Part shown: positions 1-42,585 of the stretch, piece by piece
Position numbering within the stretch: the stretch's first letter is position 1
Layout of the letters: each line of letters opens with the position of its first letter
DNA from: an uncultured Pseudomonadota bacterium
GTDB taxonomy: Bacteria > Myxococcota_A > UBA796 > SXON01
Assembly (NCBI GenBank): GCA_903844155.1
Contig: CAIMSU010000349.1
Coordinates: 1-42,585 of the forward strand
DNA: 42,585 bases
Direction: 5' to 3'
Position numbers and translations under genes: made by a program
Notes under the pieces: model-generated
Seen by the model: the letters and a program-made list of their open reading frames with translations, nothing else
Databases searched by the model: none
What the model was told of the DNA's origin: nothing

Positions 1-48
1 CCGATGTGCCAGAAATGCTCTCCGCAATTGTGGTAGGTTGCCCTATCC

Positions 49-228
49 CGCGTCTTCGCCCCTTCAACCCGCGGCCGTCGACCCCGCGTCTTCGCCCCTT
101 CAACCCGCGGCCCGGAACCCCGCGTCCCCGCCCCTTCAACGCGCGGCCCGGAACCCCGCGTCCCAGCCCCTTCAACCCGCGCCCCGGAACCGCGCGTCCC
201 CGCCCCTTCACCCCGCCGTCCTCTCCCC
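49..228. repeat. Five-copy 36-bp tandem repeat
   Basis: The hexamer CGCGTC recurs at 49, 85, 121, 157 and 193, exactly 36 bp apart, each followed by a conserved core (CGCCCCTTCAACCCGCG or close variants). The first four copies lie beyond the stop codon of the RND gene; the fifth runs into its last codons (the gene ends at 208). Each unit carries CCGCG and CGCGG at its ends and could fold as a hairpin. Because 36 is a multiple of 3, the array also reads as a 12-residue Pro/Arg-rich repeat on the plus strand, but nothing else supports coding there. Copies adjoin with no unique spacers, so this is not a CRISPR array. Confidence 0.9.
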
Positions 229-3200
229 CTCGATCAGCGAATACACGACCGGCGAGAGCACCAGCGACATCACGAGCGCCATCGCGCAACCGCCGATGAC
301 GCCGATGGCGAGCGGCTGAAGTAGCTCCGAGCCCGAGCCGATCGCGAACGCCAGGGGCGCCATGCCGAGGATGGTCGCCAGCGACGTCATCAGCACGGGG
401 CGGAACCGGCGACGGCCGGAGCGCAGGAGCGCCTCGCGCATGTTGTCGCCGTTCTTCCGGTGATCCTCGACGGCGTCGAGCATCAGGATGCCGTTCTTGG
501 CGACAATGCCGACGACCATGATCATGCCCATGAACGAGACGATGTTGAGCGTCGTCCCCGTCACGAACATCGCCACGATGACGCCCGAGAGTGAGAGCAC
601 CGAGCCGGCGACGATGGCGATCGGGTGGGAGAACGACTGGAACTCGACGAGCAGGACCAGGAACACGAGCACGACCGCGAGGATCAGCGCCATCAGCAGC
701 TCGCGAAAGCTCTTCTGCTCCTCCTGGTAGATGCCGCCGTACTCGACCGTCATACCCGCCGGGAACGTCATCTTTGCGGCCATCGCCTTCTTGATGTTGT
801 CGATGCCGGTGCCAAGATCGACGCCTTCGAGGCGCGCGGTCACGGCGACGGTCTGCCGCAAGCCGTCGCGGTGGATCTCGGTGACGCCGGAGTCGTAGGA
901 GAGGTCGGCGACCTGATCGAGGCGGAAGAACGAGCCCGACTCAGGCGACTTGATCGGCAGGGCGCGCAGGTTGTCGAGCGAGTCGCGGATGGTCTGCGGG
1001 AAGCGGACGCGGACGGTGATGAGCCGGCCGTGCTGGAGCACTTGTGTCGCTTCTTCGCCGTCCATCGCGGCCTGCACGGTCGCGGCGACGTCCTCGACCG
1101 TCACGCCCATCCGGGCAGCGCGGACCGGGTCCACCTGGAACGTCAACGCGGGCCCGCTGACGACGACGCCGGAGAACGTGTCGACCACGCCGGGGACGGT
1201 GTCGATCAGGTCCTGGACGGCGTGCGCCTTCGCTTCGAGCGCGGTGGTGTCGTCGCTGAAGATCTTGATCTCGACCGGGCTCGGGGACTCGATCAGGTCG
1301 CCGACGAGGTCGCCGAGGATGCCGGCGAACTCGACCTGAAGCGCGGGCTGGCTGGACTCGATCTGCTTGCGGATGTCCTCGGTCACGTCGTCGATGGAGC
1401 GGTCGCGCTCGGTCTTCAACTTCACGAGGAAGTCGCCGGTGTTCGGCTCCGTAAGCGCGAGGCCGAGCTGCAGGCCGGTGCGACGGGAGTAGCTCTCGAC
1501 CTCGGGCACGGACTTGAGGATGCCCTCCACCTGCATCAGCAGGCGGTCGGTCTCCTTGAGCGACGTGCCGGGCGGTGCCGTGTAGTCGAGCACGAAGGCG
1601 CCTTCGTCGAACGCCGGCAGAAAGTCAGAGCCAAGCTGGGTGACGAGCAGGAGCGCAGCCCCGCCGACGACCGTGGAGAGCACCAGCACCGTCAGCCGCC
1701 AGTTGAGCGCGACGCCAAGAACCCACGAGTAGACCTTGATGATCGCGCCCAGGATGGCGCCGCCCTCGGCCTCCTCCTCCTCTTCCATGTGCGGCGTGCC
1801 GCCGTGGGCCGCGTGCGCTGCAGCAGACTCGCCCGGAGCGGCGTGCCCGGAGATGGGATTGGGACGAAGTGCCGTGTCTTCCTCGGTGTCGAGGCGGGGA
1901 GGCGGCGGGAGGTCGGCGGCATCGGCGTCGGCGGCAGCGCGGGCGGCCTCAGCCGCGGCGACGGCAGCGGCGGCCTTCGCGGCGTTCTTCTTCGCTTCTG
2001 CGGGCGGGATCGGCTTCTTCGCGGGGACCTTGATGAACCGCTCGGCGAGGACGGGCGTAAAGGTGAGCGCCAGCACCAGCGAGGCGAGCAGGGCCACGGC
2101 CATGGTGATCGCGAGCGAGCGGAAGAACACGCCGGTGACGCCGGTGAGCAGCGCCAGCGGCAGGAATACGACGACCGGCGTGAGCGTCGACCCGATGATC
2201 GGGATCGAGATCTCGCTGATCGCGGTCTCCACGGCCTTTCGGCGGCCGGGCGCGCGCTGGGCGGGCCCGACGTGGCCTTCAGCGACCGCGATCGCCTCAG
2301 CTTTCACGAGATGGAAGAAGATGTTCTCGACGACGACGATGGCGGTGTCGATGACGAGGCCGATGGAGGCCGCGACGCCGCCGAGCGTCATCAGGTCAAA
2401 CGACAGGTCGCAACGCCACATCGCGAAGAAGGTGGCGAACAACGTCACCGGGATGACCAGGATGGCGACGATGGTCGTCCCCCAGTTCCGCAGGAACGCG
2501 TAGAGGATGATGACGGAGAGCAGGAGGCCCAGCAGGATGGAGTCGCGCACGCTCAACATCGAGTCGTGCACGAGCAGCGACTGGTCGTAGAACGGGGCGA
2601 TCTGCACGTCCTTCGGGAGCGTCGGCGCCATCGCCTTCAATTCGGCCTTGACCGCGTCCACCACGCCGATCGTGTTTGCGTTGGGCTGCCGCTTGATGTT
2701 CAACAGCACCGCGTTCCGGCCATCTGCGGTCACGATCGTGTAGGCAGGCTCGGCCCCGGTGTCGACCGTGGCGACGTCGCCAACGGTCACGGGCACGCCG
2801 TTCACGGTCGCGACGACGACGCGGTTCAGGTCGTCGGCGTCCGTGGTCTGACCGGAGACGATGGCGAGCTCCAGGCTGTGGTTCTCCTCCATCAACCCCG
2901 GGGATTCGAGCACGTTCGTCGCCCCGAGGGCCGCCACGACCTGGCCGACGTCGACGCCGCGGGCAACGAGCTTGACCGGGTCCACGATGATGTGGACCTC
3001 GCGCTTGTCGCCGCCCTGGATGCTCACCGCCGCAACGCCGTCCATGCGCGAAAGCCTTGGCCGAATCGTGTATTCGGCCAGATCGCGCAGGTCCATGAGG
3101 CTGCGCTTCTCGGACGTCAGGCTGTAGCCGGCGACGGGAAACACCGCGAAGGTCAGGCGATCGACGTCGGTGATCTGCGCCGTGGCCGGCAGGCTCGACG

Positions 3201-3546
3201 CCATCTGCGAGATGCGCCCCTGCACGAACTGGAGCGCAGTGACGATGTCCACGTTCCAGTCAAAGAACATGTTGATCTCGGTGCCGCCGCGCGCCGTGAT
3301 CGACGTGATCCGGTTGACCCCGGGGATGCCACCCATCGCCTCTTCAATCGGTCGGGTGACGCTGGCCAACTCCTGCTTCCCGGGGACGACGCCGTTGTCC
3401 GCAGTGATGATGATGCGCGGGAAGTTCGTCTGTGGGAAGATCGAGACGGGGAGCTGCCACGCCGCGTACAGGCCGGCGACGCACAGCAGGAAGGTCATCA
3501 CGAGGATGGCCTTGGACTGGGTCGAGACCATGCGCGCGAAGCTCAT
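208..3546 (-). CDS. RND-family efflux pump permease
   Basis: Inner-membrane pump of a tripartite efflux system, 1112 aa. It starts MSFARM at 3546, overlapping the adaptor stop by 4 bp (ATGA); the frame is open further upstream but that part is adaptor shadow. TM1 is near residues 13-31, followed by the first porter domain, TM2-6 at about 337-500, then TM7, the second porter domain and the last TM block. TM4 carries GLVIDTAIVVVENI with a single Asp400 (AcrB-type pumps have Asp-Asp), while TM10 keeps the HAE-type Lys (GIVAKNGILML). The cytoplasmic loop between TM6 and TM7 (about 508-600) holds an Ala/Lys-rich, Pro-rich and Glu-rich low-complexity insertion with several His. Family membership is certain; the substrate cannot be told from sequence. 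Confidence 0.95.
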   Translation of the reverse strand: MSFARMVSTQSKAILVMTFLLCVAGLYAAWQLPVSIFPQTNFPRIIITADNGVVPGKQELASVTRPIEEAMGGIPGVNRITSITARGGTEINMFFDWNVDIVTALQFVQGRISQMASSLPATAQITDVDRLTFAVFPVAGYSLTSEKRSLMDLRDLAEYTIRPRLSRMDGVAAVSIQGGDKREVHIIVDPVKLVARGVDVGQVVAALGATNVLESPGLMEENHSLELAIVSGQTTDADDLNRVVVATVNGVPVTVGDVATVDTGAEPAYTIVTADGRNAVLLNIKRQPNANTIGVVDAVKAELKAMAPTLPKDVQIAPFYDQSLLVHDSMLSVRDSILLGLLLSVIILYAFLRNWGTTIVAILVIPVTLFATFFAMWRCDLSFDLMTLGGVAASIGLVIDTAIVVVENIFFHLVKAEAIAVAEGHVGPAQRAPGRRKAVETAISEISIPIIGSTLTPVVVFLPLALLTGVTGVFFRSLAITMAVALLASLVLALTFTPVLAERFIKVPAKKPIPPAEAKKNAAKAAAAVAAAEAARAAADADAADLPPPPRLDTEEDTALRPNPISGHAAPGESAAAHAAHGGTPHMEEEEEAEGGAILGAIIKVYSWVLGVALNWRLTVLVLSTVVGGAALLLVTQLGSDFLPAFDEGAFVLDYTAPPGTSLKETDRLLMQVEGILKSVPEVESYSRRTGLQLGLALTEPNTGDFLVKLKTERDRSIDDVTEDIRKQIESSQPALQVEFAGILGDLVGDLIESPSPVEIKIFSDDTTALEAKAHAVQDLIDTVPGVVDTFSGVVVSGPALTFQVDPVRAARMGVTVEDVAATVQAAMDGEEATQVLQHGRLITVRVRFPQTIRDSLDNLRALPIKSPESGSFFRLDQVADLSYDSGVTEIHRDGLRQTVAVTARLEGVDLGTGIDNIKKAMAAKMTFPAGMTVEYGGIYQEEQKSFRELLMALILAVVLVFLVLLVEFQSFSHPIAIVAGSVLSLSGVIVAMFVTGTTLNIVSFMGMIMVVGIVAKNGILMLDAVEDHRKNGDNMREALLRSGRRRFRPVLMTSLATILGMAPLAFAIGSGSELLQPLAIGVIGGCAMALVMSLVLSPVVYSLIEGERTAG

Positions 3547-4766
3547 TCCGGCTTCCCGGCGGGCGCTGCGGGCTTGTCGCCAGCGTCGGCGGGCTTGTCG
3601 GCAGGCTTGTCGCCGCCATCGGGCTTGTCGGGCTCGTCTGCCTCGATCGTCACCTTGGACTCGTCGGGAAGCCCGTAGTTCCCCTCGGTGACAATGAGGT
3701 CGCCCGCCTTGACCCCATCGACGATCTGCGTCTTGCCGCCTGCGCGGAGGCCGATGGTGACCTTGGTCTCGTGCGCGACCAGGGACTTGTCCTGCTCGGT
3801 CGTGACGATCATGACCTTGCCGTCGGTCCCGGTGGACGCGTCGAGCTGGACGGCCTGCGACGGGACGACCACGGCGTCGGGCACGGTGGCGGTCGGGGCG
3901 GTCACGGTTGCGGCGTCGCCCGCGCGCAATTTCGTGGCGCCGTCGGCGTTGTCGACGGTGACCCATACCTCCATCGTGCGGCTGCCGGGGTCGCTGGTCT
4001 TGCTGACCATGGTGACGGTCCCGGTGACGACGTCGTCGAACGCTTCGTCCTTGACCGTCGCTGGGCTGCCCTCGGTCAGCTTGGCGCCGACGGTGTCGGG
4101 AAAGCTCGCTTTTACGATGTAGCCAGTGAGATCCTCAAGCTTGAACAGCGCCGCGCCAGCGTCGACGAACTCGCCGCCGAACTGCATCTGCTGCGTGATG
4201 ACACCTGCGAACGGCGCCCTCACCTGGGCGCGCCCGCTGGCGTCCACGCTCGCGCTCCCGGTCATGGCGCCAAGCGTGCGCTGCGCGGCGACGAGATCGT
4301 CACGGGCGTTGGACAGTTGGAGCTCGGTGTCCTCCAGATCCTTCTTCGAGATGCCCCCCTGGTCGTACAGGGCCTTTCGTCGCCCTTCCAGGGCCTCGGC
4401 GCTCGCCACAGCGGCCTGCGCCTGCCGTTCGTCCTTCGCCACGGCGAAGAAGTCCACGGCGTCGAGCACCGCGAGCACCTGCCCTGCGCCGACCTTGGTG
4501 TTCTGCAGATGCTTGACGTCCCCGAGCTTGCCGGCCACGACGGCGCTCAGCGACGCCTCCTGCTTGGCGAACACGCCGCCCTGCGCCGTCGCCAGCGCGG
4601 TGATCGGCTCAACGGTGGCTGGCTGCGCCTTCACCGCGACGACGATCTCGGCGTCGGCCGCGGCGGGCGCGCCGGAGCACCCGAGGACCGCGAGGCCGAG
4701 CAGACCGCTGGTGAGGAGGAGGAGCGCGCCGGCTGGGCGACCAAGGAGGGACTCGGGAGCTGTCAT
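3543..4766 (-). CDS. RND efflux adaptor lipoprotein (membrane fusion protein)
   Basis: Periplasmic adaptor joining the RND pump to the TolC-like channel, 407 aa from MTAPES at 4766. The N-terminus is a lipoprotein signal ending LAVLGC (Cys30). Next come a split lipoyl/biotinyl-like domain (ASLSAVVAGKLGDV ... RAQVRAPFAGVI), a short alpha-hairpin between its halves (about 105-175), a beta-barrel region and a membrane-proximal region. The C-terminus is a low-complexity Asp-Lys-Pro/Ala tail encoded by repeated GGCTTGTC units. It overlaps the downstream pump gene by 4 bp. An alternative ATG at 4808 would give ATGA overlap with the TolC-like gene, but it would put about 14 extra residues before the signal peptide, so the inner start is preferred. 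Confidence 0.92.
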   Translation of the reverse strand: MTAPESLLGRPAGALLLLTSGLLGLAVLGCSGAPAAADAEIVVAVKAQPATVEPITALATAQGGVFAKQEASLSAVVAGKLGDVKHLQNTKVGAGQVLAVLDAVDFFAVAKDERQAQAAVASAEALEGRRKALYDQGGISKKDLEDTELQLSNARDDLVAAQRTLGAMTGSASVDASGRAQVRAPFAGVITQQMQFGGEFVDAGAALFKLEDLTGYIVKASFPDTVGAKLTEGSPATVKDEAFDDVVTGTVTMVSKTSDPGSRTMEVWVTVDNADGATKLRAGDAATVTAPTATVPDAVVVPSQAVQLDASTGTDGKVMIVTTEQDKSLVAHETKVTIGLRAGGKTQIVDGVKAGDLIVTEGNYGLPDESKVTIEADEPDKPDGGDKPADKPADAGDKPAAPAGKPE

Positions 4767-4804
4767 GGTTCTGCCCTCGGGGTGCTGAGCGCTTCGGGTG
4801 CCGG

Positions 4805-6058
4805 TCATTTGCCGGCCTGGAGGTGCACGCGCCAAAGCGCGATCTGGTAGTCGGCAGCGGCCTGATTCGCGGCAACGCGCGTGTCCGCGAGGGTCTGCTG
4901 CGCGTCGGACCACTCGACCAGATCGGCCTCGCCGGCGTTGTAGCGGGCGAGCGCGATGTCGGCGCTGCGTTGCGCATCGCCGAGGCTGTCGGAGAGCGTG
5001 CGTGCCCGGTCGCGTGCGGTGTCAGCCGCGGCGCGCGCGGTGGCGATGTCGGCGGCATTCTGCCGGAGCGTTTGCTGGCGGGACAGCTCCGCTTTGTCGA
5101 CGGCGAGCTTGGCGGCGGTGACGGCGCGGGCGCCGATCCCCCAGTCGAAGATCGGCACGGTGACGGTCGCCCCGACGATCGCGCCGAGGTGCTGCGAGAG
5201 GCCCGCGCCAAGCGTGTCGCTGTCGAGGCCGTAGCCGGCGTAATAGTCGACCGTGGGCAGGGACTGTGCCCGCGTGACCGCAACCTGGGCCTTCGCTGCG
5301 TCGACCGCGCCATCGGCCTGCTCGCTGATGGGCGCGGGGCCCGAGGTGGCGTCGTCGCCAGGGCTCGCGTCGGCAACGAGCGGATCGACGTGCCAGGCGT
5401 GGTCGGTGCCGGCGAACACGCCCAGGTTGGCGTCTGCAGCCGCAGAAGCGGCGCGGGCCTGGAGGACAGCGTCACCCGCGGCGACAGCGAGCAATTTCGT
5501 CCTCAGCACGTCGGCCTCGGGGACCTCGCCGGCGTTGAAACGGAGGGCGGTCACGTCGGCGAGCTTCTGCGCGACCGTCTGGGTGGCCTCCGCGGCGCCA
5601 AGCTGGGCGTCTGCCAGCGAGACCCCGTAGTACGCCTCGACGGTCGCCTGGATGAGGTTCCGCCTCGCGATCTCCGTGCCCGCGTGCGCCGCCGCGAGCA
5701 GGGCCCGGTCGGCCTTGATCTGCGCGCCGGTCCCACCAAGCAGGCTGCCGGAGATGCCCCCGGTCGCGCGATACCAGAGCACGCTGTTCTCCGACAAGAA
5801 ACTCTGGCCGCCGGCCGGGCTGGGCGAGTTGTACACCACGCTCGCGTTCGCACCGAGCGCCGGCAAAAGCCGCATCGCAGCGCTCTTTGCCTCGCCAGCG
5901 GCGACCTGCTCGTCGTCCTTCGCGATCGCATAGTCGTTGGCCGCCGCGAGCGCGTTGCGGATGGCGTCCGAGAGGCTGAGCTCGGTGCTGCCGGCGTCAT
6001 CGCGCGGCGCGGCGAGCGCAGGTTTGGCCAGCAATTGCCAACATAGGACGAGCATCAT
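4805..6058 (-). CDS. TolC-like outer-membrane efflux channel
   Basis: Outer-membrane factor of the tripartite pump, 417 aa, on the short side for TolC-type proteins. The start MMLVLCWQLLAKPALA is a short signal peptide, preceded by GAGGA four bases before the ATG. The mature protein has two related alpha-helical/beta OEP repeats, each opening with the typical LSLSDAIRNALAAANDY or ALARYNAGEADLVEWSDAQ type motifs and rich in Ala, Gln and coiled-coil heptads (roughly 25-215 and 225-415). It lies 63 bp downstream of the outer-membrane protein gene and 38 bp before the adaptor start, so it is read as part of the same transcript. No lipobox is visible, unlike NodT-type channels. Confidence 0.93.
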   Translation of the reverse strand: MMLVLCWQLLAKPALAAPRDDAGSTELSLSDAIRNALAAANDYAIAKDDEQVAAGEAKSAAMRLLPALGANASVVYNSPSPAGGQSFLSENSVLWYRATGGISGSLLGGTGAQIKADRALLAAAHAGTEIARRNLIQATVEAYYGVSLADAQLGAAEATQTVAQKLADVTALRFNAGEVPEADVLRTKLLAVAAGDAVLQARAASAAADANLGVFAGTDHAWHVDPLVADASPGDDATSGPAPISEQADGAVDAAKAQVAVTRAQSLPTVDYYAGYGLDSDTLGAGLSQHLGAIVGATVTVPIFDWGIGARAVTAAKLAVDKAELSRQQTLRQNAADIATARAAADTARDRARTLSDSLGDAQRSADIALARYNAGEADLVEWSDAQQTLADTRVAANQAAADYQIALWRVHLQAGK

Positions 6059-6121
6059 CCAGTCCTCGGGGTGTCTGTTTGGCGCAGAGCCCCGCCTTCG
6101 GCGCCCTGCTTGCGGGAAGGC

Positions 6122-7222
6122 CTACTCGTGGAGCAGGAAGATGCCGGTCTCGTACGTCGGGGTCTCGCCGGAGCCCGCAGCGTCGCCGGGCGCGCCGGGG
6201 ATGCCGAACTGGATGCCCGGGGAGAGGGTCCAGTGCTCGTCGACGTGCCACATCACCGCGACCTCCCCCATCTCGTAGGGGTAGTGCTGCTCGGGTGCGG
6301 TCAGCGTCGCCGACGGCTGCTGCGTCTTGAACTCGTTCGTCAGGTGGATGAAGTCCGCGATGACGTTGAGCTTGTCCGCGATGATCGGCATATTGTAGCC
6401 GATCCGCGCCTCGAGCGTGATGGGCGACCAGTAATCACACCCGTCGTAGTTCGGGGCCGCCATGCCGTTCTGGTCGGGGGCGGCGCTGGGCTGGTAGGCG
6501 ACGTCCGCATCGGTGACGCAGATGACGCCGGTCGTGTTGTCGTTGGTGAAGATCTGGGCCTGCACCATGCCGTTCAGGTAGATTGAGCCGGGTCCAAGAT
6601 ACTTTGCGACGGTGAGGGTGCCGGAGACGTGGTCACCGGTGGTCGCGCCTGGGGCGTAGTACTGGGCGATCTGGCTGTTCGGGAGCAGCGACCCGGCCCA
6701 GTGTGAGCGCAGGTAGTACTCACCGAGCGTGCCGATGCTCGGAACCGCGCTCTTGCGGCCGCCGTCCTTGACCCACCGCTGCATCCAGCCGAAGTTGAAG
6801 CCGGCGGAGTTGTCGACGTCGTCGTGCTCGAAGTACTGCGCGAGATCGAACTCGGTGTTGTGGAGCAGGCCCTTGCCCGTGTACGAGAGCTCGAGGGTGT
6901 CGGAGGGCGTGTGGCCCTCGGCCGGCACGTAGCCGTACGTGGCCCAGAGGCGCTGCTCAAACTTGCCCGGCGCGCCCGGCTGGGCGTCCTCGAGGTCGTC
7001 GTAGGCGTCGATGGACTGGTCGGTGATGACCTGGTCTTCCTTGTCGCCGGCATCGCCGTCCTTGTCCTTCTCGCCCTTCTCGCCCTTTTCGCCCTTCTCG
7101 CCCTTCTCATCGCCATCCTTGTCCTTGGCATAGGCCGGGGTGGATGCGAGCAGCACGGTGACGGAGACGGCGACTGACATGGCAGAAAAAACAGGGAGCG
7201 CGGAGAGCAGGCGGAGCGACAT
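6122..7222 (-). CDS. Putative outer-membrane beta-barrel protein with charged N-terminal repeats
   Basis: First gene of the efflux transcript, 366 aa from the ATG at 7222; this start has GGAGG five bases upstream, while the GTG two codons earlier abuts the GGAGG and is less likely. A signal peptide ends near TPAYA. It is followed by a charged tract of GEKGEKGEKGEK triplets and KDKDGD units (encoded by 9-bp DNA repeats at about 7071-7107), then about 290 residues of alternating beta pattern rich in Tyr, Trp and Gly (ATYGYVPAEG, LELSYTGKGLL, FGWMQRW, EVAVMWHVDEHWTLSPGIQFGIPG), as in outer-membrane barrels. A family could not be named. Position right behind a sigma-54-type promoter and ahead of the channel gene suggests a role in the same envelope response. 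Confidence 0.75.
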   Translation of the reverse strand: MSLRLLSALPVFSAMSVAVSVTVLLASTPAYAKDKDGDEKGEKGEKGEKGEKDKDGDAGDKEDQVITDQSIDAYDDLEDAQPGAPGKFEQRLWATYGYVPAEGHTPSDTLELSYTGKGLLHNTEFDLAQYFEHDDVDNSAGFNFGWMQRWVKDGGRKSAVPSIGTLGEYYLRSHWAGSLLPNSQIAQYYAPGATTGDHVSGTLTVAKYLGPGSIYLNGMVQAQIFTNDNTTGVICVTDADVAYQPSAAPDQNGMAAPNYDGCDYWSPITLEARIGYNMPIIADKLNVIADFIHLTNEFKTQQPSATLTAPEQHYPYEMGEVAVMWHVDEHWTLSPGIQFGIPGAPGDAAGSGETPTYETGIFLLHE

Positions 7223-7244
7223 GGACACCTCCGCGCTCGCCCTC

Positions 7245-7260
7245 GCAAGGCCCGTGCCAA
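7245..7260 (-). promoter_or_regulatory. Sigma-54 (-24/-12) promoter of the efflux operon
   Basis: On the minus strand the site reads TTGGCACGGGCCTTGC, a full match to the TGGCAC-N5-TTGC consensus. The -12 GC lies about 12 bases before a start point near 7233, giving an 11-nt leader that still contains the GGAGG of the gene starting at 7222. The adjacent NtrC-family activator is the obvious candidate to fire it. Confidence 0.8.
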
Positions 7261-7365
7261 CCGGCCGACTGCGTCCGGAAACCCCGAGGACCCGGTGACG
7301 GCCCCAGGAATGGCCGTTGCGGCGTGCCCAGACCTCGCGCCGGGCCGGCTGCGACAGCGAACGCT

Positions 7366-7378
7366 GGCTGATCCCCGC
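7366..7378 (+). promoter_or_regulatory. Candidate activator site, copy A
   Basis: GGCTGATCCCCGC, about 110 bp upstream of the efflux sigma-54 promoter. It matches 12 of 13 bases with a site upstream of the second sigma-54 promoter (10782-10794). The distance suits an enhancer-binding activator, but the match could be chance. The rest of the 240-bp gap 7223-7462 holds no gene that I can see. Confidence 0.35.
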
Positions 7379-7462
7379 CGCATCGGTGGAAATCTTCCGG
7401 TACGGATGGCGGACCCCGGCTTGTCCACTCAGACGCGCGCCCCCGCCCGCGCATTCAGCGCA

Positions 7463-8848
7463 CTAGCCAACCGGCAGGCGAATTCCCACGACCGTCCGAC
7501 CCGGCCCCGTTTGCAGGACCGTCGCCACGCCACCGTGCGCCGCCGCCACCGCCGCGACGATCGCGAGGCCGATCCCCGATCCGCCGACGCGACCCGAGAC
7601 GAACGGCTCAAACGCCCTCGGCGCCAGTTCTGGAGGAAACCCTGGTCCGCGGTCCTCAACCTCGATGTGCAGCTCCCCGGCACCGATCCTCGCCCGTACC
7701 GTCACCGGCTCCCCGCCCGCCTCGCGCGCGTTCCGAACCAGGTTCGACACCGCCCGGCCGATGAGCAGCGGGTCCACACTCACGACCGCCTCCGGCGCCT
7801 CCACGGTCGCCCCCTCCGCGGCCCGTTCCAGCACCGAGCGCAGCGCCACCGGCTCCCGATACGCAGTTCGATCCTGGGCAAACAGCAAGAACCCGTCGAC
7901 CGTCGCGTCCAGCGCGTCCAGCTCCCCCTCCAGAACGCCGATGCGCTCGTGCAGCCGTTCCGGATCGCCGCCGATGTTTCGGCGAAGCAGGCCCAGATGC
8001 AGCCGCAGGGCGTTGCTCGGGTTTCGGACCTCATGCGCCACGGCACCCGCCAACGCGCGCAGGCGCCGCTCGCGCAATCGCACCGAAGCCGCCATCGCCT
8101 CGAACGCCTCCTGCAGCGAGTCGAGCTCCGCGGACCCGCCCGGTTGTGGAGGAGCAGGCTCCACTCCCGCCGCGAGTTTGGCCGTCGCGTCCAGGAGCCG
8201 CTCGATGGGCCGGGTGAGGCGCGCGCCGAAGATCGCGCCAAGGAGCGCCACCGCCGCGGCCCACGCACCCGCCGCGCCCATGAACAAGGACTGCAGGTCG
8301 TCCAGGCGCTCCAGATAGGGCGACGAAGCCCGCACGCCGAGGACGAGGTGGACGTCGCTGGTCGGGGCGTAGGCATCGAGGAACCCGGGCTCATCGTCCT
8401 GAATGGGCGTGTGGGTCGAATCCACGCCAGCGGCAGCCGTGATCGCGGTTTGATCGAGCGTGGTCAGGTCCAGCGCTGCACCGCACGTCCCGGCGCAGAA
8501 GGTCAGGACCCGGTCGGTGCGGACGAGGTAGAGCGCGTCGAGATCGGCCTCCTCGCGGACGGTCTCGAGGCGTTTTCGAAGCTCCGGGGCCACGTCGACC
8601 GGCTGCCCGAGCGCGGTCACGTCCTCCGGGGCGAGGCTGAGAACGGCGAGCTCGGCGGTGCCTTCCAGGCGATCGTCCATGGATTGTTCGAGGAGCTGCT
8701 CGGCGAGGTAGTAGAGCGGACCGGCGACGGCGACGGCGGACCCGATGGCAACGAGCATGAGCGCGCCGGCGTAGCGCACGACGAGGCGCCGGTGCCAGGG
8801 CCACCGCCGCCGCACCACCGGGACGGGCTCAGGCTCGGTCCAGGCCAT
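7463..8848 (-). CDS. Membrane-bound sensor histidine kinase
   Basis: Sensor of the two-component pair, 461 aa. TM1 is at about 26-48, a periplasmic sensor region at about 50-185 and TM2 at about 187-209, followed by a HAMP-like linker. The dimerisation box has AHEVRNP with phospho-acceptor His272. The ATPase domain has the N box NLVRNAREA (about 369-377), DRGPGF (Asp399) and GSGIGLAI. The periplasmic part contains Cys118 and Cys122 (FCAGTC), which could bind metal or form a disulphide. The start ATG at 8848 overlaps the end of the response-regulator gene by 20 bp, so the two are co-translated. Kinases of this build usually pair with NtrC-type regulators, as here. The signal is unknown. Confidence 0.93.
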   Translation of the reverse strand: MAWTEPEPVPVVRRRWPWHRRLVVRYAGALMLVAIGSAVAVAGPLYYLAEQLLEQSMDDRLEGTAELAVLSLAPEDVTALGQPVDVAPELRKRLETVREEADLDALYLVRTDRVLTFCAGTCGAALDLTTLDQTAITAAAGVDSTHTPIQDDEPGFLDAYAPTSDVHLVLGVRASSPYLERLDDLQSLFMGAAGAWAAAVALLGAIFGARLTRPIERLLDATAKLAAGVEPAPPQPGGSAELDSLQEAFEAMAASVRLRERRLRALAGAVAHEVRNPSNALRLHLGLLRRNIGGDPERLHERIGVLEGELDALDATVDGFLLFAQDRTAYREPVALRSVLERAAEGATVEAPEAVVSVDPLLIGRAVSNLVRNAREAGGEPVTVRARIGAGELHIEVEDRGPGFPPELAPRAFEPFVSGRVGGSGIGLAIVAAVAAAHGGVATVLQTGPGRTVVGIRLPVG

Positions 8849-10250
8849 GCTTCTGGAGCTTGTACCGGAGCCCTTCGCGGGAGACCGAGAGGGACCGTGC
8901 AGCCTGCGCCTTGTTCCCGCCGGCCCGATCGAGCGCGCGCTTGAGGAGCTCGCCCTCCAGCTCGTCCAGGAAGGCGGTCAGGTCTACGTCGCCGGAGGGC
9001 AGGAGCGTGGCGGTTGCCGAGCGGGTCTGCCCGATGCGCGCCGGGAGATCGTCCCGTCCGAGCGAGGATGGACCCATCACGACGAGCCGCTCAGCGACGT
9101 TTTCGAGCTCGCGGACGTTGCCGGGCCAGTCGTAGGCGAGGACGGCCTGCGCGACGTCCGTGGGGACGGCCGGCACCGGGCGGCCGTATCGCGTGGCGAA
9201 GACGTCCAGAAAATGAGCGAGAAGTACGGGAATGTCGGCGCGCCGCTCGCGGAGCGGGGGAACGCGGATGGTGACGACGTTCAGCCGATAGTAGAGGTCC
9301 GCCCGGAACCGCCCCGCGGTGACTTCGGCGCCGAGATCCCGGTGCGTTGCAGCGACGAGGCGGGCGTCCACGCGCACCTCCGTCGTCCCGCCCACGCGCG
9401 TCACGACGCGCTCCTGCAGAACACGCAGGAGCTTCACCTGGGTGCGCTGGTCCACCTCTCCGAGCTCGTCGAGGAACAGGGTGCCGCCCTGCGCCTGTTC
9501 AAAACACCCGCCGTGGCGCGCGATCGCCCCCGTGAACGCGCCCTTTTCATGCCCGAACAGCTCGCTCTCGATCACGCCCTCGGCCAGCGCAGCAAGGTGC
9601 GCCGCGACGAACGGGCCTCGGGATCGCACGGACGCCTCGTGGATCGCCCGCGCGATCCGCTCTTTTCCCGTGCCGGTCTCCCCCAGCACGAGGACCGTGG
9701 CGTCCGACGACGCGGCGAGCTGCGCCTGCTCAAGGACCATCGCCATCGCATCGCTGCGAAAGACGAGCGCGGGAAGCGCCTTCAACGCCCGGTTCTCGGC
9801 GCGAACGCGGGTCAGCTCGGCCTCGATGTTCGCCCGCGCCATCCCGTTCCGGAGCACCGACTCCACACGCTCCACCGCGAGCGGCTTGGTGAGAAAATCG
9901 TGCGCGCCCGCCCGCATCGCGCGGACCGCGTCGTCGATGGAGCCATGGGCGGTCACGACGATCACCACCACTCCCGGCGCCCGCGACCGGAACAGGTCCA
10001 GCAGGGCCAGACCGTCCATCCCGGGGAGGCGGACGTCCGTCACCAGGACCTCGCACGGGGACTCGCCTTCCGCGCGCGTGAGCGCGTCCGCCGCCAGCTC
10101 GGCAGTCGTGAACGTACGCGCGGCAAAGCCCAGCCCGCGCGCGATCTCCGCGATCGCATCGGCCGCGCTGCGGTGGTCGTCGACCACCCAGACCTCCCCC
10201 ACGGCAGCGCCCGACGTCACGGGGCGGCCGGGGTCGCTAGTTTTCGCCAT
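8829..10250 (-). CDS. NtrC-family sigma-54-dependent response regulator
   Basis: Transcription activator of sigma-54 promoters, 473 aa. The receiver domain (about 18-130) has acidic Asp24/Asp25, phospho-acceptor Asp72 (TDVRLPG), Thr100 and Lys122 (TKP). The AAA+ domain has Walker A GETGTGKE (190-197), an intact GAFTGA sigma-54 contact loop (237-242), Walker B FLDELGE and the C-terminal WPGNVRELEN motif. A Fis-type helix-turn-helix closes the protein (GGNKAQAARSLSVSREGLRYKLQK). It is translationally coupled to its neighbours: it overlaps the PepSY-like gene by 14 bp and the kinase by 20 bp. Likely targets are the two sigma-54-type promoters in this window at about 7250 and 10758. Confidence 0.96.
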   Translation of the reverse strand: MAKTSDPGRPVTSGAAVGEVWVVDDHRSAADAIAEIARGLGFAARTFTTAELAADALTRAEGESPCEVLVTDVRLPGMDGLALLDLFRSRAPGVVVIVVTAHGSIDDAVRAMRAGAHDFLTKPLAVERVESVLRNGMARANIEAELTRVRAENRALKALPALVFRSDAMAMVLEQAQLAASSDATVLVLGETGTGKERIARAIHEASVRSRGPFVAAHLAALAEGVIESELFGHEKGAFTGAIARHGGCFEQAQGGTLFLDELGEVDQRTQVKLLRVLQERVVTRVGGTTEVRVDARLVAATHRDLGAEVTAGRFRADLYYRLNVVTIRVPPLRERRADIPVLLAHFLDVFATRYGRPVPAVPTDVAQAVLAYDWPGNVRELENVAERLVVMGPSSLGRDDLPARIGQTRSATATLLPSGDVDLTAFLDELEGELLKRALDRAGGNKAQAARSLSVSREGLRYKLQKHGLDRA

Positions 10251-10698
10251 CCGCGTTCTCTTTGCTCTTCACGGCGCCGGCGGCGTCCATCGCGATCTCC
10301 ATGCGCTTCTTGCCCTGCTCCAGCAGCACCTCGTATGCCGTCGCCCCGTTCGCGGTGGAGCGCTCCGCGCGCTTTGCCGTCCAGCCCTTGTAGGTCACGA
10401 TCGTGGCCTGGACCGGTGCTGGCAGCGCGGTGATCGCCATCATCTCCTCTTCCTCGAGCAGCTTGCCGTCGGCCGAGAACGCGACGTCCAACGAGCGATC
10501 CGCCAGCTTGATCCCAGCTTCGTAGCGCTGCTGGCCGTCCTCCTTCTCGGTGCTCGCCTCGCCAACCGTCCAGCCGGCGTAGGTCGACGCGATCGCCGCC
10601 TGCACAGGCTGTGGCAGGTCGGTCACCTTGAGCTCGGTCTCGGCGGCGAGCGCACGGTGGGAGGAAAAAAGCAGAAAGGATGCGACGAGAAAGGACAT
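10237..10698 (-). CDS. Periplasmic tandem PepSY-like protein
   Basis: Small exported protein, 153 aa from the ATG at 10698, which has AGGAG five bases upstream; a longer frame to 10743 would lack a ribosome site and spoil the signal peptide. The signal peptide (MSFLVASFLLFSSHRALA) is followed by two repeats of about 60 residues: each begins with LP.PVQA.I...Y.GW and ends in a beta-pattern segment with Asp-Gly (FSADGKLLEEEE; MDAAGAVKSKE), as in PepSY-like (DUF2874) proteins. It is the first gene of the operon with the response regulator and kinase, behind its own sigma-54-type promoter. By analogy with small periplasmic partners of sensor kinases it may modulate the kinase, but that is inference. 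Confidence 0.8.
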   Translation of the reverse strand: MSFLVASFLLFSSHRALAAETELKVTDLPQPVQAAIASTYAGWTVGEASTEKEDGQQRYEAGIKLADRSLDVAFSADGKLLEEEEMMAITALPAPVQATIVTYKGWTAKRAERSTANGATAYEVLLEQGKKRMEIAMDAAGAVKSKENADGEN

Positions 10699-10750
10699 GG
10701 CAACTCCTGGTGCGAGGGGTTCTGGTGAGAAGACCGCCTCCAAGCCCTCT

Positions 10751-10765
10751 GCAAACTTCGTGCCG
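10751..10765 (-). promoter_or_regulatory. Sigma-54 (-24/-12) promoter of the regulatory operon
   Basis: On the minus strand the site reads CGGCACGAAGTTTGC, matching TGGCAC-N5-TTGC at all fixed bases except the first (C for T); the next base is A, giving TTGCA. The predicted start near 10739 leaves a leader of about 40 nt before the ATG at 10698. This suggests that the activator controls its own operon. Confidence 0.72.
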
Positions 10766-10781
10766 CGCCGGAAATGGGACC

Positions 10782-10794
10782 GCGTGGATCAGCC
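10782..10794 (-). promoter_or_regulatory. Candidate activator site, copy B
   Basis: GGCTGATCCACGC on the minus strand, ending at the methyltransferase stop codon and only about 17 bp upstream of the -24 element, closer than most enhancer sites. It matches 12 of 13 bases of copy A. No clear dyad is visible. Confidence 0.3.
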
Positions 10795-11900
10795 TACGAC
10801 CGTCCGAACAGCGCCCCAGGGCCCGGGCGCGAAAAATCGTACTCCGCCAGCACCCCTACGTGCCCGTCCTGAACCGACCGTGCGACCGGAAGGCGCATCG
10901 CGACCTCCTGCCGCGTGATCACCGGAAAGCCGTAGTGGGCCGACACGTGCCCCGCCTGCTTTCCGGCCGCCTCACGCGCGCGCATGAACCCCTCGTGGTT
11001 CGCCAGGCGGTCAACGACGCGCTCCCGGCCGAGATCCACCGCCCGCCGCAACGTGCGGTCGATCGTCGACGCCAGACCTGCCTCCCGCTCCACGCCGATG
11101 CTGCTCCGACCCGCGGCGAGCGCTGCCGCCATCGTGGTCCCCGTGCCGGCGAACGGATCCAACACGACGTCCCCCTGCATCGCAAACATATGGATCAACC
11201 TGTACGGCAGCTCAAACGGGAACGCAGCGCTCCGCTCCCGAACGTCCTGCTCCCCGAGCTCCTGGCGGGCGCCTCGCAGGTCCGTCCAAAGGTCCGAGAA
11301 CCAGACGTTTCGCTCCTCCCAGAAGTACGCCGACTCCGTGCGCCGGACCTTCTCACCTGCATCGAACGCCCGCTTTCCGCCCTTGCGGAGCACCAGGATG
11401 TACTCGTGCTCGTAGGTCACGTAAGCACCGGCGGGAAGCATGCCCGAGCCCATGAACTTGTTCGGCGAGTTGTTGGGCTTGCGCCACAGGATGTCCGGCA
11501 GCGGCGTGAAGCCGAGGCGCATCGCGGAGGCGAGGATCCGCGCGTGGTTCGGGTACAGGCAGAACTCCGAGTCACCATCGGCGTCGGTCACGCTGCGGGT
11601 CGCGTCGCCGATGTTGACGCACAGAAAACCGCCGGGGACCAGGACGCGCCTGCACTCCGACCACACAGCATCCAGGACGAGATGCATGGCCTCAAACGCC
11701 GCCATTCCGTTACCCGCCTGAAGGGCCGAAGCGGCGTCAGGGTTGAACGCGCCGAAGGCCTCGTCCCACATGGCGACCATGGGGTAGGGCGGCGACGTGA
11801 CAACCAGGTGCACGCTCGCGTCCGCGACGGGCGGGATCGTCCGTGCATCGCCGGTCAGCACGGTGTGGTGGGTCTGCAGCACGTATCCGCGTAATTCCAT
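10794..11900 (-). CDS. Solitary DNA methyltransferase, TSPPY type
   Basis: Amino-methyltransferase acting on DNA, 368 aa from MELRGY at 11900. Catalytic motif IV TSPPYP is at residues 35-40 and the S-adenosylmethionine motif I DPFAGTGTT at 248-256, so the catalytic motif precedes the cofactor motif as in the beta-type order. The Ser before PPY favours N4-cytosine over N6-adenine, which is family knowledge and not proof. The final 80 residues are not typical of the core fold and may help target recognition. No restriction endonuclease gene is nearby, so it looks like an orphan modification enzyme. The frame is open up to 12275, but that stretch is GC-rich intergenic repeat; the start chosen is the first Met next to the conserved fold. 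Confidence 0.88.
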   Translation of the reverse strand: MELRGYVLQTHHTVLTGDARTIPPVADASVHLVVTSPPYPMVAMWDEAFGAFNPDAASALQAGNGMAAFEAMHLVLDAVWSECRRVLVPGGFLCVNIGDATRSVTDADGDSEFCLYPNHARILASAMRLGFTPLPDILWRKPNNSPNKFMGSGMLPAGAYVTYEHEYILVLRKGGKRAFDAGEKVRRTESAYFWEERNVWFSDLWTDLRGARQELGEQDVRERSAAFPFELPYRLIHMFAMQGDVVLDPFAGTGTTMAAALAAGRSSIGVEREAGLASTIDRTLRRAVDLGRERVVDRLANHEGFMRAREAAGKQAGHVSAHYGFPVITRQEVAMRLPVARSVQDGHVGVLAEYDFSRPGPGALFGRS

Positions 11901-11950
11901 GCCTGCGTGAGCGGTCAGCGGTTGATCTCTTCCAGAGTGACGCGCTACCG

Positions 11951-12020
11951 TTTTTTCTGAGGGAGGCGGCTGCTCGCCGCCCCCCTCCGGCCGCCGCGGG
12001 CGGCCTACCCCCGGGCCGGG
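11951..12020 (+). repeat. Double-hairpin intergenic repeat, copy 1
   Basis: About 70 bp with a T-run, then a stem-loop of about 10 bp (GGGAGGCGGC against GCCGCCCCCC), then a second stem GGCCGCC/GGCGGCC at 11989-12005 followed by TACCCCC. The same layout occurs inverted at 38061-38130. It sits in the divergent gap 11901-12226, which also contains a small inverted repeat (GATTCG/CGAATC, 12030-12047) and no gene; no convincing promoter was found there. Confidence 0.75.
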
Positions 12021-12226
12021 CCCTAACCCGATTCGCTTGGGCGAATCGAGCGACTTTGCTCCGCCGCAAGCGCCGGGGTACCGGCGGGCGGCGTCGCAAA
12101 GGTCCGGGCCGGCCGCAAGTTTGAGGACGTGACGCTCGTCCACAGGACCACCTTCCCGTTCAATCAAAAATACCGTGAAGGGAAAGCCCACCAGCGTACA
12201 TCTACCCAGTGAACCCGGAAGAAAGA

Positions 12227-12844
12227 ATGGTCCCCCTCCTCGGAATCGTGGTCGTCGCCGCTGGCCTCGCCGCAACCCACACCCCGCTCCCGATCACCGT
12301 CGGCGCAGGCACCCGCGGCCGGCTTGCCGATGGGCTCTGGATCCCCGACGGCGTCGGCGGCGACGTGACCGTCAGCCCCCTCGCCAAGACCCCGGCGCTC
12401 GGCTTTTCCCTCGCCGGCGACTACAATTTCAGGCCGAACATCGCGAGTGACAGCGAAAAGACCATCGCCCAGATCGCCGCCATCTCGAACCCCTCCGCCA
12501 TCGTCGCCGCGCAGAACGACATCTGGAACGCCCGCTTTGCGGTGTCCGGCACCCTCGATGACCACGACGCCCCCCGCTTCCACGCCGGTCCGACCGCCTC
12601 GCTCGGCGTCGAGCTCCGGCAGGTTCAGCACCTCACCGTCAGCAGCACGAATGACGTCCCGGCCGTGACCCGCGCCGACGCGCCCGTCGAGGCCGGGCCC
12701 TTCCTCTCCGCCGGCGTGAACGCCGGGTTCGGCCCGCACTTCGGCCTCTCCCTCTCGGCGATCGACCGCCTGCGCGCGCCCCCGGGCGGAACAGCGCTCG
12801 GCCAGGAGCTCGGCACGCAGCTCGACGTCACCTTTCGCCGGTAG
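12227..12844 (+). CDS. Exported protein of unknown function, barrel-like
   Basis: 205 aa from the ATG at 12227, which has GGAAGAAAG just upstream; an in-frame GTG at 12209 is possible but less likely. The N-terminus is a hydrophobic signal-like segment (MVPLLGIVVVAAGLAATHT). The rest has alternating Gly/aromatic beta segments (GFSLAGDYNFRPNI, HAGPTASLGVELRQVQHLTV, SAGVNAGFGPHFGLSLSAIDRL) and ends in a short strand with LDVTFRR, compatible with a small outer-membrane or periplasmic beta protein. No family recognised. It lies 31 bp before the next barrel-like gene and may head the sigma-factor operon. Confidence 0.65.
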   Translation: MVPLLGIVVVAAGLAATHTPLPITVGAGTRGRLADGLWIPDGVGGDVTVSPLAKTPALGFSLAGDYNFRPNIASDSEKTIAQIAAISNPSAIVAAQNDIWNARFAVSGTLDDHDAPRFHAGPTASLGVELRQVQHLTVSSTNDVPAVTRADAPVEAGPFLSAGVNAGFGPHFGLSLSAIDRLRAPPGGTALGQELGTQLDVTFRR

Positions 12845-12875
12845 TCCATCACCCCACACCCCAAAGGAGTCCCCG

Positions 12876-13514
12876 ATGTTCGCCATCTTCTCCGCCCTCC
12901 TCCTCGCCCTCCCCTCGCCCGCCCGCGCCGGCGAGGTCAACCTCGGCTTCGGCCTCGCCGCGGTCGCCAACGACCCCTACGCGCAGACGGATGTGCTGCG
13001 CTCCGCCGCCGATTATCGGCTCGCCCCCTGGCTCTCCTTCGGCGCGCGCTTCGATCTCGCGGCGCCGCAGGAGGTCTGGGGCCCGACCCACGACACCGCC
13101 CTGCTCGAAGGGCTTGGCATCGAGCCGAGCTTGTCGTACATCCGCTGGATGGGCCAAGCGCGCGCGACGGTCACCCCGATCCACACCCGGCTCTCCGGCG
13201 GTGAGAACGCCTGGGCCACGAACCTCGAGCTTTTCGGCGGGCTGGCGATGGTGCGCACCCACGATCCGGACAGCGCGATCGTCGGCCCGGCGGACCCGTC
13301 GACGCAGGACGAAGTGCATCCGGGCGGCGTCGCGGGGATCGGGGTGAGCCTGGAGCGCGCGCGCGTCGGCACACGGCTGGAGGCCAGCACCACGATGTAC
13401 CGGGAGGACCTGTACGGGACGACGAGCGAAAAGCAGGCGCCAATCTGGCTTGACGCCGAGGTGTACTGGCGGCTCGGCCGGAGGGCCGCGAAGGGCGCGG
13501 GCGCGACCCCGTGA
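12876..13514 (+). CDS. Outer-membrane beta-barrel-like protein
   Basis: 212 aa, with AAAGGAG six bases before the ATG. A signal peptide (MFAIFSALLLALPSPARAG) precedes amphipathic strands: LGFGLAAVANDPY, APWLSFGARFDLA, LELFGGLAMVRTHD, GVAGIGVSLERARVGTRLEAST and a final IWLDAEVYWRLG. This is the pattern of the small outer-membrane barrel proteins common in myxobacteria, although the C-terminus runs about 10 residues past the last strand and does not end in Phe. It overlaps the next gene by 4 bp (GTGA), so the two are probably translated together and share regulation with the sigma factor two genes on. Confidence 0.7.
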   Translation: MFAIFSALLLALPSPARAGEVNLGFGLAAVANDPYAQTDVLRSAADYRLAPWLSFGARFDLAAPQEVWGPTHDTALLEGLGIEPSLSYIRWMGQARATVTPIHTRLSGGENAWATNLELFGGLAMVRTHDPDSAIVGPADPSTQDEVHPGGVAGIGVSLERARVGTRLEASTTMYREDLYGTTSEKQAPIWLDAEVYWRLGRRAAKGAGATP

Positions 13515-14317
13515 ACTGGTACGTCGCCGACCTGGCTGCTGCGGAAGCAGACAAAGCCGCCCTCATGTCGGCCTGGCCCGGCGCTGACGTGGTCGTGCGC
13601 GTTGGCGTACCCAGCCCGCTCGACTGGGCGAAGGACGGCGGGGTCTGGGAGCGCGGGGACGTGCTGCAGGTGCGGGTCGGCGAGGTCCACCGAACGGTCA
13701 CCAACCCGGCCGACGCGCGGACGCGGGTAGAGCTTGCGCGCGCGCTGACCCGGCCGATGGGCGGGGTCGTCGCGTTGCCCGACAGCACCATTACCCGTCA
13801 CGTTCCGGCCGACAGCAGCACGGCCTGGACGCTGGCGGCGGGGCCCGGCTTTGGCGTGCAGGCCGGCGGGGCGCCCGTCCACCTCGCCCTGTCTGTCGTG
13901 GGCACGCTCGGCGACGCCTGGGCGGGCGGCACGCTGCTCGCCGACATCGGCAGCTCCTGGCCGATCGGGGTCCAAGGCAACCGCTGGGGCGCCGGGGCGC
14001 TCGCGGGCCTGCGCGTGCCGCTCTGGTCGGGGCACCTGGAATGGGGCGCGGGGGTCGGTGCCCGGCTGCGAACGCTGACGGCGGACGGGGCGGAATATGA
14101 CCGGATCGTGCCCGCGCTCTACGAACGCGAGACCTTCTCGCGGCACCTCGGCCCGACCTGGGAGGCCAGCGTGGGCCTGCTGCTGGAGCTGGACGACCCG
14201 GCGCGGGCGCTGACCCCGGCGACCGTGGATATCGGCGGACAAAGCGCCGTACTCCTCCCCGGCTGCGCCGCGCTGGAGATCGGTGTCGGGCGACGAGCAG
14301 AGGGAACCCCGCGATGA
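13511..14317 (+). CDS. Unknown two-part protein coupled to a sigma factor
   Basis: 268 aa, starting at a GTG that overlaps the upstream stop by 4 bp and ending in an ATGA overlap with the sigma-factor gene. Residues 1-85 look soluble and alpha/beta (WYVADLAAAEADKAAL, GDVLQVRVGEVHRTVTNPADARTRVELARALTRP). Residues about 98-235 show repeated Gly/aromatic beta segments (WTLAAGPGFGVQAGG, HLALSVVGTLGDAW, GHLEWGAGVGARLRTL, LGPTWEASVGLLLEL) like a barrel. There is no signal peptide, which is odd for a barrel; the first part may be a retained N-terminal domain, or export may not occur. No family recognised. Gene context suggests that it belongs to the signal chain feeding the sigma factor. Confidence 0.7.
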   Translation: MNWYVADLAAAEADKAALMSAWPGADVVVRVGVPSPLDWAKDGGVWERGDVLQVRVGEVHRTVTNPADARTRVELARALTRPMGGVVALPDSTITRHVPADSSTAWTLAAGPGFGVQAGGAPVHLALSVVGTLGDAWAGGTLLADIGSSWPIGVQGNRWGAGALAGLRVPLWSGHLEWGAGVGARLRTLTADGAEYDRIVPALYERETFSRHLGPTWEASVGLLLELDDPARALTPATVDIGGQSAVLLPGCAALEIGVGRRAEGTPR

Positions 14318-14928
14318 ACCCCGAGAAGCTCTACCGCGACCATGCTGCCGAGGTGCTCGGCTGGGTCATCCGTCTCGGCGGCGCCGCGATGGATCCCGAG
14401 GACGTCGCCCACGAGGTGTTCGAGATCGCCATTCGCAAGTTCGCGACGCTGGAAACGGCGACGTGCAGCCCGACGACGTGGCTCTACGGGATCACGCGTC
14501 GGGTGCTCGCCAACCGGCGACGGGCGGCGTGGTGGCGGCGCGTGCTGTCCATGCGCCCTGCGGATGCGGCAGGAGAGGGCGACGAAAGCGCGGAGTGGGC
14601 CAGCGATGCCGAGCCGCCGGATGAGGCGCTGGAGCACGAACGCCGGCGCCGAGCCGTCCAGCGGGCGCTCCAGCGGGTCTCGGAGCTTGACCGGGAGGTG
14701 CTGGTGCTCGCGGGGATGGAGGAGCGGAGCGCGCCGGAGACGGCGGAGATGCTGGGGATTCCGGTGGGGACGGTCCACAGCCGGCTGCACAACGCGCGCC
14801 GGCGGTTCGCTTCGGCGCTGGCGGCCGAGGGGATCCGGTCGATCGAGTCGGACGCTGGTCGGGGCGAGGAAGGCGGCGGCGTGGTGTCCAACGTCATCGC
14901 GTTGCGCCCGCGCGGGGGTCGGCCATGA
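14314..14928 (+). CDS. ECF RNA polymerase sigma factor
   Basis: 204 aa alternative sigma factor. Region 2 (about 5-75) has the LYRDHAAEVLGWVIRLGG start, the DPEDVAHEVFEIAIRKF core and TWLYGITRRVLANRRR for -10 recognition. An acidic, variable linker (about 85-110) follows. Region 4 (about 118-170) has LQRVSELDREVLVLAGMEERSAPETAEMLGIPVGTVHSRL, the classic helix-turn-helix that reads the -35 element. The last 35 residues are an unusual Gly/Arg tail. It overlaps both neighbours by 4 bp. The partner expected to hold it inactive is the membrane protein encoded next. Confidence 0.93.
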   Translation: MNPEKLYRDHAAEVLGWVIRLGGAAMDPEDVAHEVFEIAIRKFATLETATCSPTTWLYGITRRVLANRRRAAWWRRVLSMRPADAAGEGDESAEWASDAEPPDEALEHERRRRAVQRALQRVSELDREVLVLAGMEERSAPETAEMLGIPVGTVHSRLHNARRRFASALAAEGIRSIESDAGRGEEGGGVVSNVIALRPRGGRP

Positions 14929-15851
14929 AGGACCCGACCACGCCGACGGCCGAGGAGGTCGAGCGCGTCGCCATCGGCGTGTCGGACCGGGAGCTCCGCA
15001 CGCTTGCGGGCTGGACTGCGCCGACGGCTGAGGAGGTCGCACGGCTGCTCGCGCCGGGCGCACGACCCGTCCGCCCCTTACCGGGGGGAGGTGGCCGACG
15101 GCCGGAGCGGGGATCGCGGCGCTGGTCAGCAGCCAGCCTGCTCGTCGCCGGTCTTGCAGCAGCGGCGTGGTGGGCGGGATCGCGGGAGCCCACGCCCGCG
15201 CTGTGGACGGCAGCGCCTGCGTCTGCGAGCCACACGAGCGCGGCAGCGGCTCCAGCGTCCACAGTGGAAACGGCACCCGCGCCTGCGTCTCCCCCCTCGC
15301 CGGCCTTCGTCGTGGCGATAACGCCGTCGCCCTCGGCCTCCTCGTCGCCCTCGGCCCCGTCGCCCGTCCCCCCGACCCCGCCATCGTCCGCAGCGCCCGA
15401 GCCCCCCGCGCCATCCACCCCGCCCGGCCTGGCCCCAACGCCCTTGCCGCCCGTCGACCTCGCCGCGCTCCTTGACCGCCGCGCCGCGCTCCCAACTCCG
15501 ATCGTGCTGCCTGCGGACGTCGCCTCGGGGATTTCCTTGCTCGCGGACGTCGACCGCTATCTGGGGACCGCGCCCGCCGATCTACAGCCTGAAGCGGAGG
15601 TTCTACGACTCGATCTCATCGCTGACGTCCGGGCACCGGGCACCGCGCTCATCGAGCTTGAGGCCTGGCTCGCCAACCACCACCACGACCCGCGCGAGGC
15701 CGATGTCGCCTCGCTCGCCGCGCACGTGGCAATCGACCGGCTGGGCGACTGCGCCAGGGCGACGGACGCGCTGAAGACGATGGCGCGCGCGGGGACGACC
15801 GCGCAAAAGGAGCAGGCGCGGGCGCTGTTGTCGGGGTGCAAGGGCGGCTAA
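14925..15851 (+). CDS. Probable membrane anti-sigma factor
   Basis: 308 aa, overlapping the sigma-factor gene by 4 bp. Residues 1-60 form a short cytoplasmic part with two copies of a TPTAEEVER/APTAEEVAR motif. One membrane segment follows at about 67-87 (WSAASLLVAGLAAAAWWAG), then a long Ala/Pro/Ser linker (about 95-178) spanning the periplasm or cell wall, and a helical C-terminal domain of about 120 residues (ISLLADVDRYLG, LRLDLIADV, HVAIDRLGDCARATDALKTMARAG) that resembles TPR-like helical repeats. No zinc-binding HxxxCxxC anti-sigma motif is visible, so the assignment rests on gene order, topology and coupling. Confidence 0.7.
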   Translation: MKDPTTPTAEEVERVAIGVSDRELRTLAGWTAPTAEEVARLLAPGARPVRPLPGGGGRRPERGSRRWSAASLLVAGLAAAAWWAGSREPTPALWTAAPASASHTSAAAAPASTVETAPAPASPPSPAFVVAITPSPSASSSPSAPSPVPPTPPSSAAPEPPAPSTPPGLAPTPLPPVDLAALLDRRAALPTPIVLPADVASGISLLADVDRYLGTAPADLQPEAEVLRLDLIADVRAPGTALIELEAWLANHHHDPREADVASLAAHVAIDRLGDCARATDALKTMARAGTTAQKEQARALLSGCKGG

Positions 15852-15852
15852 G

Positions 15853-16770
15853 GTGCGTTTCATGCCTGTGACCCTCGAAACCGACCGCGTTCGCCTCACG
15901 ATCTCGCCGGAGCTTGGCGGCAGCGTCATGGGATTGCGAGCGCTCGTTGCCGGGCGATGGGTCGGACTGATGCCCGAACCCGGCACGCCGGGCTGCGATC
16001 TCGCCGCGGCCAGCTTCATCATGGCGCCCTACTCCAACCGGATCGCAGACGGGCGCTTCGCGTTCGACAGGCGCCCGTACCAGCTCCAGAACGGCGCGAA
16101 CCACGCCATCCACGGCGACGTGCGCAAGCGCCCGTGGCGCGTGCAGTCGTCGGCAGCGAGCAGCCTGGAACTGGCTTTTCGCAGCGCCGAGCATGAGGGC
16201 GTCAACTGGCCGTGGCCCTTTGACGCAGACCTGAGCTACGCCGTGGACGGCGCGACGATCACGACGACGCTGGTCCTGACCAACCGCGGCGACTCCCGGA
16301 TGCCCGCAGGGTTCGGCTTCCACCCGTACTTCTTGCGCGAGCCGCTTGACGCCCCCGCCGCAGCCTCCCCACCATCCCTGAAATTCCGCACCACCGCCAC
16401 CTACCCGGACGCCAACGGCACCCGCATCCCCTCCGGCCCTGCCGTCTACGATCCGCTCGCGGACTACACCGTCGACCGTCCGCTCCTCCCCGGCCGGTTC
16501 CACGACTACTGCGCGACCGGGTACGACGGTGCTGGGCACATCCGCTGGCCCTCGCTCGGCCTGCGCCTCGAATTCACCGCCTCAGAGGTATTGTCCCACC
16601 TCGTCGTCTACAATCCGCCGAAGCCGTACTTCGCGGTCGAGCCGGTCAGCAACGCCAACGACGGCGTCAACCTGCTGGCGCGTGGCGACGGGACGTCCGG
16701 CGTTCATACCCTTGGACCCGGAGAATCCATGACGGGCAGGCTGCGCTGGGACGTGGTGACGGATCCTTGA
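15853..16770 (+). CDS. Aldose 1-epimerase-like protein
   Basis: Galactose mutarotase-fold protein, about 302-305 aa (GTG at 15853 or ATG at 15862). Expected landmarks are present: APYSNRIADGRF, NHAIHGDVRKRPW with the first His, GFGFHPYF with the second His, and YFAVEPVSNANDGVN with the probable catalytic Glu. It would interconvert alpha and beta anomers of a sugar or act on a phosphorylated sugar as YeaD-like proteins do; the exact substrate cannot be told. It begins directly after the anti-sigma gene, so it may be read through from it, but a functional link is not evident. Confidence 0.85.
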   Translation: MRFMPVTLETDRVRLTISPELGGSVMGLRALVAGRWVGLMPEPGTPGCDLAAASFIMAPYSNRIADGRFAFDRRPYQLQNGANHAIHGDVRKRPWRVQSSAASSLELAFRSAEHEGVNWPWPFDADLSYAVDGATITTTLVLTNRGDSRMPAGFGFHPYFLREPLDAPAAASPPSLKFRTTATYPDANGTRIPSGPAVYDPLADYTVDRPLLPGRFHDYCATGYDGAGHIRWPSLGLRLEFTASEVLSHLVVYNPPKPYFAVEPVSNANDGVNLLARGDGTSGVHTLGPGESMTGRLRWDVVTDP

Positions 16771-16782
16771 TAGCCGACACGG

Positions 16783-17385
16783 ATGGAACTCACCAGCTTC
16801 GTCGCCCGCGTCCTCGCCAAGGCCCCGACCGCTTCCACCCCGCCCGCGTCGTACCAGCTCCAGACCTGGGCACACGGCGGCCGGCCGACCGATGAAGCCT
16901 TCGGCATCCTCGCCATCCCCGGCCTCGATCCCCAGAAAGCCATCGACGCGGTGATGGACGTGGACCATTACACCGGCCACATCGACCACGTTCAGGCGTG
17001 CCGGGCCGTGCCGGACCCGCGCCACCTGCCGCCCGAACAAGTCCGGTTCTACCAGCGCCTCGACGTGCCGATGCTCGGCGTCATCCACCACGAGCTGGTG
17101 TTGCAGCGGCTCGGCACCCAGAAGGGCTACCTCGTGGCCGGCTGGGACATCCTGAAGCCGGAAACCGCAGCCTTGAACGCCAAGGATGGCATCCGCAGCG
17201 ACTACAGCCACGGCGTGTGGATCGCCGCACCCGGCGTGCTCGGCTACGCCTTCGGCTCGGCTCCGAAGCGCGACGACGTCGGATTCCTCAAGTGGAAGGC
17301 GCTGACTTCCGGGGCGGACGTCGCCGCCGGGCGCGTGCTGCGCGCCAACATCGAGGGGATGGGGCGCTGGGCGGCGAAGCGCTGA
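16783..17385 (+). CDS. START/SRPBCC-like ligand-binding protein
   Basis: 200 aa, no signal peptide and no membrane segment. The order of segments fits the START/SRPBCC fold: an early helix/strand, then DPQKAIDAVMDVDHYTGHIDHVQACRAV (typical of the helix and loop that follow the first strands), a curved sheet with VRFYQRLDVPMLGVIHHELVLQRL and YLVAGWDIL, and a long C-terminal helix (AGRVLRANIEGMGRWAAKR). The fold binds hydrophobic ligands or assists in polyketide/lipid chemistry. Function unknown. It lies 12 bp downstream of the epimerase gene and ends 21 bp from a convergent gene, with a small inverted repeat (CTGAC/GTCAG, 17382-17398) between them. Confidence 0.6.
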   Translation: MELTSFVARVLAKAPTASTPPASYQLQTWAHGGRPTDEAFGILAIPGLDPQKAIDAVMDVDHYTGHIDHVQACRAVPDPRHLPPEQVRFYQRLDVPMLGVIHHELVLQRLGTQKGYLVAGWDILKPETAALNAKDGIRSDYSHGVWIAAPGVLGYAFGSAPKRDDVGFLKWKALTSGADVAAGRVLRANIEGMGRWAAKR

Positions 17386-17406
17386 CCGGCGCCGTCAGGA
17401 AACCGG

Positions 17407-18225
17407 CTACTCGATCCGCTTGATGACGTGAAAGCCGACAGGCGTCTCGATCACCGCGCTCTCGGCCCCGGGATCAAGGTCAAACGCTGCTTTGTCGAGA
17501 ACATCCGCCATCTGGCCGGGCGCCATCCATCCGAGGTCCCCGGCGTCCGTCTTCGCGGGCGAGTCCGAGTAGGCCTTCACCGTGCCGGCCCAGTCCGTGG
17601 CGCCCTTTTCGTGGGCCTCCGCCGCGCGAGCGCGAGCCTCGTCCTTCGTGCGGGTCACGCCCGCGGGCACGCTCGCGGCGCCGGTGTAGCTGACCAGCAG
17701 GTGCGCGACGTGGATCTCCTTGAGGACCTCGCGCTGGATGACGTGAAAGCCAAACGGCGTCTCGACGATTCCACTGGTCTCACCAGGCTTAAGCGCCTTC
17801 ACAGCCTCCTCGAAGGGCGCGACCATGGCGCCCGCCATGAACCCGCCAAGGTCACCGCCCCGCGGGCCCGTGGAGTCGTCGCTGTACGCCTTGGCCATGT
17901 CAGCAAAGTCAGCTCCGCCCTTGAGCTTCGCGATGACCTCATCGATGCGCGTCTTCGCTTCGTCGCGGGTGCGGGTGATGTTCGGGAGCGCGCCGATGGC
18001 CCCCTGCCAGGTCACGAGGATGTGCCGGGCGGCAAAGCGCTTTTCGGTCGTCGAGGGCACTCGCACCGTCACGGCGGCGGGCGGGGCGGCAGCAGGGGTG
18101 GACGGCGCGGCGTCGGGCGTGGAGGGCGTGGGCGCGACATTGGCGGACGTGTCGCCGCTGCACCCGCTCAGGAGAAGCGCGCCGACCAGCGCAAACGTCG
18201 TCCGCATGGAGCTCGCAGGCCTCAT
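17407..18225 (-). CDS. Tandem-parvulin peptidyl-prolyl isomerase lipoprotein
   Basis: Periplasmic foldase of the PpiC/SurA class, 272 aa, anchored by a lipobox LLSGC. An Ala/Pro linker follows, then two parvulin-like repeats. The first (about 65-170) has AARHILVTW, FADMAKAYSDDSTGPRGGDLGGF, GETSGIVETPFGFHVIQRE. The second (about 170-272) has VAHLLVSYTG, WAGTVKAYSDSPAKTDAGDLGWM and ESAVIETPVGFHVIKRIE. Both keep the GDLG and GFHVI signatures. The start MRPASSM at 18225 overlaps the end of the upstream amidohydrolase gene by 4 bp (ATGA), so they share a transcript. It may help fold exported proteins, for example the upstream calcium-repeat lipoprotein, but that pairing is a guess. Confidence 0.92.
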   Translation of the reverse strand: MRPASSMRTTFALVGALLLSGCSGDTSANVAPTPSTPDAAPSTPAAAPPAAVTVRVPSTTEKRFAARHILVTWQGAIGALPNITRTRDEAKTRIDEVIAKLKGGADFADMAKAYSDDSTGPRGGDLGGFMAGAMVAPFEEAVKALKPGETSGIVETPFGFHVIQREVLKEIHVAHLLVSYTGAASVPAGVTRTKDEARARAAEAHEKGATDWAGTVKAYSDSPAKTDAGDLGWMAPGQMADVLDKAAFDLDPGAESAVIETPVGFHVIKRIE

Positions 18226-20702
18226 GGGGAGAGGTCCGCGGCATCGCGCGGCTCCACCTTGGAGTTCGTGAAGGTGAAGTTCAGAACGCCGCTGATGCCG
18301 CTGTAGGCCGTGCCCACGGAGGGCTGGGTGAGCGTGGTGTCAACGTAGTTGTCGATGCGTAAGCACCCACCAACCTCGAATTCACCGTAGTTGCTCGGGT
18401 CGTCCGGGTTGGAGTTCGTGACGGTCGTTGCACCAACGGAGACGAGCATTGACTCGTACGGCTCGGCGAGGGCGCCGCCAGTGGCGACGTCGCAGAGCGT
18501 GGCGATCGCGACGGGGTGCGGCACGGTGGCCGAGCCGGTGACGGTGACGGTCACGCTGGAGAGCTCGGAGAGGCTGCTGTACTCGCTGTACGTGCCGCTG
18601 ATGTCGACGGCGTCACCCGCAGCGACGGCGTTGGCGCCGAGATCGTAGACGTAGATCCCGGAGTACTCACCCCCGGCAGGGTCCTGGACGAAGAAGCCCT
18701 TGGACGGTGCGACGGCCGTGACGACGCCCGTGATCGCGACGATCGACCCATCGGCTGGATGGCTGGCGGACGACGGGTCGCGCACGTCCTCGATCCGGAT
18801 CGGGCAGCCGGCCCCGTCGGGGTTGGGCGTGTCCGGGCAGGCATCACAGGCGTCGCCCATCCCGTCGCCGTCACTGTCGGTCTGGTCGACGTTGGAGACA
18901 TACACGCAGTTGTCTGTCGCGTCGGGAATGCCGTCGCCGTCAACGTCGCCGGCGGCCGTCGTGCAATCGCTCGAGTTGGCGACGAGCGGACAGTCATCAC
19001 AGTCATCGCCGACGCCGTCCCCGTCGGTGTCCCACTGGTTCGGGTCGTAGATGGTGGGGCAGTCGTCCGAAGCGTCGGGGATACCGTCGCCATCGGTGTC
19101 TCCGGAGGTCGGCTGCGCGAGATCGCAGCTCGGGCGGGTGTCGTCGCACTCAAAGAGTGGGTACAGCTCGGCGGCGTACTCGTAGCCGCTGGCCATGCTC
19201 GGAGCCTCGGCCGCCAACGCCGTCTGCAGCGTGCTCTCGATCGTCGCCACGGTCTCGGCATCGTCGCCAGAGTCCGCGTTCTGCTGGCACACGAAGCGGT
19301 CGCCGTCACACACCGTCATCGTCTCGCACCAATCGGGATGCGCAGCGAGCTGATCCTTCCACTCCGAACGGCCATACACGGCCTGCCCGCCGATCACGAC
19401 GAGGCGCGTGGCCTGCGGGCCGGCGTCGATGATGCCTCGGTAGGGTGTGCGCGACCAATCGTACACGGAGATGTCTGCGTGGTACCCGGCGGAGAGAACG
19501 CCGAGAACGCCGTCGAGGCCAATGAGGCGTGCGGCATCGACGGTCACCTTGTCGTGGAGCTGCCGGTCGGTGAACGGGTCGCCCTTGGAATTCAGCCACT
19601 CTGCCGCACAGGCGAGCTCGCGCGTGGGGGCCATGCTGCCGGACGGCGTCCAGTCCGTGCCGATTGCCCAGGGGACACCAAGCTTGTCGGCGATCTCGAT
19701 GGGGGTGGTCGTTCCGTACAGGGCGAGGTTGGACCGCGGCGACCAGATGATGCCGGTGCCGTCGGAGGCCATTTGCGCGAGCTGCTGCGTCGTCGCATCA
19801 GCGGCGTGGACGTAGACCTCACCGGGGCCGACCATGCCGATCGACTTCATGTAGTCGATCTCGTCGGAAACGGAGCCGTTCTTGCCCTCCGCAACGTGCT
19901 CGAGCACCGCGTCCGCCGAGCCGCTCGAGAGCTCGCTTGTGTAGGTTGTGCCGTCGCTGGAGGAGAGCGAGCTTGTGACGTTGGAGGAGCTGTAGGTCAG
20001 GTCGTAGCCGGTCAGGCCGGAGCTGTAGCTGCTCTCATCGAGGTTCCGGACCATCAGGTGCATGCAGTCGCCGCCGTAGCTGCCGACGGCGGAGGTGGTC
20101 CCGTGAACGACCTCGCGCAGCTCGGCCCACTTCATGATCTCGCAGGTGTAGCTGTCCTTGATGGCGTTGTAGGCTTGCTTGAAGTCGTCATACGCGTTGT
20201 CGGCCTGCCACTGATACCGGTCGTCGTAGGTAGGATCGACCTGCCAGGGCGGGAGCGAGTTGTATTGCAAATGGTTGTGCGAGTCGATCAGGCCGGGGGA
20301 GATGGTGCCGTTCGTGCAGATGACGTCCGCGCCCGTGGTGTCGCAGCTGTCGCCCACGCAGGAGATGAGGCCGGTCGAACGCCGATAGACGACGTCGCCC
20401 GCGACTGGGCCGTCGGCGGTCAGGACAACGCCGGAGAGGGCGACGAGGTCGCCGTCGCCCGTCTGGGCGGTGCAGGGCGGAACGTCGGGGCCGACGGTGT
20501 CGCCCGGGAGGGTGCCCGTGTCGCCAGAGTCGCTGGTGCCGGTGTCCACCGAGCCCGTGTCGTCGGCGTTGGTGCCGCTGTCGCTGTTCGCGATGTGGTC
20601 GTCCACCGCCTGGATCTTGCCGCCGCAACCGGCCGATAGCGCGATGGCGGTGAGTGAAGCGGGGAGGGTCAGGGCGAGGAGGATGCGGGTCGTTCGGGTC
20701 AT
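18222..20702 (-). CDS. Amidohydrolase lipoprotein with thrombospondin type-3 repeats
   Basis: Large exported protein, 826 aa. A lipoprotein signal ends ALSAGC (Cys26) and is followed by an Asp/Thr/Gly/Ser linker (about 36-72). The amidohydrolase domain (about 85-450) has the metal motif SHNHLQYN (His142, His144), VYVHAADATTQQL (His299), SPRSNLALYG and GTDWTPSG (Asp350), as in the ATZ/TRZ branch of metal-dependent deaminases and hydrolases. Residues about 530-625 are calcium-binding thrombospondin type-3 repeats (DTDGDGIPDASDDCP and relatives). The C-terminus (about 630-826) begins with an OB-fold-like domain (GSIVAITGVVTAV, GFFVQDPAGG, GDAVDISGTYSEY). This combination suggests a surface-exposed hydrolase. 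Substrate unknown. Confidence 0.88.
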   Translation of the reverse strand: MTRTTRILLALTLPASLTAIALSAGCGGKIQAVDDHIANSDSGTNADDTGSVDTGTSDSGDTGTLPGDTVGPDVPPCTAQTGDGDLVALSGVVLTADGPVAGDVVYRRSTGLISCVGDSCDTTGADVICTNGTISPGLIDSHNHLQYNSLPPWQVDPTYDDRYQWQADNAYDDFKQAYNAIKDSYTCEIMKWAELREVVHGTTSAVGSYGGDCMHLMVRNLDESSYSSGLTGYDLTYSSSNVTSSLSSSDGTTYTSELSSGSADAVLEHVAEGKNGSVSDEIDYMKSIGMVGPGEVYVHAADATTQQLAQMASDGTGIIWSPRSNLALYGTTTPIEIADKLGVPWAIGTDWTPSGSMAPTRELACAAEWLNSKGDPFTDRQLHDKVTVDAARLIGLDGVLGVLSAGYHADISVYDWSRTPYRGIIDAGPQATRLVVIGGQAVYGRSEWKDQLAAHPDWCETMTVCDGDRFVCQQNADSGDDAETVATIESTLQTALAAEAPSMASGYEYAAELYPLFECDDTRPSCDLAQPTSGDTDGDGIPDASDDCPTIYDPNQWDTDGDGVGDDCDDCPLVANSSDCTTAAGDVDGDGIPDATDNCVYVSNVDQTDSDGDGMGDACDACPDTPNPDGAGCPIRIEDVRDPSSASHPADGSIVAITGVVTAVAPSKGFFVQDPAGGEYSGIYVYDLGANAVAAGDAVDISGTYSEYSSLSELSSVTVTVTGSATVPHPVAIATLCDVATGGALAEPYESMLVSVGATTVTNSNPDDPSNYGEFEVGGCLRIDNYVDTTLTQPSVGTAYSGISGVLNFTFTNSKVEPRDAADLSP

Positions 20703-20747
20703 GGAATCCTTCGGCGCGCGGCGTATATCCGCCCACCCGCCCCCCGT

Positions 20748-20774
20748 CTCAGAAACGCCCTACGCGATTCTGAG
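20748..20774. repeat. Inverted repeat upstream of the amidohydrolase gene
   Basis: CTCAGAA/TTCTGAG arms with a further CGC/GCG pairing and a short loop, plus a third TCAGAAA copy at about 20781. It lies in the 100-bp gap between the protease stop and the amidohydrolase start. It has no T-run after it on the minus strand, so it is more likely an operator or part of a leader than a terminator; role unknown. Confidence 0.4.
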
Positions 20775-20802
20775 CCCTGGTCAGAAAATGTCCGGGCCGG
20801 TT

Positions 20803-21975
20803 TTAGAAAACGGCGATTTCGCCTGGGATTGCGAGCGACACGGTCACGCCGAGTGGGGCGACGGCGGCGGCAGGGCGCAAGGGGTGGTACCAGACGCCGA
20901 AGGTGAGCTGGTTGAATCCGATCCGGGCCACGATGGCCGGGTCGAGGACCCCGGAGGCCCACGCGCCGGTCGGGGCACCGGAGCCGTCCAGCGTCAACGC
21001 CGGGCCGATCTCGGCCGTTCCCGTCAGCCCCCCCCAGCCCAGACGTTGCCGGAAGGTCACATCCAGGATGCCGTGCGCCGCCCACGCCTGCCCGGGCGCG
21101 AGGCCGATCGCCCCGTCCACAACGAGGCGATCGCGCACCGCGAGCGAGAGGTCGGCACCGCCCCAGGTCGTTTCGTCTGCGGAGAGGACGAGGCCGGAGT
21201 CGACGGTGCCGCCGAGGCGGGGGCCGACCGGATGGGGCCCCGATTGGTTTCCACAGGGCTCAGGAACCACGAGGACGGCCACCCCGTCCCGGTCCATCGC
21301 GTAGGGGGGCAAGCACTCCATCGCCGCGCGCATCGCGTTCACCCGCCCCACCAGCGCCTCCACGTTCGCGGTCGGGCTCACAAACGCCAGGTTGTCCGCC
21401 CGCAGCTTTCGCGACACCACCCCGACCAGCCCCCCGTCCCCGTCGATCAGGGGCCCGCCCGAATTCCCGGGGTTCAGCGCCGCATCCGTCTGGACAAGGT
21501 GCCCACCGACTCCCGAAACGACCCCGTGCGTGACGCTCCACTCCAACAGGCCCGACATCTTGCCGCCCGCCTCCAGTCCAAACGGGTGGCCCAGCCCCCA
21601 GACCTCCTCGCCCTGCGCGACCGCCTCCGTCCGCAGCGAAAGTGTTGGATAGTCGCCCTCAAAGCCAACCTTCTCGACCACCTCGATCAGCGCGAGGTCG
21701 TCGTCTGGCGAGCGCGCAATCACCCGCCCCACGCCCGTCTTCCCGTCGCGCCAGCGCAGATGCGGTCGTCCGCCGCCCGCCACGCAATGGTAGGCCGTCA
21801 CGATCAACTCCCGCTTGAACTGGGCGACGTAGGCTGCCGCGTAGGGCCCCGTCGCCGCCCTGTCCGCCTCCGTCGCTTCCGCCGCCACGATCCCGGCGCC
21901 CGCGCAGTACGCCTCCCCCGTCTCCACGACCACGACGGCGTCCAGCGCCCTCTGCAACGTCGATGGGTCCGTCAC
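20803..21975 (-). CDS. Trypsin-like serine protease with C-terminal beta domain
   Basis: 390 aa from a GTG at 21975 that overlaps the acyltransferase stop by 4 bp. The first 210 residues are a trypsin-fold protease with the full triad: His63 (TAYHC), Asp93 (DDDLALIEV) and Ser172 (NPGNSGGPL), plus the HPFG and QTDAALNPG motifs seen in HtrA/DegP-type proteases. No PDZ domain follows. Instead residues about 255-390 form a strand-rich region (SGLVLSADETTW, AHGILDVTFRQRLGW, RIGFNQLTFGVWYHP) ending in ...IPGEIAVF; a terminal Phe is a hallmark of outer-membrane barrels. No signal peptide precedes the protease part, which makes the location uncertain. Further upstream the frame is only shadow of the acyltransferase gene. 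Confidence 0.85.
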   Translation of the reverse strand: MTDPSTLQRALDAVVVVETGEAYCAGAGIVAAEATEADRAATGPYAAAYVAQFKRELIVTAYHCVAGGGRPHLRWRDGKTGVGRVIARSPDDDLALIEVVEKVGFEGDYPTLSLRTEAVAQGEEVWGLGHPFGLEAGGKMSGLLEWSVTHGVVSGVGGHLVQTDAALNPGNSGGPLIDGDGGLVGVVSRKLRADNLAFVSPTANVEALVGRVNAMRAAMECLPPYAMDRDGVAVLVVPEPCGNQSGPHPVGPRLGGTVDSGLVLSADETTWGGADLSLAVRDRLVVDGAIGLAPGQAWAAHGILDVTFRQRLGWGGLTGTAEIGPALTLDGSGAPTGAWASGVLDPAIVARIGFNQLTFGVWYHPLRPAAAVAPLGVTVSLAIPGEIAVF

Positions 21976-22889
21976 CGCCGACGGCTCTGGATGACGCGCC
22001 CGATCCGGCGAGCGCCTGCCCCCACGCGCGTCCGAAACGGCGCGAGCGAGGCCTTCATCCCGTCCAATTGCGTCTGGATCGCGGCCTGCACGGCGGCGTC
22101 GACATCCTCGACGCTCCCGGTCGGCTGGATGGCGGCGCCGATGTGGTAGCGGAGCGTGACCGGCAGCGGGACGTGGGGCATCGGGCCGACGCCCAACCCC
22201 CACGGCACCGAGAGATGGACCGGGAAGATCTCCGCCCGGAACGCCCGGGGTAGCCCCATCGCACGCGCAAACATCGCGCCGTCCGAGACCACGTAGAAGC
22301 TGTGCTGCGCGCCAACGTGCGCGACGGGGACGATCGGCACGCCCGCCTCCAGCGCCAACCGCGCATAGCCCTTCCGACCGGCGAAGTGCACCTTGAACTG
22401 GTCTGCCGTCCGACGCCACGTGTCCCGGTCACCCCCCGGCGCAACGAACAAGTCTCGGCGTAGATCCTGAAGGACGTGCCGGCCGCGCTCCCGCCCGGCT
22501 CGCAGCACGCCGAGCTCCCCGAAGAACCGCGCGATCGGCGGCAACGAGAACACCATGTCGTGCCCCAGCGCGTGCACGGTGCGGTCCACGCCAAAACGCC
22601 GGATCCAGGCGATCATCAGCCCCCAGACATCCGGGATCGTCGTGCCACCGGAGTGGTTGGAGACGAGGAGGACGGGTGGCGGAGGGAGGTTCTCCCAGCC
22701 GGTGACCTCCAGCCCGAACCAGCCGTCGTCGCCAAAAAGCCGGCCGACACGCTCCGCAATCTCGACCACCCGCTCGGGCCGCACGTGGGCGGGATCGAGG
22801 CCCCAGGGCGCGTTCACCCGCGACCAGTACCCGCGGTCCTTCTCGACCGGCGGCGGGCGGTCGCCAGCGTCCCCGTGGTCGCCCGTCAA
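21972..22889 (-). CDS. Lysophospholipid acyltransferase-like protein
   Basis: 305 aa PlsC-like acyltransferase. The core has VLLVSNHSGGTTIPD with the likely catalytic His79; the following acidic residue (Asp87) is eight positions on, wider than the usual HX4D spacing but similar to the NHSGG subgroup related to MGAT-like enzymes. The second motif FVAPGGDRDTWR corresponds to the PEGTR/PGG block, and GVPIVPVAHVGAQ is the third block. It would transfer an acyl chain to a lysolipid, glycerolipid or similar acceptor at the inner membrane; the acceptor is unknown. The gene overlaps both neighbours by 4 bp, so it is translated in one chain with the KptA-like/Nudix gene before it and the protease after it. 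Confidence 0.88.
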   Translation of the reverse strand: MTGDHGDAGDRPPPVEKDRGYWSRVNAPWGLDPAHVRPERVVEIAERVGRLFGDDGWFGLEVTGWENLPPPPVLLVSNHSGGTTIPDVWGLMIAWIRRFGVDRTVHALGHDMVFSLPPIARFFGELGVLRAGRERGRHVLQDLRRDLFVAPGGDRDTWRRTADQFKVHFAGRKGYARLALEAGVPIVPVAHVGAQHSFYVVSDGAMFARAMGLPRAFRAEIFPVHLSVPWGLGVGPMPHVPLPVTLRYHIGAAIQPTGSVEDVDAAVQAAIQTQLDGMKASLAPFRTRVGAGARRIGRVIQSRRR

Positions 22890-23917
22890 CCCGTCTCCCG
22901 ATACCGCAGCGCTTCGTCAGGAACGTCAAAGCCAAGCTCCAACGCCCGGTCGGCGACGGCGTCCAGCAGCCGGCCGATGCTCATCCGCAGGCTCGGGTGC
23001 GCGAGCGCGTCCAGCGCGTCCTCCAGCGAAAACCACGCTACCATCTCGATCCCCTCGCCCGACGCGGGCCGGAACGGCGCGACATCGGCCCCAAGCTCAA
23101 GCAGGTAGAGGTGGATGGTCTTCAGCCGGGGCGACCCATCCGGGGTGGAGAACCCGTACCGCACCGTCCCGAGCGAGCGACGCACGTGCACCTCCGGCAC
23201 GCCCATCTCCTCCTGCACCTCGCGAACCGCCGTTCGTTCCGGAGTTTCTCCCGCCTCGATCTTGCCTTTTGCCACCTCCCACGTCGCCCCGTGCCTGCGG
23301 ACGACCCGGATCAAGGCGATCCTCGGCCTCGAACCTTCCCAGTCCACGACAAAGCCGCCGGCGCTGGCCTGCTCCGCAAACCCCTCGCGCAAGTTCAGCA
23401 CATAGCGCAACGGCAGGTCCTCCGCCGTATACTGGCCGGTCCGCGTGACGTTCAGCGCCACGCCATCCCGTCGGGCTCGGCCTGCGTCGACGAACAGCAC
23501 CACGGGGTCCTCCCACATCCGGTGGCCATGGTGCCACGCCTGCGACTCGCGGCAGAACAGGGGGAGCGGCGCTCCCGACCGACCACGCACCGCCCCATCC
23601 TGGACATACTCGGCGACCATCGCCGCGTTTGCCCCAACGTAGAGCAGATCGGGCCCGGTCGGCGGCGGTGCGCCGTCGTGCAAGCTCACCTGGATGCGCC
23701 CAGCCTGCACCGCGAACCGGTTGCCGCCGTAGGCCCGCACGGCCTCCATCACGTCGTGCGGTGAGACCGGGCGACGGATGGCGCGGCTCAGTGCGCGCGC
23801 GACCTCCTCGAGCGGAAAGGAGCCGCCGGGCAGCTCACCGAGCCCCACACCCGATGCGCCGTGGCGCAGGAGCCACGTGAGCGTGCGGGAGAGCCGGTAG
23901 GAGTCGATGGCGGGCAC
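22886..23917 (-). CDS. Divergent Tpt1/KptA-like domain fused to a Nudix hydrolase
   Basis: 343 aa. Residues 1-180 follow the layout of Tpt1/KptA RNA 2'-phosphotransferases: SRTLTWLLRHGASGVGL (Arg18-His19), GNRFAV (Arg67) for the winged part, then DLLYVGANAAMVAEYVQDGAV, PVVLFVDAGRARRDG and LPLRYVLNLREG for the NAD-binding part. Two usual landmarks are altered: the LYHGT motif reads LYVGA and the HVHLS motif seems to read LPLFC, so activity may differ. Residues 188-340 are a Nudix domain with a perfect box (Gly218 to Val240, GKIEAGETPERTAVREVQEE). Tpt1 uses NAD+ to take a 2'-phosphate from RNA and releases an ADP-ribose cyclic phosphate; Nudix enzymes often cut ADP-ribose or NAD, so a coupled reaction is conceivable. 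It overlaps the acyltransferase gene by 4 bp. Confidence 0.85.
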   Translation of the reverse strand: MPAIDSYRLSRTLTWLLRHGASGVGLGELPGGSFPLEEVARALSRAIRRPVSPHDVMEAVRAYGGNRFAVQAGRIQVSLHDGAPPPTGPDLLYVGANAAMVAEYVQDGAVRGRSGAPLPLFCRESQAWHHGHRMWEDPVVLFVDAGRARRDGVALNVTRTGQYTAEDLPLRYVLNLREGFAEQASAGGFVVDWEGSRPRIALIRVVRRHGATWEVAKGKIEAGETPERTAVREVQEEMGVPEVHVRRSLGTVRYGFSTPDGSPRLKTIHLYLLELGADVAPFRPASGEGIEMVAWFSLEDALDALAHPSLRMSIGRLLDAVADRALELGFDVPDEALRYRETG

Positions 23918-23945
23918 GACGTACAGGTAACCCCGCCGCTGACCG

Positions 23946-25445
23946 CTACCGGACGAGCTTCTTCCACCACCCGTCCTTCTCGTCGCCGTAATATTTGAGG
24001 AGGAGGTTCCGGAAGCGCTCTTCCTTCCTCATCTTCTCGAAGGCGGGGTCGATGCGGATGTCCTGCCGGTACTCGATGTTGTGGAGCGTGTCCAGCTTGC
24101 GCATCCCACGCAGCGACTTCTCCAGGTAGGAGTATGCCTTTTCATCCTTGCCCCAGGCGGCGTACAGCTTGGCGCGGTGCAGGTCCGCGTAGGCGTCCCC
24201 CGGGATGATGGTCTCGAGCTGCTTCATGATCTGCTCGGACTCCTCAAACCGCCCCTGGTGCGCCAGGCAAACGGCGAGGTTGTTCAGCGCGTGGTCGTCC
24301 ATCGGTGCCAATTGCAGGGCGATCCTGTAGTATTTCTCCTCGGTGACGTAGTCCTTGCGGCGCTTGAAGGTGAGCGCGAGGTTGTTCCAGCCGGTCGGAT
24401 CATCAGGGTAGAGCACGGTCATCCGCGTGTAGACCTTCTCGGCCTGCGTGTAGTCCATCGCGAGGTACTCGTAGTACGCCAGGATGTTCATGCCATCCGG
24501 ATCATCCGGGTTCAACTTCAGGATCTGCTGGGCGACGTCCAACTGTCGCTGGATCTCCCGCGCGTCGTCCCGTGCGTCTGCCGTGTCGTACCAGTCGTTG
24601 AGCCCCCAACCCTCTGTGACGTGCACAGCGACTGGCTGATCCTCGTCCTTCGCCTTCTCGGGGTCGGGCGCGGCGTCGACGACGGTGCCGTCGTCCGGGA
24701 CGGGCGCGGGGACGTCGGGGCCGGGGTCCTGGTCGCCCGCCCCTACAACAGCGGGCTTGGCGTGCCGAGGCGGGGGATCGGGGTTGCCCGAGGCGATGTG
24801 GTCGCCGACGTTCTTGCCGCCGCCAATCGTCGTGACCGGGCCGCCGTGACCGGCCTGCAGGTAGTAGCTGGTGATGGGGTCTGCGTTCGTCGGCCTCGGC
24901 GCCTCCTTTTTGGCGATGAACCCCTTGTCGGCACCGCCATAGTCGCCGCGGAGCAGACGCTGGAGATACTCGGGCGACGGCTCCGGCGCGGACACCGACG
25001 CGCCCGCGCCAGAGAAGAACAGGCTGAGGAGCGAGATCTGCAGCCCGATGACCGTGAACGAGAGCCCGAGGACCGGCAGCAGCGCGTCGGCCTGCTCACC
25101 GATCCAGCGAGGAAGGCGGAAACGACGCACGATCTGCGCCGAGATCTCCACGCCCTGCTCGTCCAAGGAGACGCGGCGCTCGCGCCCGACGACTACCTGC
25201 TGGGTGGGGGTGGTGAGCACGTAGCCCGCGCCGCCGTCCGACTGGTACGCCAACCGGAACGGGAGGCCGGGGACCTCCCCTTCTCCCTCGACCCAGAACT
25301 GCAGCGGTCGCCCGCCAACGCGCACGAGGACGCCCAACCGCGGAAGACCCGCAGCCGCCTGGATCATCGGCGTTTCATCGCGCCAGGGCAACCCCAAGCC
25401 TGGACCGGCAGGGGGCGTCGGACGGGGGCGTGCAGGTTCGCTCAC
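23946..25445 (-). CDS. TPR membrane protein
   Basis: About 499 aa from the GTG at 25445 (VSEPARP); a TTG 45 bp upstream would overlap the divergent CinA-like gene and is less likely. The order is a Pro-rich start, a beta-rich region (about 35-115: LGVLVRVGGRPLQFWVEGEG, YVLTTPTQQVVVGRERRVSLDEQGVEI), one membrane segment (LLPVLGLSFTVIGLQISLLSLFF), a long Pro/Asp-rich linker, and at least four TPR units (LNPDDPDGMNILAYYEYL, YPDDPTGWNNLALTFKRRKDY, LAPMDDHALNNLAVCLAHQGRF, AYADLHRAKLYAAWGKDEKAY). TPRs point to a protein-protein scaffold, probably in the periplasm. Its start lies 38 bp from the divergent CinA-like start, and it heads a minus-strand run of four genes. Specific function unknown. Confidence 0.78.
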   Translation of the reverse strand: MSEPARPRPTPPAGPGLGLPWRDETPMIQAAAGLPRLGVLVRVGGRPLQFWVEGEGEVPGLPFRLAYQSDGGAGYVLTTPTQQVVVGRERRVSLDEQGVEISAQIVRRFRLPRWIGEQADALLPVLGLSFTVIGLQISLLSLFFSGAGASVSAPEPSPEYLQRLLRGDYGGADKGFIAKKEAPRPTNADPITSYYLQAGHGGPVTTIGGGKNVGDHIASGNPDPPPRHAKPAVVGAGDQDPGPDVPAPVPDDGTVVDAAPDPEKAKDEDQPVAVHVTEGWGLNDWYDTADARDDAREIQRQLDVAQQILKLNPDDPDGMNILAYYEYLAMDYTQAEKVYTRMTVLYPDDPTGWNNLALTFKRRKDYVTEEKYYRIALQLAPMDDHALNNLAVCLAHQGRFEESEQIMKQLETIIPGDAYADLHRAKLYAAWGKDEKAYSYLEKSLRGMRKLDTLHNIEYRQDIRIDPAFEKMRKEERFRNLLLKYYGDEKDGWWKKLVR

Positions 25446-25483
25446 CGCATCATCATAGCCACCCGGCCGGTTAGCTCCAACCG

Positions 25484-26194
25484 ATGGCAACCGCCGCGAT
25501 CGTCATCATCGGCAACGAGATCCTGAGCGGCAAGTTCGTGGACGAAAACGGGCCCTTCCTGATCCGACGCCTGCGCGAGCTTGGCTGTGACCTTGGGCGG
25601 CTCGTGGTGATCCCGGACGTGCCGGAGGTCATCGCCGCGGAGGTCCGGGCGTGCAGCGCGGCGTTCGACCACGTCTTCACGACGGGCGGGGTCGGGCCGA
25701 CGCATGACGACCTCACCCTGCCGTCGATCGCCGCAGCCTTCGGCGTGGCAGTCGAGCGGCACCCGGCGCTGGAGGCGATCCTTAGAAAGCGCATGGGAGA
25801 CGCCTGCAACGACGCGGCGTTGCGGATGGCGGAGATCCCGGTCGGCGCCGAGCTCTGGTGGGACGGCGAGGTGCGGTATCCGCTCGTGACGATGAAAAAT
25901 GTCGCGATCTTCCCCGGGGTCCCGGCGCTGCTGCGTCTGAAGTTCGAGGCGGTCGCCCATCGTTTTGCGGGCGTCCCAGTTCGGACGGAGCGGCTCTGGA
26001 CGGAAAGGACGGAGCCAGAGATCGCAGGCGCGCTCACCGAAGCCGCGTCGGCCTGGCCGAGCGTGGCGATCGGGAGCTACCCGCGCTTCGAGTTGCAACC
26101 GCCAAAGGTGCTGGTCACGCTGGAGGGCAGGCACGAGGCGGAGCTGGAGGCGTGCGTGGCCTTCGTCGCTGCCGCCATCGCCCCCTCCGCCTGA
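25484..26194 (+). CDS. CinA-like molybdopterin-binding domain protein
   Basis: 236 aa, consisting only of the N-terminal MoCF domain of CinA; the C-terminal nicotinamide-nucleotide amidase domain of full-length CinA (about 400 aa in all) is absent. Typical motifs are IIGNEILSGKFVDENGPFL, FTTGGVGPTHDD and the PGVPALL segment. In full CinA this domain is linked to ADP-ribose pyrophosphatase activity in NAD salvage; members with only this domain are often left as competence/damage-inducible protein A. It is divergent from the TPR/KptA-like/Nudix operon, which also suggests NAD or ADP-ribose chemistry, although no direct link can be shown. Confidence 0.9.
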   Translation: MATAAIVIIGNEILSGKFVDENGPFLIRRLRELGCDLGRLVVIPDVPEVIAAEVRACSAAFDHVFTTGGVGPTHDDLTLPSIAAAFGVAVERHPALEAILRKRMGDACNDAALRMAEIPVGAELWWDGEVRYPLVTMKNVAIFPGVPALLRLKFEAVAHRFAGVPVRTERLWTERTEPEIAGALTEAASAWPSVAIGSYPRFELQPPKVLVTLEGRHEAELEACVAFVAAAIAPSA

Positions 26195-26205
26195 CCCGAA
26201 AATGT

Positions 26206-26263
26206 ATCAAAACCGACGATGTCGCTTTTCGCATGTGCGAAAAGCGACGTCGTCACTTTTGAT
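26206..26263. terminator. 58-nt near-perfect palindrome, probable bidirectional terminator
   Basis: The arms start and end with ATCAAAA/TTTTGAT and meet around CTTTTCGCA/TGCGAAAAG at 26234. Over 29 positions per arm only a two-base mismatch and wobble pairs interrupt the stem. It lies between the convergent CinA-like gene (ends 26194) and mutY (ends 26253), and the mutY stop codon is inside the right arm. A- and T-runs at both ends fit termination on both strands, although the stem is much longer than usual. Confidence 0.75.
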
Positions 26264-27293
26264 ATGCCGGGCTGTGGTGGGCGAGGGCTTTGCGCGCGAG
26301 GGTGGAGAGCGGTGGGTGCGTGGCCGGTGAGGTGACGGGGAACCAGTCCGCAGCGATGTAGGAGCCGGTGGTGAGGACAGGTGCGGGCAGCGTGACGTCC
26401 TCGGCGACAACGCCGCTGGCGACAGACAAATCGCGAACGTCGACTTCCAGCCGGCGGTGGCTGAAGACGTGCACGAACGATCCGACGGTGCGCCCACCCG
26501 TGAGCCAGTCCGCCGTCGTCGGCGGCTCCCACAGGCCCCCAAGCAGACCAGCAGGGCGTTGCGCGAGCCAGACGTGCCCGTCCACGACCCGGAGCAGCGC
26601 CGTCGCCCGCACGACCGGACTGGGCTTCTTCGCCAACTTCACCGGATACTGCTCCGGACTGGCGCGTCCCGCGCAAGCCGTGGCGATCGGGCACGCGTCG
26701 CACGCAGGCGCCCTCGGCGTACAGAGGAGCGCACCGATCTCCATCAGGCCCTGGTTGTAGTCGCCAGCGGAACCCGGCTCCGCATGCACCGCCGCCCACA
26801 TCCCGCGCTCGGCCTCAGCCCAGGTCGCCTTTCGCAGCGCCGTTCCCGACGCAGTCAGCGCCAGAACCCGCGCCAGCACGCGCTCGACGTTGCCGTCCAC
26901 AAGCGCGGCGTCCAGCCCCAGCGCCGTCGACGCTATTGCTCCCGCGGTGTAGGCCCCGACTCCAGGCAACTCCAACAAACCAGCCAGCGAGCTTGGAAAT
27001 CCGCCGGCGTCGGCAACAACCCCCGCGGCGCGGTGGAGGTTCCGGGCCCGGCTGTAGTACCCGAGACCCGCCCAGAGGCCGAGGACCTGCTGCTCCTCCG
27101 CTCGTGCCAGCGCCTCGACCGTCGGAAACGCCGCCATGAACCTTTCGAAGTAAGGAAGCACCGTCACAATCTGGGTCTGCTGGCACATCAGCTCGCTCAC
27201 GAGGGTGCGGTACGGGCTGACCTCCCGTCGCCACGGCAGATCCCGCCGGTTCGCCCGGTACCATTCGACGATCGCGGCGGGGTTGAGGCTCAC
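26253..27293 (-). CDS. mutY: A/G-specific adenine DNA glycosylase
   Basis: Base-excision repair enzyme that removes adenine mispaired with 8-oxoguanine, 346 aa. It starts at a GTG (27293) overlapping the upstream stop by 4 bp. The catalytic domain has Glu34 in SELMCQQTQI, the helix-hairpin-helix LPGVGAYTAGAI with the VDGNVERV segment (Asp133), and the 4Fe-4S cluster Cys191-x6-Cys198-x2-Cys201-x5-Cys207. The C-terminal Nudix-like 8-oxoguanine-reading domain (about 225-346) has WEPPTTADWL and the FSH motif in VHVFSHRRL. All key residues are present. It is the last gene of the M16 peptidase operon, an unusual setting, and its stop codon lies in a large palindrome. Confidence 0.97.
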   Translation of the reverse strand: MSLNPAAIVEWYRANRRDLPWRREVSPYRTLVSELMCQQTQIVTVLPYFERFMAAFPTVEALARAEEQQVLGLWAGLGYYSRARNLHRAAGVVADAGGFPSSLAGLLELPGVGAYTAGAIASTALGLDAALVDGNVERVLARVLALTASGTALRKATWAEAERGMWAAVHAEPGSAGDYNQGLMEIGALLCTPRAPACDACPIATACAGRASPEQYPVKLAKKPSPVVRATALLRVVDGHVWLAQRPAGLLGGLWEPPTTADWLTGGRTVGSFVHVFSHRRLEVDVRDLSVASGVVAEDVTLPAPVLTTGSYIAADWFPVTSPATHPPLSTLARKALAHHSPAYQK

Positions 27294-28603
27294 CGCGCGG
27301 CCGGCGGCTGGCTGTAGAACTCCGGGTAGACCGGGTGCGCGCGCACGCCCCATGCCCAGCCGGTGAGCCAGATTGCGGCGAACGCGATCAAAGCCCGCCT
27401 CGAAAGCAGGAAGCTGCCGAGGACCTCCGCGGCGCCGGTCACCATGAGGAGCCAGGGGACGTAGAAGAAGGTCTCGGGCTTGGCGACGCGCCAGAACCCC
27501 GGTACGAGGTCGAAAAGCGCCATGTAGACCGGGTTGTGGGCGGGTCCCAGCGCCACGACGATCGCCACCGCGCAGCCCGCAATTGTGAGCAGCGAACGTC
27601 GCCAGATCAGCTCGCCGTACACCCACACGCCCGCAAGCGCGAGGACACAAGGGTTCATCGCCCGCCACCCCTCAAGCCGGTTCCAGGTCCACGGCACCAC
27701 CGAGACCACGTCCAGGCAGGCCCGCTCCGTGAGAAATTGCTCCGGCGAACCTGGGGCATGCGCTCCTCGCATCAATACCCCCTGCCAGACCACGAACGGC
27801 AGCATCCCCAACGCCGTCGCCGCGATGAGCTGGATCCGTGGGGTCAATTCGACCCTTCGCCCGCTCACAACTGCGACGAACGCCATCCACGCCCCCATCG
27901 CCGCAATGAGGATGCCCATGTACACGTTGAGGAACATCGCGAGGGCGCCAACCCCCGCGCACGCCCAGGCCCTGCCACCCGCAACGCACGAAAGCCACAG
28001 CGGAAGGACGAAAATCGCCGTCTTCTCAACCGTGTACCAGTTGATGTCCCGGAACTGGTGCAGGTTGAGAGCGAAGGGGATCCCCAGGAGGACGGCGACG
28101 GCCAGTGACCCGGTGGAAAGCCCATTTTTGGCCCGGATCCGTCCCAGCAGCCACGCCCCCGTACACCACCACGCGAGCCACAGGTTCAGAAAGCTCTCGG
28201 CGTTGAACCCCGCCCAATCCGGAAGCAGCAGTGCGAAGGCCTGTACCACCCAAAGATGCCCGAGGTGAACGCCGATGAGTTGAACGCCGGGGTTGGTGGG
28301 GTCGAGCAGGTGCCAGTGCACGCCCTCGCGGTAGAAATGCAGCGAGCCTGCCTTGTCGATCGTCGGAAAACTGCCGAGGATCGCGACCGGGATCATGCCG
28401 AACATCGGCGCCGTCAGCCCCGCCGTGGCGCCCAGCGTCAGGAGGCCGAGGCCAACCCGGGGTCGCCAGCCAGACCCGGCGCGCAGCAGGTAAACCCCAA
28501 GGAAGAAGGCGGTGAGTCCGAGGAGGATGGAGCCGACCCACGCGCCGAGCGGGGCCTCCACGAGGTGCTGGGACGGGTCCGGAGGCGGGCCGTACACGGT
28601 CAC
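27290..28603 (-). CDS. Polytopic membrane protein, possibly glycosyltransferase-like
   Basis: 437 aa from a GTG at 28603 overlapping the upstream stop by 4 bp. About ten hydrophobic segments are visible (WVGSILLGLTAFFLGVYLL, VGLGLLTLGATAGLTAPMFG, GLSTGSLAVAVLLGIPFAL, WACAGVGALAMFLNVYMG, LLTIAGCAVAIVVALGP, ALIAFAAIWLTGWAWGV and others). Soluble loops include SLHFYREGVHWHLLDPTNPGV and a loop before TM pairs with NLHQFRDINWYTVEKT. The topology resembles polyprenyl-sugar-dependent transferases and YfhO-like proteins, but no catalytic motif was recognised, so the function is left open. It ends 4 bp into mutY. Confidence 0.75.
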   Translation of the reverse strand: MTVYGPPPDPSQHLVEAPLGAWVGSILLGLTAFFLGVYLLRAGSGWRPRVGLGLLTLGATAGLTAPMFGMIPVAILGSFPTIDKAGSLHFYREGVHWHLLDPTNPGVQLIGVHLGHLWVVQAFALLLPDWAGFNAESFLNLWLAWWCTGAWLLGRIRAKNGLSTGSLAVAVLLGIPFALNLHQFRDINWYTVEKTAIFVLPLWLSCVAGGRAWACAGVGALAMFLNVYMGILIAAMGAWMAFVAVVSGRRVELTPRIQLIAATALGMLPFVVWQGVLMRGAHAPGSPEQFLTERACLDVVSVVPWTWNRLEGWRAMNPCVLALAGVWVYGELIWRRSLLTIAGCAVAIVVALGPAHNPVYMALFDLVPGFWRVAKPETFFYVPWLLMVTGAAEVLGSFLLSRRALIAFAAIWLTGWAWGVRAHPVYPEFYSQPPAAR

Positions 28604-29775
28604 TCGTCCGGAAGATCGTTGTTGCCACCGCCAGAACTGCCGGAGGGCTTGACGACCGGGGGCTTCGGCGGGGGCGGGCGCCGGTCGACGCCACCGGCGA
28701 GGCTCGCGGGATCGCTGACCATGGGGCGACGTGGCTTCTGTTCGCCGGGCGCCTCGGCTTTTGGGATCCGGATGCGCGTCGTGGGCTCGTTGCCCATGCC
28801 GAAGAGGTCGTCGAGGCCGCCAGGGCGGGCGGGGCGAACCGGAGCGGGGGCCGGAGCGGGCGGGGCGAGAGGCGTGAGCGGGATCTCCTCGGGGCCGTCG
28901 TCGACGGGGGGAGCGGGCCTGGAGGACGCGGATGGTGTCGCGCGAAGCGGGGCATCGAGCGGCAATTCCTCGGGTTCGTTGTCCACGCTCGTCGACCGGG
29001 CGCCGGCCATCCGAAAGCCTCCGCTGCGGGGCGCGGGACCGGAGACCTTGCCCACTGGCGGCGGGGCGCGTGCCGGGAGTGCCCGTGCTTCCGGCTCTTT
29101 GACGGCCCCGGCGCGTCCGTCCGCCACACGCACCGGCGGCGTAGCGCGTGGCGCCGGCGCGCCTCTCGCGGGCTCCGGTGCGATCGACATTCTCGGCGGG
29201 CCAGCAGGGCGATGGTTCGGCGGCGGTGCCGACGGGGAGGGCGTTGCCACGGGAGCCGCGGCGGCAGTGGTCGGCCCGAAGCCCGGCCGGACCGGCAGCG
29301 GTTTCAGCGGTTGGGCGACGCGGTGCGTGTCGCCACCCGCAGGCGCCTTCGGCCGCCCGGTCCACGCGCCTTCCTTCTCCTGCATCTTCCGTCGTAATTC
29401 GGCGGTGTCGTCCTTGCGGGTCTGCCCGATCAGGCCGGAGGACCCCTCGCCGGGCGCGAGTCCAGCCGGTTTGGACGGCATGGGGATTCGCGGGCTGAAC
29501 CCGGCAGGCGGCGCGGCAGCCTTCGGTGGGGCGGCGTGCGGAGCGACGGGGCGACGGTCCTGCATCCCCACGTTCGGCAAGTCCAGCGGCACCGCAGCGA
29601 CGTCCGGATCCCACGGGTCGCCGATGCCACAACGGGCGTACATCCTGCGCCCCTTCGCAAATCGGGGACGGGCCCAGGCCCGCGCCCCGACCGTCCGGAT
29701 CATGCCGTCGCCGCAGAGGCGCAACGCGAGGACGTCGCCGCGGCGGACGACGTCGATCGCGCGGAGGTCGGTCAC
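28600..29775 (-). CDS. Proline-rich protein of unknown function
   Basis: 391 aa from a GTG at 29775 that overlaps the M16 peptidase stop by 4 bp. Residues 1-70 look like a small folded domain (LRAIDVVRRGDVLALRLCGDGMIRTVGARAWARPRF, then YARCGIGDPWDPDV). The remaining 320 residues are disordered Pro/Ala/Arg-rich sequence with short recurring acidic motifs: NEPEELPLD, DDGPEEIPLT and DDLFGMGNEPTTRIRI. No signal peptide or membrane segment. The repeated EPEE/GPEE-(I/L)PL motif could dock a partner. No family recognised; coding is supported by the tight overlaps on both sides and by GC-rich third positions over the whole length. Confidence 0.75.
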   Translation of the reverse strand: MTDLRAIDVVRRGDVLALRLCGDGMIRTVGARAWARPRFAKGRRMYARCGIGDPWDPDVAAVPLDLPNVGMQDRRPVAPHAAPPKAAAPPAGFSPRIPMPSKPAGLAPGEGSSGLIGQTRKDDTAELRRKMQEKEGAWTGRPKAPAGGDTHRVAQPLKPLPVRPGFGPTTAAAAPVATPSPSAPPPNHRPAGPPRMSIAPEPARGAPAPRATPPVRVADGRAGAVKEPEARALPARAPPPVGKVSGPAPRSGGFRMAGARSTSVDNEPEELPLDAPLRATPSASSRPAPPVDDGPEEIPLTPLAPPAPAPAPVRPARPGGLDDLFGMGNEPTTRIRIPKAEAPGEQKPRRPMVSDPASLAGGVDRRPPPPKPPVVKPSGSSGGGNNDLPDE

Positions 29776-32321
29776 CCGCGCTCCTGCTTCGGGTCCACGC
29801 GCACCAGCAGGATCGGCCCGGAGAGCACCTCAGCGGCGACCCGGCGGACATCGTCGCGGCTCACGCGCTCGTAGCGCTGCCGGAACCAGGCCAGGGGGTC
29901 TGCCGCGACGGCAGCGCGGTCCTCGGGCGTTTGCGCGATGTCGTACGCCATCTGGTAGGCGATCGCGCTGGCGCGGCTGCCCGCGTGCTGGCGATCGCCC
30001 TCGACGCCGCCGAGGGCCTGCACCCGGGCGCTCTCGATCTCCGCGTCTGAGAGCGTGCTTCTCGCGTCCAGAACGCACTCGACGAGCACCCGCTCCGCCT
30101 GGTCGGCCTTCGCCGGATCCGTCGCCAGCGAAGCGCAGAACACGCCCGGAACAACGCCGTCCTGGACGGTGCAGCCGACGCCGTACGCCAGGCCCCGCTT
30201 TTCCCGGACCTGGTCAAAGAGGCGACCGCCCTGGCTACCGAGCGCGAGGCAGACGAGATCGAGGGCTGGCGCATCGGGGTGACGGTTCCCGATGCCGGGC
30301 CACGCTGCTGCGATGTGCGTCTGTTCCCACCCGGCACGACGGCGGGCGCGCGTGACCGAACCGGGCGCCCCCCAGGGATGCGTGGGCGTCGGCGTGATCG
30401 CGGAGCCGGCGCGCAGGCGCGAGACCTGGTTTCGGAGCACCCGCTCGGCCATCTCGGGGTCAAAATCCCCGGTCACCGCGACAACGACGTTCTTCCCGGA
30501 CGCCCACTGCGCATGGTCGGACCGGAGCTGGGCGGTGTGGATGCCGCGGATCGTCGCCGGAGCGCCGCTTGCCCGGACCGACCAGGGGTGGCCTGGAAAG
30601 CACATCGACCACAACGTCTCCGCCAGGCGATCACCCGGCTCGTCGTCCGACTGCGCGAGCTCCTCCAGCAGCTCGCTCTTCACGGATTCCAGCTCGCCCG
30701 CGTCAAAGGCGGGGCGAAGGAGCAGATCACAGGTCAGGAGCAACGCCTCCCGGGCATGCTCGGCGAGGAAATCAGCGCGCAGGCCTTGGGAACTACGCCC
30801 TACAAAGGCGCCCATTCCGCCAGCGAGGCTCTCGACGCGGCCGGCGAAGTCCGTCGCCGGGCAACCCTCCGTCCCGCGCGTGACCATGCGCGACCAGACC
30901 CCAACCCGACCCGCGCTCGAGCGTCGCGCGAGCAGGTGCCCGCCGACCCCGACAACCCGCACCGCAACGAGCTCCGAGGCGTCCGGCACCAGCGCGATGC
31001 GGACGCCATTGTCCAGGACGATCCTGCGCGTGGACGGGCCACGTACAGGTACAGACCGCGAGACGACGAGCCCACGCGACGCCGGACGCCGCTCGCGGGG
31101 CTCGAGCACGACCACACACGCGGCGTCCAGATCCAGCGTCTCTGCCTCAGCCTGCACCTCGGCAGGCTCCAGGCTGGCGACCGCGGCGTCATACCGCCGC
31201 GCCGCGAGCAGATCGCCGAACCGCCGGTCATGGAACACGATCTGATGCGCGCGGCCGTCCGCGCCCTCGCGCGCGTAAACCCGATCGGCGAGGATCTGGG
31301 CCTTCACCCTGGATAGATCCGCCCTCCCCACGCCCGTCTGCACGCGCCCGATCACGGCCCGCAGCGCGTCGATGGCATCCGAGACCCGCGCCGGCTGCAC
31401 GTCGAGCGAGAACACGAACATGCTGCCATCCGCCTCCGGCTGGAGCGAGGCCGCAGCGCCCAGGCAGAGCCCAAGCTCTCGGTGGAGCGTGGTGTCAAGC
31501 GGGGCGGAGGATCCCCCGCCGAACAGCATGGCGAGCGCGTCGAGCGCGGGGATCCGCGGGCTGTCATGACCCGGCTTGCGCCAGCCGATCTCGACCCGCG
31601 TGGCCGAGAACGGCTTCCGCAGCGTGGTCCTGGCGGCGAGCGGGCGTTGGCTGATGGGCGGGCGCGGACGGCGGGACGGACGGGCGACGCCGCCGGACAA
31701 CGCCCGCTCTGCCGCAGCCAGGACCCGAGAGACATCGACAGGGCCGACCACCGCCAGGCACGCGTTGGACGGCGCGTACATGGTCTCGTAGAACGCCCGC
31801 AGATCGGCGCGCGCCATGCTCTTGACGGTGCTCTCCAGGCCGATGATCGGCCGCCCGTAGGGATGGTCCCCGAACGCGAGCCCGTAGAGCGCCTCGCTCG
31901 CGAGCATCTCGGGATCATCGTCACGCGAGCGGATCTCCTCGATCACCACGAGGCGCTCGCGCTCCAGTTCGACGGGGTCCATCCGTGCCGTGCGCGCCAT
32001 CTCGGCGAGCACCTCCACGAACCCGTCCGCGCTGCTCGCAGGCCCGGAAGCGTGAAAAACGGTCTCGTCGAAGCTCGTCCAGGCGTTCAATTCGCCGCCT
32101 GCACCCTCGATAGCACGGGCGACATCGCCGACCCCGTGGCTCGCTGTGCCCTTGAACACGAGGTGCTCGACAAAGTGCGCAGCGCCCTCCATTCCCGGCG
32201 CCTCGTCCCGACTGCCGACGTCCATCCAAAGGTAGACAGCGGCAACGTCCGCGTTCCCCGTCGGATCGATGTAGACGGGCATGCCGTTGTCTAGACGGCG
32301 ACAGGAAGCGGGTTCAATCAT
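29772..32321 (-). CDS. M16-family zinc metallopeptidase, full two-domain form
   Basis: 849 aa. The N-terminal half has the inverted zinc motif HFVEHLVF (HxxEH) and the downstream Glu in the ERERLVVIEEI helix, so it is catalytically competent. The second half (about 430-849) is the inactive M16 domain with VREKRGLAYGVG, the Arg/Tyr pair that helps bind substrate. Both domains are in one chain, as in pitrilysin-like or two-domain processing proteases, although no signal peptide is visible. It starts at the ATG at 32321, 47 bp from the divergent HemW-GrpE gene, and heads an operon that continues with a proline-rich protein, a membrane protein and mutY, each overlapping by 4 bp. Confidence 0.95.
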   Translation of the reverse strand: MIEPASCRRLDNGMPVYIDPTGNADVAAVYLWMDVGSRDEAPGMEGAAHFVEHLVFKGTASHGVGDVARAIEGAGGELNAWTSFDETVFHASGPASSADGFVEVLAEMARTARMDPVELERERLVVIEEIRSRDDDPEMLASEALYGLAFGDHPYGRPIIGLESTVKSMARADLRAFYETMYAPSNACLAVVGPVDVSRVLAAAERALSGGVARPSRRPRPPISQRPLAARTTLRKPFSATRVEIGWRKPGHDSPRIPALDALAMLFGGGSSAPLDTTLHRELGLCLGAAASLQPEADGSMFVFSLDVQPARVSDAIDALRAVIGRVQTGVGRADLSRVKAQILADRVYAREGADGRAHQIVFHDRRFGDLLAARRYDAAVASLEPAEVQAEAETLDLDAACVVVLEPRERRPASRGLVVSRSVPVRGPSTRRIVLDNGVRIALVPDASELVAVRVVGVGGHLLARRSSAGRVGVWSRMVTRGTEGCPATDFAGRVESLAGGMGAFVGRSSQGLRADFLAEHAREALLLTCDLLLRPAFDAGELESVKSELLEELAQSDDEPGDRLAETLWSMCFPGHPWSVRASGAPATIRGIHTAQLRSDHAQWASGKNVVVAVTGDFDPEMAERVLRNQVSRLRAGSAITPTPTHPWGAPGSVTRARRRAGWEQTHIAAAWPGIGNRHPDAPALDLVCLALGSQGGRLFDQVREKRGLAYGVGCTVQDGVVPGVFCASLATDPAKADQAERVLVECVLDARSTLSDAEIESARVQALGGVEGDRQHAGSRASAIAYQMAYDIAQTPEDRAAVAADPLAWFRQRYERVSRDDVRRVAAEVLSGPILLVRVDPKQERG

Positions 32322-32368
32322 CGGGCGGGGAGATATCGCGGATCCGCGTCACCCGGATAGCCCGAAAG

Positions 32369-34657
32369 GTGCTCCTCGCGTCCGAAACCACGCCGCCGCA
32401 GCCCCCCGCGCCGGCGGCTCCTGCGCCTTGGGGCGTGTACGTCCACATCCCGTGGTGCGCGATCCGATGCCCCTACTGCGCGTTCGTGGTGGACGCCCGA
32501 ACCACCCGGCCTGAGAGAGCCTACACCGAGGCCGTTCTTCGACAATGGGATGAAGAACGAGTCTTTTTTGACGGCCGCCCGCACACCGTCTACTTTGGGG
32601 GCGGCACGCCGTCGCAGGCCGATCCCGCTGAGATACGGGCCATCATCGACGCGCTGAACGCTCGGCCCGGCGCGGAGATCTCCGCCGAGGTGAACCCTGG
32701 AAAGCTCGATGAGGGGCGGATCGCCGGCCTTCGGGACGCTGGCGTGAACCGCGTCTCGCTCGGCGTCCAGAGCTTCCAGCCGGCAATCGCTCGACGCCTC
32801 GCCCGGGCCCACTCCGCGCGCGACGCGGCGCACGCCTACGACCTCGCCCGGCGCCTCGGCTTCCGGTCCGTCTCGATCGACCTGATGTTCGCGGTCCCTG
32901 GCCAGACGCTCGCGGACCTGGACGCCGACCTCGACCGCCTCGCCGCTGATCCGCCCGACCACGTCTCGCTCTACGGGCTCACGTTGGAGCCGGGCACGCC
33001 GTTCGCACGCGCCGCCGAGCGAAAGCCGTCGCCCAATCCCGACGCGGACGACGACCTGTGGCGCGCGATGTATGACCGCGCGTCAGAGCGGCTCGCGGAG
33101 ATCGGGATCGAGGTCTACGAGGTGTCCAACTTCGCAGCCAGGGGCCACCGATGCGCGCACAACGAACACTACTGGCGCGCCCGGCCATGGGCTGGAATCG
33201 GTACGTCTGCTCACGGTTTTCGGCCCGACCACCGGCGCACCCAGGCGGTCGCCACGGTCGACGGCTACCTCGCCGACCCGACAACACGCGTCGAGGAGGT
33301 CCCGGCGCGCGCGCTCGCAGCGGAGCTGATCGGCTCGACCCTGCGCCACGTCGACGGCGTCGATCTCGCAGCGCTCACCGCCACGACGGGCCTCGTCATC
33401 GACCTTGAACGCGTCGACGCCCGCCTGCGCCGCGACACGCTGTGTCATTCAGGCAACACCTTACGAATCCGAAAGAATTTCCTCCCCGTCGCCGACCACG
33501 TTGCGGCGCGGCTTTGCGACGCGCTACGGTTCTCAACAGCCGTCCCCGAGGCCGTACCGGTTTCCAGCCGGGCCAGAATCCTCTATCCTTCCTCCGCCAC
33601 CGAGCCGTCGATGACCGATCCTGACGACGAAGAACCCGAATCCGTTGCGCTGACGGGGCCTGACGTGCCTCGGAGCGCCTCGCTGACCGGGACGGACGAG
33701 GCCGACGACCCCGGTTTCGATTCGGTGAACGCCGATCTTGCTCTGGACGTACCCGCTGACCTGCTGGAAGCGGCGCTCGCCGCCGTGGAGAGCCGGTCGC
33801 GCAAGAGCCCCGCGCACCGCGCCCCGGCCGCCCCGCGCACGCCGGGAAGCGCGGTGGAGATCGACCTTGACCCGCCCGAGCGCGCCCGCCCGGCCGAGGC
33901 AGCGCCAAAGCGGCCAGACCCCCGGGATGACCACATCCTCAAGTTGAACGCCCGCATTCGCGAGAGCATGGAGCGTCTGGGCGCGATGGAGGCAGAGCTG
34001 GGGCGCGAGACCGACGGCAGACGGCTCGCGGAGGGTCAGCTTTCGGAGCTCCGCACCGCGGCGCGGTCGCAGGCGGAGGACTTCGACCGGTTCCGGCAGC
34101 GGAGCCGGAAGGAGAAGGAGGACGCCGAGAAGGTCGGCGAGGAGCGCGTGCTGCGCAGCTTCCTGGAGACCGCGAACAACGTTGAACGCGCGTGGCATCA
34201 CGCCCAGGCGAACACGGGCCAGCTCTTGAGCGGCCTGCAGATGATCGTCGAGCAGTTCCGCACCACCCTCAAGCGGGCAGGCGTCGAGCGCATCCCCGCG
34301 CGCCCGGGGATCCCCTTCGATCCGGAGGTCCACGAGGCGGTCCTCCGTGTGCCGTCGTCCGAGGTCCCTCCCGGCCACATCGTCGATGAGGCCTCGCCCG
34401 GATGGCGCCTTCGCGGCCGGTTGTTCCAAGCCGCTCGCGTGACCGTGGCCGATGCGCCCCTCGAGCCCGCACCACCCCCAGCCGTTGCGCAGGAACCCGA
34501 AGACCCGCCCCCGCTCGACTCCTTCGATCTCGCGCCATCCACGCAGCCAGCGGTTACAGATGAGCCCGAATCGGGCGGGTCGCCCGACACCACTTCGTCC
34601 ACCCCGGCCGTCGAGCCGCTCGACAACGTCGACAACCCTCCCAAAACACAAGAGTAG
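32369..34657 (+). CDS. hemW-grpE: HemW radical-SAM protein joined in frame to GrpE
   Basis: One open frame of 762 codons from a GTG at 32369. Residues 20-385 are a complete HemW (heme chaperone, formerly HemN-like): CxxxCxxC with Cys30, Cys34 and Cys37 (PWCAIRCPYC), YFGGGTPS, NRVSLGVQSFQ, and the C-terminal TLRIRKNFLPVADHVAARLCD that normally ends the protein. There is no stop; after about 30 residues Met415 (33611) opens an acidic linker. Then come the GrpE coiled coil (about 520-600) and head domain with FDPEVHEAVLRVP and PPGHIVDEASPGWRLRGRLFQAARVTVA, and a Pro/Glu tail. GrpE is the nucleotide-exchange factor for DnaK, whose gene starts 4 bases after this stop. GrpE could also be made alone from 33611, but no good ribosome site is seen there. 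Confidence 0.9.
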   Translation: MLLASETTPPQPPAPAAPAPWGVYVHIPWCAIRCPYCAFVVDARTTRPERAYTEAVLRQWDEERVFFDGRPHTVYFGGGTPSQADPAEIRAIIDALNARPGAEISAEVNPGKLDEGRIAGLRDAGVNRVSLGVQSFQPAIARRLARAHSARDAAHAYDLARRLGFRSVSIDLMFAVPGQTLADLDADLDRLAADPPDHVSLYGLTLEPGTPFARAAERKPSPNPDADDDLWRAMYDRASERLAEIGIEVYEVSNFAARGHRCAHNEHYWRARPWAGIGTSAHGFRPDHRRTQAVATVDGYLADPTTRVEEVPARALAAELIGSTLRHVDGVDLAALTATTGLVIDLERVDARLRRDTLCHSGNTLRIRKNFLPVADHVAARLCDALRFSTAVPEAVPVSSRARILYPSSATEPSMTDPDDEEPESVALTGPDVPRSASLTGTDEADDPGFDSVNADLALDVPADLLEAALAAVESRSRKSPAHRAPAAPRTPGSAVEIDLDPPERARPAEAAPKRPDPRDDHILKLNARIRESMERLGAMEAELGRETDGRRLAEGQLSELRTAARSQAEDFDRFRQRSRKEKEDAEKVGEERVLRSFLETANNVERAWHHAQANTGQLLSGLQMIVEQFRTTLKRAGVERIPARPGIPFDPEVHEAVLRVPSSEVPPGHIVDEASPGWRLRGRLFQAARVTVADAPLEPAPPPAVAQEPEDPPPLDSFDLAPSTQPAVTDEPESGGSPDTTSSTPAVEPLDNVDNPPKTQE

Positions 34658-34660
34658 CGC

Positions 34661-36589
34661 ATGTCAAAGGTCATCGGAATCGACCTCGGAACGACGAATT
34701 CCTGTGTCGCCGTCATGGAAGCGGGCGATCCCCTGGTCATCCCCAACGACGAGGGCAGCCGCACCACGCCCTCCGTCGTCGCCTTCGGCAAGGACAACGA
34801 GCGCCTCGTCGGCCAGATCGCGCGCCGCCAGGCCGTCACGAATGGCAACAAGACCATCGCCGTGGCCAAGCGCCTCATCGGCCGCCGGTTCATCGAGGAC
34901 GAGGTCCAGACCACGGTCAAGCACGTTGGCTACAAGATCGTCGAGGCGGACAACGGCGATGCCTGGGTGCGCGTGGACAACCGCGACTATTCGCCGGCGC
35001 AGATCTCCGCGATGGTGCTCGAGCGCATGAAGTCGATTGCAGAGGCCTACCTTGGCGAGAAGGTCACGCAGGCCGTCGTCACCGTGCCGGCGTACTTCAA
35101 CGACGCACAGCGGCAGGCCACGAAGGATGCCAGCAAGATCGCCGGTTTGGACGTGCTCCGCATCATCAACGAGCCGACCGCCGCGGCGCTCGCGTACGGG
35201 CTCGGCCGGCAGGGCCACGAGCGCGTGGCAGTTTTTGACCTTGGCGGCGGCACGTTCGACATCTCGGTCCTCGAGATCGACAACGGCGTGTTCGACGTCC
35301 GGTCCACGAACGGCGACACGTTCCTCGGTGGAGAGGACTTTGACAACCGCATCGCGCGGTGGATGATCGACCGGTTCAAGGCCGAGCATGGCATCGACCT
35401 GACCACGGATGCCGTCGCCATGCAGCGCATCAAGGAGGGTGCTGAGAAGGCCAAGCACGAGCTCTCCAGCGCGACGGACACCGAGATCCACCTCCCGTTC
35501 ATCTGCTCCTCGGCCTCCGGCCCGAAGCACCTCTCGCAGGAGCTCACCCGCAGCCAGATGGAGGGGCTCGTCGCCGACCTCATCGACCGGCTGGAGGCTC
35601 CTTGCCGCCAGGCGTTGGACGACGCACGCATGACCGCCGATGAGCTCGACGCAATCCTGCTCGTCGGCGGCATGACACGCATGGCGCGCGTGCAGGATAA
35701 GGTCGTCGAGATCTTCGGAAAGCAGCCTGAGCGCGGCATCAACCCGGACGAGGTCGTGGCCGTCGGCGCCGCGATCCAGGGCTCCGTGCTCCGCGGCGAG
35801 GTCAAGGGTGTCATCCTCCTCGACGTCACGCCGCTCTCGCTGGGCCTGGAGACCCAGGGCGGGCTGTTCGAGCCGATCATCACGCGCAACACGACGATCC
35901 CGTGCAAGAAGAGCAAGATCTTCACGACGGCGCAGGACAACCAGGACATGGTCCGCGTCCACGTGCTGCAGGGCGAGCGCGAGATGGCCGAGGACAACAC
36001 CTCGCTCGGTTTTGTCGAGCTGCACGGCCTCCCGCCGGCCCCTCGCGGATTGCCCGAGATCGAAGTCACTTTTGAGCTCGACACCAACGGTATCCTTCAG
36101 GTCCACGCGAAGGACCGCGGAACGGGCAAGGCACAGACCGCCAAGATCGTTTCCACGTCCGGGTTGGCTGAGGCCGACGTGCAGAAAATGGTGACGGAAG
36201 CCGAGCAATACCGCAAGAGCGATCGGGAGCGACGCGCCGCCACGGAGGCCCGCAACCGCCTCGATGGCCTGCTTTACACGACGCGTCGGTCGATGGACGA
36301 GTACGGCCCGCTGCTCTCGCCGCAGGACTCCAGCATCCTGAAGGACGCATTGTACCAGTCGGATCGCGCCGTCGACAGCGGGGACCTGCGTCTCATCGCC
36401 ACCGCGCACGAGAACCTCGCGATGGCCTCCCAGCGCCTCGCCGAGTCGATCTACTCAGCGGCGCGCATGGCCCCGCAGGAGGAGGACGAGATGGGCTTCG
36501 GCTCGGCACCCGCGCCTGTCGGCCGCGCCCCGCGCCCGACCCTCGACATCGGCACCGACATCATCGACGACGAAGAAGAGAACAACTGA
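34661..36589 (+). CDS. dnaK: Hsp70 chaperone
   Basis: Cytoplasmic ATP-dependent chaperone, 642 aa, full length. All three Hsp70 signatures are present: [14 protein letters not shown] (residues 5-18), [14 protein letters not shown] and [17 protein letters not shown]. The interdomain linker reads [14 protein letters not shown] and the substrate-binding domain [12 protein letters not shown]. The C-terminal end (DDEEENN after a Gly/Pro stretch) replaces the usual VEDKK-type tail. The start ATG is 3 bases after the GrpE stop, so DnaK and its exchange factor are made in step. No dnaJ or hrcA follows within the window, and no heat-shock operator (CIRCE) was found ahead of the operon. Confidence 0.98.
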
Positions 36590-36600
36590 CCCCTCTCGCC

Positions 36601-37956
36601 GTGCAGTCCGTCCCGGTGCCAGCCGGGGTAGCCGAGGTGCGGTTCGCCGACATCGATGGCGACGGCGTCGACGAGATCCTGCTGCTGAGCCGTCAGCCCG
36701 TCCCCGGGCAACCGGACGAGGCCTCGCTCACCATCGTCAAGAGCCCCGCGTCGGGCCAGCCCTCGGCCCAGACCCGGGCGCTCGGAAACAGGCCTTTGTT
36801 CCTCGCGCCTGCGCCTGAGGGCGCGGGCGGCCTGTGGGCGCTGGGCGCTTCCTCGTGGCAGACATGGTCGGGCGGGCAGTTCGTCCCAGGCAGCGCGATC
36901 GCCTCACCGCTCGCGCAGCTTGGACGGGCAACGCCGACATTCGCGGAGATGGCGAAGACCGTCTTCCCGGGCGCACCCGCACGGCTCGCGTGGAGCCAGG
37001 GCGCGTACGTGTGCGAGCGCACGGGCGAGGGCGGCGCGACGACCTCCTGCGGGTCGATCCCAGCACCGGCCCGGGGTGAGCTCGCGCCAAGCTGGAACGA
37101 GGGTGGTCAGGTGCTCGGCACGACGCTGACGCCACCGCCGCTCTCCGTCACCGATGCCGACGGCGACGGCATCGCCGACCTCCTGTTGCCCGACCACGAC
37201 ACGCTCGCGGTGTACCTCTCTGCCGCGGACGCCATCGGTGCGAGGGCGGCGTCCTGGGCCGTGCCGATCGACCTCGACCCGCCCGACGGCCCGCGGACGA
37301 AGGGGTCGACGCGGCGCGAGATCGGCAGCGTGTGGCTGGACGACTTTGACGGCGACCACAAGGTCGACCTCGGCGTGGTCCGGTACGTCACCAACGGCAG
37401 CTTTTTCGGGGCGACGGCCGAGTGGCTCTACGCCCGAGGGACGGGGGCGGGCTTCGGGGCCGTCCAGACCGTCGCCATGCCCTCGGCGGCGTTCGGCGCG
37501 ACCCTCGTCGACATCGACGGCGACGGGCACAAGGACCTCGTCACCGGCCTCGTGGACGTTGGTATGCGCAACCTCGCCAGCGCGCTCGTCTCGCACGTCG
37601 TCCACGCCGACCTCGCCGTGCTCCGGTACGGCGCCGGGCCAGACGGCGGCTACGGCCCGCCCGTCGCGCTCCACAGCGTCAGCTTTCCCCTCGATCAACC
37701 CCAGGCATTCCACGTCGACTTCCAGGGCGACGTGGACGGCGACCATCACATCGACCTCGTCGCCGCCGAGGACGGCAAGGTGAACGTGTACCGGGGGACC
37801 GTCGCGGGCATGGAGGGAACCGCTGCCTACAGCGCCGATCTCGTAGTTCCGGACGGCGACAACACCCTTCTCACCCACGACCTCGACAAGAACGGCCGCG
37901 CCGAGATCGTCGTGTGGGGAAAGGACTCCGGCAAGGTGTGGATCTTGCGCGAGTGA
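36601..37956 (+). CDS. FG-GAP/VCBS calcium-repeat protein
   Basis: About 451 aa from the GTG at 36601, 11 bases after dnaK. It holds at least six Asp-rich calcium loops of the FG-GAP/VCBS type: DIDGDGVDEIL, DADGDGIADLL, DFDGDHKVDLG, DIDGDGHKDLV, DVDGDHHIDLV and DLDKNGRAEIV, spaced by beta-propeller-like blades. Such proteins are normally exported, often surface lipoproteins, but here no signal peptide precedes the first repeat and the frame upstream runs into dnaK. Either the start is right and the protein is cytosolic, or the gene has lost its 5' part. Partner unknown. Confidence 0.78.
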   Translation: MQSVPVPAGVAEVRFADIDGDGVDEILLLSRQPVPGQPDEASLTIVKSPASGQPSAQTRALGNRPLFLAPAPEGAGGLWALGASSWQTWSGGQFVPGSAIASPLAQLGRATPTFAEMAKTVFPGAPARLAWSQGAYVCERTGEGGATTSCGSIPAPARGELAPSWNEGGQVLGTTLTPPPLSVTDADGDGIADLLLPDHDTLAVYLSAADAIGARAASWAVPIDLDPPDGPRTKGSTRREIGSVWLDDFDGDHKVDLGVVRYVTNGSFFGATAEWLYARGTGAGFGAVQTVAMPSAAFGATLVDIDGDGHKDLVTGLVDVGMRNLASALVSHVVHADLAVLRYGAGPDGGYGPPVALHSVSFPLDQPQAFHVDFQGDVDGDHHIDLVAAEDGKVNVYRGTVAGMEGTAAYSADLVVPDGDNTLLTHDLDKNGRAEIVVWGKDSGKVWILRE

Positions 37957-38060
37957 GCCGGTTTCTTGATAGCCGTCCACCGGGCGGCGCGCCCGTCCCA
38001 CGAGGGACGAAACTCCGCGTCACGCAAGCGCCGCTCGGTGGCCGGGAATTCATCGAATTG

Positions 38061-38130
38061 GTCGGCGGGGGGTAGGCCGCCCCCGAGGGCGGCCGGAGGG
38101 GGCGCCTTCAGCGCCCCCTCAAAAGAGAAG
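38061..38130 (-). repeat. Double-hairpin intergenic repeat, copy 2
   Basis: Read on the minus strand it repeats the layout of 11951-12020: a pyrimidine run, a perfect 10-bp stem GAGGGGGCGC/GCGCCCCCTC (38096-38120), then GGCCGCCC/GGGCGGCC (38075-38094) and TACCCCCC. It lies in the 241-bp gap between the FG-GAP gene and the ceramidase-like gene. The rest of that gap (37957-38197) contains an imperfect AT-rich palindrome near 38047-38060 (GAATTCATCGAATT) and no gene. Confidence 0.75.
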
Positions 38131-38197
38131 GTAGCGCCTCGATCTGAACGCGATCTCGCGCTTGGCGTCACCCCCAATTTCGTATTAGCGCGAGGGG

Positions 38198-39982
38198 ATG
38201 AACGCCAAGCCGATCCTCCTCGCCCTCGTCCTCCCGCTCGCAGCGGCGTGCCACGGTAAGACCGACGACTCGGTCGCCCCGCCGCCGTTGGGGATGATCC
38301 TGAAGAACGACAACCAGCTCTACGCTGGCGTCGCGAAGATGGAGATCACCCCCGACATCATCGAGACCTACACGGACACCAACGGAAACAACCAGTTTGA
38401 CGGGTGCAATACGGACCCCTCCGGCAGTCGCGACGGGTGCAACAACGAGGGCTACGACGATGTGAACGGGAACGGCCACTTCGATGGGGTCTGGATGGCT
38501 GGCTACCAGAGCCACCGCGCCGCGATGGGCGTGCACGACCCCATCACCACCGGCGCGCTCGTCCTCTCCTTGAACAACGACTACGTCATCATCGTGGGGA
38601 TCGACGTCCTCGGGTTGCTCGAGAACCGCACGCGCGACGTGCGGGACGCGCTGGAGGCCGAGGGCGTCGACCGCGACCACATCATCATCTCCTCGTCGCA
38701 CGCGCACTCTGCGCCCGATGTCGTTGGCTTGTGGGGCCTCGACACCGAGGACATCACCGGCACCTACCCCCCGTTCATGGACGCGATCGAGGGGAACATC
38801 GAGGACGTCGTGCATCTCGCTGCTGAGGGGATGGTGCCCGTGACGCCGACCGAGGGGCTGGTGCACATGTCGGACGACCCGACCATGAACGGGGTGCCGT
38901 TCGGCGGGGTGAACCCAAACCCGAAGATGCTCGGTGGTATCAATGACATTCGCGATCCGATCATTCCGGCAGACGGCGTTTGGGAGCTCGCGCTCAACAA
39001 CGCTGACGGCACCCGGTACGCAAGCCTGCTCTCGTCCTCCGGCCATCCCGAAGTCTCGGGGAGTGATCACAGCCTGCTCTCCGCGGACTTCGTCGGGTAT
39101 GCGCGCGATTACATCGACACGAAGAATGGCGGAACGACGCTGTATGTCTCGGGGGCGCTCGGCGGCATGCAGTCCGCTTCCGGGAGCACGCTGCCAGCGA
39201 TCGACGATGCAGGCGCGCGCGTGCTCGACGCTGACGGGAACCCCACCTGGCTGGTGGACGCCGACAGTTGGGAGGGCGCGCGGACCTGGGGCACGCTGGT
39301 TGCCCAGGCGGGCGAGAGCGCGCTCACAGACAGCACCCCCTGGGACGCGATCAAGGTTCGCAACGAGCAATTCCTGATCCCGGTGAACAATATCAGCTTC
39401 AAGATTGCGTTTGAGACTGGGATGCTCGATACGCCAAACGAATACGTGATCCGCGACAGCTCCTGCCCCGGGTATGGGACGGACAACTCCCTGTTTGGCT
39501 GCGTACCCGCCGCTATCTGGGAGGTGACTTTGGGTCCGAGCGTGCTGGGGAGCGCGCCTGGCGAGCTGATGCCGGAGCTTTTCTATGGCGTGCCGGACGA
39601 GCCCGCGATGCAGGACGCCTCCCTGCGCCCAACCGACAAGCGGTGGGTGCAGGCCTCGGACGCCTGCGCCACGACCGACTATGCCGACTGCGTCGACACC
39701 TACCAGGTCGGCGACTGCGACTGCCTCTACCACCACGCCACCCCCTACCGGATCTCGGACGATGGCACCGGAAGCATTGAGAGCATGCTGCCCGGGACCT
39801 ACAAGGTTCCGCTTGGGATCACCAACGCGTACTGTGGCTACATCGTTCCGGAGCCCGACTTCAACACCTACGTCTCGGTGTTCACCGACAATGGCGACCA
39901 TTATGAGGAGACCAACTCCTGCTCCAAGGATTTTGCGACGATCATCCAGGATGCATGGATGACGTTGGAGAGCACGAACTGA
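38198..39982 (+). CDS. Neutral/alkaline ceramidase-like lipoprotein
   Basis: 594 aa with GAGGGG before the ATG and a lipobox LAAAC (Cys18). The mature protein starts with YAGVAKMEITPD, the typical opening of non-lysosomal ceramidase-family N-terminal domains, has the metal-site motif ISSSHAHSAPDVVG (family: THTHSGP), and SSSGHPEVSG for a second part of the site. Two calcium-type loops (DTNGNNQFDGC and DVNGNGHFDGV) are inserted near residues 60-95, which is not usual. It would cleave the amide bond of ceramide-like sphingolipids, or a related substrate, outside the cell or on its surface. It shares one base with the next gene (TGATG). Confident of the family, not of the substrate. Confidence 0.82.
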   Translation: MNAKPILLALVLPLAAACHGKTDDSVAPPPLGMILKNDNQLYAGVAKMEITPDIIETYTDTNGNNQFDGCNTDPSGSRDGCNNEGYDDVNGNGHFDGVWMAGYQSHRAAMGVHDPITTGALVLSLNNDYVIIVGIDVLGLLENRTRDVRDALEAEGVDRDHIIISSSHAHSAPDVVGLWGLDTEDITGTYPPFMDAIEGNIEDVVHLAAEGMVPVTPTEGLVHMSDDPTMNGVPFGGVNPNPKMLGGINDIRDPIIPADGVWELALNNADGTRYASLLSSSGHPEVSGSDHSLLSADFVGYARDYIDTKNGGTTLYVSGALGGMQSASGSTLPAIDDAGARVLDADGNPTWLVDADSWEGARTWGTLVAQAGESALTDSTPWDAIKVRNEQFLIPVNNISFKIAFETGMLDTPNEYVIRDSSCPGYGTDNSLFGCVPAAIWEVTLGPSVLGSAPGELMPELFYGVPDEPAMQDASLRPTDKRWVQASDACATTDYADCVDTYQVGDCDCLYHHATPYRISDDGTGSIESMLPGTYKVPLGITNAYCGYIVPEPDFNTYVSVFTDNGDHYEETNSCSKDFATIIQDAWMTLESTN

Positions 39983-40896
39983 TGCTGATCGCGCTGATCC
40001 TCGTTGCCTGCACCCCGGCGCCTGCGCCTGCGCCTCCAAAGGCTGGCCCAACCCCGCTCAAGGTCGCGCTGGACTGGTTCCCCGAGCCGGAGTTCGGCGG
40101 ATACTATGAGGCGTTGCTCGCCAAGGACTATGAGAAGGCGGGCCTGACGGTCACGCTCATCCCAGGTGGGCCAGGCGTGCCCGTGTTGGAGATGCTGGCG
40201 TCCGGCCAGGCGGATGTCGCGATCTCTGGCGCGGACGACCTGTTGCTGAAGCGTGCGAAGGGCCTTGACGCCGTCGCCGTCTTCCCGGGATTTCAGGACT
40301 CGCCGGTGGGCCTGATGGTCCACGCTGAGTCCGGCCTGACGACGTTCGCGCAGATCCAGGGCGGCACGGTCGCGATCGAGGCGGGCTCACCGTTCCAGCA
40401 GTTCCTGTGGTCGGTCCAAGGTTGGGAGGGAAAGGTGGCGATGGTACCGACCACCGGCTCCCTTGGGGCATTCGCAGCCGACCCAAAATTGATCCAGCAA
40501 GCCTACGTGACCAGCGAACCCTGCGTTGCTGAGGGACAAGGCATCCACGTGGGCTTTCTGGCCGGCCGGGAGGTCGGATGGAACCCCTACTCGGCGTTGG
40601 CCGTTGTGAGGGGGAAGGACAGGGACGCTCCCTGGGTTCGAACGTTCCAGGCAGCATCCAAGCAGGGTTGGACGGACTACGTCCGCGACCCGACCACCGC
40701 CAACACCGAGATCAGCAAGTTGAACCCCGATATGCCCCCAGACCGCATGGCCTGCATCGCCGCGCGACAGGCCCCCTTCGTCATCGGCACGGACGGCCTC
40801 GGCGCCATGACGTCGGCCCGATGGAAAGCGGCGGCAGACGCCCTGACGAAGTCCGGCAACCCCGTGACGCCCGACGGCGCCTGGTTGCGCCCATGA
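39982..40896 (+). CDS. NMT1/THI5-like substrate-binding lipoprotein
   Basis: 304 aa from the ATG at 39982, which overlaps the ceramidase-like stop by one base; the frame is open 27 bp further up but inside that gene. A short lipoprotein signal MLIALILVAC (Cys10) is followed by a Pro/Ala linker. The periplasmic-binding fold is of the NMT1/THI5 type: KVALDWFPEPEFGGYYEAL, YEKAGLTVTLIPGG, LEMLASGQADVAISGADDLL and GLMVHAESGLTTFAQIQGGTVAIE. Proteins of this type bind pyrimidines, taurine or nitrate-like ligands for ABC importers, but no permease or ATPase gene is adjacent. It overlaps the phosphoesterase gene by 4 bp. Confidence 0.85.
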   Translation: MLIALILVACTPAPAPAPPKAGPTPLKVALDWFPEPEFGGYYEALLAKDYEKAGLTVTLIPGGPGVPVLEMLASGQADVAISGADDLLLKRAKGLDAVAVFPGFQDSPVGLMVHAESGLTTFAQIQGGTVAIEAGSPFQQFLWSVQGWEGKVAMVPTTGSLGAFAADPKLIQQAYVTSEPCVAEGQGIHVGFLAGREVGWNPYSALAVVRGKDRDAPWVRTFQAASKQGWTDYVRDPTTANTEISKLNPDMPPDRMACIAARQAPFVIGTDGLGAMTSARWKAAADALTKSGNPVTPDGAWLRP

Positions 40897-42434
40897 AGGC
40901 CCGTTTTGGAGCGCTCGTCGCGAGCGCGGTAGTCGTCGCGCTGGTCAGCTCGTCCACGGCCCTGGCCCGGCAGAAGGGCGGGGCCCAGAAGCAGAAGCCC
41001 GTCCCGGAGGACACTGTCACGGCGCCTCCGAACACCGTCAGCGCGCCCCCGACCCAGGCGCCGGCTCCCACTGTTGTCGCCACACCCAATTCTCAATCAC
41101 CCCCGAACGCCGGCATCCACAAGATCCAGCACGTCATCATCATCATGCAGGAGAACCGGTCGTTCGACAGCTACTTCGGGACCTTTCCCGGAGCGGATGG
41201 CATTCCGTCCGGGGTCTGCATCCCGGACCCCAAGGGGGGCTGCAGCCGCCCCTACCACGACCCTGACGACCGAAACCGTGGCGGCCCGCACGGAGCCATC
41301 GCCTCGCGCACCGACGTTGACGGCGGCAAGATGGACGGTTTTGTCGCCGTGGCGACCGGACAGGGCATGCGCTGCGAAGATCCGGACGATCCGCGTTGCG
41401 GCGGGTCGGACACGAGCGGCACGGACGTGATGGGCTGGCACGATGCCCGGGAGATCCCGAACTACTGGACCTACGCGGAGAAGTTCGTCCTCCACGACCA
41501 CATGTACGAGCCAAACGCATCCTGGAGCCTGCCCCAGCACCTCTTCATGGTCTCCGAGTGGTCGGCGAAGTGTACGGGCAAGAATGACCCGATGTCGTGT
41601 GTGAGCGCGCTGGAGAGCCCGGATGGCCCGCCGGACTTCCGAAAGGGACAGAAGGTGGACGCGAGCGGCGAGGTCGTCCGGCCCAACTACGCATGGACCG
41701 ACCTGACGTTTTTGCTGCACGCCGCGAAGGTCTCCTGGCGCTACTATGTGGCCGAGGGGACGGAGCCGGACTGCGAGGACGATGAGGAGGTGAGCTGCAT
41801 CCCGCGCAAGCAACGCGCGGGGACACCGGGGATCTGGAACCCCCTTCCCTGGTTTTCGACCGTGCACCAGGACGGCGAGATCGGAAACATCCAGACGTTG
41901 GACCACTACCTGGACGACGCCAAGGCGGGAACGCTCCCGTCCGTCGCCTGGATCGTCCCAAGCAACCCAGAGAGTGAGCATCCGCCCTCCCTCATCAGCG
42001 ACGGGCAGCGGTACGTCACCACCCTGATAAACGCAGCGATGCAAGGGCCTGAGTGGGACAGCACCGCGATCTTCCTGGCCTGGGACGACTGGGGCGGGTT
42101 CTATGACAACGAGGCGCCGCCAACCGTGGACACGCTCGGGTATGGCATGCGGGTCCCAAGCATGGTCATCAGCCCCTATGCGAAAGCTGGCTATGTCGAC
42201 CACCAGGTGCTCTCCTTCGACGCCTACGCGAAATTCATCGAGGACGACTTTCTCGGCGGTAGCCGCATCGATCCCGCGACGGACGGACGGCCCGACTCCC
42301 GGCCGGGCGTCCGGGAGAACGTGGCGATCCTCGGCGATTTGAGCCGGGACTTTGACTTCGACCAGGCGCCGCGGCCACCCGTGGTCCTCTCGACCGACCC
42401 CGCCCCCGGGCCCGCCTCGGTCGGCGGGGAGTAG
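40893..42434 (+). CDS. Phospholipase C/acid-phosphatase-like phosphoesterase
   Basis: 513 aa from MKARFG at 40893 (ATGA overlap with the preceding gene). A signal peptide (residues 1-25, ending TALA) and a Pro/Thr-rich linker precede the phosphoesterase domain. Its hallmark is HVIIIMQENRSFDSYFGTFPGADG (about 81-104), followed by LHDHMYEPNASWSLPQHLFMVSEWS, PSVAWIVPSNPESEHPPS and FLAWDDWGGFYDN with metal-binding Asp residues, then GMRVPSMVISPYAKAGYVDHQVLSFDAYAKFIEDDF. These are conserved in bacterial phospholipase C and AcpA-type enzymes. It would release phosphate or a phospho-headgroup from lipids or organic phosphates in the periplasm or outside. With the ceramidase-like protein it suggests breakdown of external lipids. 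Confidence 0.93.
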   Translation: MKARFGALVASAVVVALVSSSTALARQKGGAQKQKPVPEDTVTAPPNTVSAPPTQAPAPTVVATPNSQSPPNAGIHKIQHVIIIMQENRSFDSYFGTFPGADGIPSGVCIPDPKGGCSRPYHDPDDRNRGGPHGAIASRTDVDGGKMDGFVAVATGQGMRCEDPDDPRCGGSDTSGTDVMGWHDAREIPNYWTYAEKFVLHDHMYEPNASWSLPQHLFMVSEWSAKCTGKNDPMSCVSALESPDGPPDFRKGQKVDASGEVVRPNYAWTDLTFLLHAAKVSWRYYVAEGTEPDCEDDEEVSCIPRKQRAGTPGIWNPLPWFSTVHQDGEIGNIQTLDHYLDDAKAGTLPSVAWIVPSNPESEHPPSLISDGQRYVTTLINAAMQGPEWDSTAIFLAWDDWGGFYDNEAPPTVDTLGYGMRVPSMVISPYAKAGYVDHQVLSFDAYAKFIEDDFLGGSRIDPATDGRPDSRPGVRENVAILGDLSRDFDFDQAPRPPVVLSTDPAPGPASVGGE

Positions 42435-42451
42435 GTTAGCCGGCGGCCATG

Positions 42452-42585
42452 GTGCGTCCTGAAGCCTCCGAGCCCGAATCCGCGCAGGCGGGGACGAGCG
42501 CGGCGGCGGGCTGCATCTACCTTGTGGGTGCAAGTCCCATCCCGGTAGGCGCCGAAGCGCCGGGTAGCAGGCTGCCGGTCGAAGG
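42452..42585 (+). mobile_element. Probable 5' end of a group II intron (cut by window edge)
   Basis: A GTGCG at 42452 fits the GUGYG 5' boundary of group II introns. It is followed by GC-rich pairing segments, the highly typical GGGTGCAAGTCCC (42526-42538), and GGCGC-CGAA-GCGCC (42548-42561) with GGTAGC-type sequence, as in domain I of bacterial introns. It begins 17 bases after the phosphoesterase stop. The reverse transcriptase and domain V would lie beyond the window. Identified by resemblance only. Confidence 0.6.

What the first reader, a model, noticed from the sequence alone, without database searches (positions are those of the whole stretch)
22886..23917. Tpt1/KptA-like RNA 2'-phosphotransferase domain fused to a Nudix hydrolase
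One 343-residue chain joins a divergent Tpt1/KptA-like half (Arg18-His19 and Arg67 kept; the LYHGT and HVHLS motifs appear altered) to a Nudix half with a perfect Nudix box. Established: Tpt1 enzymes use NAD+ and release ADP-ribose 1''-2'' cyclic phosphate; many Nudix enzymes cleave ADP-ribose or NAD. Inference: the two halves may act in sequence on an NAD-derived product, or on ADP-ribosylated or capped RNA. The altered motifs could mean a new NAD-dependent reaction. A CinA-like (MoCF, linked to ADP-ribose chemistry) gene is divergent from this operon.
Basis: partly seen in the sequence, partly recalled or inferred. Interest (0 to 1): 0.78.

Follow-up and report, generated by a model that had tools for sequence, protein, structure and literature searches.

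The report
Tpt1-derived lobe fused to Nudix hydrolase
In an uncultured order of Myxococcota, nearly every genome carries one gene that joins a worn-down RNA-repair enzyme (Tpt1) to an intact nucleotide-cleaving enzyme (Nudix), which suggests that an old NAD-using enzyme was turned into a helper domain for another one.

Summary
The gene is real, on the minus strand (22886-23917, 343 aa). Residues 7-161 match Tpt1/KptA (PF01885) just over the curated cut-off; residues 188-307 are Nudix. Relatives settle the first half: a profile of 42 orthologues hits Clostridium Tpt1 at E 7.5e-26. The fusion is in 58 of 63 genomes of its order and 0 of 8 in the rest of the class, vertically inherited and never found unfused there.

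The halves evolve differently. The Nudix box is intact in all 42. The Tpt1 half erodes: the RNA lobe is gone in three families, probably lost twice. The window copy lacks the fourth catalytic arginine and both side chains of the HGT motif, so it should not be a working 2'-phosphotransferase. The Nudix half is of the Ap4A-hydrolase class by fold and profile.

Best explanation: a Nudix pyrophosphohydrolase of ApnN-type nucleotides or capped RNA ends, with a Tpt1-derived lobe kept for substrate recognition. About 45 of 98 Rhodothermota genomes carry the same kind of Nudix with a still more stripped version of that lobe. A KptA-Nudix fusion was already reported in Bodo saltans virus. Activity is untested.

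The parts
22886..23917 (-). Whole fused gene, 343 aa, GTG start
23663..23917 (-). Residues 1-85: Tpt1 RNA lobe (winged-helix type in Tpt1); Arg18-His19 at 23861-23866 and Arg67 at 23717-23719 kept; GHS motif absent
   Evidence: lobe boundary after PMC6333775
23396..23662 (-). Residues 86-174: Tpt1 NAD+ lobe (ART fold). HGT is VGA (Val94 at 23636-23638); Trp128 (23534-23536) and Arg133 (23519-23521, = CthTpt1 Arg139) are invariant in 42 orthologues; the Arg that would stand for CthTpt1 Arg121 is missing
23357..23395 (-). Residues 175-187: junction, most conserved stretch (mean identity 68% between genera)
22982..23356 (-). Residues 188-312: Nudix domain of Ap4A-hydrolase class
23198..23266 (-). 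Nudix box, residues 218-240, GKIEAGETPERTAVREVQEEMGV; G-x5-E-x7-RE-U-x-EE-x-G intact in 42/42 and 36/36 orthologues of two overlapping sets
21972..22889 (-). Downstream PlsC-like acyltransferase, overlaps the end by 4 bases; neighbour within the genus only, not counted as part of the system
23946..25490 (-). Upstream TPR protein; neighbour within the genus only, not counted as part of the system

Best explanation
The protein is a Nudix pyrophosphohydrolase that carries a captured Tpt1/KptA as its N-terminal module. Shown by sequence: homology of both halves, order-wide vertical inheritance, an intact Nudix active site in every copy, and repeated erosion or loss of the Tpt1 catalytic parts. Inferred: the Nudix half is the working enzyme and cleaves a pyrophosphate in an ApnN-type nucleotide or in an NpnN- or triphosphate-bearing RNA 5' end. 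The Tpt1-derived half no longer removes 2'-phosphates in this copy; it holds the nucleotide or RNA part of the substrate (through the ex-NAD pocket around the invariant Arg133 and Trp128) and presents it to the Nudix site. Where the RNA lobe was lost, a short, often arginine-rich tail may take over RNA contact.
For: Nudix box intact in all orthologues. Nudix half most like Ap4A hydrolase 3i7u by profile (E 1.1e-14) and by fold (Z 19.6, rmsd 1.5 A, 134 residues). None of the other five Nudix genes found in the window's genome looks like an Ap4A hydrolase or RppH by profile, and no genome of the order has an ApaH over the cut-off. E. coli RppH and ApaH, which cleave ApnA, also decap NpnN-RNA (PMC7044304). 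Erosion of Tpt1: 4th tetrad Arg missing in 18/19 f1 copies, GHS in 0/42, RNA lobe absent in f4-f6, probably lost twice. In Runella Tpt1, H99A-T101A left 4% product and was lethal in yeast (PMC6333775). Arg133 and Trp128 invariant in 42/42. Purifying selection on both lobes in the genus. Stripped NAD lobe plus Nudix in Rhodothermota.
Against: No substrate is shown. Nudix substrate cannot be read reliably from fold; 8-oxo-dGTP, diphosphoinositol polyphosphate and decapping enzymes are close runners-up. Family f3 keeps R18, H19, R68, H101, T103 and R139, so its Tpt1 half may be active. The RNA lobe is still under purifying selection, which mere baggage would not need. Basicity of the replacement tails varies (K+R 15-44%). 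Other Ap4A-degrading families (HIT, YqeK) were not surveyed. That the ex-NAD pocket faces the Nudix site was not shown.
Confidence: 0.45

Rival explanations
1. [quoted passage not shown] a like role is proposed for the KptA-Nudix protein of Bodo saltans virus in PMC9503650).
For: Family f3 keeps R18, H19, R68, H101, T103 and R139; L105 scores 97.9 bits to PF01885; the halves are never separated in the order; published precedent for the reasoning.
Against: Window copy lacks the 4th tetrad Arg and both HGT side chains; three families lack the whole RNA lobe and keep the Nudix; the Nudix half is nearest to Ap4A hydrolases, and a separate ADP-sugar type Nudix exists in the genome; four genomes of the order keep a separate canonical Tpt1.
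Confidence: 0.2
2. Reversible RNA end modification: the ART half ADP-ribosylates a 5'-phosphate RNA end (a known side activity of Tpt1) and the Nudix half trims or removes the ADP-ribose cap.
For: KptA/TRPT1 caps 5'-phosphate RNA with ADP-ribose and NUDT16 removes the signal (PMC6582358); nucleotide pocket residues Arg133 and His94 mostly kept in the family.
Against: Writer and eraser on one chain would idle; catalytic residues are lost in f1 and f2; RNA lobe absent in f4-f6.
Confidence: 0.12
3. The Tpt1 half is inert structural baggage that only stabilises the Nudix domain or makes a dimer interface.
For: Progressive loss of motifs and of one lobe, and motif-less remnants in Rhodothermota; the junction is the most conserved stretch.
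Against: Invariant Arg133 and Trp128 and near-invariant His94 and Glu124 lie at former pocket or near-pocket positions, which an inert scaffold need not keep.
Confidence: 0.18

Closest known systems
Tpt1/KptA RNA 2'-phosphotransferase (PF01885; CthTpt1 6e3a, ApeTpt1 1wfx)
   Same: Colinear RNA and NAD+ lobes; family profile E 7.5e-26 over 174 residues; Foldseek matches over about 175 columns at about 1e-9
   Different: 4th tetrad Arg, HGT side chains and GHS lost in the window copy; L134 replaced by an invariant Trp; RNA lobe absent in f4-f6; far below NCBIfam equivalog cut-offs (35 v. 231 bits)
Ap4A hydrolase / ApnA-type Nudix (3i7u Aquifex, 1vc8 Ndx1 Thermus, Rv2985 9cxx)
   Same: Nudix box and fold (Z 17.7-19.6, rmsd 1.5-2.2 A)
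   Different: 26-31% identity; never stand-alone in this order; N-terminal Tpt1 module
KptA-Nudix protein of Bodo saltans virus (PMC9503650)
   Same: Same pair of domains on one chain as described in the paper
   Different: A viral protein, not examined here and not compared by sequence; ours is a cellular gene kept across an order
RppH / Dcp2 decapping Nudix enzymes
   Same: Nudix domain coupled to an RNA-binding element, if the recognition model holds
   Different: Weaker profile and fold match; no Dcp2 accessory domains seen

Membership tests
Tpt1/KptA (PF01885) | Profile match over the curated cut-off | tested here: met
   26.7 v. 26 bits; orthologue L105 95.9-97.9 bits
Tpt1/KptA (PF01885) | NCBIfam equivalog cut-off for RNA 2'-phosphotransferase | tested here: not met
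   35.1 v. 231 bits; even L105 reaches only 112.8 v. 239
Tpt1/KptA (PF01885) | Two-lobe fold | tested here: met
   AF2 pLDDT 90.7; Foldseek prob 1.00 to Tpt1 chains over about 175 columns, but rmsd about 14 A, so the lobes are placed differently in the model
Tpt1/KptA (PF01885) | Arg-His-Arg-Arg catalytic tetrad | tested here: not met
   R18, H19, R67 present; no Arg at or next to the CthTpt1 R121 position in the window copy (GAPLPL); f3-f6 have R-x-V one residue nearer
Tpt1/KptA (PF01885) | HGT motif that binds the NAD+ adenosine ribose | tested here: not met
   VGA in the window; HAT/HGT in f3-f5
Tpt1/KptA (PF01885) | NAD+-dependent RNA 2'-phosphotransferase activity | not testable with these tools
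   needs an enzyme assay
Nudix superfamily | Nudix box G-x5-E-x7-RE-U-x-EE-x-G and Nudix fold | tested here: met
Ap4A hydrolase class of Nudix | Closest profile and fold among solved Nudix proteins | tested here: met
   3i7u best
Ap4A hydrolase class of Nudix | Hydrolysis of ApnN | not testable with these tools
   needs an enzyme assay
ADP-ribose pyrophosphatase class of Nudix | Proline 15-16 residues after the Nudix box (rule recalled from memory, Dunn et al. 1999) | tested here: inconclusive
   read by eye from the alignment: Gly255 and Phe256 stand there in the window, no proline; the rule itself was not checked here

The most novel reading that the evidence does not exclude
The NAD+ lobe of a Tpt1-type ADP-ribosyltransferase was turned into a non-catalytic nucleotide- or RNA-reading lobe of a Nudix hydrolase. 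It is seen at stages of reduction: whole Tpt1, NAD lobe only, and a motif-less remnant in another phylum (Rhodothermota).
Probability: 0.4. Interest if true: 0.7.

Novelty: new variant of a known kind. Interest (0 to 1): 0.55.

Why it matters
What bacterial Tpt1 does in cells without fungal-type tRNA splicing is an open question (PMC6333775). Here is a lineage in which a Tpt1 is tied to a Nudix enzyme in nearly every species and its catalytic parts wear away in steps. That makes testable whether the Tpt1 fold can serve as a substrate reader, and gives natural variants (whole, NAD lobe only, remnant) for the test. If the Nudix half decaps RNA, it would be a decapping enzyme with an unusual RNA or cap reader.

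Tried and rejected
Chance or frame artefact: rejected (orthologues, selection, E-values). Phage or plasmid origin: no relative by tblastn in viral contigs, none covering 80% in plasmids. CinA/MoCF as functional partner: not conserved beyond the genus. Conserved neighbour C1 as a clue to function: no Pfam, NCBIfam or PDB sequence match of note; confident model (pLDDT 94) but Foldseek best E 0.38 and only middling Z to FAD-type Rossmann folds, so it gave no function. Absence in five genomes of the order as real loss: two lie at contig ends right next to C1, the rest unresolved. ApaH survey: only weak fragments in the order, none over the cut-off. VIA-align listed no Tpt1 chain because Nudix chains fill the list, which says nothing against Tpt1. 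The Burroughs and Aravind 2016 RNA-repair paper, which might mention such fusions, is not held. Two oversized region requests and one search centred on a locus instead of a genome handle failed and were repeated in the right form.

Full report
What is there. The gene lies on the minus strand at 22886-23917 and codes for 343 residues from a GTG. Pfam finds PTS_2-RNA (Tpt1/KptA) in residues 7-161 at 26.7 bits (cut-off 26) and NUDIX in 188-307 at 63.7 bits. The window copy alone is a marginal Tpt1, so relatives decide. A profile of 42 orthologues matches C. thermocellum Tpt1 (6e3a) at E 7.5e-26 over residues 1-174 and the Aquifex Ap4A hydrolase (3i7u) at 1.1e-14. One orthologue (genome G056, locus L105) scores 97.9 bits to PF01885. 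An AlphaFold2 model has mean pLDDT 90.7 and pTM 0.72. Foldseek matches both halves: Ap4A hydrolase 5.8e-11, and Tpt1 chains about 1e-9 over about 175 columns. The Tpt1 match has an rmsd near 14 A, so the two lobes sit differently in the model than in Tpt1; at pTM 0.72 this may be a model error.

Distribution. In the window's order, 58 of 63 genomes have it, single-copy at E 1e-12, and none of eight genomes of the rest of the class. The record titles of related contigs name uncultured Deltaproteobacteria, Proteobacteria and Myxococcota. At least two of the five absences are contig ends beside the usual neighbour gene. With the Nudix half alone as query, all 40 matches under 1e-14 among 237 genomes of the phylum are these same genes. 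Elsewhere in the phylum Tpt1 matches are not of this fused kind, and four genomes of the order carry a separate canonical Tpt1 as well. A tree of the NAD-lobe-plus-Nudix part recovers families f1, f2 and f3 each as one group, which speaks for vertical descent. No relative turned up in viral contigs.

How the halves differ. Between genera the mean identity is 29% in the RNA lobe, 44% in the NAD lobe, 68% in the junction and 53% in the Nudix part. The Nudix box is intact in all copies. In the Tpt1 half, measured against CthTpt1 contacts (PMC6333775): the Arg equivalent to R139 (window Arg133) is invariant in 42/42; the position of L134 is an invariant Trp; H101 is kept everywhere but in f2 and in the window itself (Val94); T103 is kept throughout f3-f5 and rarely elsewhere; K66, Y80 and, nearly everywhere, R140 are lost; no copy has the GHS motif. 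The fourth tetrad arginine (CthTpt1 R121) is missing in 18 of 19 f1 copies; f3-f6 have an arginine one residue nearer, whose equivalence is uncertain. Families f4-f6 lack the RNA lobe altogether and have instead 21-65 residues before the NAD lobe with 15-44% Lys+Arg (start codons chosen by eye). On the tree this loss needs more than one event in 99% of bootstrap trees, although starred branches alone would allow one. Within the window's genus both lobes are still under purifying selection (dN about 0.25-0.28, dS 1.1-1.2).

What it means for activity. In Runella Tpt1 the double mutant of the HGT His and Thr left 4% of product and was lethal in yeast, and the tetrad is essential (PMC6333775). 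The window protein has lost both HGT side chains and the fourth arginine, so it is unlikely to be a working 2'-phosphotransferase. This is an inference from mutants of another enzyme. In f3 most of these residues remain, and activity there is possible.

The Nudix half. The best fold match is the Ap4A hydrolase 3i7u (Z 19.6, rmsd 1.5 A over 134 residues), followed by MutT1/Rv2985 and the Ap6A hydrolase Ndx1. The window's genome has six Nudix genes over the cut-off; the other five look by profile, all below equivalog cut-offs, like an ADP-sugar/NudE type, two MutT types, a CoA pyrophosphatase type and one unassigned. No genome of the order has an ApaH over the cut-off. E. coli RppH and ApaH, which cleave ApnA, also remove NpnN caps from RNA (PMC7044304). 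An ApnN or RNA-cap substrate is therefore the most likely, though fold does not fix Nudix specificity.

A wider family. The nearest matches outside the order in the pattern-limited scan are Nudix proteins of Longimonas, Salinivenus and a Bacteroidetes bin. In the class of the Longimonas genome 98 of 100 genomes have such a Nudix, about 45 of them with an extra N-terminal domain of about 80 residues (my count from the match table). Its profile aligns along its length with the NAD lobe of our family (hhalign score 41.1, 93.5%) and with canonical Tpt1 NAD lobes (30.2, 75%). A hundred column shuffles each reach at most 15.5, and unrelated profile windows 16.1. It has neither HGT nor the arginine. 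Pfam does not recognise it in the two proteins tested. This looks like the same lobe further stripped.

Neighbours. In most families the fused gene stands next to an orphan gene, C1, upstream in f1 (not the window's genus), f4 and f6 and downstream in most of f3; the window's genome has it on another contig. No family or structure explains it. The window's own neighbours (TPR protein, PlsC-like acyltransferase, CinA/MoCF gene) are conserved only in the genus.

Known or new. A KptA-Nudix fusion is reported for Bodo saltans virus, with the suggestion that the Nudix part processes the ADP-ribose derivative (PMC9503650). I found no paper on a bacterial one in the library searched. The domain pair is therefore not new; the order-wide cellular fixation, the graded loss of the Tpt1 half and the Rhodothermota remnant appear to be. 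I rate it a new variant of a known kind.

Noticed in passing
L132, L133, L134 and L213-L237 (N-terminal about 80 residues of the Nudix proteins): Rhodothermota Nudix proteins carry an unannotated N-terminal domain that profile-aligns with the Tpt1 NAD lobe well above shuffles; present in about 45 of 98 genomes with the Nudix.
   Followed up: partly
L119:7005-8066 and 25 others (alignment A4); window's genome at G000:C224:66032-67033: Orphan gene C1 (about 340 aa, many invariant Gly and Trp, confident predicted fold, no known relative) is a steady neighbour of the fusion in most families of the order.
   Followed up: partly
L098, L099, L130 (CALQBK020000049.1, CAMAWH010000006.1, CAMCWU010000090.1): Public MAG records titled Bifidobacterium breve and Klebsiella pneumoniae carry this gene and match genomes of the same uncultured order; they look mislabelled.
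   Followed up: no
window 26253-27668 (-): MutY-like glycosylase with a C-terminal NUDIX_4 domain (PF00730 and PF14815), a second Nudix-type domain close to the finding but ordinary.
   Followed up: no
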